This document shows, in pieces, positions 1 to 64,000 of a stretch of DNA of 64,000 nt (the stretch's first letter is position 1; each line of letters begins with the position of its first letter). The notes beneath the pieces were generated by a model. The model worked only from the letters and a program-made list of their open reading frames with translations, did no database searches and was not told the origin of the DNA. Made by a program: the position numbers and the translations under genes. Source of the stretch: Actinoplanes sp. L3-i22 (GTDB lineage: Bacteria > Actinomycetota > Actinomycetes > Mycobacteriales > Micromonosporaceae). The DNA is taken from NCBI RefSeq assembly GCF_019704555.1, contig NZ_AP024745.1:752501-816500 (forward strand), read 5' to 3'.

Positions 1-431
1 CCTGGCCGGACGGTGCCCGGCAGCTGATCGGCCAGGACGCGATCGTGGCCCGGATCGAGCCGTCGCTGTTCCGGGCCGCCGCCGCGGTGACCCGGGACGT
101 GGACGCGCGGGTGCCGGCCGGCCTGCGGATCGAGATGCCGGCCCGGGATCCGGAGCGCGTCCCGCAGCCGCCGCCCAAGCCCGAGATGGGTCTCCGGGAG
201 CGGATCCGGCCGTACTTCATAGTTCTGGTCTTTGTTCCCTTCGGTCTTCTCCTGCTCGCCGTGGCGGGCTACGGGCTCTGGCAGGTGATGAACGGACGGC
301 CGTTCACCGGGGACGGCACCACCGCCAAGGACCTGGTGGTCGTCTGCGGCAGCGTCCTGATCGTCGGGGTACTGCTCCAGCTCGTCCGGCAGGGCGTGCG
401 TGAGCTGCGCGAACGCTGGGCGAACCGCTGA
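1..431 (+). CDS. C-terminal part of an M16-type peptidase paralogue with membrane tail (5' partial)
   Basis: The reading frame is open to the left edge, so this is the 3' end of a longer gene. Its first visible residues (WPDGAR, then IEPSLF and IEMPARDPERVP) align closely with residues about 420-480 of the next gene (WPDGAR, IEPTLF, VAMPARDPSRIP), so the two are tandem paralogues. After this region come two hydrophobic segments near codons 68-92 and 96-118 of the visible part, giving a C-terminal double membrane anchor. The stop overlaps the next start by one base, which indicates one transcript. The peptidase domain lies outside the window, so activity is inferred only from the paralogue. 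Confidence 0.75.
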   Translation, partial: WPDGARQLIGQDAIVARIEPSLFRAAAAVTRDVDARVPAGLRIEMPARDPERVPQPPPKPEMGLRERIRPYFIVLVFVPFGLLLLAVAGYGLWQVMNGRPFTGDGTTAKDLVVVCGSVLIVGVLLQLVRQGVRELRERWANR

Positions 432-2128
432 TGGTCCGGCGACTCGACGTGGACGGGGTGCCCACGCTGCTCGCTCCGACCACCGGGCCGATGCACGCCG
501 GCCTGGCGTTCCGGGTCGGCCTGGCCGACGAGCCGCTGGCCCGGCGCGGCATCACCCACCTGGTCGAGCACCTCGCGCTGCACTCGTTCGGGATGGCCGA
601 CTACCACTACAACGGCGCGACCGGGGTGGAGCACACCTACTTCCACATGCGCGGCGCCGAGGCGGACATCGTCACGTTCCTCAACGGCGTCTGCGCCGGG
701 CTGCAGGACCTGCCGATGCGGCGGCTCGAGGTGGAGAAGGAGATCCTGCGCACCGAGGAGAACGGGCGCGGCGAGGGCGCCACCGACGGGCTGGCCCTGT
801 GGCGGCACGGCGCCCGGGACTACGGCATGCCCGCCTACCCGGAGTGGGGCCTGACCGGGCTCACCCCGGACGACCTGCGGGCCTGGGTGGCGCATTGGTT
901 CACCAGGGAGAACGCGGTGCTCTGGATCGCCGGGGCGGAGGTGCCGGCCGGGCTGCGGCTGACCCTGCCGGCCGGCGAGCGCCGCCCCGCACCCCGGCCG
1001 TCGTCCGCCCTTCCGGTCCGCCCGGCCTACTTCCACGGGCCGTCCAACGTGGTGGCCTGGAACGCGGTCGTGCCCCGCCGGCCGGCCGCCTCGGTCTTCA
1101 CCGGCGTGCTGGAGCGGGCGCTGTTCCGCTCGCTGCGTCAGGAGAGCGGCCTCTCCTACACCGTGCAGACCGACTACGACCCGCGCGGTGACGGCACCGC
1201 GGTGCTGACCGCGCTCGCCGACGCGCTGCCGGAGAAGCAGGACGCGGTGCTCGGCGGCTTCGTCGACGTGCTGGCCGCGGTCCGCGCCGGCCGGATCGAC
1301 CCGGCCGAGGTGACCGCCGTGGTGAACCAGCGCCGCGAGGACCTGGCGCACGCCGAGGAGATCGGCGCCCGGCTGCCCGGGCAGGCGTTCAACCTGCTCG
1401 CCGGCCGGCCGGTGCAGAGCGCCGAGGAGGTGCTGGCCGAGCTGGGCGCGATCACCCCGGAGGACGTCGCCGAGGTGGGCCGGGTCGCGGTCGAGGACGG
1501 GCTGCTGATGACGCCGGGGCGCACGACGGCCGACTGGGCCGGGTACACCGCGGCGCCGGACAGTTCGCCCGAGGCGGTTCCGGGGACGTCGTACGCCTCG
1601 CTGGAACGCCCCGAACGACGGCTGATCGCCGGCGAGCACGGGGTCAGCGCGGTCGACCCGGAGTCGGTGACCACCGTGCGGTTCGACGCGTGCTCGGCCG
1701 TGCTGGTCTGGCCGGACGGCGCCCGCCGGTTCGTCGGCGAGGACGGCATCCAGGTGCACATCGAGCCGACCCTGTTCGGCTACGGCTACGCCGTGGTGGC
1801 CGCGCTGGACAGCCGGGTGCGTCCCGAGCTGCGCGTCGCGATGCCGGCCCGCGACCCGTCCCGGATCCCGTCGCCCCGGCCACCCGCCGGGCCCGTCCCC
1901 GCGCCGGGGCCCGCGCGGACCGGGCACGGCGCGCTGATCACCCTGCTCGTCGTGCTGATCCTGGTCGTCCTGGCCTGCGGTGGGCTGGGCCTGCTGATGG
2001 GCATCGCCTCGGTGGTGGAGTCCGAGGACCGGGCCTACGGGATCGGCGTGACCGTGTTCAGTCTCGGACTCGCGGCCGGCGCCGCCTATGGCGCATATCG
2101 CCTTACGAAACGCTTACGCGCCAGCTGA
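431..2128 (+). CDS. M16-family (insulinase/processing peptidase-like) metallopeptidase with C-terminal membrane anchor
   Basis: 565 residues. The inverted zinc motif HxxEH is present as HLVEH at residues 43-47, followed near residues 100-110 by a Glu-rich stretch (LEVEKEILRTEE) where the third zinc ligand of M16 enzymes is expected. A second M16-like lobe follows to about residue 350. The C-terminus carries a Pro-rich linker and two hydrophobic helices (about 499-525 and 537-560), so the enzyme is probably membrane-anchored; classic M16 proteins are soluble. The start overlaps the stop of the upstream paralogue. The substrate is unknown. Zinc peptidase activity is well supported by the motif; topology and role are inference. 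Confidence 0.8.
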   Translation: MVRRLDVDGVPTLLAPTTGPMHAGLAFRVGLADEPLARRGITHLVEHLALHSFGMADYHYNGATGVEHTYFHMRGAEADIVTFLNGVCAGLQDLPMRRLEVEKEILRTEENGRGEGATDGLALWRHGARDYGMPAYPEWGLTGLTPDDLRAWVAHWFTRENAVLWIAGAEVPAGLRLTLPAGERRPAPRPSSALPVRPAYFHGPSNVVAWNAVVPRRPAASVFTGVLERALFRSLRQESGLSYTVQTDYDPRGDGTAVLTALADALPEKQDAVLGGFVDVLAAVRAGRIDPAEVTAVVNQRREDLAHAEEIGARLPGQAFNLLAGRPVQSAEEVLAELGAITPEDVAEVGRVAVEDGLLMTPGRTTADWAGYTAAPDSSPEAVPGTSYASLERPERRLIAGEHGVSAVDPESVTTVRFDACSAVLVWPDGARRFVGEDGIQVHIEPTLFGYGYAVVAALDSRVRPELRVAMPARDPSRIPSPRPPAGPVPAPGPARTGHGALITLLVVLILVVLACGGLGLLMGIASVVESEDRAYGIGVTVFSLGLAAGAAYGAYRLTKRLRAS

Positions 2129-2157
2129 CTTCCAGTTTCGCGAGGCAGGATGGCCCG

Positions 2158-3660
2158 GTGAGAACATCGATCCGGGCCGGACTGGCCGGCGTGGCGGCGG
2201 CCGCGGCCGCGCTCGGGGTGGCGGAACTGCTCGCGGTCTTCGCCGGAGCACGCTCGGCGCCGCTGGTCGCGGTCGGCGGCGTGGTCGTCGACCACGTGCC
2301 GCCCGGGGTGAAGGATTTCGCCATCGCGACGTTCGGCACCCACGACAAGACCGCGCTGCTCACCGGCACGGCGGTGCTGCTCGGGCTCTACGCGTACGGC
2401 GTCGGTGTGCTCGCCGCGCGCCGCCGGCCGTTCGCCCTGGCCGGGATCGCGCTGTTCGGCGTGGTCGGGATCGCGGCCGCGGTGACCCGCCCGGGCGCCG
2501 GCGTGGCGGCCGGGATCCCGTCGGCGGTCGGGGCGGCGCTGGCCGTCTGGGTGCTGCGGCACCTGCTCGGTCTGGAGGGGGCGTCGCACGAGACCGATCC
2601 GGAGGCCCGGCGCCGCTTCCTCAAGCAGGTCGGGATCGTCGCCGCGGTCGCGGTGGGCGGCGGGACGGCCGGCCGCTGGCTGACCTCGCGCGGCGCCGCC
2701 ACCGAGGCCCGGAAAGAGCTCACCCTCCCGGCGGCGAGCGAGCCACCCCCGGTGGTCCCGGCCGGCGCGCAGGTGCCGGGCGCGGTGCCGTACGTGACGC
2801 CGAACGCGGACTTCTACCGCATCGACACCGCCCTGATCTCCCCGCAGGTGGACCCGGCGAACTGGACCCTGAAGATCCACGGCATGGTCCGCAACCCGAT
2901 CGAGATCACCTGGGCGGAGCTGCTGCAGCGCCCGATGGTCGAGCGGTACGTGACGCTGGCCTGCGTCTCCAACGAGGTCGGCGGCGACCTGATCGGCAAC
3001 GCGCTCTGGCTGGGCACCCCGATCAAGGCGCTGCTCGACGAGGCGGATCCGCTGCCCGGGGCGGACCAGGTGGTGCAGCGCTCGACCGACGGCTGGACCT
3101 GTGGCACGCCGACCGCGGCGCTGCGCGACGGGCGGGACGCGCTGCTGGCGATCGGGATGAACGGCGAGCCGCTGCCGGTCGAGCACGGCTTCCCGGTCCG
3201 AATGATCGTTCCCGGACTGTACGGATACGTCTCGGCGTGCAAGTGGATCACCGAGATCGAGCTGACTCGATTCTCTGACTTCGATGCCTACTGGGTGCCG
3301 CGCGGCTGGTCGGCGCAGGGCCCGATCAAGACCGAGTCGCGGATCGACACACCCCGCGACCACGCGTCCCGCAAACCCGGCCCGGTCGCGGTGGCCGGCG
3401 TGGCCTGGGCTCAGCACCGGGGCATCGCCAAGGTCGAGGTGCAGGTCGACGACGGGGCCTGGGAGACGGCGTCGCTGGCGCCGGCGGTTTCCGACGACAC
3501 CTGGCGGCAGTGGAAGCACACCTGGACGGCGTCCTCCGGCGAGCACGTGCTGCGGGTCCGGGCGACCGATCTCGACGGCTACACGCAGACGTCCGACCTG
3601 GCCGATCCGGCCCCGGACGGGGCCACCGGATGGCACCAGGTGACGGTCTCCGTCAGCTAG
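2158..3660 (+). CDS. Membrane-anchored sulfite oxidase-family molybdopterin oxidoreductase
   Basis: 500 residues from the GTG at 2158; the open frame runs further upstream but overlaps the preceding gene. The N-terminus has four hydrophobic helices (about 5-25, 60-80, 88-106, 112-135) and a further hydrophobic stretch near 160-180. A molybdopterin-binding domain of the sulfite oxidase/nitrate reductase type spans about 200-395, with the conserved molybdenum-ligating cysteine in LACVSNEVGG (Cys269). The C-terminal 100 residues form the Ig-like dimerisation domain (Mo-co_dimer). The membrane-anchored form is common in actinobacteria; the physiological substrate is not established. It starts 29 bp after the peptidase gene. 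Confidence 0.88.
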   Translation: MRTSIRAGLAGVAAAAAALGVAELLAVFAGARSAPLVAVGGVVVDHVPPGVKDFAIATFGTHDKTALLTGTAVLLGLYAYGVGVLAARRRPFALAGIALFGVVGIAAAVTRPGAGVAAGIPSAVGAALAVWVLRHLLGLEGASHETDPEARRRFLKQVGIVAAVAVGGGTAGRWLTSRGAATEARKELTLPAASEPPPVVPAGAQVPGAVPYVTPNADFYRIDTALISPQVDPANWTLKIHGMVRNPIEITWAELLQRPMVERYVTLACVSNEVGGDLIGNALWLGTPIKALLDEADPLPGADQVVQRSTDGWTCGTPTAALRDGRDALLAIGMNGEPLPVEHGFPVRMIVPGLYGYVSACKWITEIELTRFSDFDAYWVPRGWSAQGPIKTESRIDTPRDHASRKPGPVAVAGVAWAQHRGIAKVEVQVDDGAWETASLAPAVSDDTWRQWKHTWTASSGEHVLRVRATDLDGYTQTSDLADPAPDGATGWHQVTVSVS

Positions 3661-3755
3661 TTGAAAGCCGCACTTTCGGTCCGACTCGAAAACGCAAGTC
3701 GCTCATACGGTGGGTTGCATGTCCACCAATGCGGTTGAAGAACCGCTGAACCACT

Positions 3756-3785
3756 CGACACGGCCCCCTGGGGAGGACCGTGTCG
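3756..3785. terminator. Hairpin between convergent genes, probable bidirectional terminator
   Basis: Arms CGACACGG (3756-3763) and CCGTGTCG (3778-3785) pair perfectly, with C/G-rich pairing in between. It lies between the convergent oxidoreductase and WhiB-family genes. There is no T run, as is usual in this GC range. The stretch 3661-3819 holds nothing else recognisable. Confidence 0.6.
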
Positions 3786-3819
3786 CCAGTCGTGTGGTGA
3801 TGCCGCGTACCGGGCGTTC

Positions 3820-4206
3820 TCAGGCCGCCGGTGCCTGCCGCTGTGCGGGCACCGCCGACTTGTGGGGCCGGCCGAGGCGTGCCTCGAGCCGGAGCAGGTC
3901 GACCCGGCCGTGACGATCGGCCAGGTCCTCCCAGCCGACCGCGAGCAGCCGCAGCCGCTCCGATTCGCTGAACCCTCCCCACACCCCGTACGGCTCGCGC
4001 ACCGCGAGTGCGTGGGCGGCGCACTCGGCCCGCACGGGGCACGCGCCGCACATCGTCTTGGCCTTCGCCTCGCGGCGGTTGCGGGACGACCCGCGCTCAC
4101 CGTCGGGGTGGAAGAACTGCGCACTGTCCCGGCCCCGACACAGTCCCAGTCGCTGCCAGTCCCACAGGTCGGCGATCGGACCGGGCAGCCTGCGAACGTT
4201 CGACAT
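3820..4206 (-). CDS. whiD: WhiB-family iron-sulfur regulator, WhiD/WhiB3-like
   Basis: 128 residues. The four cluster-binding cysteines are Cys23, Cys53, Cys56 and Cys62, in the order C...CxxCxxxxxC, followed by the GVWGG turn at 74-78 that contacts the sigma factor. The opening LPGPxADLWDWQ and FFHPDGERG are typical of the WhiB3/WhiD branch; WhiD controls sporulation septation and spore maturation in Streptomyces. The start at 4206 is chosen because GAGGAGG lies six bases upstream; an in-frame ATG at 4248 has no such site. After residue 90 there is a basic tail about 25 residues longer than usual. It is divergent from the BldM-like gene, the arrangement of whiD/bldM in Streptomyces. The symbol rests on similarity plus synteny. 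Confidence 0.88.
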   Translation of the reverse strand: MSNVRRLPGPIADLWDWQRLGLCRGRDSAQFFHPDGERGSSRNRREAKAKTMCGACPVRAECAAHALAVREPYGVWGGFSESERLRLLAVGWEDLADRHGRVDLLRLEARLGRPHKSAVPAQRQAPAA

Positions 4207-4437
4207 CAACACCCTCCTCACCGCGCGGCACCGCGGATTGGTCGACATGGGGGCCTTCGACGGGCCTCACGCGGGTGTACCCCGGCGAAAGCCGGCTCAC
4301 ACGCAACATGTCGATGTCTCTCCGAGCGCAGTGGCAAAGAGGTGGCAAGTCATACCTTTCTTTCCCGTTTTTTCCATCTAAAGCGCGTAATGCTGCGGCC
4401 CTCGCGTGATCTCCTCTGAGAGAGAAGGAGGATCACT

Positions 4438-5262
4438 GTGCGTACCGTCCTCGTGTGCGTCCGAACCCCGCTGGCGGCCCAGACCGTCGCGTCCACCGCG
4501 GCCCGGCTCGGCATGACCGGCGTCGTCCGGACCGCGGTCAGCGAGACCGAGGCCATGATCCGACTGGCGGAACGGCCGGCCGAAGTGGTCCTGGCCGACA
4601 CCGCCGTGACCCGACCCGACAGCGTCGGCTTCACCCGGCGCGTACTCGCCCGGGCTCCGCAGGCCCAGCTGGTGCTCTTCGGCGCTGAAGACCCCCGGGT
4701 GGCGGCGGCGGCCGTCGCCGCCGGCGCCCGCGGTGTCATCCGCGGCGTCGAACACGACCTGGTCAGCGTCGTCGCCAAGGCGCTGCTCCTACTACTGCTG
4801 CCGGTACGCCCGCAGGGCATGCCGATCAACGGCAACGCGCAGCCGGCCACCGTGGCCGGCGGAATGCGCAACAACAACTCGCCCGCGACCCGTGGGCAGT
4901 ACGGCATGGTCGGTGCGCCGAACGCGGCCGCCGTCCCGGCCATGCTGCCGAACTCGCCGATGGTCCCGGCCCAGCGCGGCGACGCGCCCATCGACCCGGC
5001 CACCGGCCGGCCGATGGTCGCCTGGCCGGGCAACGAGATGGGCGAGGCTCAGCCGGCCGGGCGGCGGCTCACGCTCACCGAGCGCGAGCTGCAGGTGCTT
5101 CGCGGGATGGCGGACGGGAAGAGCAATGCGGAGATCGGCCGCGAGCTCTTCGTCTCCGAGGACACCGTGAAGACCCACGCGCGGCGGTTGTTCCGCAAGC
5201 TCGGCGCGCGCGACCGGGCGCACGCGGTGGCGGCCGGTTTCCGCGCGGGCCTGGTCGCCTGA
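4438..5262 (+). CDS. bldM: BldM-like atypical response regulator with LuxR-type HTH
   Basis: 274 residues, GTG start preceded by GAAGGAGG. Residues 1-115 resemble a receiver domain but the N-terminal acidic pair of the phosphorylation pocket is absent (VLVCVRTP where an active receiver has DD), so phosphorylation is unlikely; atypical receivers are known for BldM. Residues 116-210 are a low-complexity Asn/Pro/Ala linker. The C-terminal LuxR/NarL HTH (about 211-274: LTERELQVL, then NAEIGRELFVSEDTVKTHARRL) matches my recollection of Streptomyces BldM closely. The protein is about 70 residues longer than Streptomyces BldM because of the linker. BldM governs aerial hyphae and sporulation genes. 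The 231-bp gap to the divergent WhiB gene should hold both promoters. Confidence 0.82.
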   Translation: MRTVLVCVRTPLAAQTVASTAARLGMTGVVRTAVSETEAMIRLAERPAEVVLADTAVTRPDSVGFTRRVLARAPQAQLVLFGAEDPRVAAAAVAAGARGVIRGVEHDLVSVVAKALLLLLLPVRPQGMPINGNAQPATVAGGMRNNNSPATRGQYGMVGAPNAAAVPAMLPNSPMVPAQRGDAPIDPATGRPMVAWPGNEMGEAQPAGRRLTLTERELQVLRGMADGKSNAEIGRELFVSEDTVKTHARRLFRKLGARDRAHAVAAGFRAGLVA

Positions 5263-5326
5263 ACGGAAACAGCAGCTCCAAGACCGGCGGGGGAGATCTT
5301 TCCTCGCCGGTCCGCTTTACCCCGAA

Positions 5327-5460
5327 GGTCAAATTCTGCATTGCCTCGGCTGCGGCCAATAACTGATCGCTGCTCCCGCGGGGACCCTTCCGGGCTTTGC
5401 TGGCCGCTGGCGCGTCCAGAACGCAAAGCCCTACAGGGCGATGTCCGTGGGTGGTTGCGG
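5327..5460 (+). repeat. Dispersed structured repeat, copy A (diverged)
   Basis: About 130 bp shared with 20387-20521 (inverted), 31815-31949 (direct) and 5522-5650 (inverted). Landmarks are ATTGCCTCGGCTGCGGCC, then CTCCCGCGGGGACCCTTCC, then the distal arm ending in GTGGTTGCGG. An inner stem GGGCTTTGC/GCAAAGCCC is perfectly paired here. Copy A forms a head-to-head inverted pair with copy A2. The interval 5263-5657 contains only these two copies and lies between convergent genes. Confidence 0.85.
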
Positions 5461-5521
5461 AAAACCGTTCCCCGCGGCCGGGCCTGGACCGGCATCCGCG
5501 TCGCGGGGTCCTTTGAAACCG

Positions 5522-5650
5522 TGCCCACCCGCGGACGTCGCCCTGGAGGGTCTCGCGTTCTGGGCGCCCCGCGCCCTGCGAGGCCCGGAAGGGTCCCCGC
5601 GGGAGCGACGATCTGTACCCCGGCGGACCGGGGCAATGAAGATCTTGAAG
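5522..5650 (-). repeat. Dispersed structured repeat, copy A2
   Basis: Reverse-orientation copy of the family. The core from CCGCGGGTGG back to the CTCCCGCGGGGACCCTTCC block is nearly identical to copies B and C. The outer end is diverged: a different G/C-rich sequence replaces the CTCGGCTGCGGCC segment, with CAATGAAGATCTTGAAG beyond it. It ends just before the stop codon of the DUF5319 gene. Confidence 0.85.
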
Positions 5651-5657
5651 TTGATCC

Positions 5658-6059
5658 TCAGTCGTCGTCGCTGCCCTCGGTGAGTGTGTCGTGTACGCCA
5701 TCGGCGTAACCACGCGCGTACTCCCACGTCACGTAGTGATCCGGGTCCGGGTCGTAGGCCGGCTCGTGCACCCGCGGGCGGCCACTGCTCAACAGGTGGC
5801 GCAGGTTGCCGCGGAGCAGGTCCCAGTCGAAGTAGTGCGGCTCGTGACAGTCCTCGCACTCGATGACCAGCCCGCGGATTCCCGTCGGGCTCAGTAAGGC
5901 CTGATAGATCTCCAGGTCGGAGAGATCCTCCAGGACGTCCTGCCGCTCGTCCTCGGTCAGCGGTTCGTTCTCGGCGTCCTCGTTGAGGTCGTCGAGTTCC
6001 GCGGCCGGGTCGGCGGGGTCGCCGTTGAACGGGTCGATCGGCTCTTCTTGCACCCCCAT
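5658..6059 (-). CDS. DUF5319 family protein
   Basis: 133 residues, start at 6059 with GAGGTGAG eight bases upstream. The first 45 residues are strongly acidic and Pro/Asp-rich. The centre holds a CEDCH motif (Cys68, Cys71, His72) that could bind a metal, followed by FDWDLLRGNLRHLL. The C-terminus (YVTWEYARGYADGVHDTL) is the most conserved-looking part. Proteins of this kind sit next to guaB in many actinobacteria; no function has been shown that I know of. It is divergent from guaB across a 114-bp gap containing TAGGAT (6136-6141), a good -10 candidate for guaB. Confidence 0.85.
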   Translation of the reverse strand: MGVQEEPIDPFNGDPADPAAELDDLNEDAENEPLTEDERQDVLEDLSDLEIYQALLSPTGIRGLVIECEDCHEPHYFDWDLLRGNLRHLLSSGRPRVHEPAYDPDPDHYVTWEYARGYADGVHDTLTEGSDDD

Positions 6060-6170
6060 ACCGTACTCACCTCGCGGTGGTGTGTGCTGGCCCGCACGTT
6101 CTGTCCGCCGCCAGGGTGCCCCCGTCCAGGATGGGTAGGATGGACAACTCCGCCTCTTGCCTAGGGATGA

Positions 6171-7661
<1,491 letters not shown>

Positions 7662-7678
7662 GAGGATCTGGAAGCCCA

Positions 7679-8800
7679 ATGCGTGACGTAGTGGAGATCG
7701 GCCTAGGAAAGACCGCCCAGCGCGGTTACCACCTGGATGACATCGCGATCGTGCCGAGCCGGCGGACCCGGGACGTCGACGACGTCTCGACCGAGTGGAA
7801 GCTCGACGCGTACCCGTTCAAGATCCCCTGCGTCGCGCACCCGTCGGACGCCACCCAGAGCCCGGAGTCGGTGATCGCCCTGGGCCGCCTCGGTGGCCTG
7901 GGCGTGCTCAACGCCGAGGGCCTCTGGACGCGCTACGAGGACCCGTCCAAGATCCTCGAGGAGCTCGCCTCGCTGGACGAGGAGGCGGACGCCACCAAGC
8001 GGCTGCAGGAGGTGTACGCCGAGCCGATCAAGCCGGAGCTGATCGCCGAGCGGGTGCGCCAGATCCGGGAGGGTGGCGTCACCGTCGCCGTCCGGGTGTC
8101 GCCGCAGCACACCCTGGCGCTCGCCCCGGTGATCCTGGACGCCGGCGTGGACCTGCTGGTCATCCAGGGCACCCTGGTCTCGGCCGAGCACGTCTCGACG
8201 ACCGACGAGCCGCTGAACCTCAAGGAGTTCATCGCTGACCTGGACCTGCCGGTCATCGTCGGCGGCTGCACCGACTACAAGACCGCCCTGCACCTGATGC
8301 GCACCGGCGCGGCCGGCGTGATCGTCGGCGTCGGCGCGGACGAGTGGTCGACCACCGACACCGTGCTCGGCATCCGGGTGCCGATGGCCACCGCGATCGC
8401 CGACGCGGCCGCGGCCCGGCGGGACTACCTGGACGAGACCGGCGGGCGGTACGTGCACCTGATCTCCGACGGCGGCATCGCCACCTCCGGCGACATCGCC
8501 AAGGCGATCGGCTGCGGCGCCGACGCGGTGATGCTGGGCGAGCCGCTGTCGCTGGCCGAGGGCGCGCCGGCCGGGGGTGCCTGGTGGCACTCGTCGGCCA
8601 GTCACCCTGCTCTGCCGCGCGGTGGGTTCTGCATCGCCGGTGAGCCGGACGGGACGTTGGAGCAGCTGCTCTACGGCCCGGCGGACCGGGCGGACGGGCA
8701 GCTGAACCTGTTCGGCGGGCTGCGGCGCGCGATGGCGAAGTGCGGCTACCGCGACGTCAAGGAGTTCCAGAAGGTCGCGTTGGTTCTGGATCGCGCCTGA
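7679..8800 (+). CDS. guaB3: GuaB3-type IMP dehydrogenase family protein
   Basis: 373 residues. It is a barrel of the IMP dehydrogenase/GMP reductase superfamily without CBS domains, with the N-terminal signature EIGLGKTAQRGYHLDDIAIVPSRRTRD of the GuaB3 branch found beside guaB in actinobacteria. The region aligned with the GuaB catalytic loop reads GGCTDYKTALHLMRTGAAGVIVGVG, so the usual CTTR cysteine loop is not present in the same form. [24 protein letters not shown], the phosphate-binding part, is conserved. Activity in this branch has been debated, so it is best described as IMPDH-related. It ends directly against the convergent M1 peptidase gene with no spacer. Confidence 0.93.
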   Translation: MRDVVEIGLGKTAQRGYHLDDIAIVPSRRTRDVDDVSTEWKLDAYPFKIPCVAHPSDATQSPESVIALGRLGGLGVLNAEGLWTRYEDPSKILEELASLDEEADATKRLQEVYAEPIKPELIAERVRQIREGGVTVAVRVSPQHTLALAPVILDAGVDLLVIQGTLVSAEHVSTTDEPLNLKEFIADLDLPVIVGGCTDYKTALHLMRTGAAGVIVGVGADEWSTTDTVLGIRVPMATAIADAAAARRDYLDETGGRYVHLISDGGIATSGDIAKAIGCGADAVMLGEPLSLAEGAPAGGAWWHSSASHPALPRGGFCIAGEPDGTLEQLLYGPADRADGQLNLFGGLRRAMAKCGYRDVKEFQKVALVLDRA

Positions 8801-10204
8801 TCAGATGACTGGGCGGGTTTTTCCGTTCAGCCAGGCCGCGAAGAAGGTGTCCAGGTCCTTTCCGGACACCTTCTCCGCGGTGGCGATGAACTGGGCGGTG
8901 TCGCCGTTCCCGTCCCGGTGCTCGCTGGTCCAGGTCTTCAGCAGGGTGAAGAACGCGTCGTCGCCGATCGTCTTGCGGAGCGCGTGCACGATCAGCGCGC
9001 CGCGCTCGTAGACCGGGGCGCCGAAGAGCCGGGCCGGCCCGGGGTCGCCCGGCGGCTGGGTCCAGTCGACCGAGGCGTAGGACCGGTCGAACTGCTTCTG
9101 CACGGTCTCCTGGTGATCGTGTTCGGACCAGAGCCATTCGGCGTACGTCGCGAACCCCTCGTTCAGCCAGATGTCCTGCCACCGGCTGAGCGCCACGCTG
9201 TCCCCGAACCACTGATGCGCCAGCTCGTGCGCCACCACCCCGGGGTTCGCCCCGCCGGCGAAGAACGTGGCGCCGTAGACCGGGCGGGACTGGGTCTCCA
9301 GCGCGTACCCGATCCGGGTGTCGGTGACCACCACCCCGCCGTTGGCGTCGAACGGGTACGGCCCGAACACGCTTGCCAGATAGTCGGTGATCTCCCCGGT
9401 CCGGGCCAGTGAGGTCGCGGCCGCGCTGCTGGCCGGCATCGAGTCGGGCACCGCGATGATCATCGGCCGGCCGTCGTGGGTGCTCGTGGTGATCCGGTAC
9501 TGCCCGATCACCACGGTGGACAGATAGCTGGCCATCGGCGCGCTCTCCGCCCACCGCCAGGTGGTCCAGCCGTCCTTCGTGGCGCGCGGGCCGGGCACCC
9601 CGTTGCTGATCACTTCCAGTCCGTCCGGCACGGTCATCGCCAGCGTGAAGGTGGCCTTGTCGGACGGGTGGTCGTTGACCGGATACCAGGTACTGGCCGA
9701 CTCCGGCTGGCCGAGCGCGATGCCGCCGTCCGTGGTGCGGATCCAGCCGCCGTTGCCCAGCGACTTGTTCTCCAGTTGGTCGGGGGTGCCGCCGTACTCG
9801 GCGACGACGGTGAACCGCTGCCCGTCCGGGATCCCGGCGGCCGGGGTGACGATCAGCTCGTTGCCACTGGCCCGGCTGGTCGCGGCGGCACCGTCCACGG
9901 TGATCTTCGAGACGGTCAGGTGGGCCAGGTCGAAGTCGAACGAGGACAGGCTCTGGGTGGCGGTCGCGGTGATCGTGGCGCGGCCGTCGAGCTTGCCGGT
10001 CTTCGGGTCGTAGCGCAGGTCGAGGTCGTAGCCGGCCACGTCGTACCCGCCGTTGCCGTACTTCGGGAAGTACGGGTCGCCGGCCCCGTCCGCGCCGGGC
10101 CGGAAGTCCGGCGCGGCCGCGGAGGAGGGCGCCGGGTCAGGCTGATGCCCGGTGCATCCGGCGAGCAGAAGCACAACGGCCAGCAGGGAACCCCGTCGTC
10201 TCAT
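8801..10204 (-). CDS. M1-family zinc aminopeptidase-like lipoprotein
   Basis: 467 residues. The signal peptide ends in a lipobox (LLLAGC, Cys17), so the protein should be lipid-anchored outside the membrane. The M1 zinc site is complete: HELAH at 326-330 and the third ligand Glu349 in WLNEGFATYAEW. The exopeptidase GAMEN element is replaced by ALETQ (about 301-305), a common variant. The N-terminal beta domain (about 45-240) is typical, while the C-terminal helical domain is short, so this is a compact M1 enzyme. It likely trims peptides at the cell surface. It is separated by only 15 bp from the upstream LCP gene on the same strand. Confidence 0.92.
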   Translation of the reverse strand: MRRRGSLLAVVLLLAGCTGHQPDPAPSSAAAPDFRPGADGAGDPYFPKYGNGGYDVAGYDLDLRYDPKTGKLDGRATITATATQSLSSFDFDLAHLTVSKITVDGAAATSRASGNELIVTPAAGIPDGQRFTVVAEYGGTPDQLENKSLGNGGWIRTTDGGIALGQPESASTWYPVNDHPSDKATFTLAMTVPDGLEVISNGVPGPRATKDGWTTWRWAESAPMASYLSTVVIGQYRITTSTHDGRPMIIAVPDSMPASSAAATSLARTGEITDYLASVFGPYPFDANGGVVVTDTRIGYALETQSRPVYGATFFAGGANPGVVAHELAHQWFGDSVALSRWQDIWLNEGFATYAEWLWSEHDHQETVQKQFDRSYASVDWTQPPGDPGPARLFGAPVYERGALIVHALRKTIGDDAFFTLLKTWTSEHRDGNGDTAQFIATAEKVSGKDLDTFFAAWLNGKTRPVI

Positions 10205-10219
10205 CCTTCGAGGCTACGG

Positions 10220-11314
10220 TCACCCCTTGTTGACCATTTTGGGGTGTGCCTTCAGATATGCGGGGATCGTTCCCTTGGCGACCGCGGTGAGGAACCCGCG
10301 GGCCTCCGAGTTGAGCTGCTCGCCGAGGTAGCCGCTGCCGCTGCCCACCCCGCCGCCGTCCAGCTGCACCGACGTGATGTTCGCCGGGGTGAGGTCGCGG
10401 AGCGCGTAGGCGTACTCGATCGGCTGCCGTCCGCCGAACGTGACGAGCGACTTGCCCAGGGCGGTGATCACCGTCTGCAGCTTGGCGCTGTCGCTGAGGT
10501 CCTGGCCGAGCGCCTTGTCCAGGATCGCCTCGACCATCTGCCGCTGGTGCCGCTGCCGGTCGTAGTCGCCGTTCGGCAGGCCGTAGCGCTGACGCGCGTA
10601 GTCGATCGCCTGCCAGCCGGTCAGGTGCCGCTTGCCGGGCAGGTAGACCGCCTGCGGTCCGATGTAGTCGTGGCCGGTCAGCTTGCGCAGCTTGCCGTCC
10701 GGCGTGCGGTGCCGGGACTTGACCTTCTGGTCGATGGTCATGTCGATGCCGCCGAGCTCGTCGACGAGCTGGTCCAGGCCACCGAAGTTGAGGATCGCGC
10801 CGGCCTGGATCGTCTTGATCCCGGTGTAGTTGCTGATCGTCTTGGTGAGCAGCTCGTACCCGTTCGGGATGTTCTTGGTGCTCTTGCCGGGGATCCGCGA
10901 CCCGAAGGCCATCGCCTCGGTGATCTTGCGTTTCCCGCCGGGAAAACCGGATTTCTTGTACGCCGGGATCTGCACCCGCAGGTCACGGGGGAGCGAGTAG
11001 AGGTACGCGGACTTCAGTCCGGCGTCGACGTGCAGCAGCATGATCGCGTCCGAGTGCGGCTCCCAGTCCGGCACCGAGACCCGGGTGTCGACGCCGGCGA
11101 TCAGCAGGTCGAACGGGCCGGTCAGGTCGGCGCCGGGGGAGGGCGCGGGTGACGCGGCGGGGCTCGGCACCGACTCGGTCACCGGCGCGGACGCCGACGA
11201 CGACGCATCGGTGCTGCTCGACCGCTTGCTGACGGCGACCGCCACGCCGACACCGGCGAGCGCGGCGACGACCACCCCGATGACCACGACCCACGTGATC
11301 TTGCTGATCCGCAT
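10220..11314 (-). CDS. LytR-CpsA-Psr (LCP) family cell-wall glycopolymer ligase
   Basis: 364 residues from the ATG at 11314; an in-frame GTG at 11347 would add 11 residues and cannot be excluded, since neither has a clear ribosome site. One N-terminal membrane helix (about 6-26) is followed by a Ser/Ala/Pro linker and an extracytoplasmic LCP domain (about 70-270) with DLLIAGVDTR, SDAIMLLHVDA, SLPRDLRV, and the Arg-rich HLTGWQAIDYARQRYGLPNGDYDRQRHQRQ region that binds the polyprenyl pyrophosphate head. LCP enzymes transfer glycopolymers from lipid carriers to peptidoglycan. The gene is divergent from the secreted subtilase across 144 bp. Confidence 0.92.
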   Translation of the reverse strand: MRISKITWVVVIGVVVAALAGVGVAVAVSKRSSSTDASSSASAPVTESVPSPAASPAPSPGADLTGPFDLLIAGVDTRVSVPDWEPHSDAIMLLHVDAGLKSAYLYSLPRDLRVQIPAYKKSGFPGGKRKITEAMAFGSRIPGKSTKNIPNGYELLTKTISNYTGIKTIQAGAILNFGGLDQLVDELGGIDMTIDQKVKSRHRTPDGKLRKLTGHDYIGPQAVYLPGKRHLTGWQAIDYARQRYGLPNGDYDRQRHQRQMVEAILDKALGQDLSDSAKLQTVITALGKSLVTFGGRQPIEYAYALRDLTPANITSVQLDGGGVGSGSGYLGEQLNSEARGFLTAVAKGTIPAYLKAHPKMVNKG

Positions 11315-11458
11315 AGCCGGAACCCTAGATGACGTCCGGTAGCCCACTCAATGGTCGCGAAATCGAGTGGCCGAACGGCCGATTTCGGTATGGAAGATCT
11401 TAAGTACGCTATCCCGGCGCTTCACCGATGCGCGGTGATCGCTTTCGGGGGCTCATAG

Positions 11459-13276
11459 ATGAACCGTAACGCCCGGCGGTTGACCGTCGGACTCCTCTCC
11501 ACCGCCCTGGTCACGACAGCTGGTGCCTTCATCGGCGCGCCCGCGGCCACGGCAGACGCCCTTCCGGTACGCATCGTGGTCGGGCTCAAGCCCGGCAACG
11601 ACGCCCGGGCGAGCGTTCCCACGCTCAGCCGTCTCGGCCTGAGCAACGCGGAGGCCGCCGGCCGCAAGCACGGCGACCTCCTGGCTCTGATCGGCGCGAA
11701 GACCCTCAGCGTGCCGAGCGGCAAGGTCAACACCACGCTTGCCGCGCTGCGGTCGGACCCGTCCGTGGCGTACGCCGAGATCGACGGTCAGAGCCGCGTC
11801 AGCGCGGTCACGCCGAACGACCCCGGCTACGCGTCGCAGCCCGAGCTGTCCCAGATCAACGTGCCCGAGGCCTGGGCCACGAGCACCGGATCGGACGTCG
11901 TCGTCGCGGTCGTCGACTCCGGCGTCTCGCCGGTCGGTGACCTGGCCGGCAAGGTGCTGGACACCGGCTACGACTTCTTCAGCTACGACAACGACCCCAC
12001 CGACGAGGGGCAGTTCCCCCACGGCACGGTGGTGTCCTCGCTGATCGCCGCCACCACCGACAACGGCGCGGGCATGGCCGGCGTCTGCTGGCAGTGCAAG
12101 ATCCTGCCGGTCCGCGTGATGGGGCCGGAGGGCTGGGGCTACAACTCCGACATCGCCCAGGGCGTCATCTACGCGGCCCAGCACGGCGCGAAGATCATCA
12201 ACCTGTCGCTGGGCGGCGGGTACAGCGCCGACCTCGCGGCGGCGGTGGCCTACGCCACCTACAGCGGTGTGCTCGTGGTGGCCGCGGCCGGCAACGAGAA
12301 CACCAGCGTCGCGTCGTACCCGGCGGCACTGCCGGACGTCATCGCGGTCGGTGGCACCAACACCCGGTCGAAGGTCAGCAATCACGAGCGGGTCTACTTC
12401 TCGAACTGGTCGAAGACCTGGGTGGACGTGGCCGCTCCGGCGATCACGGCCGGCATGCTCAACGACGGCACCTTCTGCTACGACGGCACCTCCGACCCGA
12501 AGTGCCTCGAAGCCGATTACCCGGACGACCCGTACATGGTGCAGGGAACCTCGTTCTCGTCGCCGCTGGTCGCCGGGGTGGCCGCTCTGGTCAGTTCGGT
12601 CCACCCGGACTACAACGGCTGGAGCCTGGGCAACGCGATCGTCAAGTCCACCGTGCCCGGCACCAACAGCTGGACGCAGTACGGCCTGGTGGACGCGGCC
12701 AAGGCGCTGACCATCGGCAAGGACACCACGGCGCCGACCCTGACCGGGATCACGCCGGCGCAGTACGCGCCGGTCAAGGGCACGATCAAGGTCACGCCGA
12801 CCGGGCTGAAGGACGCGTCCGGCATCGGCCTGGTCGAGCTGTACGTCAACAACGTGTTCAAGAGCCGGTCGTACGCCTCGCCGTACGCCCCGGGTCTGAA
12901 CACCACGGCGTACAACGGCCGGATCAACGTCCGGCTCAAGGTGACCGACAAGGCCGGCAACGTGACCATGTCGGGCAACCGGGTGCTGATCGTCGACAAC
13001 GTCAAGCCGAAGCTCACGGTCACCACGTGGCCGGCGAACAAGGCCAAGATCAAGGGCACCGTCACGATCAAGGCCAAGGCCACTGACGTCGGTACCGGGG
13101 TCAGCAAGGTCCAGCTGCTGGTGAACGGCAAGGTCGTGGCGACCGACACCAAGTCGGCCTACGCCCTCGCGTTCAGTGTCGCCAAGCAGTCGAAGACCAT
13201 GAAGGTCCAGGTCCGGGTGTACGACAAGGCGGGCAACTACGTCGTGTCGTCCACGCGTACGTACTACCGCCGCTGA
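11459..13276 (+). CDS. Secreted subtilisin-family (S8) serine protease with Ig-like C-terminus
   Basis: 605 residues. A signal peptide (about 1-32, ending in ATA-DA) precedes a short inhibitor-like propeptide region (about 35-115). The catalytic triad is visible: Asp153 in AVVDSGVS, His188 in FPHGTVVSS and Ser365 in QGTSFSSPLVAG, with the oxyanion Asn in AAAGNENTS. After about residue 425 two bacterial Ig-like repeats follow (each with a Thr-x-Pro opening and a VRLKVTDKAGN or VQVRVYDKAGN end), probably for binding polymer or wall. It is likely a secreted protease of the mycelium. A strong terminator hairpin follows at 13291. Confidence 0.95.
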   Translation: MNRNARRLTVGLLSTALVTTAGAFIGAPAATADALPVRIVVGLKPGNDARASVPTLSRLGLSNAEAAGRKHGDLLALIGAKTLSVPSGKVNTTLAALRSDPSVAYAEIDGQSRVSAVTPNDPGYASQPELSQINVPEAWATSTGSDVVVAVVDSGVSPVGDLAGKVLDTGYDFFSYDNDPTDEGQFPHGTVVSSLIAATTDNGAGMAGVCWQCKILPVRVMGPEGWGYNSDIAQGVIYAAQHGAKIINLSLGGGYSADLAAAVAYATYSGVLVVAAAGNENTSVASYPAALPDVIAVGGTNTRSKVSNHERVYFSNWSKTWVDVAAPAITAGMLNDGTFCYDGTSDPKCLEADYPDDPYMVQGTSFSSPLVAGVAALVSSVHPDYNGWSLGNAIVKSTVPGTNSWTQYGLVDAAKALTIGKDTTAPTLTGITPAQYAPVKGTIKVTPTGLKDASGIGLVELYVNNVFKSRSYASPYAPGLNTTAYNGRINVRLKVTDKAGNVTMSGNRVLIVDNVKPKLTVTTWPANKAKIKGTVTIKAKATDVGTGVSKVQLLVNGKVVATDTKSAYALAFSVAKQSKTMKVQVRVYDKAGNYVVSSTRTYYRR

Positions 13277-13290
13277 CACAGCGCGATCGC

Positions 13291-13320
13291 GAGGGGCCGT
13301 TCCGTCAGGGACGGCCCCTC
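13291..13320 (+). terminator. Rho-independent-like hairpin after the subtilase gene
   Basis: GAGGGGCCGT (13291-13300) pairs perfectly with ACGGCCCCTC (13311-13320) around a 10-base loop, 14 bases after the stop. Confidence 0.75.
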
Positions 13321-13359
13321 GTGGCGTTCCGGCCCGGGAGCCGCCGGTAAACTCGCCGG

Positions 13360-14907
13360 GTGAGTACCCCGCGTCCCGTCCTCGTCGTCGACTTCGGCGC
13401 CCAGTACGCCCAGTTGATCGCCCGCCGGGTCCGTGAGGCCCGTGTCTACTCGGAGATCGTCCCGCACTCGATGCCGGTGGCCGAGATGCTGGCGAAGAAC
13501 CCCGCCGCGATCATCCTGTCCGGCGGCCCGTCCAGCGTCTACGAGCCGGGCGCGCCCTCGCTCGACGCCGGCCTGTTCGACAGCGACGTGCCGGTCTTCG
13601 GGATCTGCTACGGCTTCCAGGCGATGGCCCAGGCGCTCGGCGGCACCGTCGCGCACACCGGCTCCCGGGAGTACGGCCGCACCCTGCTGACCGCTCAGGG
13701 CGGCTCGCTGCTGCGCGACCTGCCGGCCGACCTCCCGGTGTGGATGAGCCACGGCGACAGCGTCGCGGTCGCCCCGGCCGGCTTCATGGTCACCGCGTCC
13801 ACCCCGGGCGCCCCGGTCGCCGCTTTCGAGGACCTGACCACCCGGCGGGCCGGCGTGCAGTTCCACCCCGAGGTGGCGCACACCGACCAGGGCCAGGAAA
13901 TGCTCAAGCGCTTCCTGTACGACATCGCCGGCCTCGAGCCCACCTGGACGCCCGACAACATCATCGAGGACCAGGTCGCCCTGATCCGCGAGCAGGTCGG
14001 CGACAAGCAGGTGCTCTGCGCGCTCTCCGGCGGCGTCGACTCGGCGGTCGCCGCGGCGCTCGTCCACAAGGCCATCGGTGACCAGCTCACCTGCGTCTTC
14101 GTCGACCACGGGCTGCTGCGGTCCGGCGAGCGCGAGCAGGTCGAGAAGGACTACGTCGCGGCCACCGGCATCCGGCTCGTGGTGGTCGACGCCGAGGAGC
14201 AGTTCCTCGGCCACCTGAAGGACGTCACCGACCCGGAGCAGAAGCGCAAGATCATCGGTCGCGAGTTCATCCGGACGTTCGAGGCCGCGGCCCGTGACCT
14301 GGACTCCGAGCGGCACATCGAGTTCCTGGTCCAGGGCACGCTCTACCCCGACGTGGTGGAGTCCGGCGGCGGCACCGGCACGGCGAACATCAAGTCCCAC
14401 CACAACGTCGGCGGCCTCCCGGACGACCTGCAGTTCGCGCTGATCGAGCCGCTGCGCACGCTGTTCAAGGACGAGGTGCGCGCGCTCGGCGCCGAGCTGG
14501 GGCTGCCCGAGGCGATGGTCCAGCGGCACCCGTTCCCGGGCCCGGGCCTGGCCATCCGGATCATCGGCGCGGTGGACCGGGAGCGGCTGGACATCCTGCG
14601 CCAGGCCGACCTGATCGGCCGCGAGGAGCTGACCGCCTCCGGGCTGGACCGCGACGTCTGGCAGTTCCCGGTGGTGCTGCTGGCCGACGTGCGCAGCGTC
14701 GGCGTGCAGGGCGACGGGCGCACCTACGGGCACCCGGTGGTGCTGCGGCCGGTCTCCTCCGAGGACGCGATGACCGCCGACTGGTCCCGGCTTCCGTACG
14801 ACCTGATCGCCAAGATCTCCAACCGGATCACCAACGAGGTCCGGGAGATCAACCGGGTCGTGCTGGACGTCACGAGCAAGCCGCCGGGCACCATCGAGTG
14901 GGAATGA
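13360..14907 (+). CDS. guaA: GMP synthase (glutamine-hydrolysing)
   Basis: 515 residues, GTG start. Converts XMP to GMP using ATP and glutamine. The N-terminal class I glutamine amidotransferase (about 5-195) has the nucleophile Cys83 in GICYGFQ and the His/Glu pair in [11 protein letters not shown]. The ATP pyrophosphatase domain begins at about 205 with the PP-loop [14 protein letters not shown], and the C-terminal dimerisation domain contains [15 protein letters not shown] and ends in PPGTIEWE. It supplies the last step after guaB in the same window. The 131 bp downstream show no gene or strong terminator. Confidence 0.97.
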
Positions 14908-15038
14908 CGGTCAGTAGTGGATCAATCGCCCAGGGCGGTTGAATCCGCTCTGACCTGCAGTTACGGAGCGCGATTCAACTGTCAGGAACCCGACAGACCT
15001 CCTGGATAGGTAACATAATCCGGGCAGAATGCCGCTTC

Positions 15039-15986
15039 GTGACCCCCGCACTGGAACCGCTCCGCAGGATCGCCGCCTACGCCGTCGCCACCGACGACGA
15101 AGGCCGCGTCCTCCTGGTCCGGGCCTCGGCCAAGTCCGGTACCCCCGGCATCTGGTCGTTGCCCGGCGGCGCCGTCGACCACGGCGAAGATCCGAACCAC
15201 ACCGTCGTCCGCGAGACCGCGGCGGAGACCGGGCTCTCCGTCGCGGTCACCGGGCTGCGTGACGTCCTGGCCGACATGCGCTCGCTGCCGCACCGAGGCG
15301 TCACCATCCACACCGACCGGTTGATCTACACCGTGTCGGTGCGTGGCGGCACGCTGGTCGACCGGGTCGGGCACAACACCGACCTGGCGCGCTGGCACAC
15401 CCTGGAAGAGGCCGAGGGGCTGAAGCTGCGCCCGTTCGCCGCGGCCGCGCTCGGGCTCAGTGACGCCGCGCCGGATCTGCGACCCGACGTGCCGCCGACG
15501 TTCCCGTCCTTCTACGCCTACGAGGGGCCGGACGGGCTGCATCGGGCGCAGCGCTTCGCGGCGTACGCGATCGCCACCGATCCGTACGAAAATCTGCTCT
15601 TGACCCGGATCTCTCCCGGCTACCCCGGCGCCGGCTGCTGGCACCTGCCCGGCGGCGGCACCGACTACGGCGAGCAGCCCGGCACCGCGCTGATCCGGGA
15701 GCTGGTCGAGGAGACCGGCCAGGAGGGGCGGCTGATCGAGCTGCTCGGCGTGGCCAGCCACCGCGACGCGGCCTCGCTCGGGCCGGAGGGCTACCCGATC
15801 GACTGGCACGGCGTCCGCGCGTTCTACCGGGTCGTCGTGGACAAGCCGACCGAGGTGGTCATCCACGACGTCGGCGGCTCCACCTCCGAGGCCCGCTGGA
15901 TGCCGCTGCGCGAGGTCGCGGCGCTCGCCGGCGAGGAGCTCACCGAAGTCACGGCCGATGCGCTGCGGGCGGCCGGGCTAATCTAG
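15039..15986 (+). CDS. Double Nudix-domain hydrolase, first of a tandem pair
   Basis: 315 residues, GTG start. Two Nudix domains lie head to tail. The first (about 1-135) has a degenerate Nudix box, GAVDHGEDPNHTVVRETAAETG, where one of the paired catalytic Glu residues of REUxEExGU is Ala. The second (about 170-300) has a full box, GGTDYGEQPGTALIRELVEETG. This suggests that only the second domain hydrolyses nucleoside-diphosphate substrates and the first may be structural or regulatory. The next gene, five bases downstream, has the same two-domain design, so the pair arose by duplication. The substrate is unknown. Confidence 0.85.
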   Translation: MTPALEPLRRIAAYAVATDDEGRVLLVRASAKSGTPGIWSLPGGAVDHGEDPNHTVVRETAAETGLSVAVTGLRDVLADMRSLPHRGVTIHTDRLIYTVSVRGGTLVDRVGHNTDLARWHTLEEAEGLKLRPFAAAALGLSDAAPDLRPDVPPTFPSFYAYEGPDGLHRAQRFAAYAIATDPYENLLLTRISPGYPGAGCWHLPGGGTDYGEQPGTALIRELVEETGQEGRLIELLGVASHRDAASLGPEGYPIDWHGVRAFYRVVVDKPTEVVIHDVGGSTSEARWMPLREVAALAGEELTEVTADALRAAGLI

Positions 15987-15991
15987 GTCCA

Positions 15992-16882
15992 GTGAAGATC
16001 AGACGAACGGCGGCGTACGGCGTCTGCCACACCGCCGACGGCAGCGTCCTGCTCGCCCGCGGGTCGGACCTCGGTTCCTTCCCCGGCGTCTGGTCGCTGC
16101 CCGGCGGTGGGGTGGACCACGGTGAGCACCCGGCCGACGCGGTCGTCCGGGAGTTCGCCGAGGAGACCGGCCTGGCCGTCGTCGTCCGCGGCGTGCGTGC
16201 CGTGGTCGCCGACGTGATCGCGCTGCCGGACGGGCCGGTCGAGCACACCGACCGGATCATCTACGACGTCGAGGTCGCCGGTGGCGATCTGCGGGCGGAG
16301 GTCGACGGCACGACCGATCTGGCCGCGTGGGTGACGCATTCCGAGGTGGCCGATCTGCCGCTGCTGCCGTTCACCGCCCGGGCGCTCGGCGTGCAGTTCC
16401 AGGCGCCCGGCCCGGTGCCGCCGAGCGACGAGCCGGTGCGCCGGCCGGACCGCGTGCAGCGGTTCGGGGCCTACGGCGTGGTGTCCGATCCGGCCGGTCG
16501 GGTGCTGCTGGCCCGGATCACCGAGAGTTATCCCGGTGGCGGCCGCTGGCACCTGCCCGGCGGCGGGACCGACTTCGGTGAGACCCCCGAAGAGGGCCTC
16601 CTTCGTGAACTTTATGAAGAAACCTCACAACGTGGCGAGGTTTACGCCTTACTCAGCGTGGGTCACCGATACGACCCGGCTACGCTCGGTCCCGAAGGCG
16701 TGCCGATGGACTGGCATGTGATTCGCGTCGTATACCGCGTAAGAGTGGACGAACCGGTCACCGCGCGGGTCACCGAAGCGGCCGGCGGATCCACCGACCG
16801 GGCGTCCTGGTTCACCCCCGGTGAGGTGGCCGAACTCCCCCTGACCGAGCTGGCCCAGGAAGCACTCGCTCAGGCGGGCTAA
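15992..16882 (+). CDS. Double Nudix-domain hydrolase, second of a tandem pair
   Basis: 296 residues, GTG start five bases after the upstream stop. The Nudix boxes are GGVDHGEHPADAVVREFAEETG (first domain, complete) and GGTDFGETPEEGLLRELYEETS (second domain, final Gly replaced by Ser). The more intact domain is therefore the first, the reverse of the upstream paralogue. The stretch about 16595-16750 has clearly lower GC than its surroundings and contains a TTA leucine codon at 16649-16651 (residue 220); TTA is rare in such genomes and in Streptomyces needs the bldA tRNA for translation. The substrate is unknown. Confidence 0.85.
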   Translation: MKIRRTAAYGVCHTADGSVLLARGSDLGSFPGVWSLPGGGVDHGEHPADAVVREFAEETGLAVVVRGVRAVVADVIALPDGPVEHTDRIIYDVEVAGGDLRAEVDGTTDLAAWVTHSEVADLPLLPFTARALGVQFQAPGPVPPSDEPVRRPDRVQRFGAYGVVSDPAGRVLLARITESYPGGGRWHLPGGGTDFGETPEEGLLRELYEETSQRGEVYALLSVGHRYDPATLGPEGVPMDWHVIRVVYRVRVDEPVTARVTEAAGGSTDRASWFTPGEVAELPLTELAQEALAQAG

Positions 16883-17032
16883 AATCGTTGCAGTACGTCG
16901 GAGAGCGGCCCGTAGCACAGCGCAACCAAACGGCCTCTCGCCAAGGCTGCTTCGCTGTGCGATGGTGTAACCCGCAATTTCGCCGGGCTTCAAGGATGAC
17001 GCCGGTGACCACGAACTCCATGGAGGAACCAC

Positions 17033-18010
17033 GTGCCGAGTACGCCTTGGCGCCGGCGTCGTACGACGGATAGTCCCCGTCCCGCCGGTCGTCGCTGGGC
17101 TGGCCGTCTGCGTCGCGGCGGGACACTCGCCCGCCAGGCCCTGCTGGTTCGGGTGGGTCGCCGGAACACCGAGACGAGCCGGGCCGCCACCGCGACACGT
17201 GCCGAGGTGCTGTACACCGGGCCGGAGCCGGGGCTGACCCACACCCTCCCCGCCCTCCCCGGAGTTTCGCTGAACACCCCCGTCACCCCCCTGAACTTCG
17301 ACGACGAGCCGGTCCCGGCGACCATCCCGCTGCTCCCCGGTGAGCACACGATGGCCCGTCGCGTCAGCTTCGCGCTGGTCAACGCGTGCACGCTGAGCAG
17401 CCTCGGGCTCGGTCTGATGGCCATCTTCCTGGCCATGAACCACGAGCCCCGGATCGCCGCGGCGTTCCTCGTCGCCTGCGTCGGCTTCGACGGCCTGGAC
17501 GGCGCGCTGGCCCGCAAGCTCGGCGTCGCCAGCCCGTTCGGCGCGCAGATGGACTCGCTCGCCGACATGTGCTCGTTCGGCCTGGCCGCGCCGGTCGTGG
17601 TCTACGCCTCGCTGTCCGGCACGGTGCCGCAGCCGGCCGCCGCGCTGGCCTGCGCCCTGGTCGCCGGTTGCGCCGCGATCCGGCTGGCCCGCTTCAACGT
17701 CTCGCCGAAGGACGGCCGCTTCTTCTGCGGCGTCCCGACCACGATGGCCGCGGCGGTCCTCGCCCTCGCGGTGCTGATCGGCCTCCCGTTGCCCGGCCCG
17801 GCCGTGCTCGCCGGGGTCGCGCTGCTGGCGTTCGCGATGGTGTCGAGCTTCCCGTACGCGAAGCTCGCCCGGATCGTGAAGTTCCCGCCGTGGCTGTGGC
17901 TGCTCCCGGTGGTCGGCGCGCTCGTCGAGCCGCGCATGACGTTCGTGCTGATCGTCGCGACGTACCTGGTCAGCGGCCCGATCCTGTGGGTCCGCGCCAA
18001 GCGCGCCTGA
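17033..18010 (+). CDS. pssA: CDP-alcohol phosphatidyltransferase, probable phosphatidylserine synthase
   Basis: 325 residues. The CDP-alcohol phosphotransferase signature DGx2ARx8Gx3Dx3D is complete (DGALARKLGVASPFGAQMDSLAD, about residues 163-185), in a domain of about six membrane helices (107-320). The start is GTG at 17033, supported by GGAGG six bases upstream. It gives a 105-residue hydrophilic N-terminus, Arg-rich then Pro-rich, that the usual enzyme lacks; the conserved domain itself starts near the ATG at 17351. The product phosphatidylserine would feed the decarboxylase encoded at 20753 on the other strand. A clear terminator follows. Confidence 0.88.
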   Translation: MPSTPWRRRRTTDSPRPAGRRWAGRLRRGGTLARQALLVRVGRRNTETSRAATATRAEVLYTGPEPGLTHTLPALPGVSLNTPVTPLNFDDEPVPATIPLLPGEHTMARRVSFALVNACTLSSLGLGLMAIFLAMNHEPRIAAAFLVACVGFDGLDGALARKLGVASPFGAQMDSLADMCSFGLAAPVVVYASLSGTVPQPAAALACALVAGCAAIRLARFNVSPKDGRFFCGVPTTMAAAVLALAVLIGLPLPGPAVLAGVALLAFAMVSSFPYAKLARIVKFPPWLWLLPVVGALVEPRMTFVLIVATYLVSGPILWVRAKRA

Positions 18011-18024
18011 CGCCCGTTCCTCGG

Positions 18025-18057
18025 AAAAGCCGCCTCTTCGGAGGCGGCTTTTTTTGC
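18025..18057 (+). terminator. Rho-independent terminator of pssA
   Basis: Arms AAAAGCCGCCTC and GAGGCGGCTTTT around a TTCG tetraloop, followed by a T run. It is the most canonical terminator in the window. Confidence 0.92.
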
Positions 18058-18190
18058 TTTCTCACCCGCCGCCCCGGTCCAGCTCAACCCTTGCTTCGGT
18101 ACGTCGTGAAAAAGTTCTGACCGGGTGTCGACTGGGCCGCCCGCCGTTCGACGCACCGGTGAGAAGGCACCTTGAGATGAGGAGACAGCG

Positions 18191-18619
18191 ATGCGGTTCA
18201 TGGTGATCCTGAAGGCCACCGCCGAGAGCGAAGCCGGCGTCCCGCCCACCACCGAGGACTTCGAGACGATGGGCGCGTTCATCGAGGAGCTGATGGACGC
18301 GGGTGTGCTGCTGGCCGCCGACGGTCTGCACCCCAGCTCGATCGGCGCCCGGATCTACTTCGACGGCGAGCAGAAGACCGTGGTGGACGGGCCGTTCACC
18401 GAGACCAAGGAGCTGATCGCCGGCTACTTCCTGATCGAGACGAAGTCGCTCGAGGAGGCTGTCGAGTGGTTCAAGCGCTACCCGATCCTGCGCCCGGGCC
18501 AGGGGGCCAACCTGGAGATCCGGCGGGTCGCCCAGGCCGAGGACTTCGGCGACGAGTTCACCCCGGAGCAGCGTGAGGCGGTAGCCCGCCGGGACGCGGC
18601 AGCAGCCGGCAACAGCTGA
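18191..18619 (+). CDS. DGPF/YciI-domain protein paired with ECF42-type sigma factor
   Basis: 142 residues, ATG start with GAGGAGACAGCG upstream. A ferredoxin-like YciI-related fold, with the DGPF motif (VVDGPFTETKELIAGYFLIE, about residues 64-83) that names this group. In many actinobacteria genes for DGPF proteins lie beside ECF42 sigma factors and are their regulatory targets; here the sigma gene follows 147 bp downstream on the same strand. No enzymatic activity is established. The last 20 residues are a polar tail. The following spacer holds two imperfect copies of a roughly 30-bp direct repeat (about 18610-18675). Confidence 0.88.
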   Translation: MRFMVILKATAESEAGVPPTTEDFETMGAFIEELMDAGVLLAADGLHPSSIGARIYFDGEQKTVVDGPFTETKELIAGYFLIETKSLEEAVEWFKRYPILRPGQGANLEIRRVAQAEDFGDEFTPEQREAVARRDAAAAGNS

Positions 18620-18766
18620 TCAGCTTCGCGCCGGCGGGCCAACAACTGATCGGCCTCGCGCTGGCGGCGGCCAACCGCGGGTCGGCTCGGTGGCGGGGTG
18701 TGGCGGTGGTCGGCGACGGCTGGGCGGTGGGTTTGCGCCTGATTGCGCGGTGGGGTAGACGAGGGC

Positions 18767-20269
18767 ATGGCCACTGACACCCACCGTGCGATCGAGGCGG
18801 TCTGGCGGATCGAGTCGGCCCGGCTCGTCGCCGGCCTGACCCGGCTCGTCCGGGACATCGGCGTAGCCGAGGAGCTGGCGCAGGACGCGCTGGTCGCGGC
18901 GCTGGAGCAGTGGCCGGCGGACGGCGTGCCGCGCAACCCGGGCGCGTGGCTGATGACCATCGCCAAGCGCCGCGCCATCGACCAGATCCGGCGCGACGTG
19001 ACCTTCCACCGCAAGATCGCGGAGGTCGGCCGGGACCTCGCGGAGGCCGTCCCGGACATCGGCGTGCAGGTGGCCGAGGACGACGGCATCGGCGACGACC
19101 TGCTGCGGCTGGTGTTCGTGGCCTGCCACCCAATACTGTCCGCGGAGGCCCGGGCCGCGCTGACCCTGCGGTTGTTCGGCGGCCTGACCACCGACGAGAT
19201 CGCCCGGGCGTTCCTGGTGCCGGAGCCGACCGTGGCACAACGGATCGTGCGCGCCAAGAAGACCCTGGCCACCGCACGGGTCCCGTTCGAGGTCCCGCGC
19301 GGCGACGAACTGGCGGCCCGGCTCGCATCGGTGCTCGAGGTGGTCTACCTGATCTTCAACGAGGGCTATTCGGCGACCGCCGGCGACGACTGGATGCGCC
19401 CGGAACTGTGCGCGGACGCCCTACGCCTGGGCCGGATCCTGGCCCGCCTCGCCCCGCGCGAACCCGAGGTACACGGCCTGGTCGCGCTGATGGAGATCCA
19501 GGCCTCCCGGGCAGCCGCCCGCACCGGCCCCACCGGCGAGCCGATCCTGCTCGCCGACCAGAACCGAGCCCGCTGGGACCACCTACTGATCCGCCGCGGC
19601 CTGGCCGCCCTGGCCCGAGCCGAAACCCTGACCACCCCCTCAACCCAGCCGGAGCCCACAGCCTCGGCTTCAACCCGGCCGGACTCAACCCGGCCGGAGC
19701 CCGCAGCCTCGGCTTCAACCCGGCCGGAGCTCGCAGCCTCAGCGCGATCGGAGCCCGCAGCCTCCGCCTCGGCGCTGCCGGATTCCGCGGCCTCCGGTTC
19801 TGCCCGGGCCGGCGGTCACCCCGGCCCGTATTTTCTGCAGGCTGCCATCGCTGCCTGTCATGCCCGGGCCCGCCGCTTCGAGGGCACCGACTGGGTGCGG
19901 ATCGCCGAGCTCTACGAGAGGCTGGCCCAGGTGGCGCCGTCCCCGGTCGTGGAGCTGAACCGGGCGGTGGCACTCTCCATGGCCTACGGTCCGGCGGTCG
20001 GGCTGGCGCTGCTGGACCAACTGATGGCGTTCCCGGCCCTGCGGAACTATCACCTGCTGCCCAGCGCGCGCGGCGACTTCCTGGCCAAGCTGGGCCGGCA
20101 CGCGGAGGCCCGCCTGGAGTTCGAGCGCGCGGCGTCCCTCACCCGCAACGAGCGCGAGCGAACCCTCCTGTTGAACCGAGCGCGAGCCAGCCCTGCTGCT
20201 GAAGTAGGTGCGAACGAACCTCCTGTTGAACCGAGCGGTCATCGGCGAGCACCTGCCCGACCGTCCTGA
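18767..20269 (+). CDS. ECF42-type RNA polymerase sigma factor with C-terminal TPR-like extension and low-complexity insertion
   Basis: 500 residues from ATG 18767; upstream in-frame TTG is less likely. Sigma region 2 (about 10-85, with GAWLMTIAKRRAIDQIRRD) and region 4 (about 125-180, LTTDEIARAFLVPEPTVAQRIVRAKK) are intact. The long C-terminal extension (180-480) with VVELNRAVALSMAYGPAVGLALLD and LPSARGDFLAKLGRHAEARLEFERA is the TPR-like extension of ECF42 sigma factors, needed for their activity; no anti-sigma gene is expected. Unusual: residues about 287-353 are an Ala/Ser/Pro/Glu/Arg low-complexity insertion built of imperfect STRPEPAASA-like units, and the last 25 residues come from a second small DNA duplication. 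Pairs with the DGPF gene upstream. Confidence 0.88.
   Translation: MATDTHRAIEAVWRIESARLVAGLTRLVRDIGVAEELAQDALVAALEQWPADGVPRNPGAWLMTIAKRRAIDQIRRDVTFHRKIAEVGRDLAEAVPDIGVQVAEDDGIGDDLLRLVFVACHPILSAEARAALTLRLFGGLTTDEIARAFLVPEPTVAQRIVRAKKTLATARVPFEVPRGDELAARLASVLEVVYLIFNEGYSATAGDDWMRPELCADALRLGRILARLAPREPEVHGLVALMEIQASRAAARTGPTGEPILLADQNRARWDHLLIRRGLAALARAETLTTPSTQPEPTASASTRPDSTRPEPAASASTRPELAASARSEPAASASALPDSAASGSARAGGHPGPYFLQAAIAACHARARRFEGTDWVRIAELYERLAQVAPSPVVELNRAVALSMAYGPAVGLALLDQLMAFPALRNYHLLPSARGDFLAKLGRHAEARLEFERAASLTRNERERTLLLNRARASPAAEVGANEPPVEPSGHRRAPARPS
19638..19820 (+). repeat. Imperfect in-frame repeat inside the sigma factor gene
   Basis: Several imperfect copies of a unit containing TCAACCCGGCCGGAGCCC and GCAGCCTCGGCT. 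It encodes the low-complexity insertion and keeps the reading frame, which suggests expansion by slippage or recombination. Confidence 0.75.
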
Positions 20270-20331
20270 CCGTCGGGAGGCGCTGTCACTGCCGCAATTG
20301 TGCTCGGATCTTCAAGATCGTGCCGACGGGC

Positions 20332-20357
20332 TGTGGATAACCCGCCAGTGTGGATAA
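20332..20357 (+). promoter_or_regulatory. Pair of perfect DnaA boxes
   Basis: TGTGGATAA occurs at 20332-20340 and again at 20349-20357, in the same orientation with eight bases between. This is the complement of the TTATCCACA DnaA box. The site lies between convergent genes, 30 bp from repeat copy B. No replication gene is nearby, so it looks like a DnaA titration or regulatory site and not an origin. Confidence 0.6.
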
Positions 20358-20386
20358 CTCCCGCGGGGTGGGTTTTTGGGGTAGAG

Positions 20387-20521
20387 CGCAACCACCCGCG
20401 GACGTCGCCCTGGAGGGTCTCGCGTTCTGGGCGCCCCGCGCCCTTGCGAGGCCCGGAAGGGTCCCCGCGGGAGCGACGATCAGTTATTGGCCGCAGCCGA
20501 GGCAATAAAGAATTTGATCTT
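20387..20521 (-). repeat. Dispersed structured repeat, copy B
   Basis: Reverse-orientation copy of the family, nearly identical to copy C at 31815: GGCCGCAGCCGAGGCAATAA on this strand corresponds to the ATTGCCTCGGCTGCGGCC landmark. It lies between the convergent sigma factor and decarboxylase genes. The surrounding spacer 20270-20752 also holds the DnaA boxes and a 16-bp tandem repeat, and no gene. Confidence 0.88.
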
Positions 20522-20622
20522 GATTGGCGGCTGTCCGGAGCTGGGGCGTGAGGCCGGGGCGGACCGCGGCCTCACGCCATGCGCAAGAATCAGCGCCTAC
20601 TCAAGATCGGCGCCTCACGTGA

Positions 20623-20735
20623 GGATCGCCTTGCCTGGGGATCGCCTCGCGAGGGATCGCCGTGCGTGGGGGATCGCCTCGCGAGGGATCGCCGTGGGTG
20701 GGGATCGCCTTGCGGGGGAGCGCCTTGTGTGGGGA
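20623..20735. repeat. Tandem repeat of about 16 bp built on GGATCGCC
   Basis: GGATCGCC starts at 20623, 20639, 20654, 20671, 20686 and 20702, with a variant GGAGCGCC at 20717, so the period is 15-17 bp. Each is followed by a TTGCG- or TCGCG-like segment. It abuts the 3' end of the decarboxylase gene. Irregular period argues against coding. Confidence 0.8.
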
Positions 20736-20752
20736 CCGGCGTCTCGTGGGGG

Positions 20753-21997
20753 TCAGCGCCAGCGGGCGATGACCGTGGCGCCGCCGATGACCCGCTCGTC
20801 GACGCTGACCAGGGCCTCGGCCTTGTCGGCCGGGAGGTAGACGTCGGTGCGCGAGCCGAAGCGGATCAGGCCGTAGCGCTCGCCCTTGGCCAGCAGCGTG
20901 CCGACCGGCGCGCGCTGGACGATGCGGCGGGCGATCAGGCCGGTGCGCTGGGCCACGACGACCGTGCCGTTCTCGGTGTCCAGGACGGTGTAGGCGGCCA
21001 CGTTGTGCTCGGCGGCGGCGGTGGCGGCGTTCGCGTAGCCGCCCTCCTCGACGAAGTAGTCGGCGACGCGGCCGGCGACCGGGGTGCGGTTGACGTGCAC
21101 GTCGAAGACCGAGAGGAAGACCGCGATGCGGAGGAACTCGCCCGGGCCGAAGCGCTCGTCGTGCATCCGCTCGACGGAGAGGACCTTGCCGTCCGCGGCG
21201 GAGACGACGGAGGACGCGTCGGTGGGCACGTCCCGCTGCGGGTCGCGGAAGAACGCCGCGACCGGGGCGGCGGCCAGCGCCGGGATCAGCCAGAGCTTCG
21301 ACTTCGGGCGGGCGCGGCGGGCCAGCGCGGCGAGGCCGAGGGCGATGCCGGCGGCGGCGACGCCGTTCGAGTCGATGTGCATGGTGCGGGTCAGCGGGAC
21401 GCTCGACGTCCGGTACGCCGGGGCCAGGGTCGCCGCGGTGGTCACGTCGGCGGGGGTGAAGCGCAGCTTGTGCACCCGCAGCGGCGGCTGGTTGCGGACG
21501 ATCAGGTCGGAGCCGACGCCGAAGAGCGAGCCCTGGCGGAACAGTTCGGCCGCGGCGCCCTCGGTGCGGCCCGGGCCGGCCGGGGTGGCGACGGTGAGCA
21601 CCGCGCCGTCGTTCAGGTGCTTGGCGAGCTTGTCGATCAGGCCGCGGGTGTCCTCGGCGGTGCCGGTCAGCGGCTCACCGACGATGATCACGTCGGCCGG
21701 CTGCGCCTCGTCCAGCGACTCGAGGATCTTCACCCGGTCGGCCACCCAGCTGCCGAGGCCGGTGATGTGGCCGCGGAGCAGGTCGGCGCTGCTGTGCTCG
21801 CCTGCGACGAGGACCAGGGTGTCTCCCGGCAGCAGCGCCTCGACGGCGGCGGCGACCACGGTCGATGCGTGGTCGGCCCCGACCAGCAGCGCGGTGGTGG
21901 CCGCGTTCTGCCGGGCGAACTCGGCGGTCAGGGCACGGGCGGCCCGGGCTCCGACGGCCGGAACGGGCGTGGCGGACACGACGGGGAACTGGCTCAT
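20753..21997 (-). CDS. psd: Phosphatidylserine decarboxylase with N-terminal methyltransferase-like domain
   Basis: 414 residues. The C-terminal 170 residues form a short-type phosphatidylserine decarboxylase: DVHVNRTPVAG (HVxRxP element) and IRFGSRTDV near the end, where self-cleavage before Ser382 would create the pyruvoyl group. A hydrophobic stretch (about 205-245, ending in FFRDP) precedes it, as usual. Residues 1-200 are extra: a Rossmann-like alpha/beta region (TTALLVGADHAST, then DTLVLVAGEH, then ADVIIVGEPL) that resembles a class I methyltransferase fold without a clear SAM glycine motif. The product would be phosphatidylethanolamine, made from the product of pssA at 17033. The symbol rests on the C-terminal domain. 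Confidence 0.87.
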   Translation of the reverse strand: MSQFPVVSATPVPAVGARAARALTAEFARQNAATTALLVGADHASTVVAAAVEALLPGDTLVLVAGEHSSADLLRGHITGLGSWVADRVKILESLDEAQPADVIIVGEPLTGTAEDTRGLIDKLAKHLNDGAVLTVATPAGPGRTEGAAAELFRQGSLFGVGSDLIVRNQPPLRVHKLRFTPADVTTAATLAPAYRTSSVPLTRTMHIDSNGVAAAGIALGLAALARRARPKSKLWLIPALAAAPVAAFFRDPQRDVPTDASSVVSAADGKVLSVERMHDERFGPGEFLRIAVFLSVFDVHVNRTPVAGRVADYFVEEGGYANAATAAAEHNVAAYTVLDTENGTVVVAQRTGLIARRIVQRAPVGTLLAKGERYGLIRFGSRTDVYLPADKAEALVSVDERVIGGATVIARWR

Positions 21998-22051
21998 TCC
22001 GCGAGCATATTGCCCCGCCCACGGCTGTCGGCCTGTGGGCGGGGCATCGGG

Positions 22052-22396
22052 TCATTTCTCCGTTTTGTGCGCGGGGTGCTCGGTTTCGAACTTGGTGGCC
22101 GGGTCCTCCATGAGCTCCTGGACGATCGAGGCGTGCACCTCGGGCGGCAGGTCGCCCGGCGTGGTCGCCACCCGGGTCTCGGCGGCCACCGGGGTCGGGA
22201 CCGGCTGCTCACGGCGTCCGGAAGTGATCGCCCCGAGCAGGCCGACCGCCCCGAACAGGATCAGGCCGCCGGCGACCGTCCAGCCCAGCGCCGGCAGGTG
22301 CAGGGTGATCACCCGGGAGATCGCCCACCAGGCCGCGATGACCAGGAAGAGCAGGCCGAAGGTCAGCGAGACGGCGTCCATCCGATGCGGTTTCAT
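22052..22396 (-). CDS. Small two-helix membrane protein downstream of PspC-domain gene
   Basis: 114 residues, ATG at 22396 with GGAGGTGATC directly upstream, a near-perfect ribosome site. Two hydrophobic helices (about 9-27 and 36-58) are followed by a charged C-terminal tail of about 50 residues ending in HPAHKTEK, probably cytoplasmic. The start overlaps the stop of the PspC/LiaF-like gene by four bases, so the two are translationally coupled and probably work in the same envelope-stress module. I do not recognise a named family. Confidence 0.78.
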   Translation of the reverse strand: MKPHRMDAVSLTFGLLFLVIAAWWAISRVITLHLPALGWTVAGGLILFGAVGLLGAITSGRREQPVPTPVAAETRVATTPGDLPPEVHASIVQELMEDPATKFETEHPAHKTEK

Positions 22397-23742
22397 CGGA
22401 TCACCTCCAGGTTTCCGGTGTCCAGGTGCAGGTCGAGGGCGAGCTTGCCGCCGCCGGCGCCGTCCGCGCCGAGGTCGGTGACGGACTGCGACTCCGCGGC
22501 GGAGCCGCTGTACTCCTGGCCGAAGACCAGGGCGCGACCGCCGACCCGGACCTGGGCCGTGGTGTCGACGTTGTCGGGCAGCATCACCCGCAGCTGGCCG
22601 ACCTTCATGTCGACCGTGGTGGCCTGGTCGGCGTTGGTGAAGTCGACGCCGCGCAGGTCCAGGGTCACGTTGCCGAGGGTGAACTCGTACGAGTCGGCGA
22701 GCTCGGCGAGGCTGGCCGGACGGTACACGCTGTCCCGGAACTCGCCGCCCCAACGCTCGGTGCCCGTGGAGATCAGCAGACCGATTGTGGTCAGGATGGC
22801 CAGGAAGATCAGCCCACGTGCCCGGCCGAACCAGGTGCCGACCAGCAGGCCGAAGCCGATGGTGGTCAGCGCGGTCGCGAAGTACGCCGAGACGGAGACG
22901 TTCAGGCCGGCCATGTCCATCGCGGCCAGCACGCCCATCACCACGATCAGCGCGAAGAAGGTCAGCTTGCCCAGGATCGAGCGCTCCTTCGGCGGCTTCG
23001 GCGGCTTGGGCGGTTTCGGCGGGAGGGGCGCGGGCGGCGGGTACGCCCCGGAGTTCGCGAACGGGCCGTGCGGTGCGAACGGCGGCCGGTAGCCGGACTC
23101 GGCCGGCGGGGTCCAGCGGGGCGGCTCGTACGCCGTCACCGGTTCCTCGGCCGATGCGGCCGGGGCCGGGGGCGGCTGGGTGAACGCCATCGTCGGTTCC
23201 TCGGCCGGACGCGGCGGGGGCGGCCCGGCCGGTGCCGGCGGAAACGTCCCGGCCGGCGCCGTCCGCTTGATCAGCAGGAACGCGCCGACCAGCGCCGCGG
23301 CCGCCAGCATGCTGGCCCGGGCGCCGTCGCTGACCACGAACGAGAAGGTGAGCAGGGCGGCCGCGCCGAGCAGGACCACGGAGAGCGGCGACATCCCGGA
23401 GTGGCCCTTGCCGAGCAGCGACTCCACCGGGGAGGCGGTGTCCCCCTCGGACGGGATGATCAGCCAGCCGATCAGGTAGAACAGCACGCCGGCGCCGCCC
23501 AGCACGCCGAGCACCGCGAGCAGCACCCGCCACAGCACCGGGTCGGTGTTGGTGCGGCGGGCCAGCGCGCCGCAGACGCCGGCGATGTAGCGGCCCTCCC
23601 GGGGGCGGACCAGTTGCTGCCGGGCGAAGGCGGCCTGGGCCGCGGAGAGCCACGGCGGGATGTTCGCAGTTGAGGCGGAAGGTGCCGGCCCGCCCTCTGG
23701 ACCGGTACCCGGGGTACGGGGTTCGGCAGCTTCGTCGTTCAT
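22393..23742 (-). CDS. PspC-domain membrane protein with LiaF-like C-terminus
   Basis: 449 residues. After a polar N-terminus, a PspC domain spans about 40-105 (LVRPREGRYIAGVCGALARRTNTDPVLWR and a hydrophobic helix ending in IGWLIIPSEG). Four or more helices, a long Pro-rich loop (about 165-255) and further helices follow. The C-terminal 110 residues, with ELADSYEFTLGNVTLDLRGV and VGQLRVMLPDNV, look like the beta-strand domain at the end of LiaF-type regulators. LiaF proteins inhibit a partner histidine kinase; here a PspC-containing kinase and its response regulator are encoded divergently across 132 bp. The frame is open far upstream, but the start is taken at ATG 23742 since longer forms overlap the kinase. 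Confidence 0.85.
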   Translation of the reverse strand: MNDEAAEPRTPGTGPEGGPAPSASTANIPPWLSAAQAAFARQQLVRPREGRYIAGVCGALARRTNTDPVLWRVLLAVLGVLGGAGVLFYLIGWLIIPSEGDTASPVESLLGKGHSGMSPLSVVLLGAAALLTFSFVVSDGARASMLAAAALVGAFLLIKRTAPAGTFPPAPAGPPPPRPAEEPTMAFTQPPPAPAASAEEPVTAYEPPRWTPPAESGYRPPFAPHGPFANSGAYPPPAPLPPKPPKPPKPPKERSILGKLTFFALIVVMGVLAAMDMAGLNVSVSAYFATALTTIGFGLLVGTWFGRARGLIFLAILTTIGLLISTGTERWGGEFRDSVYRPASLAELADSYEFTLGNVTLDLRGVDFTNADQATTVDMKVGQLRVMLPDNVDTTAQVRVGGRALVFGQEYSGSAAESQSVTDLGADGAGGGKLALDLHLDTGNLEVIR

Positions 23743-23874
23743 GCCTTCGATCCTGCGTCCCGCCCGGCCCGAGTTGCCTCCGGCGCCGACCCTGAGGCCA
23801 CCCTGATATCCGGAGTCTGTCTTCCCGGGGTGTTCCCCGTGGTCAGGGCTTGCCGTACGTGTGACGATCGGAGA

Positions 23875-25137
23875 GTGACCACAACCGTCGCTCCACCGCA
23901 GCCGCGCCGGCTGTACCGCCCCCGCGATCATCGCATCGTGGCCGGCGTCGCGTCCGGGCTCGCGCGCCATCTGGGCGTGCCGGTCCTGGCGGTGCGGATC
24001 AGCCTGGTGGTTCTGCTCGGCTTCAACGCCCTGGGCCTGCTGCTCTACGCGGCCTACTGGGCGGTCCTGCCGCAGGAGGCGCGCAACGACGAGAAGCCGG
24101 CCGGCCGGGACTTCGCCGCGCTGATCCCGTTCGCCGCGATCGGCCTGGGCGTGGTGATCCTGCAGACGCTGGTCTTCGGCGACCAGGTGGCCACCACGGT
24201 GGGCTGGATGATCGCGGTGGTCGCGGTCGGCGCCGGGGTGATCTGGCACCAGTCCGACCCGAGCCGCCGTGAGCAGTGGACCGATCCGAACGCACCGTCC
24301 GGCCTGATGGCCGCGATCGTCGGCGAGGGCGACCGGCGCTCGTTCATGTTCCGCTTCGTCGGCGGTGGCGTGCTGGTCGCGATCGGCGTGATCGGGGTGG
24401 TCGCGATCTACTCGCCGGCCGACTCGCTCTCCTCGGTGCTCAACGGCATCATCTTCGCGCTGGTCGGCCTGCTCGGCGTCGGCGTGGTGGTGGCGCCGCT
24501 GGTCTGGCGCACGTTCGGCCAGCTGCGCGCCGAGCGCGAGGGCCGGATCCGGGAGCAGGAGCGCGCCGAGGTGGCCGCGATGATCCACGACCAGGTGCTG
24601 CACACGCTGGCGCTGATCCAGCGCAACTCGGCGGACATCAAGGAGGTCCAGCGGCTGGCCCGCGGCCAGGAGCGCAGCCTGCGCAACTGGCTCTACAAGC
24701 CGACCGCCTCGCCGACCGAGCGGTTCGCGGCGGCGCTCGAGCAGGCCGCCGCCGAGGTCGAGGACACGTACGCGATCAGCGTCGAGACCGTGGTGGTCGG
24801 CGACACCCAGTGCGACGAGCGGGTCGCGGCCCTGGTCGCCGCCGCGCGGGAGGCGCTGGTCAACGCGGCCCGGCACGCGGGGGTGCAGACCGTGTCGCTC
24901 TACGCCGAGGTCGAGCCGGACGAGCTGAGCGTCTTCGTCCGGGACCGAGGCGCCGGCTTCGACCTGAGCGGCGTGGCCGAGACACGGCACGGCGTCCGTG
25001 GTTCGATCATCGGGCGCATGCAGCGTCACAACGGGCGGGCGGAGATCCGCAGCGCTCCCGACAGCGGTACCGAGGTGCGTCTCACGCTTCCGATGGCCCG
25101 GGAGAGCGTGACCGCCGGTAAGGAGTCAGCACGATGA
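23875..25137 (+). CDS. PspC-domain sensor histidine kinase
   Basis: 420 residues from the GTG at 23875; an in-frame upstream start would add 15 residues. A PspC domain (about 8-65: LYRPRDHRIVAGVASGLARHLGV) is followed by several membrane helices up to about 220. The phosphorylated His lies in AAMIHDQVLHTLALIQ, the HisKA_3 type that pairs with NarL-like regulators. The ATPase has the N box AAREALVNAARHAGV and a G box DRGAGFDL. It probably senses envelope or membrane stress, and the divergent LiaF-like gene would be its modulator. It overlaps the response-regulator gene by four bases. Confidence 0.92.
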   Translation: MTTTVAPPQPRRLYRPRDHRIVAGVASGLARHLGVPVLAVRISLVVLLGFNALGLLLYAAYWAVLPQEARNDEKPAGRDFAALIPFAAIGLGVVILQTLVFGDQVATTVGWMIAVVAVGAGVIWHQSDPSRREQWTDPNAPSGLMAAIVGEGDRRSFMFRFVGGGVLVAIGVIGVVAIYSPADSLSSVLNGIIFALVGLLGVGVVVAPLVWRTFGQLRAEREGRIREQERAEVAAMIHDQVLHTLALIQRNSADIKEVQRLARGQERSLRNWLYKPTASPTERFAAALEQAAAEVEDTYAISVETVVVGDTQCDERVAALVAAAREALVNAARHAGVQTVSLYAEVEPDELSVFVRDRGAGFDLSGVAETRHGVRGSIIGRMQRHNGRAEIRSAPDSGTEVRLTLPMARESVTAGKESAR

Positions 25138-25799
25138 CCGAGCCCGTGACGCAGTCGGAGGGTCGGCTGGCCGTCTTCCTGGTGGACGACCACGCGATGT
25201 TCCGCGCCGGGGTGCGCGCCGAGTTGGGCCGCCATGTCGAGGTGGTCGGCGAGGCGAGCACGGTGGCCGAGGCGATCAGCCGGATCGGCACGATCCAGCC
25301 GGACGTGGTGCTGCTCGACGTGCACATGCCGGACGGCGGCGGCCGCGCGGTGCTGGAGTCGATCCGGCGCACCCACCCGCAGGTCAAGTTCCTGGCGCTG
25401 TCGGTCTCGGACGCCGCCGAGGACGTGATCGGCCTGATCCGGGCCGGCGCCCGGGGCTACGTGACCAAGACGATCTCGCCGGACGAGCTGGCCGCCGCGG
25501 TGCGCCGGGTGGCCGACGGCGACGCGGTGTTCAGCCCGCGGCTGGCCGGTTTCGTGCTGGACGCGTTCGCCTCCCGGCCGGACGTGCCGGTCGCCGACCC
25601 GGAGCTGGACCAGCTGACCAACCGCGAGCGCGAGGTTCTGCGCCTTCTCGCGCGGGGTTATGCGTACAAGGAAATCGCCAAAGAGTTGTACATCTCGATC
25701 AAGACGGTCGAAACGCACGTGTCCAATGTGCTGCGGAAACTCCAGATGAGTAACCGTTACGAGTTGTCACGCTGGGCGGCTGACCGCCGCCTCGTCTGA
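25134..25799 (+). CDS. NarL/LuxR-type response regulator
   Basis: 221 residues. The receiver (about 10-125) has the acidic pair in VDDHAMFRAG, the phospho-acceptor Asp in VVLLDVHMPDGGG (about residue 61), and the Lys in YVTKTIS. The LuxR-type HTH (about 158-221: LTNREREVLRLLARGYAYKEIAKELYISIKTVETHVSNVLRKL) is complete. It overlaps the kinase gene by four bases (ATGA), and the pair forms a two-component system with the divergent PspC/LiaF-like operon as the likely target. A hairpin terminator follows at 25810. Confidence 0.95.
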   Translation: MTEPVTQSEGRLAVFLVDDHAMFRAGVRAELGRHVEVVGEASTVAEAISRIGTIQPDVVLLDVHMPDGGGRAVLESIRRTHPQVKFLALSVSDAAEDVIGLIRAGARGYVTKTISPDELAAAVRRVADGDAVFSPRLAGFVLDAFASRPDVPVADPELDQLTNREREVLRLLARGYAYKEIAKELYISIKTVETHVSNVLRKLQMSNRYELSRWAADRRLV

Positions 25800-25809
25800 A
25801 GCGAGATCA

Positions 25810-25850
25810 ACCGAGCGTCACCGAAGATCACATGATCGGCTGCGCTCGGT
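25810..25850 (+). terminator. Hairpin after the response regulator gene
   Basis: ACCGAGCG (25810-25817) pairs with CGCTCGGT (25843-25850); the loop holds a further palindrome, ATCACATGATC. It starts 10 bases after the stop. Confidence 0.55.
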
Positions 25851-26046
25851 GTACGTTTGGCCACTACAGGGAGTACTTGCAGCTCAGACCCGTCGAATCG
25901 GCCGAAAGAACGATCTTTGGGCTTGCGTACGGACGTAAACGGCTAATATCGGCTTGATAACGGCGCTCTTTGGTTTCAGTGCCCCTGTGTCACAGTGGCA
26001 GCTACTCACACAACCCCTCGTGAGCGCCCTTGAAGGAGACACTCCC

Positions 26047-27684
26047 ATGCTTGGGAAAGCCCCATGGAAGATGGCGGCCGGTGCGACCGCCATCGCCTTG
26101 TTGGCCGCTGGTTGCGGTGGCGGCGGGTCCGATGACTCGTCGACCACTTCCAATACGGTCGTGATCGGTATCGGCGAGCCGCAGCACCTGATCCCGACGA
26201 ACTCCACGGAGTCGAACGGTTCCGAGGTCCTGGCTTCGCTGTTCTACCCGCTCGTCGACTTCGACGCCCAGAACAAGCCGGTTCCGGTCGCCGCCGAGTC
26301 GGTCACCCCGGACGCCACCAGCACCACCTGGACCGTCAAGCTGAAGTCGGGCTTCACGTTCAGCAACGGTGAGCCGGTCACCTCGGACAACTACATCAAC
26401 GCCTGGAACTACGGGGCCTACGGCCCGAACGGTCAGGGCGCTTCGTACTTCTTCGAGAAGATCGCCGGTTACGCGGACATGCAGTCCACCGACCCGGACG
26501 GTGAGGAGGGCCCCAAGAAGGCCCCCGAGCCCAAGGCGAAGACCCTCACCGGTCTGAAGAAGGTTGACGACACGACCTTCACCATCACGCTCTCGGCGCC
26601 GTTCTCCGGCTGGGAGTCCGTCATGGGCTACAGCGCGTTCTACCCGCTGCCGAAGGCCGCCTGGAAGTCCGAGGGCGTCATCGCCGACGGCTTCGAGGAC
26701 GCCATCATCGGCAACGGCCCCTTCAAGCTGAAGGGCAAGTGGGAGCACGACTCCCAGATCGTCGTGGAGAAGGTGGCCGACTTCAAGGGCACCGTTCCGA
26801 AGGTCGACGGCGTCACCTGGAAGATCTACCAGGACCAGCAGGCGGAGTACGCCGACCTGGTTGCCAACAACGTCGACGTGCAGACCACCATCCCGATCGA
26901 GTCGCTCGCCAAGGCGTCGGCCGACCTGGGTGACCGGTTCAAGAAGAGCCCGAACTCCGTCTTCCAGTTCGTCGGTTTCCCGACGTTCCAGAAGGAGTTC
27001 CAGGACGTTCGCGTTCGTCAGGCGATCTCGATGGCGATCAACCGCCAGGAGATCACCGACCAGATCTTCCTCGGTTCGCAGTCGCCGGCGACCTCGTTCG
27101 TCTCGCCGGTCGTCGCGGGTTACCGCGAGAACACCTGTGGCAAGAACTGTGAGTACAACCCCACCGAGGCCAAGGCGCTGTACCAGGCTGCCAAGGGCCC
27201 GTCGGAAATCAAGATCACGTACAACGTCGACGGCAACCACAAGGCGTGGGTGGACGCGACGTGCAACCAGATCAAGGCTTCTCTCGGCATCAACTGCGTC
27301 GGCGGCGAGGAGCCCAAGTTCGCCGACCTGCTGAGCAAGGTTGAGAAGAAGCAGCCGGTCGGCCTGATCCGTCTCGGCTGGATCATGGACTACCCGCTGA
27401 TGGAGAACTACCTCGGCCCGCTGTACAGCACCGACGGTTCCTCCAACTACTACGGGTACAGCAACCCGACGTTCGACAACCTGGTCAAGGAAGGCTCGGC
27501 CGCCAAGACCTCCGAGGAGGCCATCGCCAAGTGGCAGGCCGCCGAGGACATCCTGGCGAAGGACATGCCGGTCATCCCGCTGCGGAACGGCCAGAACGTC
27601 TACGGCTACTCGACCAAGGTCTCCAACGTGAACGTCGACCTGTTCCAGAAGGTCGACCTTTACAAGATCGAAGTTGTCGGCTGA
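26047..27684 (+). CDS. Peptide ABC transporter substrate-binding lipoprotein (SBP family 5)
   Basis: 545 residues from ATG 26047, with GAAGGAGA eight bases upstream. The lipobox is LLAAGC followed by a Gly/Ser linker. The fold and motifs are those of DppA/OppA-type proteins: the opening EPQHLIPTNS, then VARQAISMAINRQEI-like (VRVRQAISMAINRQEITDQIF, about 330) and the C-terminal MPVIPLRNGQNVYGY. It captures oligopeptides outside the membrane for the permease and ATPases encoded directly downstream. Its codon use is somewhat richer in CTT, GTT and TTC than its neighbours, as in highly expressed genes. A hairpin separates it from the permease genes. Confidence 0.95.
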   Translation: MLGKAPWKMAAGATAIALLAAGCGGGGSDDSSTTSNTVVIGIGEPQHLIPTNSTESNGSEVLASLFYPLVDFDAQNKPVPVAAESVTPDATSTTWTVKLKSGFTFSNGEPVTSDNYINAWNYGAYGPNGQGASYFFEKIAGYADMQSTDPDGEEGPKKAPEPKAKTLTGLKKVDDTTFTITLSAPFSGWESVMGYSAFYPLPKAAWKSEGVIADGFEDAIIGNGPFKLKGKWEHDSQIVVEKVADFKGTVPKVDGVTWKIYQDQQAEYADLVANNVDVQTTIPIESLAKASADLGDRFKKSPNSVFQFVGFPTFQKEFQDVRVRQAISMAINRQEITDQIFLGSQSPATSFVSPVVAGYRENTCGKNCEYNPTEAKALYQAAKGPSEIKITYNVDGNHKAWVDATCNQIKASLGINCVGGEEPKFADLLSKVEKKQPVGLIRLGWIMDYPLMENYLGPLYSTDGSSNYYGYSNPTFDNLVKEGSAAKTSEEAIAKWQAAEDILAKDMPVIPLRNGQNVYGYSTKVSNVNVDLFQKVDLYKIEVVG

Positions 27685-27705
27685 TCTGATCTGCCTGCAC
27701 GACTG

Positions 27706-27746
27706 GTGGTGGCGTCACGGAGAATGTGAAACCGTGGCGCCACCAC
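27706..27746 (+). terminator. Hairpin between substrate-binding protein and permease genes
   Basis: GTGGTGGCG (27706-27714) pairs with CGCCACCAC (27738-27746), and ACGG inside pairs with CCGT. Such intercistronic stems often raise the level of the binding protein over the permeases, by partial termination or by protecting the 3' end. Confidence 0.65.
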
Positions 27747-27817
27747 TGCGTTACCCCAACCTCATCGTCGCCGTGCTCACGAGGCCGGCGCTCTTCCGCG
27801 GAAGAGGCTAAACCCGT

Positions 27818-28744
27818 ATGTTCCGCTATATCGTGCGGCGCTTGCTGCAGATGGTCCTGACGTTCTTCGGGGCCACGTTTCTGCTGTACGCGCTCGTGTT
27901 CGCCAACCAGAAAGACCCGATCCAGGCCTTGGTTGGCGAACGTCCCGTAACTGAGAGTCAGCGCATCGCGCTGACCGAGCGGTACCACCTGGATGAAGGC
28001 TTCTTCATGCAGTACTGGTACTACATGAAGGGCCTGTTCACCGGGGACTTCGGCACCTCGCTGACCGGTCGAAAGATCCTCGACATGATGTCCGACGCGT
28101 GGCCGGTCACCCTTCGCCTCGCCCTCATCGCGATCGTCATCGCGGCTGTCTTCTCCGTGACCGCGGGCGTTTACTCCGCCATCCGGCGCGGTGGCATCTT
28201 CGACAACGTCACGCTGATCATCACGCTGGTCCTCCTGGCCATGCCGATCGTCGTCCTCGCGCCCCTCGCGCAGCTGGTCTTCGGTATTCAGCTCGGCTGG
28301 TTCGCACCTACCGCAACACGCGACGCGACCTTCGTGCAACTGCTTTTGCCGGCGATCGTGCTCGCCTGCATCGTGATCGCGCCCGAGATGCGAGTGACCC
28401 GGACGTCGGTCGTCGAGAACCTCCGCGCCGACTACGTGCGCACCGCGCGAGCCAAGGGCCTGACCCGGATGCGCGTCATCTGGGTGCACGTCCTGCGTAA
28501 CTCGCTGATCCCGGTCGTCACGCTGATCGGCGTCGACCTGGGCACCTTGATGGCCGGCGCGATCGTCACCGAGAAGATCTTCAACATCCCCGGTGTCGGC
28601 TTCAACCTGGCCCGGGCGATCCGCACCGAGGACGGCCCGCTAGTGGTCGGTTTCGTGAGCATCCTGGTGATCCTGTTCCTGTTCATCAACCTGCTCGTCG
28701 ACCTTCTGTACGCCGCCCTCGACCCCAGGATTCGCTATGAGTGA
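27818..28744 (+). CDS. Peptide ABC transporter permease, DppB/OppB type
   Basis: 308 residues. The N-terminus MFRYIVRRLLQMVLTFFGATFLLYAL is the typical first helix of DppB proteins. The binding-protein-dependent transport domain (about 90-300) includes the EAA loop ADYVRTARAKGLTRMRVIWVHVLRNSLIPV, which contacts the ATPases, and it ends in LDPRIRYE. About six membrane helices in total. It forms the pore together with the next gene, which it overlaps by eight bases. Confidence 0.95.
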   Translation: MFRYIVRRLLQMVLTFFGATFLLYALVFANQKDPIQALVGERPVTESQRIALTERYHLDEGFFMQYWYYMKGLFTGDFGTSLTGRKILDMMSDAWPVTLRLALIAIVIAAVFSVTAGVYSAIRRGGIFDNVTLIITLVLLAMPIVVLAPLAQLVFGIQLGWFAPTATRDATFVQLLLPAIVLACIVIAPEMRVTRTSVVENLRADYVRTARAKGLTRMRVIWVHVLRNSLIPVVTLIGVDLGTLMAGAIVTEKIFNIPGVGFNLARAIRTEDGPLVVGFVSILVILFLFINLLVDLLYAALDPRIRYE

Positions 28745-29675
28745 CTTGAACACCGTGACCGCGGCCGAGGCGCCGGGCGGTCAGCCGAACGTCCCGCGCG
28801 GCCCGGTCAAGAAGGACAAGCCCCGCAGCCTCGCCGCGGACGCCTGGTCCGACCTCCGGGGCCGGAAGATCTTCTGGATCGCCGTGGTGCTGGTCATCAT
28901 CGTGCTGGTGATGGCCGCCTGGCCGACCCTGTTCACCTCGGCGGACCCGGACTCCTGCGCGCTGTCGCACCAGTTCAAGGGGCCGTCCGGCGCTGCCCTG
29001 TTCGGGTACGACTTCCAGGGCTGCGACGTCTACGCCAAGGTCATCCACGGCGCCCGCAACTCGATCCTGATCGGCATCTCCTCCACCCTGCTGTCCGGCG
29101 TCATCGGCCTGGTCTTCGGTCTGGTGTCCGGCTACTTCGGCGGCTGGGTCGACGCGGTCCTGTCCCGGTTCATCGACATCATGCTGGGCGTGCCGTTCCT
29201 GCTGGCCGGCATCGTCCTGTCCAGCCGGCTCTCGTCCGGCCCGACGGACAACGGCAAGGTCGCGGTCACCCTCACCCTGGGCCTGCTCAGCTGGACCTCC
29301 GGGGCCCGCGTGATGCGGTCCGCGGTGATCTCGGCGAAGAACCAGGACTACGTCGCGGCCGCCCGGATGCTGGGCGCCCCGCCGATGCGGCTGATCCTCC
29401 GGCACATCCTGCCGAACTCCATCGCGTCGTACATCGTCCTGTTGACCCTGCTGCTGGGCATCAACATCTCCAGCGAGGCGACCCTGTCGTTCCTCGGCGT
29501 CGGTCTCCGGAACGGCGCGATCAGCTGGGGCATCATGATCGCCGACGGCACGGGCTTCGCCCGGACCGAGCCCTGGCCGCTGGTCTGGCCGGCGATCTTC
29601 CTCGGCGTGACGGTGCTCGCGTTCATCATGCTCGGCGACGCGGTCCGCGACGCCTTCGACCCGAAGTTGCGGTGA
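28737..29675 (+). CDS. Peptide ABC transporter permease, DppC/OppC type
   Basis: 312 residues. A cytoplasmic N-terminus of about 45 residues and the first helix form the OppC_N region (SLAADAWSDLRGRKIFWIAVVLVIIVLVMAAWPTLF). The transport domain (about 100-305) has the EAA loop QDYVAAARMLGAPPMRLILRHILPNSIA and ends in GDAVRDAFDPKLR, both typical of DppC. About six helices. It partners the upstream DppB-type permease; the start overlaps that gene by eight bases and the first ATPase gene begins four bases after its stop. Confidence 0.95.
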   Translation: MSDLNTVTAAEAPGGQPNVPRGPVKKDKPRSLAADAWSDLRGRKIFWIAVVLVIIVLVMAAWPTLFTSADPDSCALSHQFKGPSGAALFGYDFQGCDVYAKVIHGARNSILIGISSTLLSGVIGLVFGLVSGYFGGWVDAVLSRFIDIMLGVPFLLAGIVLSSRLSSGPTDNGKVAVTLTLGLLSWTSGARVMRSAVISAKNQDYVAAARMLGAPPMRLILRHILPNSIASYIVLLTLLLGINISSEATLSFLGVGLRNGAISWGIMIADGTGFARTEPWPLVWPAIFLGVTVLAFIMLGDAVRDAFDPKLR

Positions 29676-29679
29676 CCCT

Positions 29680-30717
29680 GTGACTGATATCAAGGCGCGA
29701 ATCGATGTCCTACCGGGCATCGACCCACGCGCACCGCTGCTCGAAGTGAGCAACCTGCACGTCGAGTTCCGCACCAACTACGGCGTGGCCAAGGCCGTCA
29801 ACGGCGCCAACTTCTGGCTCTCCCCGGGCGAGACGCTGGCGATCCTCGGCGAGTCCGGCTGCGGCAAGTCGGTCACCGCCCAGGCGATCATGGGCATCCT
29901 GGACACCCCGCCGGGCTACGTCACCCAGGGCGAGATCAAGTACCGCGGCGTCGACCTGCTCAAGATGAAGGAAGAGCAGCGGCGCAAGGTCCGGGCCAAC
30001 CGGATCGCGATGATCTTCCAGGACGCGCTCTCCGCGCTGAACCCGGTCTACACCGTCGGCTTCCAGCTCAGCGAGCTCTTCCGCAAGCACCGCGGAATGT
30101 CCCGCTCGGACGCCAAGAACCGGGCGATCGACCTGCTCGACCAGGTCAAGATCCCGGCCGCCCGGGACCGGATCAACGACTACCCGCACCAGTTCTCGGG
30201 TGGCATGCGGCAGCGCGTCATGATCGCCATGGCGCTGGCGCTCGACCCTGAGGTGCTGATCGCCGACGAGCCCACCACGGCGCTCGACGTCACCGTGCAG
30301 GCGCAGATCATGGGCCTGCTCGCGGACCTGCAGAAGCAGCGCAACATGGGCCTGATCCTGATCACGCACGACATGGGCGTGGTCGCCGACGTGGCCGACC
30401 GGATCTCGGTGATGTACGCGGGCAAGGTCGTCGAGGAGGCGCCGGTCTACGACATCTACGCGCGCCCGGCCCACCCGTACACGCGGGCCCTGCTCGAGTC
30501 GATTCCCCGGCTCGACATGAAGGGTCAGCAACTCAGCGTCATCCGCGGTCTGCCGCCGGCGCTGACCGACGTGCCGAAGGGTTGCGCGTTCAACCCGCGG
30601 TGCGCCTACGCGCGGGATGCCTGCCGTCAGGACCCGGCGCCGCCGGCGTACCAGGTCTCGGTCCAGCCGCACCGCACGGCCCGCTGCCACTTCTTCCGGG
30701 AGGTCATCGGTGAGTGA
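29680..30717 (+). CDS. Peptide ABC transporter ATPase, DppD/OppD type
   Basis: 345 residues, GTG start. Walker A is [10 protein letters not shown] (about residue 62), the signature is [15 protein letters not shown], and Walker B with the catalytic Glu is [11 protein letters not shown]. The C-terminal oligopeptide-transporter domain holds [14 protein letters not shown] with the spaced cysteines that bind an iron-sulfur cluster in some family members. It pairs with the following ATPase to drive import through the two permeases. It overlaps the next gene by eight bases. Confidence 0.95.
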
Positions 30718-31717
30718 CGTAGTCCTCGAGACCAAGGGTCTCACCAAGCACTTCCCGATCACCCAGGGCATTCTCTTCAAGAGCAAGGTCGGGGCGGTCC
30801 GGGCCGTCGACGGCGTCGACCTGCACCTGCGGCGCGGCGAGACGCTCGGCGTGGTCGGCGAGTCCGGCTGCGGCAAGTCGACCCTGGCCAAGCTGCTGGT
30901 CGGCCTGGAGAAGCCGACCGCCGGCACGATCAACGTGCGTGGCCAGAACATGGTCACCATGAAGGGCGGCGAACTGCGCCGGGCCCGTCGCAACATCCAG
31001 ATGGTGCTGCAGGACCCGTACACGTCGCTCAACCCCCGGATGACGGTCGGCGACATCATCGGCGAGCCGTTCGAGATCCACCCCGAGGTGGTCCCGAAGG
31101 GCGGCCGGCAGCGCGCGGTGCAGGACCTGCTGGACACGGTCGGCCTCAACCCCGACCACATCAACCGGTACCCGCACCAGTTCTCCGGCGGTCAGCGCCA
31201 GCGCATCGGCATCGCCCGCGCGCTCGCGCTCAAGCCCGAGATCATCGTCTGCGACGAGCCGGTGTCGGCGCTCGACGTGTCCATCCAGGCCCAGGTGATC
31301 AACCTGCTCGAGCGCCTGCAGGACGAGTTCGGCCTGTCGTACATCTTCATCGCGCACGACCTCTCGGTCGTCCGGCACATCTCCGACCGGGTCGCCGTGA
31401 TGTACCTCGGCAAGGTCATCGAGACCGGCCACGACCAGGCGATCTACGAGCAGCCGACGCATCCGTACACGCAGGCGCTGCTCTCCGCCGTCCCGGTTCC
31501 GGACCCGCGCCTGCGCGGCCACCGTGACCAGATCGTCCTGGAGGGCGACGTCCCGTCCCCGGCCAACCCGCCCTCGGGTTGCCGCTTCCGTACCCGGTGC
31601 TGGAAGGCTTCGGACATCTGCGCCCAGCAGGAGCCCCTGCTGCAGATCCGCGAGCGCTCCCCGCACCCCAGCGCTTGCCACTTCGCGGAAATTCGCGACG
31701 TCGTGCACGGTCGCTGA
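30710..31717 (+). CDS. Peptide ABC transporter ATPase, DppF/OppF type
   Basis: 335 residues from the GTG at 30710; the frame is open upstream but overlaps the preceding gene. The N-terminus [13 protein letters not shown] and the long Walker A loop [23 protein letters not shown] are typical of DppF. The signature is [15 protein letters not shown] and Walker B is [12 protein letters not shown]. The C-terminus again has spaced cysteines ([15 protein letters not shown]). Last gene of the operon; a strong terminator hairpin starts 12 bases after its stop. Confidence 0.95.
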
Positions 31718-31728
31718 CCTCGGGCAGC

Positions 31729-31772
31729 AGGCCGGGCCGGATCCGCTTTCCCGCGGACTTCCGGCCCGGCCT
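31729..31772 (+). terminator. Hairpin terminator of the peptide transporter operon
   Basis: AGGCCGGGCCGG (31729-31740) pairs perfectly with CCGGCCCGGCCT (31761-31772), giving a 12-bp stem. Confidence 0.8.
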
Positions 31773-31814
31773 TCGCCGTTTCCGGGGGCTTTCCGACGCG
31801 GCTGCGCCATTTTT

Positions 31815-31949
31815 AAGATCAAATTCTTTATTGCCTCGGCTGCGGCCGATAACTGATCGTCGCTCCCGCGGGGACCCTTCCGGGCCTCGCAGGGCGCGGG
31901 GCGCCCAGAACGCGAGACCCTCCAGGGCGACGTCCGTGGGTGGTTGCGG
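31815..31949 (+). repeat. Dispersed structured repeat, copy C
   Basis: Best reference copy. It runs from AAGATCAAATTCTTTATTGCC through CTCGGCTGCGGCC and CTCCCGCGGGGACCC to GGGTGGTTGCGG. Inner stem GGGCCTCGC/GCGAGACCC and terminal hairpin GGGCGC-GGG-GCGCCC. It sits between the convergent transporter operon and chorismate mutase gene, followed after 36 bases by the 40-bp tandem array. Confidence 0.88.
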
Positions 31950-31985
31950 TTCAAAGAACCCACGCGAGGCCCGCCGAGGTCCAGG

Positions 31986-32345
31986 CCGTAGCGCGTCTCT
32001 CGGCTCCGGCTGGTCCGCCGGGATGCCGTAGCGCGTCTCTCGGCTCCGGCTGGTCCGCCGGGATGGCGTAGCGCGTCTCTCGGCTCCGGCTGGTCCGCCG
32101 GGATGGCGTAGCGCGTCTCTCGGCTCCGGCTGGTCCGCCGGGATGGCGTAGCGCGTCTCTCGGCTCCGGCTGGTCCGCCGGGATGGCGTAGCGCGTCTCT
32201 CGGCTCCGGCTGGTCCGCCGGGATGGCGTAGCGCGTCTCTCGGCTCCGGCTGGTCCGCCGGGATGGCGTAGCGCGTCTCTCGGCTCCGGCTGGTCCGCCG
32301 GGATGCCGTAGCGCGTCTCTCGGCCCCGGCCGGTCCGCAGGGATG
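31986..32345. repeat. Tandem array of nine 40-bp units
   Basis: Units start every 40 bases from 31986 to 32306. Units two to seven are essentially identical, while the last is diverged. A unit reads GCGTAGCGCGTCTCTCGGCT then CCGGCTGGTCCGCCGGGATG; the second half can fold as CCGGC-TGGTCC-GCCGG. A partial tenth unit follows to about 32356. Units are directly adjacent with no spacers, so this is a minisatellite and not a CRISPR array. 32357-32467 holds nothing recognisable. Confidence 0.95.
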
Positions 32346-32467
32346 GCGCAGCGCGGTGAAGGCGCCGGCCGAGAGCCGCGACCGCTGCTGGGGGCCGGGT
32401 CGCGGCTGGTGGTGAGGGCCGTTTCGTGGTGATTGAGGCAGCTCCGCGGGCCGGCCGGGAGCGCGGG

Positions 32468-33076
32468 TTACAGGGGGCCGCGGCCGGAGCGGAGCAGGAG
32501 CAGGGCCACCTGGGTGCCGTCGGGGCCCAGCGCGGCACGGAAGCGGTCGACGATCTCGCGTTCGCGGGCCAGGACCAGGCGGGTGCCGCCGGAGGCCATC
32601 CGGGTCTTGCCGACCTCCTGGGAGAGGCGGGACCGCTCCTGCCAGAGGTCGATGATGGCCTGGTCGATCTCGTCGATGCGCTCGCGCATGGCACGGATCT
32701 CGTCGGCGGCCAGCGGGCGGCCCGCGCCGGTCGAGGCGTCCAGGGCGGCGGTGGCGGCGACGGACTTGTCGGTGACGATCCCCGGGTTAGCGGGAGCGTT
32801 GCCGCCGGTCGGGCCCGCGGGCGCGCCGGCGACGGCAGCCGAACTCGCGGGCACCTCGGCTGCCGCGGTCGGGCTCGCGGGGGCTGCGCGGTCGGCGGCG
32901 GCGAGGGTCGGGCTCGCGGAGGCGGCGGCGGCCGGGCTCGCGGAGGCGGCGGCGAGGGTCGGGCTCGCGGAGGTGGCGGCGGCCGGGCTCGCGGGGGCCG
33001 CGCTGTCCGGGGCGGGCGGATTCGGGGCGGCGGGGGAGTCGTCCGGGGTGGTCTGGGCCATCACGTCGGCGGTCAT
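32468..33076 (-). CDS. Chorismate mutase (AroQ type) with long Ala/Pro-rich N-terminus
   Basis: 202 residues. The AroQ helical domain is the last 85 residues (ADEIRAMRERIDEIDQAIIDLWQERSRLSQEVGKTRM, then REREIVDRFRAAL), matching the Arg/Lys/Glu pattern of the active site. It converts chorismate to prephenate for Phe and Tyr synthesis. The first 115 residues are Ala/Ser/Pro-rich with repeated ASPTLAAASASP-like units; no signal peptide is visible. The start at 33076 is chosen because AAGGAG lies seven bases upstream; the frame is open further but no longer form is plausible, as the upstream region is a leader with an attenuator (see 33130-33277). Regulation by Phe/Tyr-tRNA charging is inferred from that leader. 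Confidence 0.88.
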   Translation of the reverse strand: MTADVMAQTTPDDSPAAPNPPAPDSAAPASPAAATSASPTLAAASASPAAAASASPTLAAADRAAPASPTAAAEVPASSAAVAGAPAGPTGGNAPANPGIVTDKSVAATAALDASTGAGRPLAADEIRAMRERIDEIDQAIIDLWQERSRLSQEVGKTRMASGGTRLVLAREREIVDRFRAALGPDGTQVALLLLRSGRGPL

Positions 33077-33129
33077 GGTGTGCTCCTTGGGTGCTTTGTC
33101 GCTCCGGACAGCCCGGCCCGGGAAGCAAC

Positions 33130-33158
33130 AAGCCCCGGGCTGTGGAAGCCCGGGGCTT
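33130..33158 (-). terminator. Attenuator terminator hairpin upstream of chorismate mutase
   Basis: On the transcribed strand AAGCCCCGGGCT pairs perfectly with AGCCCGGGGCTT around a five-base loop, 12 bp in all. It lies 53 bases before the chorismate mutase start and 16 bases after the leader peptide stop. The first arm can instead pair with the leader segment at 33195-33204. Confidence 0.75.
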
Positions 33159-33277
33159 GAAGTAGGTCTGTCGTTCAGGGGCGACCTACGGCTGCCGGAC
33201 TTCCGGAACCGTAGTAAAAAAATCGCGCCTGCTGGATCACGCAGCCGAGTATGCCCCGCTCCCGGACCGCCCCGCAA
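33144..33277 (-). promoter_or_regulatory. Promoter and competing leader hairpins of the chorismate mutase attenuator
   Basis: Promoter: TTGCGG at 33272-33277 and CATACT at 33248-33253, 18 bases apart. Leader folds on the transcribed strand: CTACGG (33209-33214) with CCGTAG (33186-33191), a pause hairpin starting in the Tyr codons; GTAGGTC (33183-33189) with GACCTAC (33162-33168); and GGAAGTCCGG (33195-33204) with CCGGGCTTCC (33144-33153), ten pairs including one G-U. The last pairing takes the 5' arm and loop of the terminator and would be the antiterminator when a ribosome stalls on Phe/Tyr codons. Confidence 0.68.
33175..33240 (-). CDS. Leader peptide with Phe-Phe-Tyr-Tyr codons (attenuation control of chorismate mutase)
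   Basis: A 21-codon ORF starting MIQQARFFYYGSG and ending AVGRP, then TGA. Codons 7-10 are TTT TTT TAC TAC, the two amino acids made from prephenate. TTT is a rare Phe codon in this genome. There is no ribosome site, but CATACT (33248-33253, minus strand) lies seven bases before the GTG and TTGCGG 18 bases further up, so transcription should start at the GTG itself and the mRNA would be leaderless, as for some other actinobacterial leader peptides. Its position just before two competing hairpins supports a translated attenuator. Confidence 0.78.
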   Translation of the reverse strand: MIQQARFFYYGSGSPAAVGRP

Positions 33278-33420
33278 GGAAACCGCCCGAACGTTGGGAA
33301 ACCGGCCCGGCGGGGCGGGGATCCCGCCGTACCGGGAAGGGTTTTGCCTGGTCTGAAGCGGATGAGAAACGCGCCTTGACTCTGCCCCTGGGGCCGACCC
33401 CACCATGGTTCTCAAGAAGA

Positions 33421-33454
33421 AAACGGCCCGGCGCGAAGAAGCGCCGGGCCGTCG
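33421..33454 (-). terminator. Terminator of the 5'-nucleotidase gene
   Basis: A perfect 12-bp stem ACGGCCCGGCGC/GCGCCGGGCCGT with a GAAGAA loop, just after the stop of the nucleotidase and followed on the transcribed strand by TTTTCTTCTT. It separates that gene from the chorismate mutase leader. Confidence 0.88.
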
Positions 33455-33472
33455 GAGAAGCGAGTGGAAGGG

Positions 33473-35317
33473 TCAGGGGGTGGTCGTGATGCGGTTGGCC
33501 GGACCGGGGGCAATGGTGCCCGTGGCGAGGTAGGCGGTGAGCGCGTCGATGTCGAAACCGGGCGCGGTGACGACCTTGGCGGGGTCGACGACCAGGTTGC
33601 CGAAGCCGTCCCCACCCGCGGCCAGGAAGTTGTTGATGGTGACCTGGTAGGTGGCGGCCGGGTCGATCGGCGTGCCGTTCAGGGCGAGGTTGCTGACCCG
33701 CGAGCCGAGCGCGGCGGAGGCGCTCCAGGTGTAGGTGAAGCCGGCCGAGACCTGGAGGATCTTCGTGGTGGTCTGCCCGGAGTAACCGGCGAACTGCTGC
33801 TCCAGCACGCTCTTGAGCTGCGCGCCGGTGAGCGGCTCGGTGGCGACCAGGTTGTTGAACGGCTGAACGGTGAACGCCTCGCCGTAGGTGACCTGGCCGT
33901 AGGCCTCGCCACCGGTCGACTGGTCGGCGTCGAAGTCGGCGCGGATGCCGCCCGGGTTCATCAGGGCGATCTGCGCGCCGGCGGACTTGGTGTAGGACAG
34001 CTGGGCGTCCGCGATGACGTCGCCGAGCGGGCTCTCACCGGCCGCGGTGTTGGTGCGCACGATGTCACCGGTGATGCTGCCGACCACCTTGTTGGCGAGC
34101 GGGGCGACGGCGACCCGGTACTTGTCGGCGACCTTCTTCGCGGCGGCGTCGACGGTGGCCGGGTTCTTCAGGTAGACGCCGGCCGCGTCCTTCTTCCAGC
34201 CGCCGTTGCCGTCCGGGACGCCGTTCTCCACGATCACGTTCTTCGCGGTGATCTCGGCGAACTTACCGGTGCGCTTGTCCAGCGAGTAGTCGATGTCGGT
34301 GATCAGCTGGCCGTTGGTGCCGGCGCTGGTCACCACGGTGTCCGTGCCGGTCTTGTTCGGCAGCTTGCAGCTGTAGAACCGGTGCGTGTGCCCGGAGACG
34401 ACCACGCCGATCTCCGGGTTCAGGCCCTTGACGATGTCGACCACCGGGCCGGTGAAGTTCACGCAGTCCGAGACGCCCGGGGTGGGGGTCGCCGAGCCCT
34501 GCGCGCCGCCCTCGTGCAGCAGCAGGACCTGCGCCTTGACCCCGAACAGCTTGAGGATGTTGCTCCACTTGTTCGCGGTCACGATCTCGTCGGTGAAGTG
34601 CACGTTCTTGATGCCGGCCGGGTTGACGATGCCGGCCGTGCCCTCCAGCGTCAGGCCGATGAAGCCGACCGGCACGCCCTTGACGTACTTGATCTCGATG
34701 GGCGGCAGGATCGGCAGCCCGGTCTTGTTGTTGATCGTGTTCGCGGCCAGGTAGGTGAACTTCGCCCCGCGGTACGGGTCGCCGTCCTGGCAGCCGTCGA
34801 CCGGGTGACACCCGCCGCGCTGGATCCGGATCAGCTCGTCCACGCCCTCGTCGAACTCGTGGTTGCCCACCGAGCTGACCTGCAGGCCGATCGTGTTCAT
34901 CAGCTCGATCGTCGGCTCGTCGTGGAACGCCGCGCTGACCAGCGGGGACGCGCCGATCAGGTCGCCGGCCCCGGCGGTGATGGTCGCCCGGCCCTCGCTC
35001 GTGGCCTCGGCGCGCAGCTTCTTCAGGTACGTCGCGAGGTACTCCACCCCACCGGCCGGGGTGCTGGTGCCCCCGGCGTTGACCACCGCGCCGCTGCCGA
35101 TCGGCGGGTCGATCGCGCCGTGGAAGTCGTTGTAGCTGAGGATCTGACCCTTGACCAGGGCCGATCCGTGCGACGCGCCGTAGCTGGCGGTGACCGGCGT
35201 GAACTCGGCGGGCGGCGCGGCGGCCGCGGACTGGGCGGCGGGCATCGCGGACAGCGCGCCCACGACGGCAAGGGCGACGGCTGGTACGCCGATACGCCGC
35301 CGAAGCGGAGAAGTCAT
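33473..35317 (-). CDS. Secreted 5'-nucleotidase / UshA-like metallophosphoesterase
   Basis: 614 residues. A signal peptide covers about 1-34. The metallophosphoesterase domain shows YNDFHGA (metal ligands Asp64 and His66), VGNHEFDEG and SGHTHRFY, the standard two-metal set, although the first motif has NDFHG where many have DTHG. The C-terminal 5'-nucleotidase domain (about 370-600) contains NPGGIRADF and the substrate-sandwiching aromatic region QPFNNLVATEPLTG. It probably dephosphorylates extracellular nucleotides for phosphate or nucleoside salvage. Monocistronic, ending in a strong hairpin, divergent from pcrA. Confidence 0.93.
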   Translation of the reverse strand: MTSPLRRRIGVPAVALAVVGALSAMPAAQSAAAAPPAEFTPVTASYGASHGSALVKGQILSYNDFHGAIDPPIGSGAVVNAGGTSTPAGGVEYLATYLKKLRAEATSEGRATITAGAGDLIGASPLVSAAFHDEPTIELMNTIGLQVSSVGNHEFDEGVDELIRIQRGGCHPVDGCQDGDPYRGAKFTYLAANTINNKTGLPILPPIEIKYVKGVPVGFIGLTLEGTAGIVNPAGIKNVHFTDEIVTANKWSNILKLFGVKAQVLLLHEGGAQGSATPTPGVSDCVNFTGPVVDIVKGLNPEIGVVVSGHTHRFYSCKLPNKTGTDTVVTSAGTNGQLITDIDYSLDKRTGKFAEITAKNVIVENGVPDGNGGWKKDAAGVYLKNPATVDAAAKKVADKYRVAVAPLANKVVGSITGDIVRTNTAAGESPLGDVIADAQLSYTKSAGAQIALMNPGGIRADFDADQSTGGEAYGQVTYGEAFTVQPFNNLVATEPLTGAQLKSVLEQQFAGYSGQTTTKILQVSAGFTYTWSASAALGSRVSNLALNGTPIDPAATYQVTINNFLAAGGDGFGNLVVDPAKVVTAPGFDIDALTAYLATGTIAPGPANRITTTP

Positions 35318-35488
35318 GTTATGGAGCCTCCGGATTCTGCAGTGGACGTTCAGGCAACCCGATCAGACTCGTTGATCAGGCTCTTCGGCGCCACCACTTC
35401 GAGGTGACATGTCGATTGCCGAACACCGATGTCCGCCCCGCCGTGGCGCGATCGGGTGTCGGAGGGTCGGCATACACTGGCTCCCGCG

Positions 35489-37906
35489 ATGCGACCTTCA
35501 TCTGAACCTTCCGACAACGCCCTGTTCGCGCTGCCCACGGCCGTTCCCCCGGCGCCCGTGCGGCCGGCCCCGCGGAGATCCGCCGACCCCGAGGCTCTGC
35601 TCGAAGGGCTGAACGGCCCGCAACGGGACGCGGTGACCCACGCCGGGGGCCCGCTGCTGATCGTGGCCGGCGCCGGCTCGGGCAAGACCCGGGTGCTGAC
35701 CCACCGGATCGCGTACCTGCTGGCCGCGCGGAACGTGCACCCCGGCGAGATCATGGCGATCACGTTCACCAACAAGGCGGCCGGCGAGATGAAGGAGCGG
35801 GTCGCCCACCTGGTCGGCCCGCGCGCCCGGCTGATGTGGGTGTCGACGTTCCACTCGGCCTGTGTGCGGATCCTGCGCGCCGAGCACGAGCACGCCGGGC
35901 TGAAGAGCACGTTCTCGATCTACGACGCGGACGACTCGCGCCGGCTGATGACCCTGGTCGCCCGGGAGCTGGATCTGGACCCGAAGCGGTACACCGCGCG
36001 GGGCCTGGCCGCCCAGGTGTCGAATCTGAAGAACGAGCTGGTCGACCCGGAGACGTTCAAGCAGCGGGCGAACGGGCCGAACGAGCGGGCCGTGTCGGAG
36101 GCGTACGAGTTGTATCAGCGCCGCCTGCGTGAGGCGCACGCGCTGGACTTCGACGACATCATCATGTCGGTGGTGCACCTGTTCCAGTCGCACCCGCTGG
36201 TCGCCGAGGCGTACCGGCGCCGGTTCCGGCACGTGATGGTCGACGAGTACCAGGACACCAACCACGCGCAGTACACGCTGATCCGCGAGCTGGTCGGCAA
36301 GGATCACGAGGACCCGTCCGAGCTGTGCGTGGTCGGTGACGCCGACCAGTCGATCTACGCGTTCCGGGGCGCCACGATCCGCAACATCCTGGAGTTCGAG
36401 CGGGACTACCCGTCCGCGCGGACCATCCTGCTGGAGCAGAACTACCGCTCCACCCAGACGATCCTCTCCGCGGCGAACGCGGTGATCGACCGGAACACCT
36501 CGCGCAAGCCCAAGCGGCTCTGGAGCGACCAGGGCGCCGGCGAGCAGATCGTGGGCTACGTCGCCGACACCGAGCACGCCGAGGCCGACTGGGTGGCCCG
36601 GGAGATCGACCGGCTGACCGACAACCATGACGTCCGCCCCGGTGACGTCGCCGTCTTCTACCGCACCAACAACCAGTCCCGGGTGTTCGAGGAGGTGTTC
36701 ATCCGGGTCGGCCTGCCCTACAAGGTGGTCGGCGGGGTGCGCTTCTACGAGCGCAAGGAGGTGCGGGACGCGCTGGGCTACCTGCGCGCGATCGTGAACG
36801 ACGACGACACGGTCAGCATCCGGCGCGTGCTGAACACGCCGAAGCGCGGGATCGGGGACCGGGCCGAGGCGTGCGTCGAGGCGCTGTCGAACCGGGACCG
36901 GATCTCGTTCGGCCAGGCGCTGCGGCACGCGCGGAACGCGCCAGGCATCTCCACCCGCGCGGCGAACAGCATTCTGGACTTCGTGCGGCTCCTCGACGAC
37001 CTGCGGGAGCTGGCGCTGACCGCCCCGCCGGAGGAGGTGCTGGAGTCGGTGCTGCAGCGCTCCGGGCTGCTCAGCGAGCTGGAGGAGAGCCTCGACCCGC
37101 AGGACCAGGGCCGGGTGGAGAACCTGCAGGAGCTCGTCAGCGTCGCCCGGGAGTACACCGAACGGGTGGAGTCGCAGGCGAGCGAGGACGATCCGGAAGC
37201 GCCGGCGGCGACGCTGGCCGGGTTCCTGGAGCAGGTGGCCCTGGTCGCGGACGCCGACCAGATCCCCTCCGACGACCCCGATCACCAGGGCGTGGTCACG
37301 CTGATGACCCTGCACACCGCGAAGGGCCTGGAGTTCCCGGTGGTGTTCCTGACCGGCCTGGAGGACGGCATCTTCCCGCACATGCGGGCGATGTCCGACA
37401 ACACCGAGCTGGAGGAGGAGCGCCGGTTGGCGTACGTCGGGATCACCCGCGCCCGCCAGCGCCTCTACCTGTCCCGCGCGGTGACCCGCTCGCAGTGGGG
37501 CCAGCCGCAGTACAACCCGCCGTCGCGGTTCACCGACGAGCTGCCGGCCGAGCTGGTGCGCTGGGAGCGCACCGGCGGGTCGTACACGTCCTGGTCCGGC
37601 ACGGGTGGCGGGCACGGCGGCCGGGCCGGCGGCGACCGGGGCCGGGGTGGCGGTTTCGCCGGCGGCACGCCGAAGGCGCAGCGGATCGCCGAGCGGCTCG
37701 GCATCGACGCGAGCAAGCTGTCCACCGCGAGCGAGCTCAAGCAGGCGCCGAAGGTGGAGCCCGGCGACCGGGTCAACCACCAGCGTTACGGCCTGGGCCG
37801 GGTGGTCACCGTGGAGGGGCAGGGCCCCGGCGCCCGCGCGCAGATCGACTTCGGCGATCAAGTGATGTGGCTGATCCTGCGGCACGCCCCGATCGAGAAG
37901 ATCTAA
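35489..37906 (+). CDS. pcrA: UvrD/PcrA-family DNA helicase
   Basis: 805 residues from ATG 35489. Superfamily 1A helicase moving 3'-5' in repair and replication restart. Motif I is AGAGSGKTRVLTHR (about residue 65), Ia is ITFTNKAAGEMKERV, II is VDEYQDTN, III is DADQSIYAFRGA, IV is QNYRST, V is LMTLHTAKGLEFPVVFL and VI is VGITRARQRLYLSRA. The C-terminus has a Gly-rich linker and a Tudor-like RNA polymerase-binding end (GDRVNHQRYGLGRVVTVEGQG) as in actinobacterial PcrA. The frame is open to 35429, but TACACT at 35473-35478 looks like a -10 element, which would give a nearly leaderless mRNA starting close to 35489. Confidence 0.95.
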   Translation: MRPSSEPSDNALFALPTAVPPAPVRPAPRRSADPEALLEGLNGPQRDAVTHAGGPLLIVAGAGSGKTRVLTHRIAYLLAARNVHPGEIMAITFTNKAAGEMKERVAHLVGPRARLMWVSTFHSACVRILRAEHEHAGLKSTFSIYDADDSRRLMTLVARELDLDPKRYTARGLAAQVSNLKNELVDPETFKQRANGPNERAVSEAYELYQRRLREAHALDFDDIIMSVVHLFQSHPLVAEAYRRRFRHVMVDEYQDTNHAQYTLIRELVGKDHEDPSELCVVGDADQSIYAFRGATIRNILEFERDYPSARTILLEQNYRSTQTILSAANAVIDRNTSRKPKRLWSDQGAGEQIVGYVADTEHAEADWVAREIDRLTDNHDVRPGDVAVFYRTNNQSRVFEEVFIRVGLPYKVVGGVRFYERKEVRDALGYLRAIVNDDDTVSIRRVLNTPKRGIGDRAEACVEALSNRDRISFGQALRHARNAPGISTRAANSILDFVRLLDDLRELALTAPPEEVLESVLQRSGLLSELEESLDPQDQGRVENLQELVSVAREYTERVESQASEDDPEAPAATLAGFLEQVALVADADQIPSDDPDHQGVVTLMTLHTAKGLEFPVVFLTGLEDGIFPHMRAMSDNTELEEERRLAYVGITRARQRLYLSRAVTRSQWGQPQYNPPSRFTDELPAELVRWERTGGSYTSWSGTGGGHGGRAGGDRGRGGGFAGGTPKAQRIAERLGIDASKLSTASELKQAPKVEPGDRVNHQRYGLGRVVTVEGQGPGARAQIDFGDQVMWLILRHAPIEKI

Positions 37907-37921
37907 GACCAAAATTCCGAT

Positions 37922-38764
37922 TCAGTACGTATCGCAGCCGGGAATGTCCACCCCGCGCTGATGCATCCACGCGGTCGGTTCGATCGGGTTCTTGTAGTGC
38001 CCCTCGTGCACCTCGAAGTGCAGGTGCGGGCCGGTCGAGTGCCCGGTCGAGCCCTCGTCGCCGATCTGCTCGCCGGCCCGCACGACCTGGCCGACGGTCA
38101 CCGCGATCCGGGACATGTGGCCGTAGTGGGTGAGCCAGCCGTCGCCGTGGTCGATCAGCACGGCGTTGCCGTAGCCCTCGGCCGCCCCGGCCCGGACCAC
38201 GACGCCGGCGCCGGCCGCGAGGATCGGGCTGCCGTCCGGCGCGGCCAGGTCCACGCCGGCGTGCAGGCGGCCCCAGCGCTGCCCGAAGCAGGACGTGACC
38301 CGGGCGGCCGGGTTCGGGTTCACCCAGCCGGTGCCGGTCCCGCCGGTCGTGCCGTGCGAGGCCACCAGCGGGACGATCGCGGGGGCCGGCTTTGCCTTGC
38401 GCAGCACCGGCGCGGCCGAGGAGACGCCCAGGCCGGCCGCGATGCCCAGCCCCTCGTCGTCGGTGCCGAGCCGGGGGTACGTCTTGCCGGGCGCCTCGTC
38501 ACCGCTGGGCGGGACGATCGGGAGGGCGGCGGTGGCGTGCGCGGCGGTGTGCCCGCGGCTGGAGGAGTGGTCGCCCGGGCCGGCCGCCGAGGCGGCGGCG
38601 CCGGCGATCCCGATCCCGGTGGCGAGCGTGGCGGTCAGCGCGGTGAGGGAGAGGACGGACCGGCTGCGGCTGGCGAAGAGTGCCGGGAAGACCGGGGCCC
38701 GGTGCCGGCCGAGGCGTTCCTGACGGTGCCGCCCGTTGGCGCCCGCAGCCGTTGTCTGCCCCAC
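37922..38764 (-). CDS. M23-family (LytM-like) peptidase, membrane-anchored or secreted
   Basis: 280 residues, GTG start with GGGAGGAG upstream. One hydrophobic segment (about 38-60) serves as signal or anchor, then a Ser/Pro linker. The peptidase domain (about 150-275) has the zinc ligands His168 and Asp172 (RLHAGVDLAAPDG) and His249 with catalytic His247 (GPHLHFEV), so it should be active. M23 enzymes cut peptidoglycan cross-bridges. Convergent with pcrA with only 15 bp between, and followed by a second M23 gene upstream in the same orientation. Confidence 0.92.
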   Translation of the reverse strand: MGQTTAAGANGRHRQERLGRHRAPVFPALFASRSRSVLSLTALTATLATGIGIAGAAASAAGPGDHSSSRGHTAAHATAALPIVPPSGDEAPGKTYPRLGTDDEGLGIAAGLGVSSAAPVLRKAKPAPAIVPLVASHGTTGGTGTGWVNPNPAARVTSCFGQRWGRLHAGVDLAAPDGSPILAAGAGVVVRAGAAEGYGNAVLIDHGDGWLTHYGHMSRIAVTVGQVVRAGEQIGDEGSTGHSTGPHLHFEVHEGHYKNPIEPTAWMHQRGVDIPGCDTY

Positions 38765-38845
38765 GCGTAACTCTCCTCCCGACGACCGTGATTCGTGCTG
38801 TCACGGTTCTGTCGGCGGGGCGCGCGGAGCGCTGAGGGAGATCGT

Positions 38846-38862
38846 GGCCGGTACAACCGGCC
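38846..38862 (-). terminator. Short hairpin between the two M23 genes
   Basis: GGCCGGT and ACCGGCC pair around TGT, just after the stop of the upstream M23 gene. It has no T run and may be a weak terminator or a stability stem. Confidence 0.45.
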
Positions 38863-38870
38863 GGCAACTC

Positions 38871-39629
38871 TTAGGAGGCGGCTTCGGCCGCGGCCATGCT
38901 CGCGTAGACCGACTCGGTCTGGAGCTGGATGTCGACCCCGTGCGCCTTGAGGAAGGTGATCGGGTCGATCGGCTTGCCGCTGACGTGGATCTCGAGGTGC
39001 AGGTGCGTGCCGTACGAGTAACCGGTGTTCCCGATCTCGCCGACCACCTGCCCGGCCTTGACCGTGTCGCCCTTCTTCACCAGCAGCCGCCGGGAGTGGG
39101 CGTAGATGATCTCGGTGCCGTCGTCCTGCTGGACGGTGATCGAGTAGCCGTAGCCGCCGTTGTAGCCGGCCGCGGTCACCGTGCCGCCGTGCACCGCCTT
39201 GTAGGGCGTGCCCTCCGGGGCGGCCAGGTCGATGCCGGCGTGCAGCTTGCCGAACCGGACCCCGAACGCCGAGGTGAACTGGTAGTCGTCGACCGGCAGC
39301 AGGTAGACCTCGGCGGCGGCTTCCTCGTCGGAGAGCTTCGTGCCGGCCTTGGCGGTGGCGTCCCGGTTCTCGCTACGGGAGGCGCGGGTGGCGTCCGTAC
39401 GGTTCGCCAGCGCGTCGGAGGCGGCCTGGGACTGCTGCGACTGGTCGAGGCTCTGCAGGACGTCCGGGCTGATCGTCTTCGCGTCGGAGAGGTTCGCGGC
39501 GCCGAGGGCGACCACACCGGCCCCGACGAAGGCGGAGGTGACGACTGCGGCGTAACGGCTGCGCGGAGGGGTAGGTACACGGCGGCGGCCGCGATAGCGA
39601 TCGGGCTCAGACGACAAGCGCTGGCGCAC
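38871..39629 (-). CDS. M23-family (LytM-like) peptidase
   Basis: 252 residues from the GTG at 39629, chosen because GGAGGG lies six bases upstream; an in-frame TTG two codons earlier is worse placed. An Arg-rich cytoplasmic N-terminus is followed by a membrane helix (about 26-46), an Ala/Gln/Ser-rich, probably coiled, linker, and the M23 domain (about 115-230) with LHAGIDLAAPEG and GTHLHLEIHV carrying all zinc and catalytic residues. Likely a peptidoglycan endopeptidase acting at the wall. Its long upstream region (39630-40149) may hold a regulated leader, but I could not assign one. Confidence 0.92.
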   Translation of the reverse strand: MRQRLSSEPDRYRGRRRVPTPPRSRYAAVVTSAFVGAGVVALGAANLSDAKTISPDVLQSLDQSQQSQAASDALANRTDATRASRSENRDATAKAGTKLSDEEAAAEVYLLPVDDYQFTSAFGVRFGKLHAGIDLAAPEGTPYKAVHGGTVTAAGYNGGYGYSITVQQDDGTEIIYAHSRRLLVKKGDTVKAGQVVGEIGNTGYSYGTHLHLEIHVSGKPIDPITFLKAHGVDIQLQTESVYASMAAAEAAS

Positions 39630-40149
39630 GAACAACCCTCCGTCGACGACATTGCGGCGGCACCCTCGAAACCCGCCGTCAAGCGGTTATCAAGTGTTGG
39701 CCGGGCCCTCGCTTAGGGGTGAACCTGTGCGGGAGCCGTCGCCACGGTAACGAAACGACTGCCCGGTCACAAGTCGCAGCGCCATTTTCGTGACAGTTCC
39801 GCGCCGGTAATGATCAGTTATTGTCCGAATTGGCTTACTTTCCTTAGGGGCAAATTAGCGACGGTGTGTAATCGCCTATAAAGCGGAACGTGATGTGACC
39901 GGAGTAACCATTCCCAAGCCGTGTCCTGGTAGGGGGCGCGCCCCGGGCGTGGTGCCGCGGGGTCGGCGAGGTTGGCACACGAGCGGGGGCCGGATCCGGC
40001 GGCGTCGTGGCATTTGGTGGCGAGGTCATTCCGGAGGGCGACATCACGGAATGGAATTCACTCGGTGTAGCCGAGGCATTTACGGGCGGTGCTACCGCCG
40101 TACCGTCGGCGAATGGTTTTCGCGGCAATGCGGGTCGCCGGGACATAGG
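39630..40149. other. Long intergenic stretch without a supported gene
   Basis: Between the M23 gene and sucC there is about 1 kb with no gene I can support. This part is less GC-rich than the coding DNA and contains AT-rich patches around 39830-39890 suited to promoters. Short ORFs exist on both strands (for example 40007 plus and 40146 minus), but none has a good ribosome site, family resemblance or clear third-position bias. The segment GGGGTGAACC near 39717 recalls part of the ydaO riboswitch, but in the wrong direction for the M23 gene. Confidence 0.5.
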
Positions 40150-40186
40150 GAGGGGCCGGACGCACCCCTCACACGTCCGGCCCCTC
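40150..40186. terminator. Strong hairpin in the intergenic stretch upstream of sucC
   Basis: GAGGGGCCGGACG (40150-40162) pairs perfectly with CGTCCGGCCCCTC (40174-40186). A 13-bp terminator-like stem implies a transcript ending here, although no gene is recognised on either side close by. 40187-40650 holds no supported gene and should contain the sucC promoter. Confidence 0.65.
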
Positions 40187-40650
40187 TATGCGCGATGCCC
40201 CGCCGCCACCCCTCGACCGACAGGGCATCGGCCGCTTTCTGATCCGCGGGCCCGAGTAGCAGCTCGCTGACATCACACTCAACGACGCCCTTCTCCGAGG
40301 GGTTACGCGCCGTCGCGTGACTTTTTGCGAACACTTCCGTGGACGGGCCGGCGAGCGCGGCCGGGGCGAGCCGGCGAGGGCGACCGTCGGGCCCCGGCAA
40401 CCTCTTCTTGCACAGGTGTCCCGACCGTCCCGGACCTGCGATTTCGTCCCCCTGGTGTGTGGTCTTGCACACCGTGTACCCGCGCGGGCACGGAGCCCGA
40501 TTCGGTCGCTAGTCTGCGGATGAAGGCCATTTCACGATGGCCCGACGATCCTCACGCTGGCGGCGCCACTGCGACGCGCCGCGCACACAACAGGTCGGGA
40601 CGCAATGGTGCGGCTTGCCGGCGCTTGGCGTCGCGAGCGAAAGGAGACAC

Positions 40651-41829
40651 GTGGACCTGTTCGAGTATCAGGGGCGCGACCTGTTCGAACGGCACGGGCT
40701 GCCCGTGCTGGGCGGCGGCGTCGCCGAGACCCCGCAGGAGGCCCGGGCGATCGCCGAGCGCCTCGGTGGCAAGGTCGTCGTCAAGGCGCAGGTGAAGGTC
40801 GGTGGCCGCGGTAAGGCCGGCGGCGTCAAGCTGGCCGACGGCGCCGACGAGGCGGAAGCCCGCGCGACCGACATCCTGGGCATGGACATCAAGGGTCACA
40901 CCGTCCACAAGGTGATGCTGGCCGAGACGGCCGACATCAAGGAGGAGTACTACTTCTCCTACCTGCTGGACCGGGCGAACCGTACGTTCCTCTGCATCGC
41001 CAGCGTCGCCGGTGGTATGGAGATCGAGACGGTCGCCGAGACCGACCCGGACCGGGTCGCCAAGGTCGCCATCGACGCCAGCAAGGGCGTGGACGAGGCC
41101 ACGGCGCGGGAGATCGTCACCCTCGCCAAGTTCCCGGCCGACGTCGCCGACCAGGTCGTCGACATCGCGGTGAAGCTGTGGCAGGCGTTCGTCGCCGAGG
41201 ACGCCCTGCTGGTCGAGGTCAACCCGCTGGCCAAGGTGGGCGACGGCCGGGTGCTGGCGCTGGACGCCAAGGTCACGCTGGACGAGAACGCCGGCTTCCG
41301 GCACCCCGACCACGAGGCGCTCGAGGACAAGTCCGCGGTCGACCCGATCGAGCAGGCGGCCAAGGCCAAGAACCTCAACTACGTCAAGCTCGACGGCGAG
41401 GTCGGCATCATCGGCAACGGCGCGGGCCTGGTCATGTCGACCCTCGACGTGGTCGCGTACGCCGGTGAGAAGCACGGCGGCGTGAAGCCGGCGAACTTCC
41501 TCGACATCGGTGGCGGCGCCAGCGCCCAGGTGATGGCGAACGGCCTGGAGATCGTCCTCGGCGACCCGTCGGTGAAGTCGGTCTTCGTGAACGTCTTCGG
41601 CGGCATCACCGCCTGTGACGCGGTGGCCAACGGCATCATCCAGGCGCTCGAGCTGCTCGCCGACCGCGGCGAGACGGTCACCAAGCCGCTCGTGGTGCGT
41701 CTCGACGGCAACAACGCCGAGGCCGGCCGCGCCATCCTCGACGGCGCCAACAACCCGCTCGTCACGCGGGTCGACACGATGGACGGAGCGGCAGAGAAGG
41801 CCGCCGAGCTCGCGGCTGCGGGGAAGTGA
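40651..41829 (+). CDS. sucC: Succinyl-CoA synthetase beta subunit
   Basis: 392 residues, GTG start with AAGGAGACAC directly upstream; the open frame extends further but without a site. ATP-grasp fold: [19 protein letters not shown] at the start, [18 protein letters not shown] for nucleotide binding, and the CoA-ligase part with [13 protein letters not shown] and [13 protein letters not shown] at about 300-325. With the alpha subunit it makes succinate and ATP or GTP from succinyl-CoA in the TCA cycle. The alpha-subunit gene begins four bases after the stop. Confidence 0.96.
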
Positions 41830-41833
41830 ACTA

Positions 41834-42715
41834 ATGGCTATCTGGCTCACCAAGGACTCCAAGGTCATCGTCCAGGGCATCACCGGTGGCGAGGGCTCCA
41901 AGCACACCAAGCGGATGCTCGCCGCGGGCACCCAGGTGGTCGGCGGCGTGAACCCGCGCAAGGCCGGCACCAAGGTGGACTTCGACGGCACCGAGCTGCC
42001 GGTGTTCGCCACGGTCGCCGAGGCGATCAAGGAGACCGGCGCCGACGTGTCGGTCATCTTCGTGCCGCCGGCGTTCACCAAGGCCGCGGTCCTCGAGGCG
42101 ATCGACGCCGAGATCCCGCTGGCCATCGTGATCACCGAGGGCGTACCGGTGCAGGACTCGGCGTCCTTCTGGTCGTACAACGTGGCCAAGGGTGAGAAGA
42201 CCCGGATCATCGGCCCGAACTGCCCGGGCATCGCCTCGCCGGGCGCGTCGAACGCCGGCATCATCCCGGCCGACATCACCCCGCAGGGCCGGATCGGCCT
42301 GGTCAGCAAGAGCGGCACGCTGACCTACCAGCTCATGTACGAGCTGCGGGAGTTCGGCTTCTCCACGGCCGTCGGCATCGGTGGCGACCCGATCATCGGG
42401 ACCACGCACATCGACGCGCTGAAGGCGTTCCAGGAGGACCCGGACACCGACGCGATCGTGATGATCGGTGAGATCGGTGGCGACGCCGAGGAGCGGGCCG
42501 CCGAGTTCATCAAGGCGCACGTGACCAAGCCGGTGGTCGGCTACATCGCCGGCTTCACCGCTCCGCCCGGCAAGACCATGGGTCACGCCGGCGCGATCAT
42601 CTCCGGCTCGGCCGGCACCGCCGACGCGAAGAAGGCGGCGCTGGAGGCGGCGGGCGTCAAGGTCGGCAAGACGCCGAGCGAGACGGCCCGGCTCATGCGC
42701 GAGATCATGAGCTGA
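41834..42715 (+). CDS. sucD: Succinyl-CoA synthetase alpha subunit
   Basis: 293 residues. The CoA-binding N-terminus shows [24 protein letters not shown], and the phosphorylated histidine lies in GHAGAIISG (about residue 252). [11 protein letters not shown] and [10 protein letters not shown] are standard. It forms the complex with the product of sucC just upstream. A strong hairpin ends the operon. Confidence 0.96.
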
Positions 42716-42734
42716 CCATCGATCTGCCTACGAT

Positions 42735-42781
42735 CGGCGCGCCGCCGGCCGGGTCGACGAGACCCGATCGGCGGCGCGCCG
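42735..42781 (+). terminator. Terminator of sucCD
   Basis: CGGCGCGCCGCCG (42735-42747) pairs with CGGCGGCGCGCCG (42769-42781), 13 bp, with further pairing of CGGGTC and GACCCG inside. Confidence 0.8.
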
Positions 42782-42829
42782 TCGTATCTGCATCGCTGTA
42801 AGTGCCCTGGCGTGACAAGGTAGGTCGCG

Positions 42830-44284
42830 ATGCCCAGCACAACCGACCGTCCCGGCGGCTCGGAGGACCCGTTCGCGGTCGCCGAGGCGCTGCAGTCTGT
42901 CGTGCGGGACACCGAGCAGCTGCCCGCCCCGGGCGCGAGCCGGGAGCCCCAGCCGCAGGCCGCGGGCGCGCCGGACACCCGGGACACCGTCGTCGTGGAC
43001 GACGCGATGCTCGGCCGCCGCGAGACGGTCCGGGTCCCCAACCAGCGCCGGCCGCCGGAGCGCGCCAAGGGCGCCCCGCTGCCGGTGGCGGTGGCCTTCG
43101 CCACGACCTGGGCGGCGCTGCTCACCTATCTTCCGGTCGCCGCGGCGCTCGGGCTGGCCCGCACCCTGGAGGGCCAGGGTGGCCTGCTCGGGGCGGCCCA
43201 TGCCGGCGCGGCCGCCTGGCTGCTCGGCCACGGGGTGCCGATCGGCACGTCGATCGGCTCGCTCGGGCTCTCGCCGCTGCTGCTCACCGGGCTGGTGCTG
43301 TGGCGGCTGCAGCGGGCCGGGCTGCACGTGACCCGGGCGATCGGGGCGCGGCGTACCGGCTCGATCGGCTCGGCGCTTCTCGTGGCGATGTGCGTCGGGG
43401 TGGCGTACGGCGCCATCGGTTTTCTGACCGCGCAGCTCACCGATGGCCGCGGCACCCACGTCTCCACCGCCCGCGCCGCGGCGGATTTTCTGCTGCTCGG
43501 GCTGGTCGGGGCGCTGATCGGCGCGTTGCGCGGCAGCGACGCGGTCACCACGCTGGCCCGGCGGGTCCCGTCGGCGCTGCGCCACGGCATCCGGACCGGG
43601 CTGGTCGCCGGGCTCCTGATGGTCGGGGCGGGCGCGGCGGTCGGCGGGCTGTCGGTCGCGCTCGGCGGTGGCGACGCCGCGAAGATCATCGCGGCCTATC
43701 ACACCGGGGTGGCCGGCCAGGCCGGGATCACCCTGATCAGCGTGGCCTACGCGGCGAACGCGGCGGTCTGGGCCACGGCGTACCTTCTCGGTCCCGGTTT
43801 TGTCCTGGGGGTTGGCTCGATCATCCGGCTGACCGAGTTCGCGGTCGGTGACCTGCCCACGTTGCCGCTGCTGGCCGGCCTGCCGAACGGGCCGGTGGGC
43901 TCCGGCGGCACGCTGCTCCTGACTCTTCCGGTGATCGCCGGCGCGGTGGCCGGCTGGGGGCTCACCCAGCGGCTGCGCTACGGCCGCGCGCACGCCTGGG
44001 GGCCCGGTCGCGGCTCCGGCGCGGACGCCCCGGAACCGGCCTGGTCGCTGCTGTTCGGCGCGGGCCTGCTGGCCGGCCCGGTCGCGGGTCTGCTGCTCGC
44101 CGGGCTGGCCTGGTGCTCCGGCGGCCCGGTGGGGGACGGGCGGCTCGCCGAGATCGGCCCGGCGGCCGGTCAGGTCGGGCTGGTGGCCGCGATCGTCGCC
44201 GCGATCTCGGTGATCGTGGGCGCCTCCGCGGCCCGGATCTTCAGCACCCCGCGGCGGCCGGTCGTGACCAAGAGCCGCCGATAA
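42830..44284 (+). CDS. DUF6350 family multi-spanning membrane protein
   Basis: 484 residues. The first 85 residues are polar, Asp/Pro-rich and probably cytoplasmic; then about ten hydrophobic helices, with AVAFATTWAALLTYLPVAAALGLA as the first. Gly and Ala make up a large share of the helices, and small loops with Arg lie between them. It occupies the position between sucCD and purN typical for DUF6350 proteins in actinobacteria. The function is not known; there is no transporter motif I can recognise. Only 45 bp separate it from purN, so it may be co-transcribed with the purine genes. Confidence 0.85.
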   Translation: MPSTTDRPGGSEDPFAVAEALQSVVRDTEQLPAPGASREPQPQAAGAPDTRDTVVVDDAMLGRRETVRVPNQRRPPERAKGAPLPVAVAFATTWAALLTYLPVAAALGLARTLEGQGGLLGAAHAGAAAWLLGHGVPIGTSIGSLGLSPLLLTGLVLWRLQRAGLHVTRAIGARRTGSIGSALLVAMCVGVAYGAIGFLTAQLTDGRGTHVSTARAAADFLLLGLVGALIGALRGSDAVTTLARRVPSALRHGIRTGLVAGLLMVGAGAAVGGLSVALGGGDAAKIIAAYHTGVAGQAGITLISVAYAANAAVWATAYLLGPGFVLGVGSIIRLTEFAVGDLPTLPLLAGLPNGPVGSGGTLLLTLPVIAGAVAGWGLTQRLRYGRAHAWGPGRGSGADAPEPAWSLLFGAGLLAGPVAGLLLAGLAWCSGGPVGDGRLAEIGPAAGQVGLVAAIVAAISVIVGASAARIFSTPRRPVVTKSRR

Positions 44285-44329
44285 CCGCCCGATTTCGGTT
44301 GACCTGGGCGTCCCGGATAGGGTGCTGAG

Positions 44330-44947
44330 GTGACTGACCCCGCGCCCGCCCGCCTGGTCGTCCTGATCTCCGGATCGGGCAGCAACCTGCAAGCTCTTCT
44401 CGACGCGGCCACGGATCCGGCGTACGGCGCCGAGGTCGTCGCGGTCGGTGCGGACCGGGACGGCATCGCCGGCCTGGAGATCGCCGCCGCGGCCGGTGTG
44501 CCCACGTTCGTGGACTCGGTGAAGGCCTACCCGACCCGCGACGACTGGGACGCCGCGGTCACCGGGCACGTCGCCGCGCACCGCCCCGACCTGGTCATCT
44601 CGGCCGGCTTCCTGAAGCTGGTCGGCAAGCAGTTCCTGGACGCGTTCGGCGACCGGTACATCAACACGCACAACGCGCTGCTGCCGTCGTTCCCCGGCAT
44701 CCACGGGCCGCGCGACGCGCTCGCCTACGGCGTGAAGCTGGCCGGCGCGACGCTTTTCTTCGTCGACGCCGGTGTCGACACCGGGCCGATCATCGCCCAG
44801 GTCAGTGTCCCCGTGCTCGACGACGACACGGAAGCCACGCTGACCGAGCGGATCAAGGTGGCCGAGCGGGCCCAGCTGGTCGAGTTCGTCGGCCGCCTGG
44901 TCCGCGACGGCTGGACCATCAAAGACAGGAAGGTACGGATTCCGTGA
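44330..44947 (+). CDS. purN: Phosphoribosylglycinamide formyltransferase
   Basis: 205 residues, GTG start. Transfers a formyl group from 10-formyl-THF to GAR, third step of purine synthesis. The phosphate-binding opening is [18 protein letters not shown]; the catalytic Asn and His lie in [22 protein letters not shown] and the Asp in [12 protein letters not shown], all as in E. coli PurN. It overlaps purH by four bases (GTGA), so translation is coupled. Confidence 0.96.
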
Positions 44948-46506
44948 GCACCGAGGGTCTGCGTCCGATCAAGCGGGCGCTGCTGAGCGTGTGGGACAAG
45001 GCCGGCATCGTCGAGCTCGCCCAGGCCCTGCACGCCGCCGGCGTGGAGATCGTCTCGACCGGCTCCACCGCGAGCACCGTGGAGAAGTCCGGCGTGCCGG
45101 TGACCCGGGTGGAGGATCTGACCGGCTTCCCGGAGATCCTCAGCGACCGGGTGAAGACCCTGCACCCCAAGGTGCACGCCGGTCTCCTCGCCGACCTGCG
45201 GCTGGACAGCCACGCGCAGGAGCTGGCCGAGCACGGGATCGAGCCGTTCGACCTGCTGGTGAGCAGCCTCTACCCGTTCTCCGAGACGGTCGCCTCCGGG
45301 GCGAGCGAGGAGGAGTGCATCGCCAAGATCGACATCGGCGGGCCGGCGATGGTCCGGGCCGCGGCGAAGAACCACGCCTCGGTTGCCGTGGTGGTCTCCA
45401 CCGAGGGCTATCCGCTGATTCTTTCCGCGCTGGCGGCCGGCGGCTTCACGCTGGAGCAGCGCAAGGTGCTCGCCTCCCGGGCGTTCATCAACATCGCGGA
45501 GTACGACGTCGCGGTGGCGAACTGGACGGCGACCGTGCTGGCGCCGGCCGCGGAATGGCCGGACTTCGCGGGCATCGCGCTGAAAAAACAAGACATTCTC
45601 CGGTACGGCGAGAACCCGCACCAGCAGGCCGCGCTCTACGTCGACGCGAATGCTCCCGCCGGGCTGGCGCAGGCCGAGCAGCTCAACGGCAAGGAGATGT
45701 CCTACAACAACTACGTCGACGCGGACGCCGCCTGGCGCACCGCGAACGACTTCACCGACCCGGCCGTGGCGATCATCAAGCACGCGAACCCGTGCGGCGT
45801 GGCGATCGGCGCGGACGTGGCGGAGGCGCACCGCAAGGCGCACGAGTGCGACCCGGTCTCCGCGTTCGGCGGCGTGATCGCGGTCAACCAGGCGGTCACG
45901 CTCGAGCTGGCGCAGCAGGTCGCGGAGATCTTCACCGAGGTCATCGTGGCCCCGTCCTACGCCCCCGAGGCGCTGGACCTGCTGCGCGAGAAGAAGAACC
46001 TGCGCGTCCTGGTCGCCCCGGCGTGGAACCCGCCGCCCGCCGAGATCAAGCAGGTCGGCGGCGGCGTGCTGGTGCAGATGTCGGACCGGATCGACGCCGA
46101 GGGCGACGACCCGGCGAACTGGACGCTGGCGACCGGCGCGGCCGCGTCCCCGGCGGACCTGCGCGACCTGGCCTTCGCGTGGCGGGCGATCCGCAGCGTG
46201 AAGAGCAACGCGATCCTGCTGGCGCACGACGGCGCGACCGTCGGCGTCGGCATGGGCCAGGTCAACCGGGTCGACTCGGCCAAGCTGGCGGTCGACCGGG
46301 CCGGCGCCGAGCGGGCGGCCGGCAGTGTGGCCGCCTCGGACGCGTTCTTCCCGTTCCCGGACGGCCTCGAGGTGCTGATCGCGGCCGGCGTCAAGGCGGT
46401 CGTCCAGCCGGGCGGCTCGATCCGCGACAACCTGGTGATCGAGGCGGCCGAGAAGGCCGGCCTGACCATCTACTTCACCGGAACGCGGCACTTCTACCAC
46501 GGCTGA
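44944..46506 (+). CDS. purH: Bifunctional AICAR formyltransferase / IMP cyclohydrolase
   Basis: 520 residues, GTG start. The N-terminal IMP cyclohydrolase (MGS-like, about 1-150) has [18 protein letters not shown] and STGSTAST. The formyltransferase part contains the Lys-His pair in [13 protein letters not shown] and ends in [31 protein letters not shown]. It catalyses the last two steps to IMP, the substrate of guaB in this window. It ends in a strong hairpin. Confidence 0.97.
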
Positions 46507-46518
46507 TCGCTTCTCCCG

Positions 46519-46550
46519 AAGAGCCGGCCCGCACCCGCGGGCCGGCTCTT
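46519..46550 (+). terminator. Terminator of purNH
   Basis: AAGAGCCGGCCCGC pairs with GCGGGCCGGCTCTT around a four-base loop, followed by TCGTGTT. 14-bp stem. Confidence 0.9.
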
Positions 46551-46679
46551 TCGTGTTCCGGAACCACGGGGTTACCGCCGAGTATTGATTTTGTTACATC
46601 AGTAGATCTAAATTCTTAGCCGCGCTCGTGCGGGGGCGTCGCCGTCACGGCGTTCACGGGGGAGAGGACGGGCATCGGC

Positions 46680-49600
46680 GTGCGCGGACAACGATGGCTG
46701 CAGGCGGGGGTGGCGGCGCTGGCCGCGCTCTCCTTGACGATGGTGGCGCCGGCGACCGGCGCGCACGCCGACACCGGGGACACCTGGGCCTATCCGAGCC
46801 GGCTCGACGACGGACTGACCGCGGCCCGGCTGGACCGGTGCCGGCTCGGCTTCGTGGCCCAGGCCGGCGGCCCGGCGATCCGCTCGGTGGCGCAGACCGG
46901 GCTGACCGGGACGACCGCGGCGATGCACACCGCGGCCGATCCGAGCTACTGGAACGCGACGCCGCTGTCGACCGCGTACGACCAGGACCGGGCCGACTAC
47001 TCGGCCAAGGTCGACACGCTCTACGGCCGCAAGGACGTGTGGAGCGACTCGATCCCGAACAACTTCGAGGTCGTCGACGAGACCGTCACCGGCTTCCAGT
47101 GGGCCCCGAACTTCTACGGCGACCTGGGCATCCTCTCGTTCTACAACCACCGGTTCTTCGACGGTGAGGGCAGCCTCTACGAGGACCTGGCCCCGGTCGG
47201 CTCGGCCGAAGCGGTGGCCAGCGCGGTCGCGATCGCCAAGGCGCAGGGGTTGTACACCGGGTCGGGCGGCTCGTCGTACGAGCGGTGGGCCTGGGGCGAG
47301 GTCGGCGACGAGGACCCGTTCAACGACGGCCACGTCTACCCGGGCAACCACCACGCCGACGACCTCCGGCTGTTCCTGCAGGCCGGCGGCTTCCCGAAGA
47401 GCGCCCCGGCGCCCGGCTCGACCGAGTTCCGGCTCGAGGTCGAGGCGATCAAGCAGCGGTTCGCCTCGTGCGACACGGACAACCCGCTCGACCCGAACCA
47501 CGTGCTCGCCCCGGTGGTGCACACCGCCGCCGCCGAGTGGCAGGCCGAGCTCGACTCGCAGGCCACCCAGCGGGCCGCGATCCTGGCCGCGCACGCCAAG
47601 GCGTACCTCGACCTGGAGAACGCCGCGATCGCGATGGGCGAGGCGGTCGGCCAGTCCTGGATCGCGCACCAGCTCACCAAGTGGCAGTCCTGCTGGAGCG
47701 CGGGCGGCCTGTGCACGGCCGGCTCCGGCCCGATCACCTTCAAGTACAAGCCGTCGACCACGTTCTGCCTGGACAACACCAGCGGATCGGCGACGAACAA
47801 CAACAAGATCGAGCTCTGGACCTGCAACAACGGCACGGCCCAGCAGTGGCGCCCGTACGGCTACAACTACCTGGACGGCCCGCTCTACAACGCGGCCACC
47901 GGCAAGTGCCTGGACCTCAACGGCACCAATGTGGTGCTCTACGCCTGCACCACCAACAAGGCCAATCAGCACTGGCAGTGGTCCACCACCGGCGGCCTGA
48001 CCCGGCTCTACAACGTCGGCGCGAACAAGTGCCTGGACTTCGCCTCGGCCACCAACGGGCTGGCCGCCGCGGTCAAGACCTGCACCGGCGGCACCACCCA
48101 GCAGTTCGTCTCGGCGCAGAACAACGCCGGCACCGGCACCGGGACCGACATCCTGGACGCGCCGAAGGCGGCCGACTTCACCTACGCGGTCAACGAGATC
48201 AAGAACGCCCAGAACCGGGCCGCCGCGCAGCTCACCATCGCCAACAACGCCGCCGCCGACGCCCAGGTCCAGGCGACCGCGGTGACCAACGCGCAGAACG
48301 CGGCCGCCACGATCGCCACCGCCGGGCACTACCCGGTGGGGCGTGGTCTCGCCTACGCGCAGCAGTCCGCCCAGGTGGTCAAGGCGTCCGCGGCCGGCAC
48401 CACCGCCGCGGCCAAGGCGACCGCCACCGCGGTGCAGGCCACCAAGGCCGCCGTCGCCGACAGCGACACCCTGCTGGCCCTGGCCAAGACCCAGGCCACG
48501 GCGATGCGCGCGGAGTACGCCAAGAACGCCGCCCAGGAGGCCGCCCGTCAGGCGCAGGCCGCCGCGCAGTCGGCCGCGGCCGAGGCGACCGCCGCGGCCA
48601 GGGACGCGGCGACGGCCAAGGCCAAACGGGCCGAGGCCGAGCAGGCCCGGGCCACCGCCAAGATCGCCGCGGACCAGGCCGCGGCGCAGCGGAAGATCGC
48701 CGAGCAGCAGCGGGACGTCGCCGCGCAGCAGCGCCGGATCGCCGAGAGCCGGCGGGCCGACGCGGCCGCCGCCGACGCCGAGGCGCAACGCCAGCTCGGC
48801 ATCGCCGGCAGCGCCCGGGCCTCGGCCGACGCCGACGCGGTGACCGCGGCCGACCGCGATCACGACGCCCAGGTCTCCGCGAACAACGCGATGATCGCCC
48901 GGGAGACCGCGGAGAACGCCAACGCCAAGCACGACTCGCTGGCCGCCCGGGCGATGGCCATGCAGGCCAAGGCGGACGCGCTGGCCGGCACCGACCAGGC
49001 CGCCGCGGCCCGGGCCGCCGCCGACCATGCCCAGCAGGAGGCGGATCGGGCCCAGGACGCGGCCGACGCGGCCGGCCGGGCCGCGGACACCGCCACCCGG
49101 GCCGCCGAGGACGCCCGTGAGGCCGCTACCCGGGCGCACGCGGCCGCCGCCCGGTCCGAAGCGGCCGCCAAGAAAGCCGACGCCCAGGTCGGGATCACCC
49201 GGGCGGCGATGGCCAAGGCGCACTCCGCGGCGGCCGACGCGCTCGCCGCCTCCCGGGACGCCAAGGCGCATGCCAACGCCGCCGACGCGGATGCGGCCGC
49301 CGCGGCCGCCGCGATGCGGGTCGCGGCCCAGCAGTCCGCCGCGGCCTGGGCCGCGGCGCAACAGGCGCAGTTGGACAGCGCGGTGACCGCCGGCAAGGCG
49401 TACGCCACGTCGCTGGCCGCACTCGCCGCCCGGGACTCCGCGGCGCAGGTGGCCACGCCCGCGAACGAGGCGATCGCGCTCGGCGCACCCTTCGTCGAGC
49501 GGGACTCCGCGGCGGCCCTGGCGGTGCTGGTCGGGCAGAGTGCGATGACCGTCGCCCAGCAGCAGAGCGCCGCGGCCGACGCCCGGGCCGCGGATGCGGC

Positions 49601-51164
49601 GACCGCCGCCGGGACCGCGGCCGCGCTCGCCGCCGCCGCGGTGGGCGACGCCAAGATCGCGGCGCAGGCCGCCGCCGACGCGGCCGCCTCGGCCTCGGCC
49701 GCGGCGAAGTCGGCGCGGGATGCCCGGGCCTCGGCCGCCGCAGCGGCCGCCGACGCCGCCGCGGCGGCGACCGCCGACGCCGAGACCGCCCAGCTCAACG
49801 CGCAGGCGGAACGGGATGCCGCGGCCGCGCACGCCGCCTCGCAGCAGGCGGCCGGGGAGGCCGACGCGGCCGACGCGGCGGCCGACAGTGCCGAGCGGGA
49901 CGCGGCCTCGGCCCGGTCCGCGGCCACCCAGGCCCAGCAGGAGGCCGACGCGGCGCAGGACGCGGCTGACCGGGCCGACGCCTCGGCCGACGACGCCGAG
50001 GCGGCCGCACAACGGGCCAGGGAGGACGCCGCCGCGGCCGAGACGGCCGCGTCCAGCGCCGAGGCGGACGCCCGGTACGCGGACCGGATGAACCAGGTGG
50101 TGGCCACCTGGGACGGCGGCTACATGGCCCTGATGCTGCGGCCGGACCTCACGGTCGACGCCTGGGAGGGGCACTGCTCCACCGGTAACGGGTCGCCGAC
50201 CTGTGACATCGACGTGCCGCTGCACATGCACGGGTTCGTCTACTACGACCTGATCATCTGCACGCTGACCGGGACCACCAGCGCGACCTGCGGCTCGCTG
50301 CCGCTGGCGGTCAAGACGGTGGACACCACCGTGCACCGGACCCTGCACATGGACGTCCGCGACCAGATCAAGGCGTCCTGGGACAACCTGGTCCACCTGG
50401 TCTTCGGGGATTTCATCGAGTGCGGCAAGAAGGCCACCAAGGGCGACATCCTGAACAGCAGCTGCGCGTGGGCGGCGGCCGAGCTGATCCCGTACGACCG
50501 GGTGTTCGCCTGGGTCAAGGGTGTGGTCGAGGCCCGGGCCGCGCTGCGGGCCGGCCAGGGGATCACCGACGCGCTCGAGGTGCTGCGGGCCAGCGACCTG
50601 CCGGCCGAGGCGCTCCCGCTGCTGGAGCGCGAGGCGTCGGCGGCCACCCGGCTGCTCTCCTGCGCGGCCAACGCCGCGGCCGCGGCCCGGGTGACCGCCC
50701 GGGTGACGGTGGCCCGCGCGGCGCAGACCGAGATCTGCCCGGTGGATCTGCTCACGGCCGCCGGCAAGGCCAGCTACCAGCTGCTGCGGGCGGCCGTGGA
50801 GCGGGCCCGGGCCCGGTCGGCCGCGGACTTCCGGGCGATGCTCGGGCCCGGTGAGTACGCTCGGGGCAAGACCGAGCCGTGGCTGCGTAGCATGTATGTC
50901 GGCACCGCGCTGGAGAAGATGGTCGCCGACGACGCGGCCGTCCTCGCCGACGCGAACATCGAGCACCTCGGTGCCGGGATGCGCGGTCAGTCACTGCCCG
51001 ACTTCGTGATCGAGCACGGCGAAATGGAGTGTCCCATCGACGTCACCGGCGGCAGCGCCACCTCGATCCGGGATCACCTCAACTACGCCTTCGTGATCGG
51101 CCGGGACCAGATCATCGACTATCCGTCGTTCTCCGCCGACTTCCTCGCCGAGATCTTCTCGTGA
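46680..51164 (+). CDS. Giant secreted lectin/Ala-rich coil protein with toxin-like C-terminus (putative polymorphic toxin)
   Basis: 1494 residues, GTG start. Order: signal peptide (about 1-32); a 320-residue N-terminal domain I do not recognise, with YDQDRADYSAKVD and HVYPGNHHADDLRL; a ricin-type beta-trefoil lectin (about 353-477) with repeated CLDL and QxW elements (QQWRPYG, QHWQWS); an Ala-rich region predicted as long helix or coiled coil (about 497-1140) with hundreds of Ala plus Asp, Glu, Arg and Gln; a Cys-containing region (1145-1240); a pre-toxin-like segment (FGDFIECGKKATKGDILNSSCAWAAAELIP); and a C-terminal domain (about 1370-1494) with LPDFVIEHGEMECPIDVTGGS (Asp1441, Glu1450) that faintly recalls a PD-(D/E)xK nuclease core, though the Lys is not obvious. 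Architecture and two small downstream genes suggest a toxin with immunity proteins; this is inference. Confidence 0.72.
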   Translation: MRGQRWLQAGVAALAALSLTMVAPATGAHADTGDTWAYPSRLDDGLTAARLDRCRLGFVAQAGGPAIRSVAQTGLTGTTAAMHTAADPSYWNATPLSTAYDQDRADYSAKVDTLYGRKDVWSDSIPNNFEVVDETVTGFQWAPNFYGDLGILSFYNHRFFDGEGSLYEDLAPVGSAEAVASAVAIAKAQGLYTGSGGSSYERWAWGEVGDEDPFNDGHVYPGNHHADDLRLFLQAGGFPKSAPAPGSTEFRLEVEAIKQRFASCDTDNPLDPNHVLAPVVHTAAAEWQAELDSQATQRAAILAAHAKAYLDLENAAIAMGEAVGQSWIAHQLTKWQSCWSAGGLCTAGSGPITFKYKPSTTFCLDNTSGSATNNNKIELWTCNNGTAQQWRPYGYNYLDGPLYNAATGKCLDLNGTNVVLYACTTNKANQHWQWSTTGGLTRLYNVGANKCLDFASATNGLAAAVKTCTGGTTQQFVSAQNNAGTGTGTDILDAPKAADFTYAVNEIKNAQNRAAAQLTIANNAAADAQVQATAVTNAQNAAATIATAGHYPVGRGLAYAQQSAQVVKASAAGTTAAAKATATAVQATKAAVADSDTLLALAKTQATAMRAEYAKNAAQEAARQAQAAAQSAAAEATAAARDAATAKAKRAEAEQARATAKIAADQAAAQRKIAEQQRDVAAQQRRIAESRRADAAAADAEAQRQLGIAGSARASADADAVTAADRDHDAQVSANNAMIARETAENANAKHDSLAARAMAMQAKADALAGTDQAAAARAAADHAQQEADRAQDAADAAGRAADTATRAAEDAREAATRAHAAAARSEAAAKKADAQVGITRAAMAKAHSAAADALAASRDAKAHANAADADAAAAAAAMRVAAQQSAAAWAAAQQAQLDSAVTAGKAYATSLAALAARDSAAQVATPANEAIALGAPFVERDSAAALAVLVGQSAMTVAQQQSAAADARAADAATAAGTAAALAAAAVGDAKIAAQAAADAAASASAAAKSARDARASAAAAAADAAAAATADAETAQLNAQAERDAAAAHAASQQAAGEADAADAAADSAERDAASARSAATQAQQEADAAQDAADRADASADDAEAAAQRAREDAAAAETAASSAEADARYADRMNQVVATWDGGYMALMLRPDLTVDAWEGHCSTGNGSPTCDIDVPLHMHGFVYYDLIICTLTGTTSATCGSLPLAVKTVDTTVHRTLHMDVRDQIKASWDNLVHLVFGDFIECGKKATKGDILNSSCAWAAAELIPYDRVFAWVKGVVEARAALRAGQGITDALEVLRASDLPAEALPLLEREASAATRLLSCAANAAAAARVTARVTVARAAQTEICPVDLLTAAGKASYQLLRAAVERARARSAADFRAMLGPGEYARGKTEPWLRSMYVGTALEKMVADDAAVLADANIEHLGAGMRGQSLPDFVIEHGEMECPIDVTGGSATSIRDHLNYAFVIGRDQIIDYPSFSADFLAEIFS

Positions 51165-51176
51165 GGGAGATCGTCG

Positions 51177-51857
51177 GTGAGTGACGGCGTCCGGGTCGAG
51201 AAGCAGGACTTCTCCGGGGTCAAGAGCATCGGCAGTCATCGGACGCTGCGGGGGTGGGAGCTGAGCGGGTGCCGGTTCGCCGGCTCCACCCTCTCGCAGT
51301 TCGACGATCCGGGGATGAACCTGGTGGTCCGGGACACCACGCTGACCCGCAGCGTCTGCAAGCAGTCGTCGCTGAGCGGCGTGCGGCTGGAGGACGTGCT
51401 GGTCGACGGGGTGACCATGACCGGCTCGCTGAACCTGTACGGCTGCGCCCTCCGGCACGTCACGTTGCGCGGCCGGGTCGGCACGTGGTTCGTCATGCCG
51501 CCGAACCCATCGCTGCCCGCGCCGGTACGGGCGGCGTTCGCCGCGGAGATCGAGCGGCACTACGCGGACGTCGACTGGGCGCTGGACATCACCGCGGCCG
51601 AGTTCACCAGCGCCCAGCTCCAGTACGTGCCCGGTGAGCTGGTCCGCCGTGACCCGGAGACGCAGTTCCTGCTGCGCCGGGCGGTGGTCGGCGCGGTGCC
51701 CCGCGCCGAGCTGCCGACATTCGCGTCGTTCGAGGTGAGTCGCTTCGAGACGACTCCGCTGGACTGCATCGTCGCGGTGGCGCCGAAGCGGTCGAAGGAC
51801 TTCGCGGCGATCCTGGCCCAGCTGACCGGGCTGCGGGACCAGGGCCTGGCCGAGTGA
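51177..51857 (+). CDS. Pentapeptide-repeat-like protein, candidate immunity protein 1
   Basis: 226 residues, GTG start 12 bp after the giant gene. The first 105 residues consist of loose pentapeptide-type units (LRGWELSGCRFAGSTL, TLTRSVCKQSSLSGVRLEDVLVDGVTM, NLYGCALRHVTL), which would form a right-handed beta helix. The rest (about 115-226) is a mixed helical part with FVMPPNPSLPAPVRAAFAAEIERHY. It has no signal peptide, so it stays in the cytoplasm. Position directly after a putative secreted toxin and coupling to the next gene suggest an immunity role; I have no direct evidence for it. Confidence 0.68.
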   Translation: MSDGVRVEKQDFSGVKSIGSHRTLRGWELSGCRFAGSTLSQFDDPGMNLVVRDTTLTRSVCKQSSLSGVRLEDVLVDGVTMTGSLNLYGCALRHVTLRGRVGTWFVMPPNPSLPAPVRAAFAAEIERHYADVDWALDITAAEFTSAQLQYVPGELVRRDPETQFLLRRAVVGAVPRAELPTFASFEVSRFETTPLDCIVAVAPKRSKDFAAILAQLTGLRDQGLAE

Positions 51858-52456
51858 GCTCGGCCATGCGGCACATCCAGGGCGAACGGCTTTCCGGTAC
51901 GGACCGGGCCCTCGCCGAGGAGGAGCGGGTCCACTACGAGGACTGTGTCTTTCACGACGTGGACTGGAGCGAGTCCACGTTCACCGGGTGCACGTTCGAG
52001 CGGTGCGAGTTCGGCAACGTCAAGTTCAACGCGGCGACGTTCGTGCGTACCGCGATTCTGCAGTCGACGCTGCAGCGGTGCTCGTTCTTCGACGCCACGT
52101 TCGACGACTGCAAGCTGACCGGCACCACCTTCGTGGACTGCGGGCTGCGGCCGCTCACCGTGACCGGCGGGGACTGGGGGTTCGTGTCGCTGCGCGGGCA
52201 CAACCTGAGCGGCATCCGGTTCGGCGCGCTGCGGCTGCGGGAGGCGGACCTGACCGGGGCGGATCTGTCGAAGACCGACCTGCGCGGGGCGGATCTCTCC
52301 AACGCGCGCCTGAAGGATGCCGTACTGAAGGGATCTGATCTTCGCGGAGCGGACCTGGACGGCACGCCGCTGCGCGACGTCGACGTGACCGGGGCGAAGA
52401 TCGACCTCGGGCAGGCGGCGCACTTCGCCCGCGCCTACGGTGCCATCGTCAGTTGA
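51854..52456 (+). CDS. Pentapeptide-repeat protein, candidate immunity protein 2
   Basis: 200 residues, start overlapping the upstream stop by four bases (GTGA). Clear pentapeptide repeats run through most of the chain: FTGCTFERCEFGNVKFNAATF, then LREADLTGADLSKTDLRGADLSNARL and GSDLRGADLDGTPL. Such proteins fold as a quadrilateral beta helix, and MfpA/Qnr members imitate DNA and bind gyrase. There is no signal peptide. With the previous gene it forms a pair downstream of the giant secreted protein. It overlaps the convergent membrane-protein gene by eight bases at its 3' end. Confidence 0.85.
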   Translation: MSSAMRHIQGERLSGTDRALAEEERVHYEDCVFHDVDWSESTFTGCTFERCEFGNVKFNAATFVRTAILQSTLQRCSFFDATFDDCKLTGTTFVDCGLRPLTVTGGDWGFVSLRGHNLSGIRFGALRLREADLTGADLSKTDLRGADLSNARLKDAVLKGSDLRGADLDGTPLRDVDVTGAKIDLGQAAHFARAYGAIVS

Positions 52457-52985
52457 TCCGGCCCAGGACCACTGCGAGCGCGAGCATGGCCGCCGCCCAG
52501 AGGGTGACCAGGAGCGCGGCCAGGCGCCGGTTCGGGTGCTTCGCGGTGGCGAGGACGCCGGCGGCGGCCGGGAGGCCGGTCAGCGCGCCGAAGATGGTGC
52601 CGGTCCGCAGGGCCTCGGCGCCGTCCCCGGTCACCTCGGCGGGCCCGCAGTGGTGCCGGTCGCAGCCGGGCAGGAACCACAGCGCGACGACCGCGAGCAG
52701 GACGGTGACCACGATCAGCGCGATCCGGCCCGGCCGGCCGAGCCGGTCGGCGAACAGCCAGCACAGGAACCCGGTCAGGAACGGCGCGACGACGACCAGC
52801 CAGCCGGCCGCCGCCATCCCGGCCGGGGCGCCCCCGGTGACGTCGTGGATCAGGCCGATCACCCGGTCCCGCCACAGCATGCCGGCGACGGCGACGGCGG
52901 CGAACCCGGCGACGGCCACCGCGGTCCGGCCGAGATCGAGCAGCTTCTCCCGCACATGAGGCTTATTGGCCCGGCTGGTCTTCAT
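52449..52985 (-). CDS. Hypothetical membrane protein
   Basis: 178 residues, ATG at 52985. Four or five hydrophobic helices (about 20-42, 55-78, 86-106, 130-148, 155-175). Between helices three and four a short loop with CDRHHCGPAEVTGDG contains two Cys and two His and probably faces outside. No family recognised. Monocistronic, convergent with the pentapeptide gene and divergent from icd. Confidence 0.75.
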   Translation of the reverse strand: MKTSRANKPHVREKLLDLGRTAVAVAGFAAVAVAGMLWRDRVIGLIHDVTGGAPAGMAAAGWLVVVAPFLTGFLCWLFADRLGRPGRIALIVVTVLLAVVALWFLPGCDRHHCGPAEVTGDGAEALRTGTIFGALTGLPAAAGVLATAKHPNRRLAALLVTLWAAAMLALAVVLGRIN

Positions 52986-53097
52986 CGCCTGGGATGGTAG
53001 AGGCAGATCACCGGTTCGGGGCCGCCCGGCGATCTTCAGCGGGCGGGCAGTACGCTCGTACTGCTAAGCATGTGTTTCGGGAGAGGAGCGCCGGCCG

Positions 53098-54312
53098 ATG
53101 GCGAAAATCAAGGTCAAGAACCCGGTCGTGGAGATCGACGGCGACGAGATGACCCGGATCATCTGGAAGCAGATCCGTGAGCAGCTGATCCTGCCCTACC
53201 TCGACGTCAACCTCGAGTACTACGACCTGTCGATCCAGTACCGGGACGAGACCGACGACCAGGTCACGATCGACTCGGCCAACGCCATCAAGCGACACGG
53301 CGTTGGCGTCAAGTGCGCGACCATCACGCCGGACGAGGCGCGGGTGCAGGAGTTCGGGCTGAAGAAGATGTGGCGGTCGCCGAACGGCACCATCCGCAAC
53401 ATCCTCGGCGGCGTGGTCTTCCGTGAGCCGATCATCATGAGCAACGTACCCAGGCTGGTGCCGGGCTGGACCAAGCCGATCATCATCGGCCGTCACGCCC
53501 ACGGTGACCAGTACAAGGCGACCGACTTCGTCGCGCCGAGCGCCGGCAAGATGACCGTCACCTTCACGCCGGACGACGGCTCCGCGCCGATGGAGTTCCT
53601 GGTCTCGGAGTTCCCGGCCGGCGGCGTCGGCATGGCGATGTACAACTACGACGCGTCGATCCGCGACTTCGCGCGGGCCTCGTTCCGCTACGGCCTGGCC
53701 CGCAACTACCCGGTCTACCTCTCCACCAAGAACACCATCCTGAAGGCCTACGACGGCCGCTTCAAGGACCTGTTCGCGGAGATCTTCGAGACCGAGTTCG
53801 CGGACCAGTTCAAGGAAGCCGGCATCACCTACGAGCACCGGCTGATCGACGACATGGTCGCCGCCGCGATGAAGTGGGAGGGCGGCTACGTCTGGGCCTG
53901 CAAGAACTACGACGGTGACGTGCAGTCCGACACCGTGGCCCAGGGCTTCGGCTCGCTCGGCCTGATGACGTCGGTGCTGATGACGCCGGACGGTCAGACC
54001 GTCGAGGCGGAGGCCGCGCACGGCACGGTCACCCGGCACTACCGGCAGTGGCAGAAGGGCGAGAAGACCTCGACCAACCCGATCGCGTCGATCTTCGCGT
54101 GGACGGGCGGGCTCAAGCACCGCGGCAAGCTGGATGGGACGCCGGAGGTCACCCAGTTCGCCGAGACGCTGGAGCAGGTCTGCATCGACACCGTCGAGGG
54201 CGGTCAGATGACCAAGGACCTCGCGCTGCTGATCAGCCGGGACGCGCCGTGGCTGACCACGGATGAGTTCATGAACGCGCTCGACGAGAACCTGGCACGC
54301 AAGCTCGCCTGA
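53098..54312 (+). CDS. icd: NADP-dependent isocitrate dehydrogenase (homodimeric, eukaryote-like type)
   Basis: 404 residues. Converts isocitrate to 2-oxoglutarate and CO2 with NADP. The N-terminus [17 protein letters not shown] and the substrate motif [12 protein letters not shown] are characteristic of the eukaryote-like homodimeric class, distinct from E. coli Icd; further [13 protein letters not shown] and the NADP-binding [31 protein letters not shown]. Complete, usual length. Ribosome site GGGAGAGGAGCG upstream. It provides TCA flux together with sucCD. An unusual branched terminator follows. Confidence 0.96.
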
Positions 54313-54326
54313 TTTCTCGACACGAC

Positions 54327-54398
54327 AAAAACCCCAACTTCTTCTTCGGTACGGCGGGAGCGGTGCTCCGGTCGTACCAAAGCGGGGGTTGGGGTTTT
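54327..54398 (+). terminator. Branched terminator of icd
   Basis: AAAAACCCCAAC (54327-54338) pairs with GTTGGGGTTTT (54388-54398), enclosing a second stem GGTACG/CGTACC. The 3' arm itself ends in TTTT and continues TGTTGTTTT. Confidence 0.8.
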
Positions 54399-54558
54399 GT
54401 TGTTTTGGAAGATCCGACAAAGCCGGAGGTTTAGGGTCGTAACCACTGGGTATGACAGTTCGTTTGTCTCAGTGGTGCGGGTGGCGGGCTCGGGCTTGCC
54501 GCTCGCCGTCCCCTTCAGCGGGGGCCTTGTCCCGGGCCCCCGCTGGTCCCCCCATGCA

Positions 54559-54591
54559 AACGGCCCCGCCTGGGTCAGAGGCGGGGCCGTT
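54559..54591 (-). terminator. Terminator of the deoR-galT operon
   Basis: AACGGCCCCGCCT (54559-54571) pairs with AGGCGGGGCCGTT (54579-54591), 13 bp. A second stem AGCGGGGGC/GCCCCCGCT lies beyond it at about 54512-54539. The spacer 54313-54618 contains only these terminator-like structures and the icd terminator. Confidence 0.85.
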
Positions 54592-54618
54592 CTGGGTCTT
54601 CTGCTCGTCGTGCTGCCG

Positions 54619-55713
54619 TCAGAGCGCGTCGCGCAGCAGCTGAGCGGCCTTCTCCGGGACGACGTCGCTGACGAACGCGCCCATCGCCGACTCCGAGCCG
54701 GCCAGGTACTTCAGCTTGTCGGCGGCGCGGCGGATGCTGAACACCTGCAGGTGCAGATAGCCCAGCTCCCGGCCCTCGCCGACGACCGCCTGGTGCCAGG
54801 CCGAGATGTACGGCATCGGCTTGCCGAACAGCCCGTCGAACCGGTGCAGCACCTCGAGGTAGAGCGGGCCGAACGCGTCCCGCTCGTCGCCGGTCAGCCC
54901 GGGCAGGTCGAGGACCTGGCGGTGCGGGGCGATCTGCACCTCGAACGGCCAGCGGGCGGCGGCCGGCACATAGGCCGTCCAGTGCTCGTTGGCGCCGATG
55001 ACCCGGACCTTCGCCTCCTGCTCGGCGGCGAGCACGTCCGCGTACAGGTTCCGTCCGCCGGTCTTCGCGGCGTGCTTCGTGGCGGCCCGCAGCATCGCCT
55101 CGGTGCGCGGCGGGACCGTCGGGTACGCGTAGATCTGGCCGTGCGGGTGGTGCAGCGTCACGCCGATCTCGACGCCCCGGTTCTCGAACGGGAAGACCTG
55201 GGCGACGCCCGGGAGCTGCGACATCTCGGTGGTCCGGTCGGCGAGCGCGTCGACCACCGTGCGCACCCGGGCCGGCGTCAGCGCGCCGAACGAGCTGTTG
55301 TGGTCGCTGGTGAAGCAGACCACCTCGCACCGGCCGAAGCCCGGCTTGACCGGCACCATCCCGGTCAGCTCGGTGATCTCGCCGCCCGGCACCTCGCGGT
55401 AGCTGAACGACGGGAACTGGTTCTCGAAGACCACCACGTCGTAGTCCGGCGCGGGGATCTCGCTGGCGAACCGCGAGCTGGTCGGGCACAGCGGGCACGC
55501 GTCCGACGGCGGCAGGAACGTGCGGGTCTGCCGGTGCGCGGCGACCGCGACCCACTCGTCCACGAGCGGGTCGTAGCGCAGCTGCGAGGCCGGCGGGGGC
55601 GGTGGGAGCTCGCGGGCGTCCGCGTACGCCGAGCGGCCGGAGTCCGGCTTCTCGTCGAAGTAGATGAGCTCGCGCCCGTCGGCAAGGTTGACGGTCGAGC
55701 GGAAGAACGTCAC
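54619..55713 (-). CDS. galT: Galactose-1-phosphate uridylyltransferase
   Basis: 364 residues, GTG start overlapping the regulator stop by four bases. The nucleophilic His lies in GVTLHHPHGQIYAYP (HxH after HH), and metal-binding Cys residues are in DACPLCPT, as in zinc-containing GalT. RYDPLVDEWVAVAAHR and VFENQFPSF are further family marks. It transfers UMP from UDP-glucose to galactose-1-phosphate in the Leloir pathway. galK and galE are not in the window. It is encoded downstream of a DeoR-type repressor gene, which probably controls it. Confidence 0.95.
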   Translation of the reverse strand: MTFFRSTVNLADGRELIYFDEKPDSGRSAYADARELPPPPPASQLRYDPLVDEWVAVAAHRQTRTFLPPSDACPLCPTSSRFASEIPAPDYDVVVFENQFPSFSYREVPGGEITELTGMVPVKPGFGRCEVVCFTSDHNSSFGALTPARVRTVVDALADRTTEMSQLPGVAQVFPFENRGVEIGVTLHHPHGQIYAYPTVPPRTEAMLRAATKHAAKTGGRNLYADVLAAEQEAKVRVIGANEHWTAYVPAAARWPFEVQIAPHRQVLDLPGLTGDERDAFGPLYLEVLHRFDGLFGKPMPYISAWHQAVVGEGRELGYLHLQVFSIRRAADKLKYLAGSESAMGAFVSDVVPEKAAQLLRDAL

Positions 55714-56486
55714 TGCGGGTTCACCACCACGAGTTCAGGAACGGTTTCGGAGAGCAGGGATCGTGCGGTGGCGTCCAGGCCGTCGTCGGTGATCAGCACG
55801 TCGGCCCGTTCCAGCGGGACGATCGAGGAGATGCCGACGGTGCCCCACTTGGTGCTGTCGGCGAGCACGACCAGGCGTTCCGCGGCCTCGACCAGGGCGC
55901 GGTTGACATCCGCCTCCATCAGGTTGGGCGTGGTGTAGCCGGCCCGCTCGCTCATCCCGTGCACGCCCAGGAACAGCATGTCCAGGTGCAGGGTGCCGAT
56001 CGCGGCCACGGCCACCGGGCCGACCAGCGCGTCGGACGGGGTGCGGGTGCCGCCGGTCAGCACGACGGTCTGGTCCGGCCGGCCGGCGCGGTAGAAGACG
56101 TCGGCGACCGGGATCGAGTTGGTCACCACGGTCAGCGACGGGACGTCGACCAGCCGCTGGGCCAGCTCGGCCGTGGTGGTGCCGGCCGAGAGCGCGATGG
56201 CGTCGCCGGGCGAGACCAGGGCGGCCGCGCGGGCCGCGATCGCGGTCTTCTCGTCGCGCTGGCGCACCGACTTGGCGGCGAAACCCGGCTCGTGTGCGGA
56301 ACCGGGGCTGACCGTGGTCGCTCCACCGTGTACCTTCGCCAGCAGCCCGCGGTCGGCGAGCGCCTCGAGGTCACGGCGGATCGTCATGTCGGAGACGCTG
56401 TACTCCGCGGCGAGCTCGGAGACCCGGACGCCGCCGGTGGCACGGACCCGATCGAGGATCGCGGCCTGACGCTGCTGGGCGAGCAT
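55710..56486 (-). CDS. DeoR-family transcriptional repressor
   Basis: 258 residues from ATG 56486 (MLAQQRQAAILDRV, the usual DeoR start); the frame is open 44 codons further but that part is unlike the family. The N-terminal winged HTH (about 5-60: VRVSELAAEYSVSDMTIRRDLEALADRGLLAKVHGGA) is the DeoR signature. The C-terminal sugar-phosphate sensor domain (about 75-235) has SAGTTTAELAQRL and DSTKWG. It likely represses galT, which overlaps its 3' end. A palindrome-like TTCGAACACACTTGAA at 56525-56540 upstream of its start is a candidate operator. Confidence 0.92.
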   Translation of the reverse strand: MLAQQRQAAILDRVRATGGVRVSELAAEYSVSDMTIRRDLEALADRGLLAKVHGGATTVSPGSAHEPGFAAKSVRQRDEKTAIAARAAALVSPGDAIALSAGTTTAELAQRLVDVPSLTVVTNSIPVADVFYRAGRPDQTVVLTGGTRTPSDALVGPVAVAAIGTLHLDMLFLGVHGMSERAGYTTPNLMEADVNRALVEAAERLVVLADSTKWGTVGISSIVPLERADVLITDDGLDATARSLLSETVPELVVVNPQ

Positions 56487-56577
56487 CAGCAATCCACCAA
56501 CTTCGGTCGTGGTTTCCGCACTATTTCGAACACACTTGAACAGTACCGCGATTTCGGGTGTGCGCGAAAGAGTGACT

Positions 56578-57492
56578 TCAGATACCCCGGCCCCGTTTGT
56601 GCAGCGCTGAAAGGACATTCTCCACCTTCACCGCTCCGGTCATCGCGGCGAGAGCGATCGCCGTCCGCGGTTCCTTCCAGTTCGCCCGGACCGCCTCCTT
56701 GCTGAACTGCCACGCCTGGCTGCGGTTCCCGGTCGCCGCCGACCAGCACGCGAGCTGGCCGTACACCCGCGCGGCGCCCGGCCGGCAGCCACTGATCTCC
56801 GGGTGCCGCTGCATCATCCAGCGCAACGAGGAGATCTTCGTGGCGTACTCGTAGGCGTAGTGCGAACTGCGCCCCCATAGCACCTGCACCAGAGGTTCGT
56901 CCACATGCACGATCGGCGCGCGGCGGGCCGCCCTGAGCAAAAGGTCCCAATCCTCGTTCTGGCTGCCGGGCGCGTCCTCGGCGACCATCCCCATCGCGTC
57001 CTCGGCCAGCACCTCGCGGCGGACCAGGAACGACGACGAGTGCAGCATCGACATCCGGGAGCGGGCCAGGTCGTCCACGGTCACCCGGCTGTGGCCGGCC
57101 AGCCGCGGCGTGGTGCGGCCCTCGAACTCCACCTCGATCGCGCAGGTGGCGAACTCCGCGTCCGGCTCGGCCAGCAGCGCGGCCACCTGGCGGCGCAGCT
57201 TGTCCGGCAGCCAGCGGTCGTCGTCGTCGCAGAACGCCACCAGCTCGGTGTCCAGGGCCAGCACGCCGGTGTTCCGGGCGCCGGCCAGGCCGCCGGTCCG
57301 CCAGTTCGTCAGCACCAGCACCGGGACGTCCTCGGTGTGGGCGAGCAGATAGTCCGGCTCGGTCTGGTCGTAGACGACGACGATCCGCAGCTCGCCCGGG
57401 TACTTCTGGGCGCGGACCGCGGCGATCGACCGGCGGACCAGCTCCGGGCGGTTCCGGGTGGGGATGACGACCCCGACCGACGGCCAGTTCAT
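56578..57492 (-). CDS. Family 2 glycosyltransferase
   Basis: 304 residues, ATG with AGGAGG upstream. GT-A fold: VGVVIPTRNRPELVRRSIAAVRAQ at the start, and the nucleotide/metal site AFCDDDDRWLPDKL at about 88-102. A WDLLLRAARRA element (about 185) matches the catalytic base region. No membrane helix, so it is cytoplasmic or peripheral. It belongs with the sulfotransferase 40 bp upstream, and a divergent WecG-type transferase is nearby, so the set probably builds or decorates a surface glycan. Confidence 0.88.
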   Translation of the reverse strand: MNWPSVGVVIPTRNRPELVRRSIAAVRAQKYPGELRIVVVYDQTEPDYLLAHTEDVPVLVLTNWRTGGLAGARNTGVLALDTELVAFCDDDDRWLPDKLRRQVAALLAEPDAEFATCAIEVEFEGRTTPRLAGHSRVTVDDLARSRMSMLHSSSFLVRREVLAEDAMGMVAEDAPGSQNEDWDLLLRAARRAPIVHVDEPLVQVLWGRSSHYAYEYATKISSLRWMMQRHPEISGCRPGAARVYGQLACWSAATGNRSQAWQFSKEAVRANWKEPRTAIALAAMTGAVKVENVLSALHKRGRGI

Positions 57493-57532
57493 CGCGCCTC
57501 CTGCTGTGCGGTTCGTCCTCGGGATGGGCGGC

Positions 57533-58465
57533 TCATCGGGCGTCGTCGGGGTTCAGCTGGTAGCCGTAGGCGCGCAGCATCGGGCCGCACACCGCGCCGA
57601 CCAGGCGGCGCTGGGCGACCGGCAGCTTGCGCATCCACGCGTCGTCCTGGCGCAGCGGCAGCCGCCCCACGGTGAACCGCATCGGATTGCCGGCCGCGCT
57701 GTGCCCGACCCGCAGCCGGGCCTCACCGGGCCGGAGGAAGTCCAGATCGGCCGGCTGCAGCGTGAGCCCGGCGAAGTCGGCCAGCCGGATCAGCCCGGCC
57801 CGCGGGTCGGCCAGGAACTCCTCGTACCGGATCCGGCGCAGCGGCACACCCCGGCGGGCGAGCAGTCCGAACGCGGCGTTGTGCGCGTTCCAGAGCAGCG
57901 CCGAGCGGCCGGGGGAGTAGCGGGTCATCTCGTCCGCGCCGTCGGTCTCCGGGCGGGCGACCCGCTTCGTCCAGGAGTAGGCGACGCCGCGGGCGTCCCG
58001 GACCACGTGCACCACGCGCAGGTCGATGTCGCCGGCGGCGCGGAGCACGTGCGCCAATGCGGAATGCTTCGACGAATCGACGACCAGCTTCGCCCCGGAG
58101 ACCTCGGCGGCGGCCGCATAGACCTTTGCATAAAAAGAGGCATATTCCCGTACGTCCACAGCGGGCTTGGCGGCGGATGCGAGCCGGGGGATGTGGCGGG
58201 TCCGCTCGACCGCGTCGCGCAGGGCGTGCACCCGATCGACGTCGACGTTCGCCCAGCCGTCGAAGGCGCTCTTGCCCACCCGCTGCCAGAACTCGCAGGC
58301 GGAGAAGCGCTCCCCGCAGCCGCACCGCTCGTCGTCCCGCAGGTCCCGCTGCCACAGGTGGACGACCTCGCCGAGCGCGCAGACCCCGGGCAGCTCTCCG
58401 AGCAGTCGTTCGACGAGCGTGGTGCCGCTTCGCCCCAATCCGCCCAGAAATAGCACTTGTGCCAC
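57533..58465 (-). CDS. PAPS-dependent sulfotransferase
   Basis: 310 residues, GTG start. The 5'-phosphosulfate loop is LFLGGLGRSGTTLVERLLGELPG at residues 5-27. The 3'-phosphate region has VVDSSKHSALAHVLRA and RVVHVVRDARGVAYSW (about 128-160), both as in Sulfotransfer_1/3 domains. A CGCGERFSACEFW segment with three cysteines near residue 55 is seen in related actinobacterial proteins. It probably sulfates a glycan or lipid. Same operon as the GT2 gene; divergent from the WecG-type gene across 62 bp. Confidence 0.88.
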   Translation of the reverse strand: MAQVLFLGGLGRSGTTLVERLLGELPGVCALGEVVHLWQRDLRDDERCGCGERFSACEFWQRVGKSAFDGWANVDVDRVHALRDAVERTRHIPRLASAAKPAVDVREYASFYAKVYAAAAEVSGAKLVVDSSKHSALAHVLRAAGDIDLRVVHVVRDARGVAYSWTKRVARPETDGADEMTRYSPGRSALLWNAHNAAFGLLARRGVPLRRIRYEEFLADPRAGLIRLADFAGLTLQPADLDFLRPGEARLRVGHSAAGNPMRFTVGRLPLRQDDAWMRKLPVAQRRLVGAVCGPMLRAYGYQLNPDDAR

Positions 58466-58527
58466 TTTGGCCCGCCTTCACTCGTTTCGCTCTGGTAACG
58501 AGTGAAGCAGGCAAAAGGAGGCGTCAA

Positions 58528-59577
58528 GTGGTTATCGAGGCTTTCGAACGCGTGCACCTGGACGGCACGGGAATTGACCGGATCACCGAGGAGGAGGTGG
58601 TGGCGGTCGTCCGGGAGGCCCTGTCCCGAGGTCGGGGCGGGCGCATCAGCACGCCGAACATCGACATCCTGCGGCGGGCGGCGATCGACCCGGAGGCCCG
58701 CCGCCACCTGAACGACGCCGACCTGATCGTCGCCGACGGGATGCCGCTGATCTGGGCCAGTCGGCTCGGTGGGGCTCCGCTTCCGGAGCGGGTCGCCGGG
58801 AGCAGTCTGATCTGGACCCTCTCCGAGGGGCTGGGGCGGGACGCCCGCTCCGTCTTCATCGTCGGCGGCACCCCGGCCCCGCGGGTGATCAGCCCGAACG
58901 CCGGTGAACCGCACCGCGCGGAACTCCCCGCCACCCCGCGCAAAACCCCAGCCCCGGCCGGTGCCCCAGCCCCGGCCGCAGCCCCCGGCCCGGCCGCAGC
59001 CCCCGACTCGGCCGTTGGCCCCGCTCCGGTGCCGACTCGCGACCTCGGGCGCGGGCAGGCGGCTCTCACCGGGTCGACCGCGGAGGCGCCGATCGTCGGG
59101 TCGCGGCGGGTCGCGGTCGCCGGGGCGGTCACGGTTCGCGAGGTGCGGGCGTCCGGCGCGGTCCGTGCCGCGGTGCGGCTCGCCGCCGCCAGCCCGGGCC
59201 TGCGGATCGCGGGCGCGATCAGCCCGCCGTTCGGCTTCGAGGAGGACGAGACGTCCTACGCCGAGGTCTGTGATCGGGTCGTCGAGGCCCGGCCTGACCT
59301 GGTCTTCGTCGGCCTCGGCTTCCCCAAGCAGGAGTCAGTGATCGAACGCCTCCGCCGTGACCTCCCCGCCACCTGGTTCGTCGGGTGCGGAGCCGCGGTC
59401 AACTTCGTGGCCGGCGACGTGCACCGGGCCCCGCGCTGGATGCAGCGCACCGGCCTGGAGTGGGCGCACCGGCTGGGCGCCGAGCCGCGTCGCCTGGCCC
59501 GCCGTTACCTCCGCCAGGACGCCCCCTACGCCCTCCGCCTGCTGGCCCGGGCCCCCCGCCGAGCCCGCCGCACCTGA
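58528..59577 (+). CDS. WecG/TagA/CpsF-family glycosyltransferase with internal low-complexity insertion
   Basis: 349 residues, GTG start with AAAGGAGG seven bases upstream. The family usually has about 250 residues. Conserved parts are STPNIDILRRAA, LIVADGMPLIWASRLGGAPLPERVAGSSL, then GLRIAGAISPPFGF, GLGFPKQESVIERL (catalytic GxPKQE) and GCGAAVNFVAGDVHRAPRWMQRTGLEWAHRL. Between VGGTPA (about 115) and AAVRLAAASPGLRIAG (about 212) about 97 Ala/Pro-rich residues are inserted, with APAPAAAPGPAAAP-like repeats. The enzyme likely adds N-acetylmannosamine or a related sugar to a lipid-linked acceptor. The frame is open far upstream but overlaps the divergent gene. Confidence 0.87.
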   Translation: MVIEAFERVHLDGTGIDRITEEEVVAVVREALSRGRGGRISTPNIDILRRAAIDPEARRHLNDADLIVADGMPLIWASRLGGAPLPERVAGSSLIWTLSEGLGRDARSVFIVGGTPAPRVISPNAGEPHRAELPATPRKTPAPAGAPAPAAAPGPAAAPDSAVGPAPVPTRDLGRGQAALTGSTAEAPIVGSRRVAVAGAVTVREVRASGAVRAAVRLAAASPGLRIAGAISPPFGFEEDETSYAEVCDRVVEARPDLVFVGLGFPKQESVIERLRRDLPATWFVGCGAAVNFVAGDVHRAPRWMQRTGLEWAHRLGAEPRRLARRYLRQDAPYALRLLARAPRRARRT

Positions 59578-59599
59578 CCAGCCCCAGCCCCCACTCGTG

Positions 59600-59672
59600 C
59601 CGCCGTGTGCCGCCGCCCCGCCGTGTGCCGCCGCCCCGCCGTGTGCCGCCGCCCCGCCGCGTGCCGCCACCC
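59600..59672. repeat. Short tandem repeat, 18-bp unit
   Basis: About four copies of GTGCCGCCGCCCCGCCGT, the last diverged. It lies in the 206-bp spacer after the WecG-type gene, otherwise empty of genes. Confidence 0.8.
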
Positions 59673-59783
59673 CGTCTCGCGCCGCGCTGCTCCTTTTTGC
59701 GCCGCGAGGCTTCTGCCTGCGCCGCGCTGCACCCGTCTCGCGCCCGGCCTGCGCTGAACCCGTCTCGCCTCCTGTCCCGGGGG

Positions 59784-60326
59784 TCACGGGGTGGCTCGGC
59801 CGCGACCCGTCGCCGAGCGGCGCCCGCGCGGACCGGCCAGGCTGCGCGGGGCGCGGCACCGGACCATGGCCGCCGACGGGGCGTCTATCAACGGCTGCCG
59901 GTACTCCTCCGGCTCATACCCCTCCTGCCAGGGGAACAGGTTGCCCGGATCGGGCCAGACCAGCTGCTGGAGGCGCAATCGCTCCCGCCCGTACCGCGCC
60001 AGCGCGGCGCCCGGCCACAGCTCCGCGGTGGGCCGGCCGGAGAGGATCACCAGATCCTGATCGACGATCACGTCGGCGACCCGGCGCCCGTGCCCGAACC
60101 GGGCCCCCTCGTCGTGCACCCGCCCGGCCACCTCGTTGAGGAGCTGATGCCCGAGATCCGGCGGCAGCCCCGCGATGATCAGCTCGGGGTGGCCGGCGGC
60201 GGTCAGCCCCACCGTGTACGCGAACGGGACCGCGTCGGCCGGATCCTCCTCGGACGGCACCACGTGCACGACGGCCCAGCCGAACTGCTGGATGATCTCG
60301 GTCTGCTCTCGGAAGTAGTCGGACAT
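59784..60326 (-). CDS. DUF4262 family protein
   Basis: 180 residues from ATG 60326; a GTG one codon upstream is possible. The DUF4262 core (about 5-145) shows FGWAVVHVVPSEEDPADAVPFAYTVGLTAAGHPELIIAGL and ends near NLFPWQEGYEP. The last 30 residues are Arg/Pro-rich and run into the repeat-rich spacer, so the stop may have been shifted by repeat expansion. The family has no established function. Monocistronic, divergent from the VOC gene. Confidence 0.87.
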   Translation of the reverse strand: MSDYFREQTEIIQQFGWAVVHVVPSEEDPADAVPFAYTVGLTAAGHPELIIAGLPPDLGHQLLNEVAGRVHDEGARFGHGRRVADVIVDQDLVILSGRPTAELWPGAALARYGRERLRLQQLVWPDPGNLFPWQEGYEPEEYRQPLIDAPSAAMVRCRAPRSLAGPRGRRSATGRGRATP

Positions 60327-60433
60327 CACGTGACCCCTCGGCTCGGTCGGGAAGACTGAGCCCCACTATGGAACACGTGTACGACACTTTTGAGGGATCG
60401 AAAGCAGTACGCCCGTACTGTTAAAGTCGCCGA

Positions 60434-60829
60434 ATGACCTTCCGCATCGATGATCTGCATCATGTCCAGCTCCTGATCCCGCCCGGCGGCGAAGCCGTGG
60501 CGAGATCCTTCTACAGCGGCGTCCTGGGCATGGCCGAGGTGGTGAAACCTCCGGTGCTGGCCGCGCGGGGCGGCTGCTGGTTCCGCGCCGGCGGCTGGGA
60601 GGTCCACCTCAGCCCGGTCCCGGACTTCACCCCGGCCACCAAGTCCCACCCCGGCGTCCTGGTCCGCGACCTCGACGCGCTGGCGGCGACGCTGAAATCC
60701 GCCGGTCACCCGATCGAGTGGGACCCGCACTTCCCGGCCCACCGCCGCCTCTACTCCGCCGACGGCCACGGCAACCGCCTCGAATTCCTCGAACCGGACC
60801 GCGCCCAGATCAATTCAACAGGAAATTGA
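60434..60829 (+). CDS. VOC/glyoxalase-family protein
   Basis: 131 residues. Opens with DDLHHVQLLIPPGGEAVARSFYSGVLGMAEV, the first beta-alpha-beta unit, and ends with YSADGHGNRLEFLEPD, the last metal-ligand strand of the vicinal oxygen chelate fold. Putative ligands are the first-unit His (HHVQ), His46-type residue in WEVHLSP and Glu in RLEFLEP. Often a glyoxalase or resistance-type protein; the substrate cannot be told. Monocistronic. Confidence 0.88.
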   Translation: MTFRIDDLHHVQLLIPPGGEAVARSFYSGVLGMAEVVKPPVLAARGGCWFRAGGWEVHLSPVPDFTPATKSHPGVLVRDLDALAATLKSAGHPIEWDPHFPAHRRLYSADGHGNRLEFLEPDRAQINSTGN

Positions 60830-60946
60830 TCTACGACGTTGCTTGAACCTGATCATCGATAGTGGCGTGTACGTTGTTAGCGCATCGAGCTGAGTTGAGG
60901 TGTCGCGCGATTTGACCTGGTAGCCGAGGTGCGCGGGGAGCCGAGA

Positions 60947-61327
60947 ATGGCGATCAATCCGAATCTTGCTGTTGATCTCTATAACCTCTTGAAGGCCGCG
61001 AAGGACAACTACCCGTCGGTCGCCTATCAGTACGCCCAGGCGCTTCAGTATGTCGACGGCACCGAGCGCAGCCTCACCTACGCGTTCCGCCGCCCGGACG
61101 TCCTCGGCGGCGGCACCTATGGCCCGGTCCTCCAGCCGTGGCGTGACCTGCGGGACGCCCTCTCGGACGCCCTCGGCGAGACCAGGACCAATCTGCTGGG
61201 CGTCGCCGAGGTCCTCGCCATGGCGGTGACGACCTATCAGGAGACCGACGACGCGGCGGCCGCCGCGTTCAAGGAGGTCCTGGCCCGCAAGGGCGAGCCG
61301 CACCCGGTGCTGGGGATCGGGTCATGA
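60947..61327 (+). CDS. ESX/WXG100-like small helical protein
   Basis: 126 residues from ATG 60947 (upstream GTG possible). All-helical, without signal peptide. The C-terminal half, with LQPWRDLRDALSDALGETRTNL and AMAVTTYQETDDAAAAAF, resembles EspC/WXG100-type type VII substrates, including the Y-x-x-T-D ending typical of that group. First gene of a four-gene unit with four-base overlaps. No EccC ATPase or other secretion gene is in the window. Confidence 0.7.
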   Translation: MAINPNLAVDLYNLLKAAKDNYPSVAYQYAQALQYVDGTERSLTYAFRRPDVLGGGTYGPVLQPWRDLRDALSDALGETRTNLLGVAEVLAMAVTTYQETDDAAAAAFKEVLARKGEPHPVLGIGS

Positions 61328-62301
61328 GCTTCGAGCAGCTGATGCAGCACGCCCACGACATCCGGGCCACCGCGACCGCGAAGGCGCTGGAGCAGCACGG
61401 CGTCCGCGAGGCGCCGAAACCCGGCGATCCGCCGTTCGCGCCACGCCCCGGCGAGGACGCGTCCCGGGCGAGCATCGTCGCCGGCTTCGCCGACATCGTG
61501 TCGCTGTTCGAGCCGTTCGCGATGATGCCCGATCCGGCGACGTTCGACGGGCCCATCCTGGACCTCCTGAACGGGCTGCAGTACCTGGCGGTCGGTGTGA
61601 AGCCGATCGATCCGATCACCGGGCATCCGCTCATCACCAACCTGGTCATGGACCGGGTCGGCGCATCGGAGAGCTATCTGGAGGAGTGGACGGGCGACGC
61701 GGCGGATGCCTTCCGATCAGACCTGGTCCACCCATTTCTGCTGATCGTGATGAACCAGCTCATCGGGTGCTCGGTGCTGCGCAGCGCTCTCATGGCCCAG
61801 CGGGCACTGTGGGTGAGCGCTCGCGAGGACATCGACAAGGTCGCCCACGCCACGCTCACCGCGCTCGACAACATGGGTCACTGCGGGCAGAACACCTGGA
61901 CCATGAGCTGGACCATCGTGTCCTCCATCGCGGCGGTGGCGGCGGTGCCGATCTCGGCCGGCACTTCGTTGCTGGGGGAGGCAGCCGCGCTCGGCACCGC
62001 GACCGCGGTCACCGCGGTCGGTGCGGCCGGGCAGGTGGCCGCGGCGTACCAGGTCGAGCCGGAGAAGGAAACCACGTACCACGGCGAGACCGCCGAAGCC
62101 GTCATCGAGCAGATGCGCCACGGCGTGAACCAGGCGATCAGCGAGATCCAGCAGGGTGAGCAACTGATCGCCGCCGCGCTGCGCAGTGTGAGTGGAACCG
62201 TGCGGCAGAGCCGGCGGGCGTTCGTCGGGCCCCAGCCGAAGCTTCTCGACGCCACGTCGCGCACCGTGTTCGACGAGTGGTACCTGGGGCGTGCGCGATG
62301 A
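61324..62301 (+). CDS. WXG-motif helical protein of an ESX-like cassette
   Basis: 325 residues, overlapping the upstream gene by four bases. A WxG motif stands in YLEEWTGDAADAFRSD (about residues 120-135) with helices on both sides, as in WXG100-superfamily proteins, but the chain is much longer. A hydrophobic Gly/Ala-rich stretch (about 200-245: SSIAAVAAVPISAGTSLLGEAAALG) could insert in a membrane. The C-terminal 70 residues are polar helix. Probably a type VII secretion-associated protein; exact role unknown. Confidence 0.65.
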   Translation: MSFEQLMQHAHDIRATATAKALEQHGVREAPKPGDPPFAPRPGEDASRASIVAGFADIVSLFEPFAMMPDPATFDGPILDLLNGLQYLAVGVKPIDPITGHPLITNLVMDRVGASESYLEEWTGDAADAFRSDLVHPFLLIVMNQLIGCSVLRSALMAQRALWVSAREDIDKVAHATLTALDNMGHCGQNTWTMSWTIVSSIAAVAAVPISAGTSLLGEAAALGTATAVTAVGAAGQVAAAYQVEPEKETTYHGETAEAVIEQMRHGVNQAISEIQQGEQLIAAALRSVSGTVRQSRRAFVGPQPKLLDATSRTVFDEWYLGRAR

Positions 62302-62798
62302 GGCTGCGGGACGCGCTGGAGCGCATGCGGGTGCGGGTGTCCGTCGCGGGTGGCGCGATCACCGGTGAGTTGTCCGACAACGACCGGGTCGAGCTCTCGT
62401 TCGCTCCCGGCTACTACGACCGGGTCTCTGAGCCGGCTCTGGAGGAGCACCTGGTGGCGCTGGCCCGGGTGATGCACGCCGAGTACGTCCGGCAGTACTT
62501 CCAGGCGGTCAGCGCGGCGTATGGACGGACGATCTCGAAGGATCCACCCGCCATCGGACGGCAGGACCGGGAGTACACCGCGCGGCGGGCGGAACTGGTC
62601 GCCGAGGGCCGCTCTGCGGACGACCGGATCTCCGTCACCGTCCGTGGAATGCGGTCCTGGCGGGTGCGGATCGCTCCGGGCACGCAGCGAGCGCTCGACG
62701 AACGGCAGTTCGCCGTGAGTTTCGGCGCGGCCGCCCACGCGCTGATCCGGGATCAGTTCGCCGGTGTTCGTGTCTTGAAGAACCATGTCTACGGCTGA
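62298..62798 (+). CDS. Hypothetical protein of the ESX-like cassette
   Basis: 166 residues from ATG 62298, overlapping the previous stop by four bases (ATGA). Mixed alpha/beta, no signal peptide or membrane helix. MRVRVSVAGGAITGELSDNDRVELSFAPGYYDRVSEPALEEHL opens it, with a hint of a YbaB-like small fold followed by a helical part; not enough to assign a family. It is coupled to the WXG-motif gene and to the lipoprotein gene after it, so a chaperone or partner role is a guess. Confidence 0.7.
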   Translation: MRLRDALERMRVRVSVAGGAITGELSDNDRVELSFAPGYYDRVSEPALEEHLVALARVMHAEYVRQYFQAVSAAYGRTISKDPPAIGRQDREYTARRAELVAEGRSADDRISVTVRGMRSWRVRIAPGTQRALDERQFAVSFGAAAHALIRDQFAGVRVLKNHVYG

Positions 62799-62814
62799 GA
62801 CGACGAGAGGTGCC

Positions 62815-63651
62815 ATGACCCGGCTAGCTCGATGGGCCGCCGTGCTCGGCCTGACGTTGATGGCTTCGGTGAGCGGCTGCGATCGTGGATCGTCCGCCCA
62901 GCCGCCCGGGTGCGCGATCCCGACGGCCCCGCCGGCCGGGGCCTACGCGCCGTCCGGGAGCGCGCCCGGTGGTGGCGGCCTCGTGGTGGTCGATCATGGG
63001 TTCACCGAGGTCGGCGGCAGGTTCAACGTGAGTCTGGGCGGCTTGGTGCGCAACACCAGCGAGAAGATCGCCTACCGCACCGAGGTCCGGCTGCGGATCA
63101 CCGACGGGCAGGGCCGGGACGCGGTCCACCCGTCGCAGGCCGCCTGGCTCCTCCAGGAGATTCCGGTGATCCGCCCCGGCGAGGTGGCGGCGATCGGAGT
63201 GACGCTCAATACCCGGACCGACGTGAGCCCGGATGAGACTCCGGACCGGGTGACCTCGTTCGCGGTGAAGCTCGGTTCGTCGACCTGGCTGCCGGTCGAG
63301 GACGGGGCGTGGTTCCCGGCTTTCCCGGTCACCGTTGAGCGGATCGAGCGGAACGGTGCGGCATCGGTCGACGGCGGAGTGCGGTACTCGGTCGCCTCGA
63401 CGGCCTGCCGCCAGATGATCGCTCGGGGGACGGGCGCGGTCTTCCTCGACAAGTCCGGTGCCGTGGTCGGCGGCCTGATCGATGTGGCGGGGGGCGCGAT
63501 CCATTGCGGAAAGTCCGGATTCACCGACAAGACCGTGGCCAGCGACATTCCGCTGGGCATCGACGAGGCGAAGACGGTGGTGACCGAGTACTGCGATGTC
63601 GCGAAGTCGCAGTGGGGGGTCTACCGGCCGTCCGGGGCGCCGATCAATTGA
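62815..63651 (+). CDS. Putative lipoprotein of the ESX-like cassette
   Basis: 278 residues from ATG 62815, preceded by GAGAGG; an ATG at 62785 overlapping the upstream gene is the alternative and adds ten residues. Signal peptide with lipobox (ASVSGC), then a Pro/Gly linker. The rest is beta-rich, with a domain (about 60-160) like a FxLYD/DUF4352-type extracellular fold (GGLVRNTSEKIAYRTEVRLRITD) and a second part with four cysteines. Surface-anchored; function unknown. It is convergent with the partial hydrolase gene and overlaps it by eight bases. Confidence 0.75.
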   Translation: MTRLARWAAVLGLTLMASVSGCDRGSSAQPPGCAIPTAPPAGAYAPSGSAPGGGGLVVVDHGFTEVGGRFNVSLGGLVRNTSEKIAYRTEVRLRITDGQGRDAVHPSQAAWLLQEIPVIRPGEVAAIGVTLNTRTDVSPDETPDRVTSFAVKLGSSTWLPVEDGAWFPAFPVTVERIERNGAASVDGGVRYSVASTACRQMIARGTGAVFLDKSGAVVGGLIDVAGGAIHCGKSGFTDKTVASDIPLGIDEAKTVVTEYCDVAKSQWGVYRPSGAPIN

Positions 63652-64000
63652 GTTTGCGGGCGTTGAAGTACGGGTCCTTGACCAGCGAGTGGAACGCGCC
63701 GAACGCCGCCCGGTCCCCACTCAACCGGAACTGCTGATTGGGCCCGTTCCCCGCCGGATCCGACTCGAAGTACGCGACCGCCTTGATCTGCCGGTTCGCC
63801 TTGAACGTCCGCTCCGCGTCCCGGAGCCACGCCGCCCGATTGGCCGACCCCCACGCCTTCGCCACCCCGAACTCGCCGATGATGATCGGTTTCGGGCGCT
63901 GGCCCGCCCACTGCAGGAACGGCCCCATCAGCTCCCCGATCGGCTGGAACGAGGCGCCGGCGTACACGTCCACGCAGTTCCAGTCGACCTGGTCGTCGCC
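63644..64000 (-). CDS. C-terminal part of a glycoside hydrolase (GH26-like), partial
   Basis: Open to the right edge, so only the last 118 residues are visible. PIIIGEFGVAKAWG looks like the strand bearing the catalytic Glu nucleophile of a clan GH-A barrel, and IKAVAYFESDPAGNG with DPYFNARKLN at the end is typical of actinobacterial GH26-like secreted hydrolases (mannanase or related). The family assignment is tentative without the rest. Confidence 0.6.
   Translation of the reverse strand, partial: GDDQVDWNCVDVYAGASFQPIGELMGPFLQWAGQRPKPIIIGEFGVAKAWGSANRAAWLRDAERTFKANRQIKAVAYFESDPAGNGPNQQFRLSGDRAAFGAFHSLVKDPYFNARKLN

Follow-up and report, generated by a model that had tools for sequence, protein, structure and literature searches.

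Chorismate mutase represents the branch point to phenylalanine and tyrosine, and in antibiotic-producing actinomycetes the Phe/Tyr branch supplies aromatic building blocks for natural products. Upstream of the chorismate mutase gene of Actinoplanes sp. L3-i22, a short open reading frame with consecutive Phe and Tyr codons is followed by a hairpin, raising the question whether this gene is controlled by attenuation. The locus was analyzed within a window of 64,000 nucleotides, i.e., the whole stretch of DNA under study, and compared to related genomes. Based on the results, the element is interpreted as a ribosome-mediated transcription attenuator by which chorismate mutase expression would be set according to the supply of charged Phe-tRNA and, probably less strongly, of charged Tyr-tRNA; a probability of roughly 0.86 is assigned to this reading.

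Layout of the leader region

The identity of the downstream gene was deduced from protein family models. Its product matched the NCBIfam model NF005894 with 105.4 bits (cut-off 73) and also scored above the cut-off of TIGR01808, indicating a chorismate mutase of the monofunctional type of high-GC Gram-positive bacteria. The match to PF01817 likewise exceeded its cut-off and was the only one in the whole 12.0-Mb genome. Among solved structures, entry 5hub (a chorismate mutase) and Rv0948c matched the gene product best. The N-terminal extension of the enzyme is encoded by a degenerate Ala/Ser/Pro repeat with 51-base and 24-base units (32800-33002); as judged by eye, it is absent at the related loci L002 and L004 and different at L003. 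Moreover, a tandem array (31987-32355; 40-base unit, 9.2 copies, 97% matches) is located approximately 110 bases 3' of the gene.

The features identified upstream of the gene are summarized in Table 1. The original prediction comprised promoter hexamers, a GTG start codon 7 bases past the -10 hexamer CATACT (33240, minus strand), a 21-codon ORF and the codon series TTT TTT TAC TAC, all of which were borne out base for base. The ORF, whose translation is predicted, thus carries a run of codons for product amino acids of the pathway (FFYY). TTGCGG represents a weak -35 hexamer, and a generic promoter and terminator scan called neither the leader promoter nor the leader terminator. As judged from the sequence, the transcript is probably leaderless, with the RNA starting at or next to the GTG. 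This assumption is supported by the spacing at the 69 aligned loci of the family, since a -10 hexamer of the form [TC]A[TC]A.T ends 6 bases (16 loci) or 7 bases (52 loci) 5' of the leader start at 68 of them; in 61 of the 69 loci, this hexamer is CATACT. Furthermore, the neighboring gene on the upstream side (33473-35317), which looks 5'-nucleotidase-like by eye, is directly followed by a terminator-like hairpin of 13 pairs (33422-33453, minus strand), and the leader therefore probably forms a transcription unit of its own.

Table 1. Features of the chorismate mutase leader locus, given as positions within the window.
Feature	Position	Strand	Sequence or details	Basis
Promoter-like pair	33248..33277	minus	TTGCGG 33277-33272, 18-base spacer, CATACT 33253-33248	
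Leader ORF	33240-33175	minus	VIQQARFFYYGSGSPAAVGRP, 21 codons plus TGA	sequence, conservation in relatives
Control codons	33222-33211	minus	TTT TTT TAC TAC (Phe Phe Tyr Tyr)	sequence, relatives
Default hairpin P1	33186..33214	minus	CTACGG..CCGG (33214-33203) pairs with CCGG..CCGTAG (33198-33186)	
Antiterminator outer helix, 5' strand	33204-33195	minus	GGAAGTCCGG	complementarity, paired changes
Antiterminator inner helix P2, 5' strand	33189-33183	minus	GTAGGTC	complementarity, paired changes
Antiterminator inner helix P2, 3' strand	33168-33162	minus	GACCTAC	complementarity, paired changes
Antiterminator outer helix, 3' strand	33153-33144	minus	CCGGGCTTCC, shared with the terminator	
Terminator hairpin	33129..33159	minus	CAAGCCCCGGGCT...AGCCCGGGGCTTG, arms 33159-33147 and 33141-33129, 13 pairs including the outer C-G	
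Chorismate mutase gene	32468..33076	minus	monofunctional AroQ type, Ala/Pro-rich N-terminal extension	

In the region 33240-33077, the predicted fold was more stable than that of each of 200 dinucleotide shuffles (z -5.36), and none of 4227 Rfam families matched the window at or above its gathering score. The terminator hairpin was confirmed, its stem being one pair longer than the 12 bp given originally if the outer C-G is counted. It is located between the leader ORF and the gene, approximately 50 bases 5' of the chorismate mutase start, and shows paired changes in relatives (see below); the U-tract following it is poor (CTTGTTGCTT). The ten-base complementarity between the leader and the terminator was found as described, with nine Watson-Crick pairs and one U-G pair between GGAAGTCCGG and CCGGGCTTCC. 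This corresponds to the outer helix of the antiterminator and to the one antiterminator pairing envisaged at first; the inner helix P2, which is nested within it, and the default hairpin P1, whose 5' arm starts within the Tyr codons, had been overlooked. Complementarity and paired changes indicate that the antiterminator uses the 5' arm of the terminator, the two structures being mutually exclusive.

Conservation of the leader across genomes

A chorismate mutase match was obtained for all 61 searched genomes of family f1 (Micromonosporaceae), that of G005 being weak, and in 59 of them the leader precedes the enzyme. The two genomes lacking it are G005, which is 69% complete, and G030, which encodes two enzymes preceded by degenerate ORFs only. 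At the loci concerned (L057 and L062), short ORFs with scattered Phe and Tyr codons and a similar hairpin were observed without a clear codon run; these leaders have possibly decayed or been re-targeted. Paralogous chorismate mutases in G044 and G058 are not preceded by a leader. Loci of Actinoplanes (L002, L003) and Paractinoplanes (L004) carry a closely similar leader 5' of the same gene, and the consensus peptide of the family reads V..Q.RFYFYYGSGSPAAVGRA.

Beyond the family, 79 genomes from other families of the order had a chorismate mutase match. A Phe/Tyr leader was recognized in 53 of the 59 examined, 45 by a strict rule (short ORF with at least 3 Phe/Tyr per 5 codons) and 8 by a relaxed rule, one relaxed match located 596 bases off being counted as not found. 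All six genomes without a leader belong to family f7, where it is recognizable in 6 of 12 genomes and missing in the other 6. Leader motifs in these families include ...FFYGYRxPVPV..., FYYGHRVPVSV and similar peptides. One f7 leader (L094) originates from a genome whose enzyme aligns closely with residues 7-82 of Rv0948c, and the genome is therefore probably that of a Mycobacterium. Outside the order, 24 genomes had an enzyme match, of which 18 were examined (two yielded no locus and four could not be oriented); Phe/Tyr leaders were detected in nine of these 18, including all seven of family f29 (M..TTFLFTYGNRPTGCHGRAA), which we infer to be Streptomyces. In one search set, 9 of 101 genomes lacked a chorismate mutase match. 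By comparison, 3140 mononucleotide-shuffled upstream regions gave 16 strict and 25 relaxed matches, and 68 of the 69 aligned family loci followed the strict rule, L017 following the relaxed rule only. The original prediction made its case depend on whether relatives keep the Phe/Tyr codons and hairpins; they do, also beyond the genera listed there.

The family alignment (A1) comprises 69 leaders from the 59 family genomes, the three named loci and seven further family genomes; duplicates (L005, L074, L078 and L081, of L001, L035, L063 and L067, respectively) and paralogous loci (L057, L062, L064, L066) were left out. The terminator, stall and strand-swap analyses over relatives additionally omit the duplicate L124 and the doubtful leaders L082, L110 and L113; in the survey tallies, L082 and L113 are counted as found and L110 is not. 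A covariance model built from the 69 leaders gave one strong match (at least 66 bits) per genome in 59 of 59 genomes, at most 600 bases from the enzyme match, demonstrating single copy and position rather than independent discovery, because the same leaders entered the model. In the window's own genome, the model, run with the stricter filters of Infernal, returned one match and hence no second Phe/Tyr element of this shape; when the sequence immediately 5' of its class II DAHP synthase gene was inspected by eye, no such leader was recognized either.

Weak additional model matches in four relatives were identified as leaders with Thr codon runs (L166:985-1107, L169:524-650, L173:510-630 and L167, minus strand, 2976-3062), encoding peptides such as CTTTPGSPGV and STTTPGFPGV. 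These loci carry a hairpin of related design 5' of a threonyl-tRNA synthetase gene; the gene behind the L166 leader exceeds the cut-off of TIGR00418 (threonine--tRNA ligase), and those of L167, L169 and L173 were named by likeness. Examination of the weak matches L168, L170, L171, L172, L176 and L177 revealed no Phe/Tyr leader.

Each of 129 leaders examined, all preselected by the Phe/Tyr rule, contains at least one Phe and at least one Tyr codon. Within the run, Phe and Tyr frequently replace each other, and Thr, Ser or Gly interrupts some runs. Phe is encoded by UUU at 104 of 141 positions in the 69 family leaders and at 72 of 111 in the 60 others, compared to 14 of 461 in window genes, the reference being 40 gene-like ORFs chosen by codon-position GC content and not by annotation. 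For Tyr, the enrichment of UAU is mild (26 of 161 in leaders versus 30 of 388 in window genes). The rare UUU codon may make the sensor sharper, or it may prevent base pairing in this region; the data fit both possibilities.

This conserved short ORF, which is probably translated, could also encode a small protein acting independently, next to a terminator that is constitutive or linked to Rho. Seven relatives (L003, L041, L056, L060, L063, L065, L067) argue against this explanation, which is considered very improbable: indels shift the frame of their peptide tails, altering or abolishing them, while the Phe/Tyr run remains in the reading frame of the start codon and the strands of P1, P2 and the antiterminator are largely kept. 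The tail of the leader therefore appears to be conserved as RNA, favoring a role of the RNA and the control codons over that of a peptide product.

Paired changes, stall simulation and the proposed switch

Over the 69 aligned sequences, 96.8% of cells in P1 and the terminator are paired. Eight pairs of these stems changed on both sides (shuffle mean 3.1), corresponding to 30 such cells (shuffle mean 6.3), counts which, like those below, are inflated by the relatedness of the sequences; none of 500 shuffles was as high on any of five measures. In P1, 4 of 11 pairs show changes on both sides, and at the base of the terminator AU, CG, UA and GC pairs replace one another. For the two nested helices of the antiterminator, 91.5% of cells are paired and 22 changed on both sides compared to a shuffle mean of 6.9 (0 of 500 shuffles as high in either case); only 5 pairs had changed on both sides, compared to a shuffle mean of 3.1, and 32 of 500 shuffles were as high.

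Most informative are columns 71:135 and 72:134, with ten and seven of the both-sided antiterminator changes, respectively, which link the P1 loop, containing columns 71 and 72, to the inner end of the terminator. As the scored terminator stem does not include column 135, neither competing stem accounts for the ten changed cells at 71:135; column 134 is also a terminator column. In an underpowered tree-based test of single pairs, 71:135 changed the same way in a mean of 1.8 of 7 independent pairs and the opposite way in 0.0 (p 0.5), and the mean for 72:134 was 0.5 of 4, a trend in the expected direction but far from significance. Strand swaps gave further evidence for the pairing. Between families, matched antiterminator strands reached -17.28 kcal/mol compared to -15.23 for permuted strands (18 of 10000 permutations as good), and within the family -19.70 compared to -18.56 (0 of 2000); in 7 of 16 families, matched strands were no better than both kinds of swap. 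Between families, the antiterminator sequence varies and the pairing tends to persist.

These pairings also bear on translational control, in which the leader ribosome or a hairpin would govern access to the ribosome-binding site; the accessible part of PMC13236596 mentions that cysteine genes of M. smegmatis are subject to translational attenuation. At the present locus, the hairpin is situated well upstream of the start codon, the AAGGAG preceding the gene (33088-33083) is unpaired in the predicted fold, and the conserved pairing has the terminator arm as its 3' strand. Control at the level of translation is accordingly judged improbable.

The effect of a stalled ribosome was simulated on the RNA preceding the 3' arm of the terminator, with the ribosome covering up to 15 bases beyond the first P-site base. 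For the window, the calculated energy was -28.8 kcal/mol with the stall on the Phe codons, -24.8 and -19.8 with the stall on the first and last Tyr codon, respectively, and -4.4 with the ribosome at the stop codon; the same simulation of E. coli trpL gave -15.6 when stalled and -4.4 at the stop codon. The number of terminator-arm pairs sequestered upstream was 12.9 at the first Phe/Tyr codon versus 0.8 at the stop codon in the 69 relatives, and 12.3 versus 1.4 in the 60 others. Shuffled GC-rich spacers sequester 8.3 and 9.3 pairs on average, respectively, and base composition thus explains part of the effect; taken singly, most loci did not differ significantly from their own shuffles, p<=0.05 being reached by 14 of the 69 relatives and 9 of the 60 others. 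For L026 and L050, the automatic finder picked a hairpin further downstream as the terminator, which spoils their simulation rows. The pairs sequestered by shuffled GC-rich sequence would also be expected if a GC-rich intergenic stretch had acquired an ORF and complementarities by accident. Such a coincidence can be dismissed for practical purposes, since the leader is conserved in 59 of 61 family genomes and in other families, and its stems show paired changes.

At equilibrium, the terminator was predicted for every stall position with a probability of 0.98-0.99, implying that the switch must be kinetic. E. coli trpL also folded into its terminator at the five positions tried, and the equilibrium objection is hence not peculiar to the chorismate mutase leader. 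The antiterminator interpretation originally offered is supported in this form, with two nested helices in place of one and a kinetic trap deduced from fold calculation.

From these features we infer the following course of events for the attenuator. RNA polymerase would start at or next to the GTG, and a ribosome would load immediately on the leaderless message. If Phe and Tyr are ample, the ribosome should reach the TGA and cover the 5' strand of P2 and part of its 3' strand; with P2 covered, the terminator would form and transcription would end ahead of the gene. A ribosome stalled on the Phe/Tyr codons would instead cover the 5' strand of P1, and the freed segment could pair first via P2 (GTAGGTC/GACCTAC) and then, via GGAAGTCCGG, with the terminator's 5' arm as it emerges. 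This pairing would precede synthesis of the terminator's 3' arm and allow the polymerase to read through. If no ribosome is loaded, P1 is expected to form and to block P2, again resulting in the terminator.

Sensing of Tyr is less sure than that of Phe, because the model leaves only -19.8 kcal/mol, and not -28.8, for a stall at the last Tyr codon, and because Tyr-Gly could be kept for the RNA stem. In a narrower form of the attenuator, Phe-tRNA would be the only signal and the Tyr codons would be retained because UAC-GG constitutes the 5' strand of the default hairpin. The same energy difference is in line with this narrower form, as are the strong enrichment of UUU next to the mild enrichment of UAU and the accessible part of PMC11802643, according to which, for C. 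glutamicum aroR, transcription increased under Phe limitation and Tyr availability had no effect. On the other hand, many relatives also have Tyr at run positions 5' of the stem strand (RFYFYY, RYYFFY, AYFYY). Sensing of Phe alone is a possibility to be taken seriously, although we consider it doubtful.

Returning to an attenuator that reads both amino acids, a more comprehensive picture can tentatively be drawn, for which we would claim somewhat less than even odds. One ancient chorismate mutase attenuator of high-GC actinomycetes may predate the split of the order into families and also occur in Streptomyces-like genomes. A single codon run would read two tRNAs, with a Tyr codon doubling as a strand of the default hairpin, such that the gene would open completely under Phe starvation and in part under Tyr starvation. 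In the tail, the role as RNA would come before that as peptide, and sensitivity would be tuned by the rare UUU codon.

Relation to known attenuators and significance

The aroR-aroF attenuator of Corynebacterium glutamicum was reportedly described as leaderless by Neshat et al. in 2014. Like the leader studied here, it is an actinobacterial leader with Phe and Tyr codons 5' of a gene for aromatic amino acid biosynthesis: aroR, the leader of aroF, has Phe-Tyr-Phe codons according to the accessible portions of PMC4046766 and PMC11802643. Its target encodes DAHP synthase instead of chorismate mutase. In E. coli, pheL precedes, by annotation, the gene for a fused chorismate mutase/prephenate dehydratase, and attenuation of pheL-pheA responds to charged Phe-tRNA (PMC11802643, accessible portion). 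Both pheL and the leader of the window are Phe-rich leaders 5' of a gene with chorismate mutase activity. Of the two, pheL contains seven Phe codons and none for Tyr, whereas the leader of the window combines codons for both amino acids and is probably leaderless. The enzyme of pheA is fused, whereas the chorismate mutase of the window is monofunctional.

A 2017 publication by Wolf et al. is said to be an RNA-seq study of Actinoplanes. With regard to leader peptides, Wolf et al. 2017 is cited in PMC8079986, which lists leaderless attenuators of Streptomyces lividans, including trpL1, leuL2 and thrL (Table 4 therein, as far as accessible). These resemble the present element in having a short ORF at the transcript end, control codons and hairpins, and thrL, located before thrS, resembles the Thr leaders matched weakly by the covariance model. 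In contrast to the present case, neither a Phe/Tyr leader nor a chorismate mutase target appears in the accessible part of that table, and the words 'chorismate', 'phenylalanine' and 'tyrosine' are absent from the accessible text. Seliverstov et al. 2005 (PMC1262725, accessible part) described trp attenuators in Corynebacterium and Streptomyces, whose classical scheme of leader, antiterminator and terminator is also recognized here. The same portion of that survey states that neither phenylalanine nor tyrosine operons of Actinobacteria were preceded by conserved RNA structures, and does not contain the word 'chorismate'.

Searches of the open PMC literature yielded no paper recognized as reporting an actinobacterial attenuator before chorismate mutase, and a prior mention is possible. 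The original prediction knew of no described chorismate mutase attenuator of this kind. The instance is apparently undescribed and unusually widespread; the type of device, however, has precedents, since the mechanism is already known from pheL-pheA of E. coli and aroR-aroF of C. glutamicum. It seems to be new that chorismate mutase is the target, that two tRNAs are probably read and that the element occurs so broadly.

Most of the genomes examined within one order conserve the leader, and so do some beyond that order, in contrast to the earlier survey of Actinobacteria (PMC1262725, accessible part). The element is simple to test experimentally. It would provide a Phe/Tyr sensor part for producer strains, and it would represent a clear case in which the RNA structure to be formed shapes the sequence of a leader peptide.
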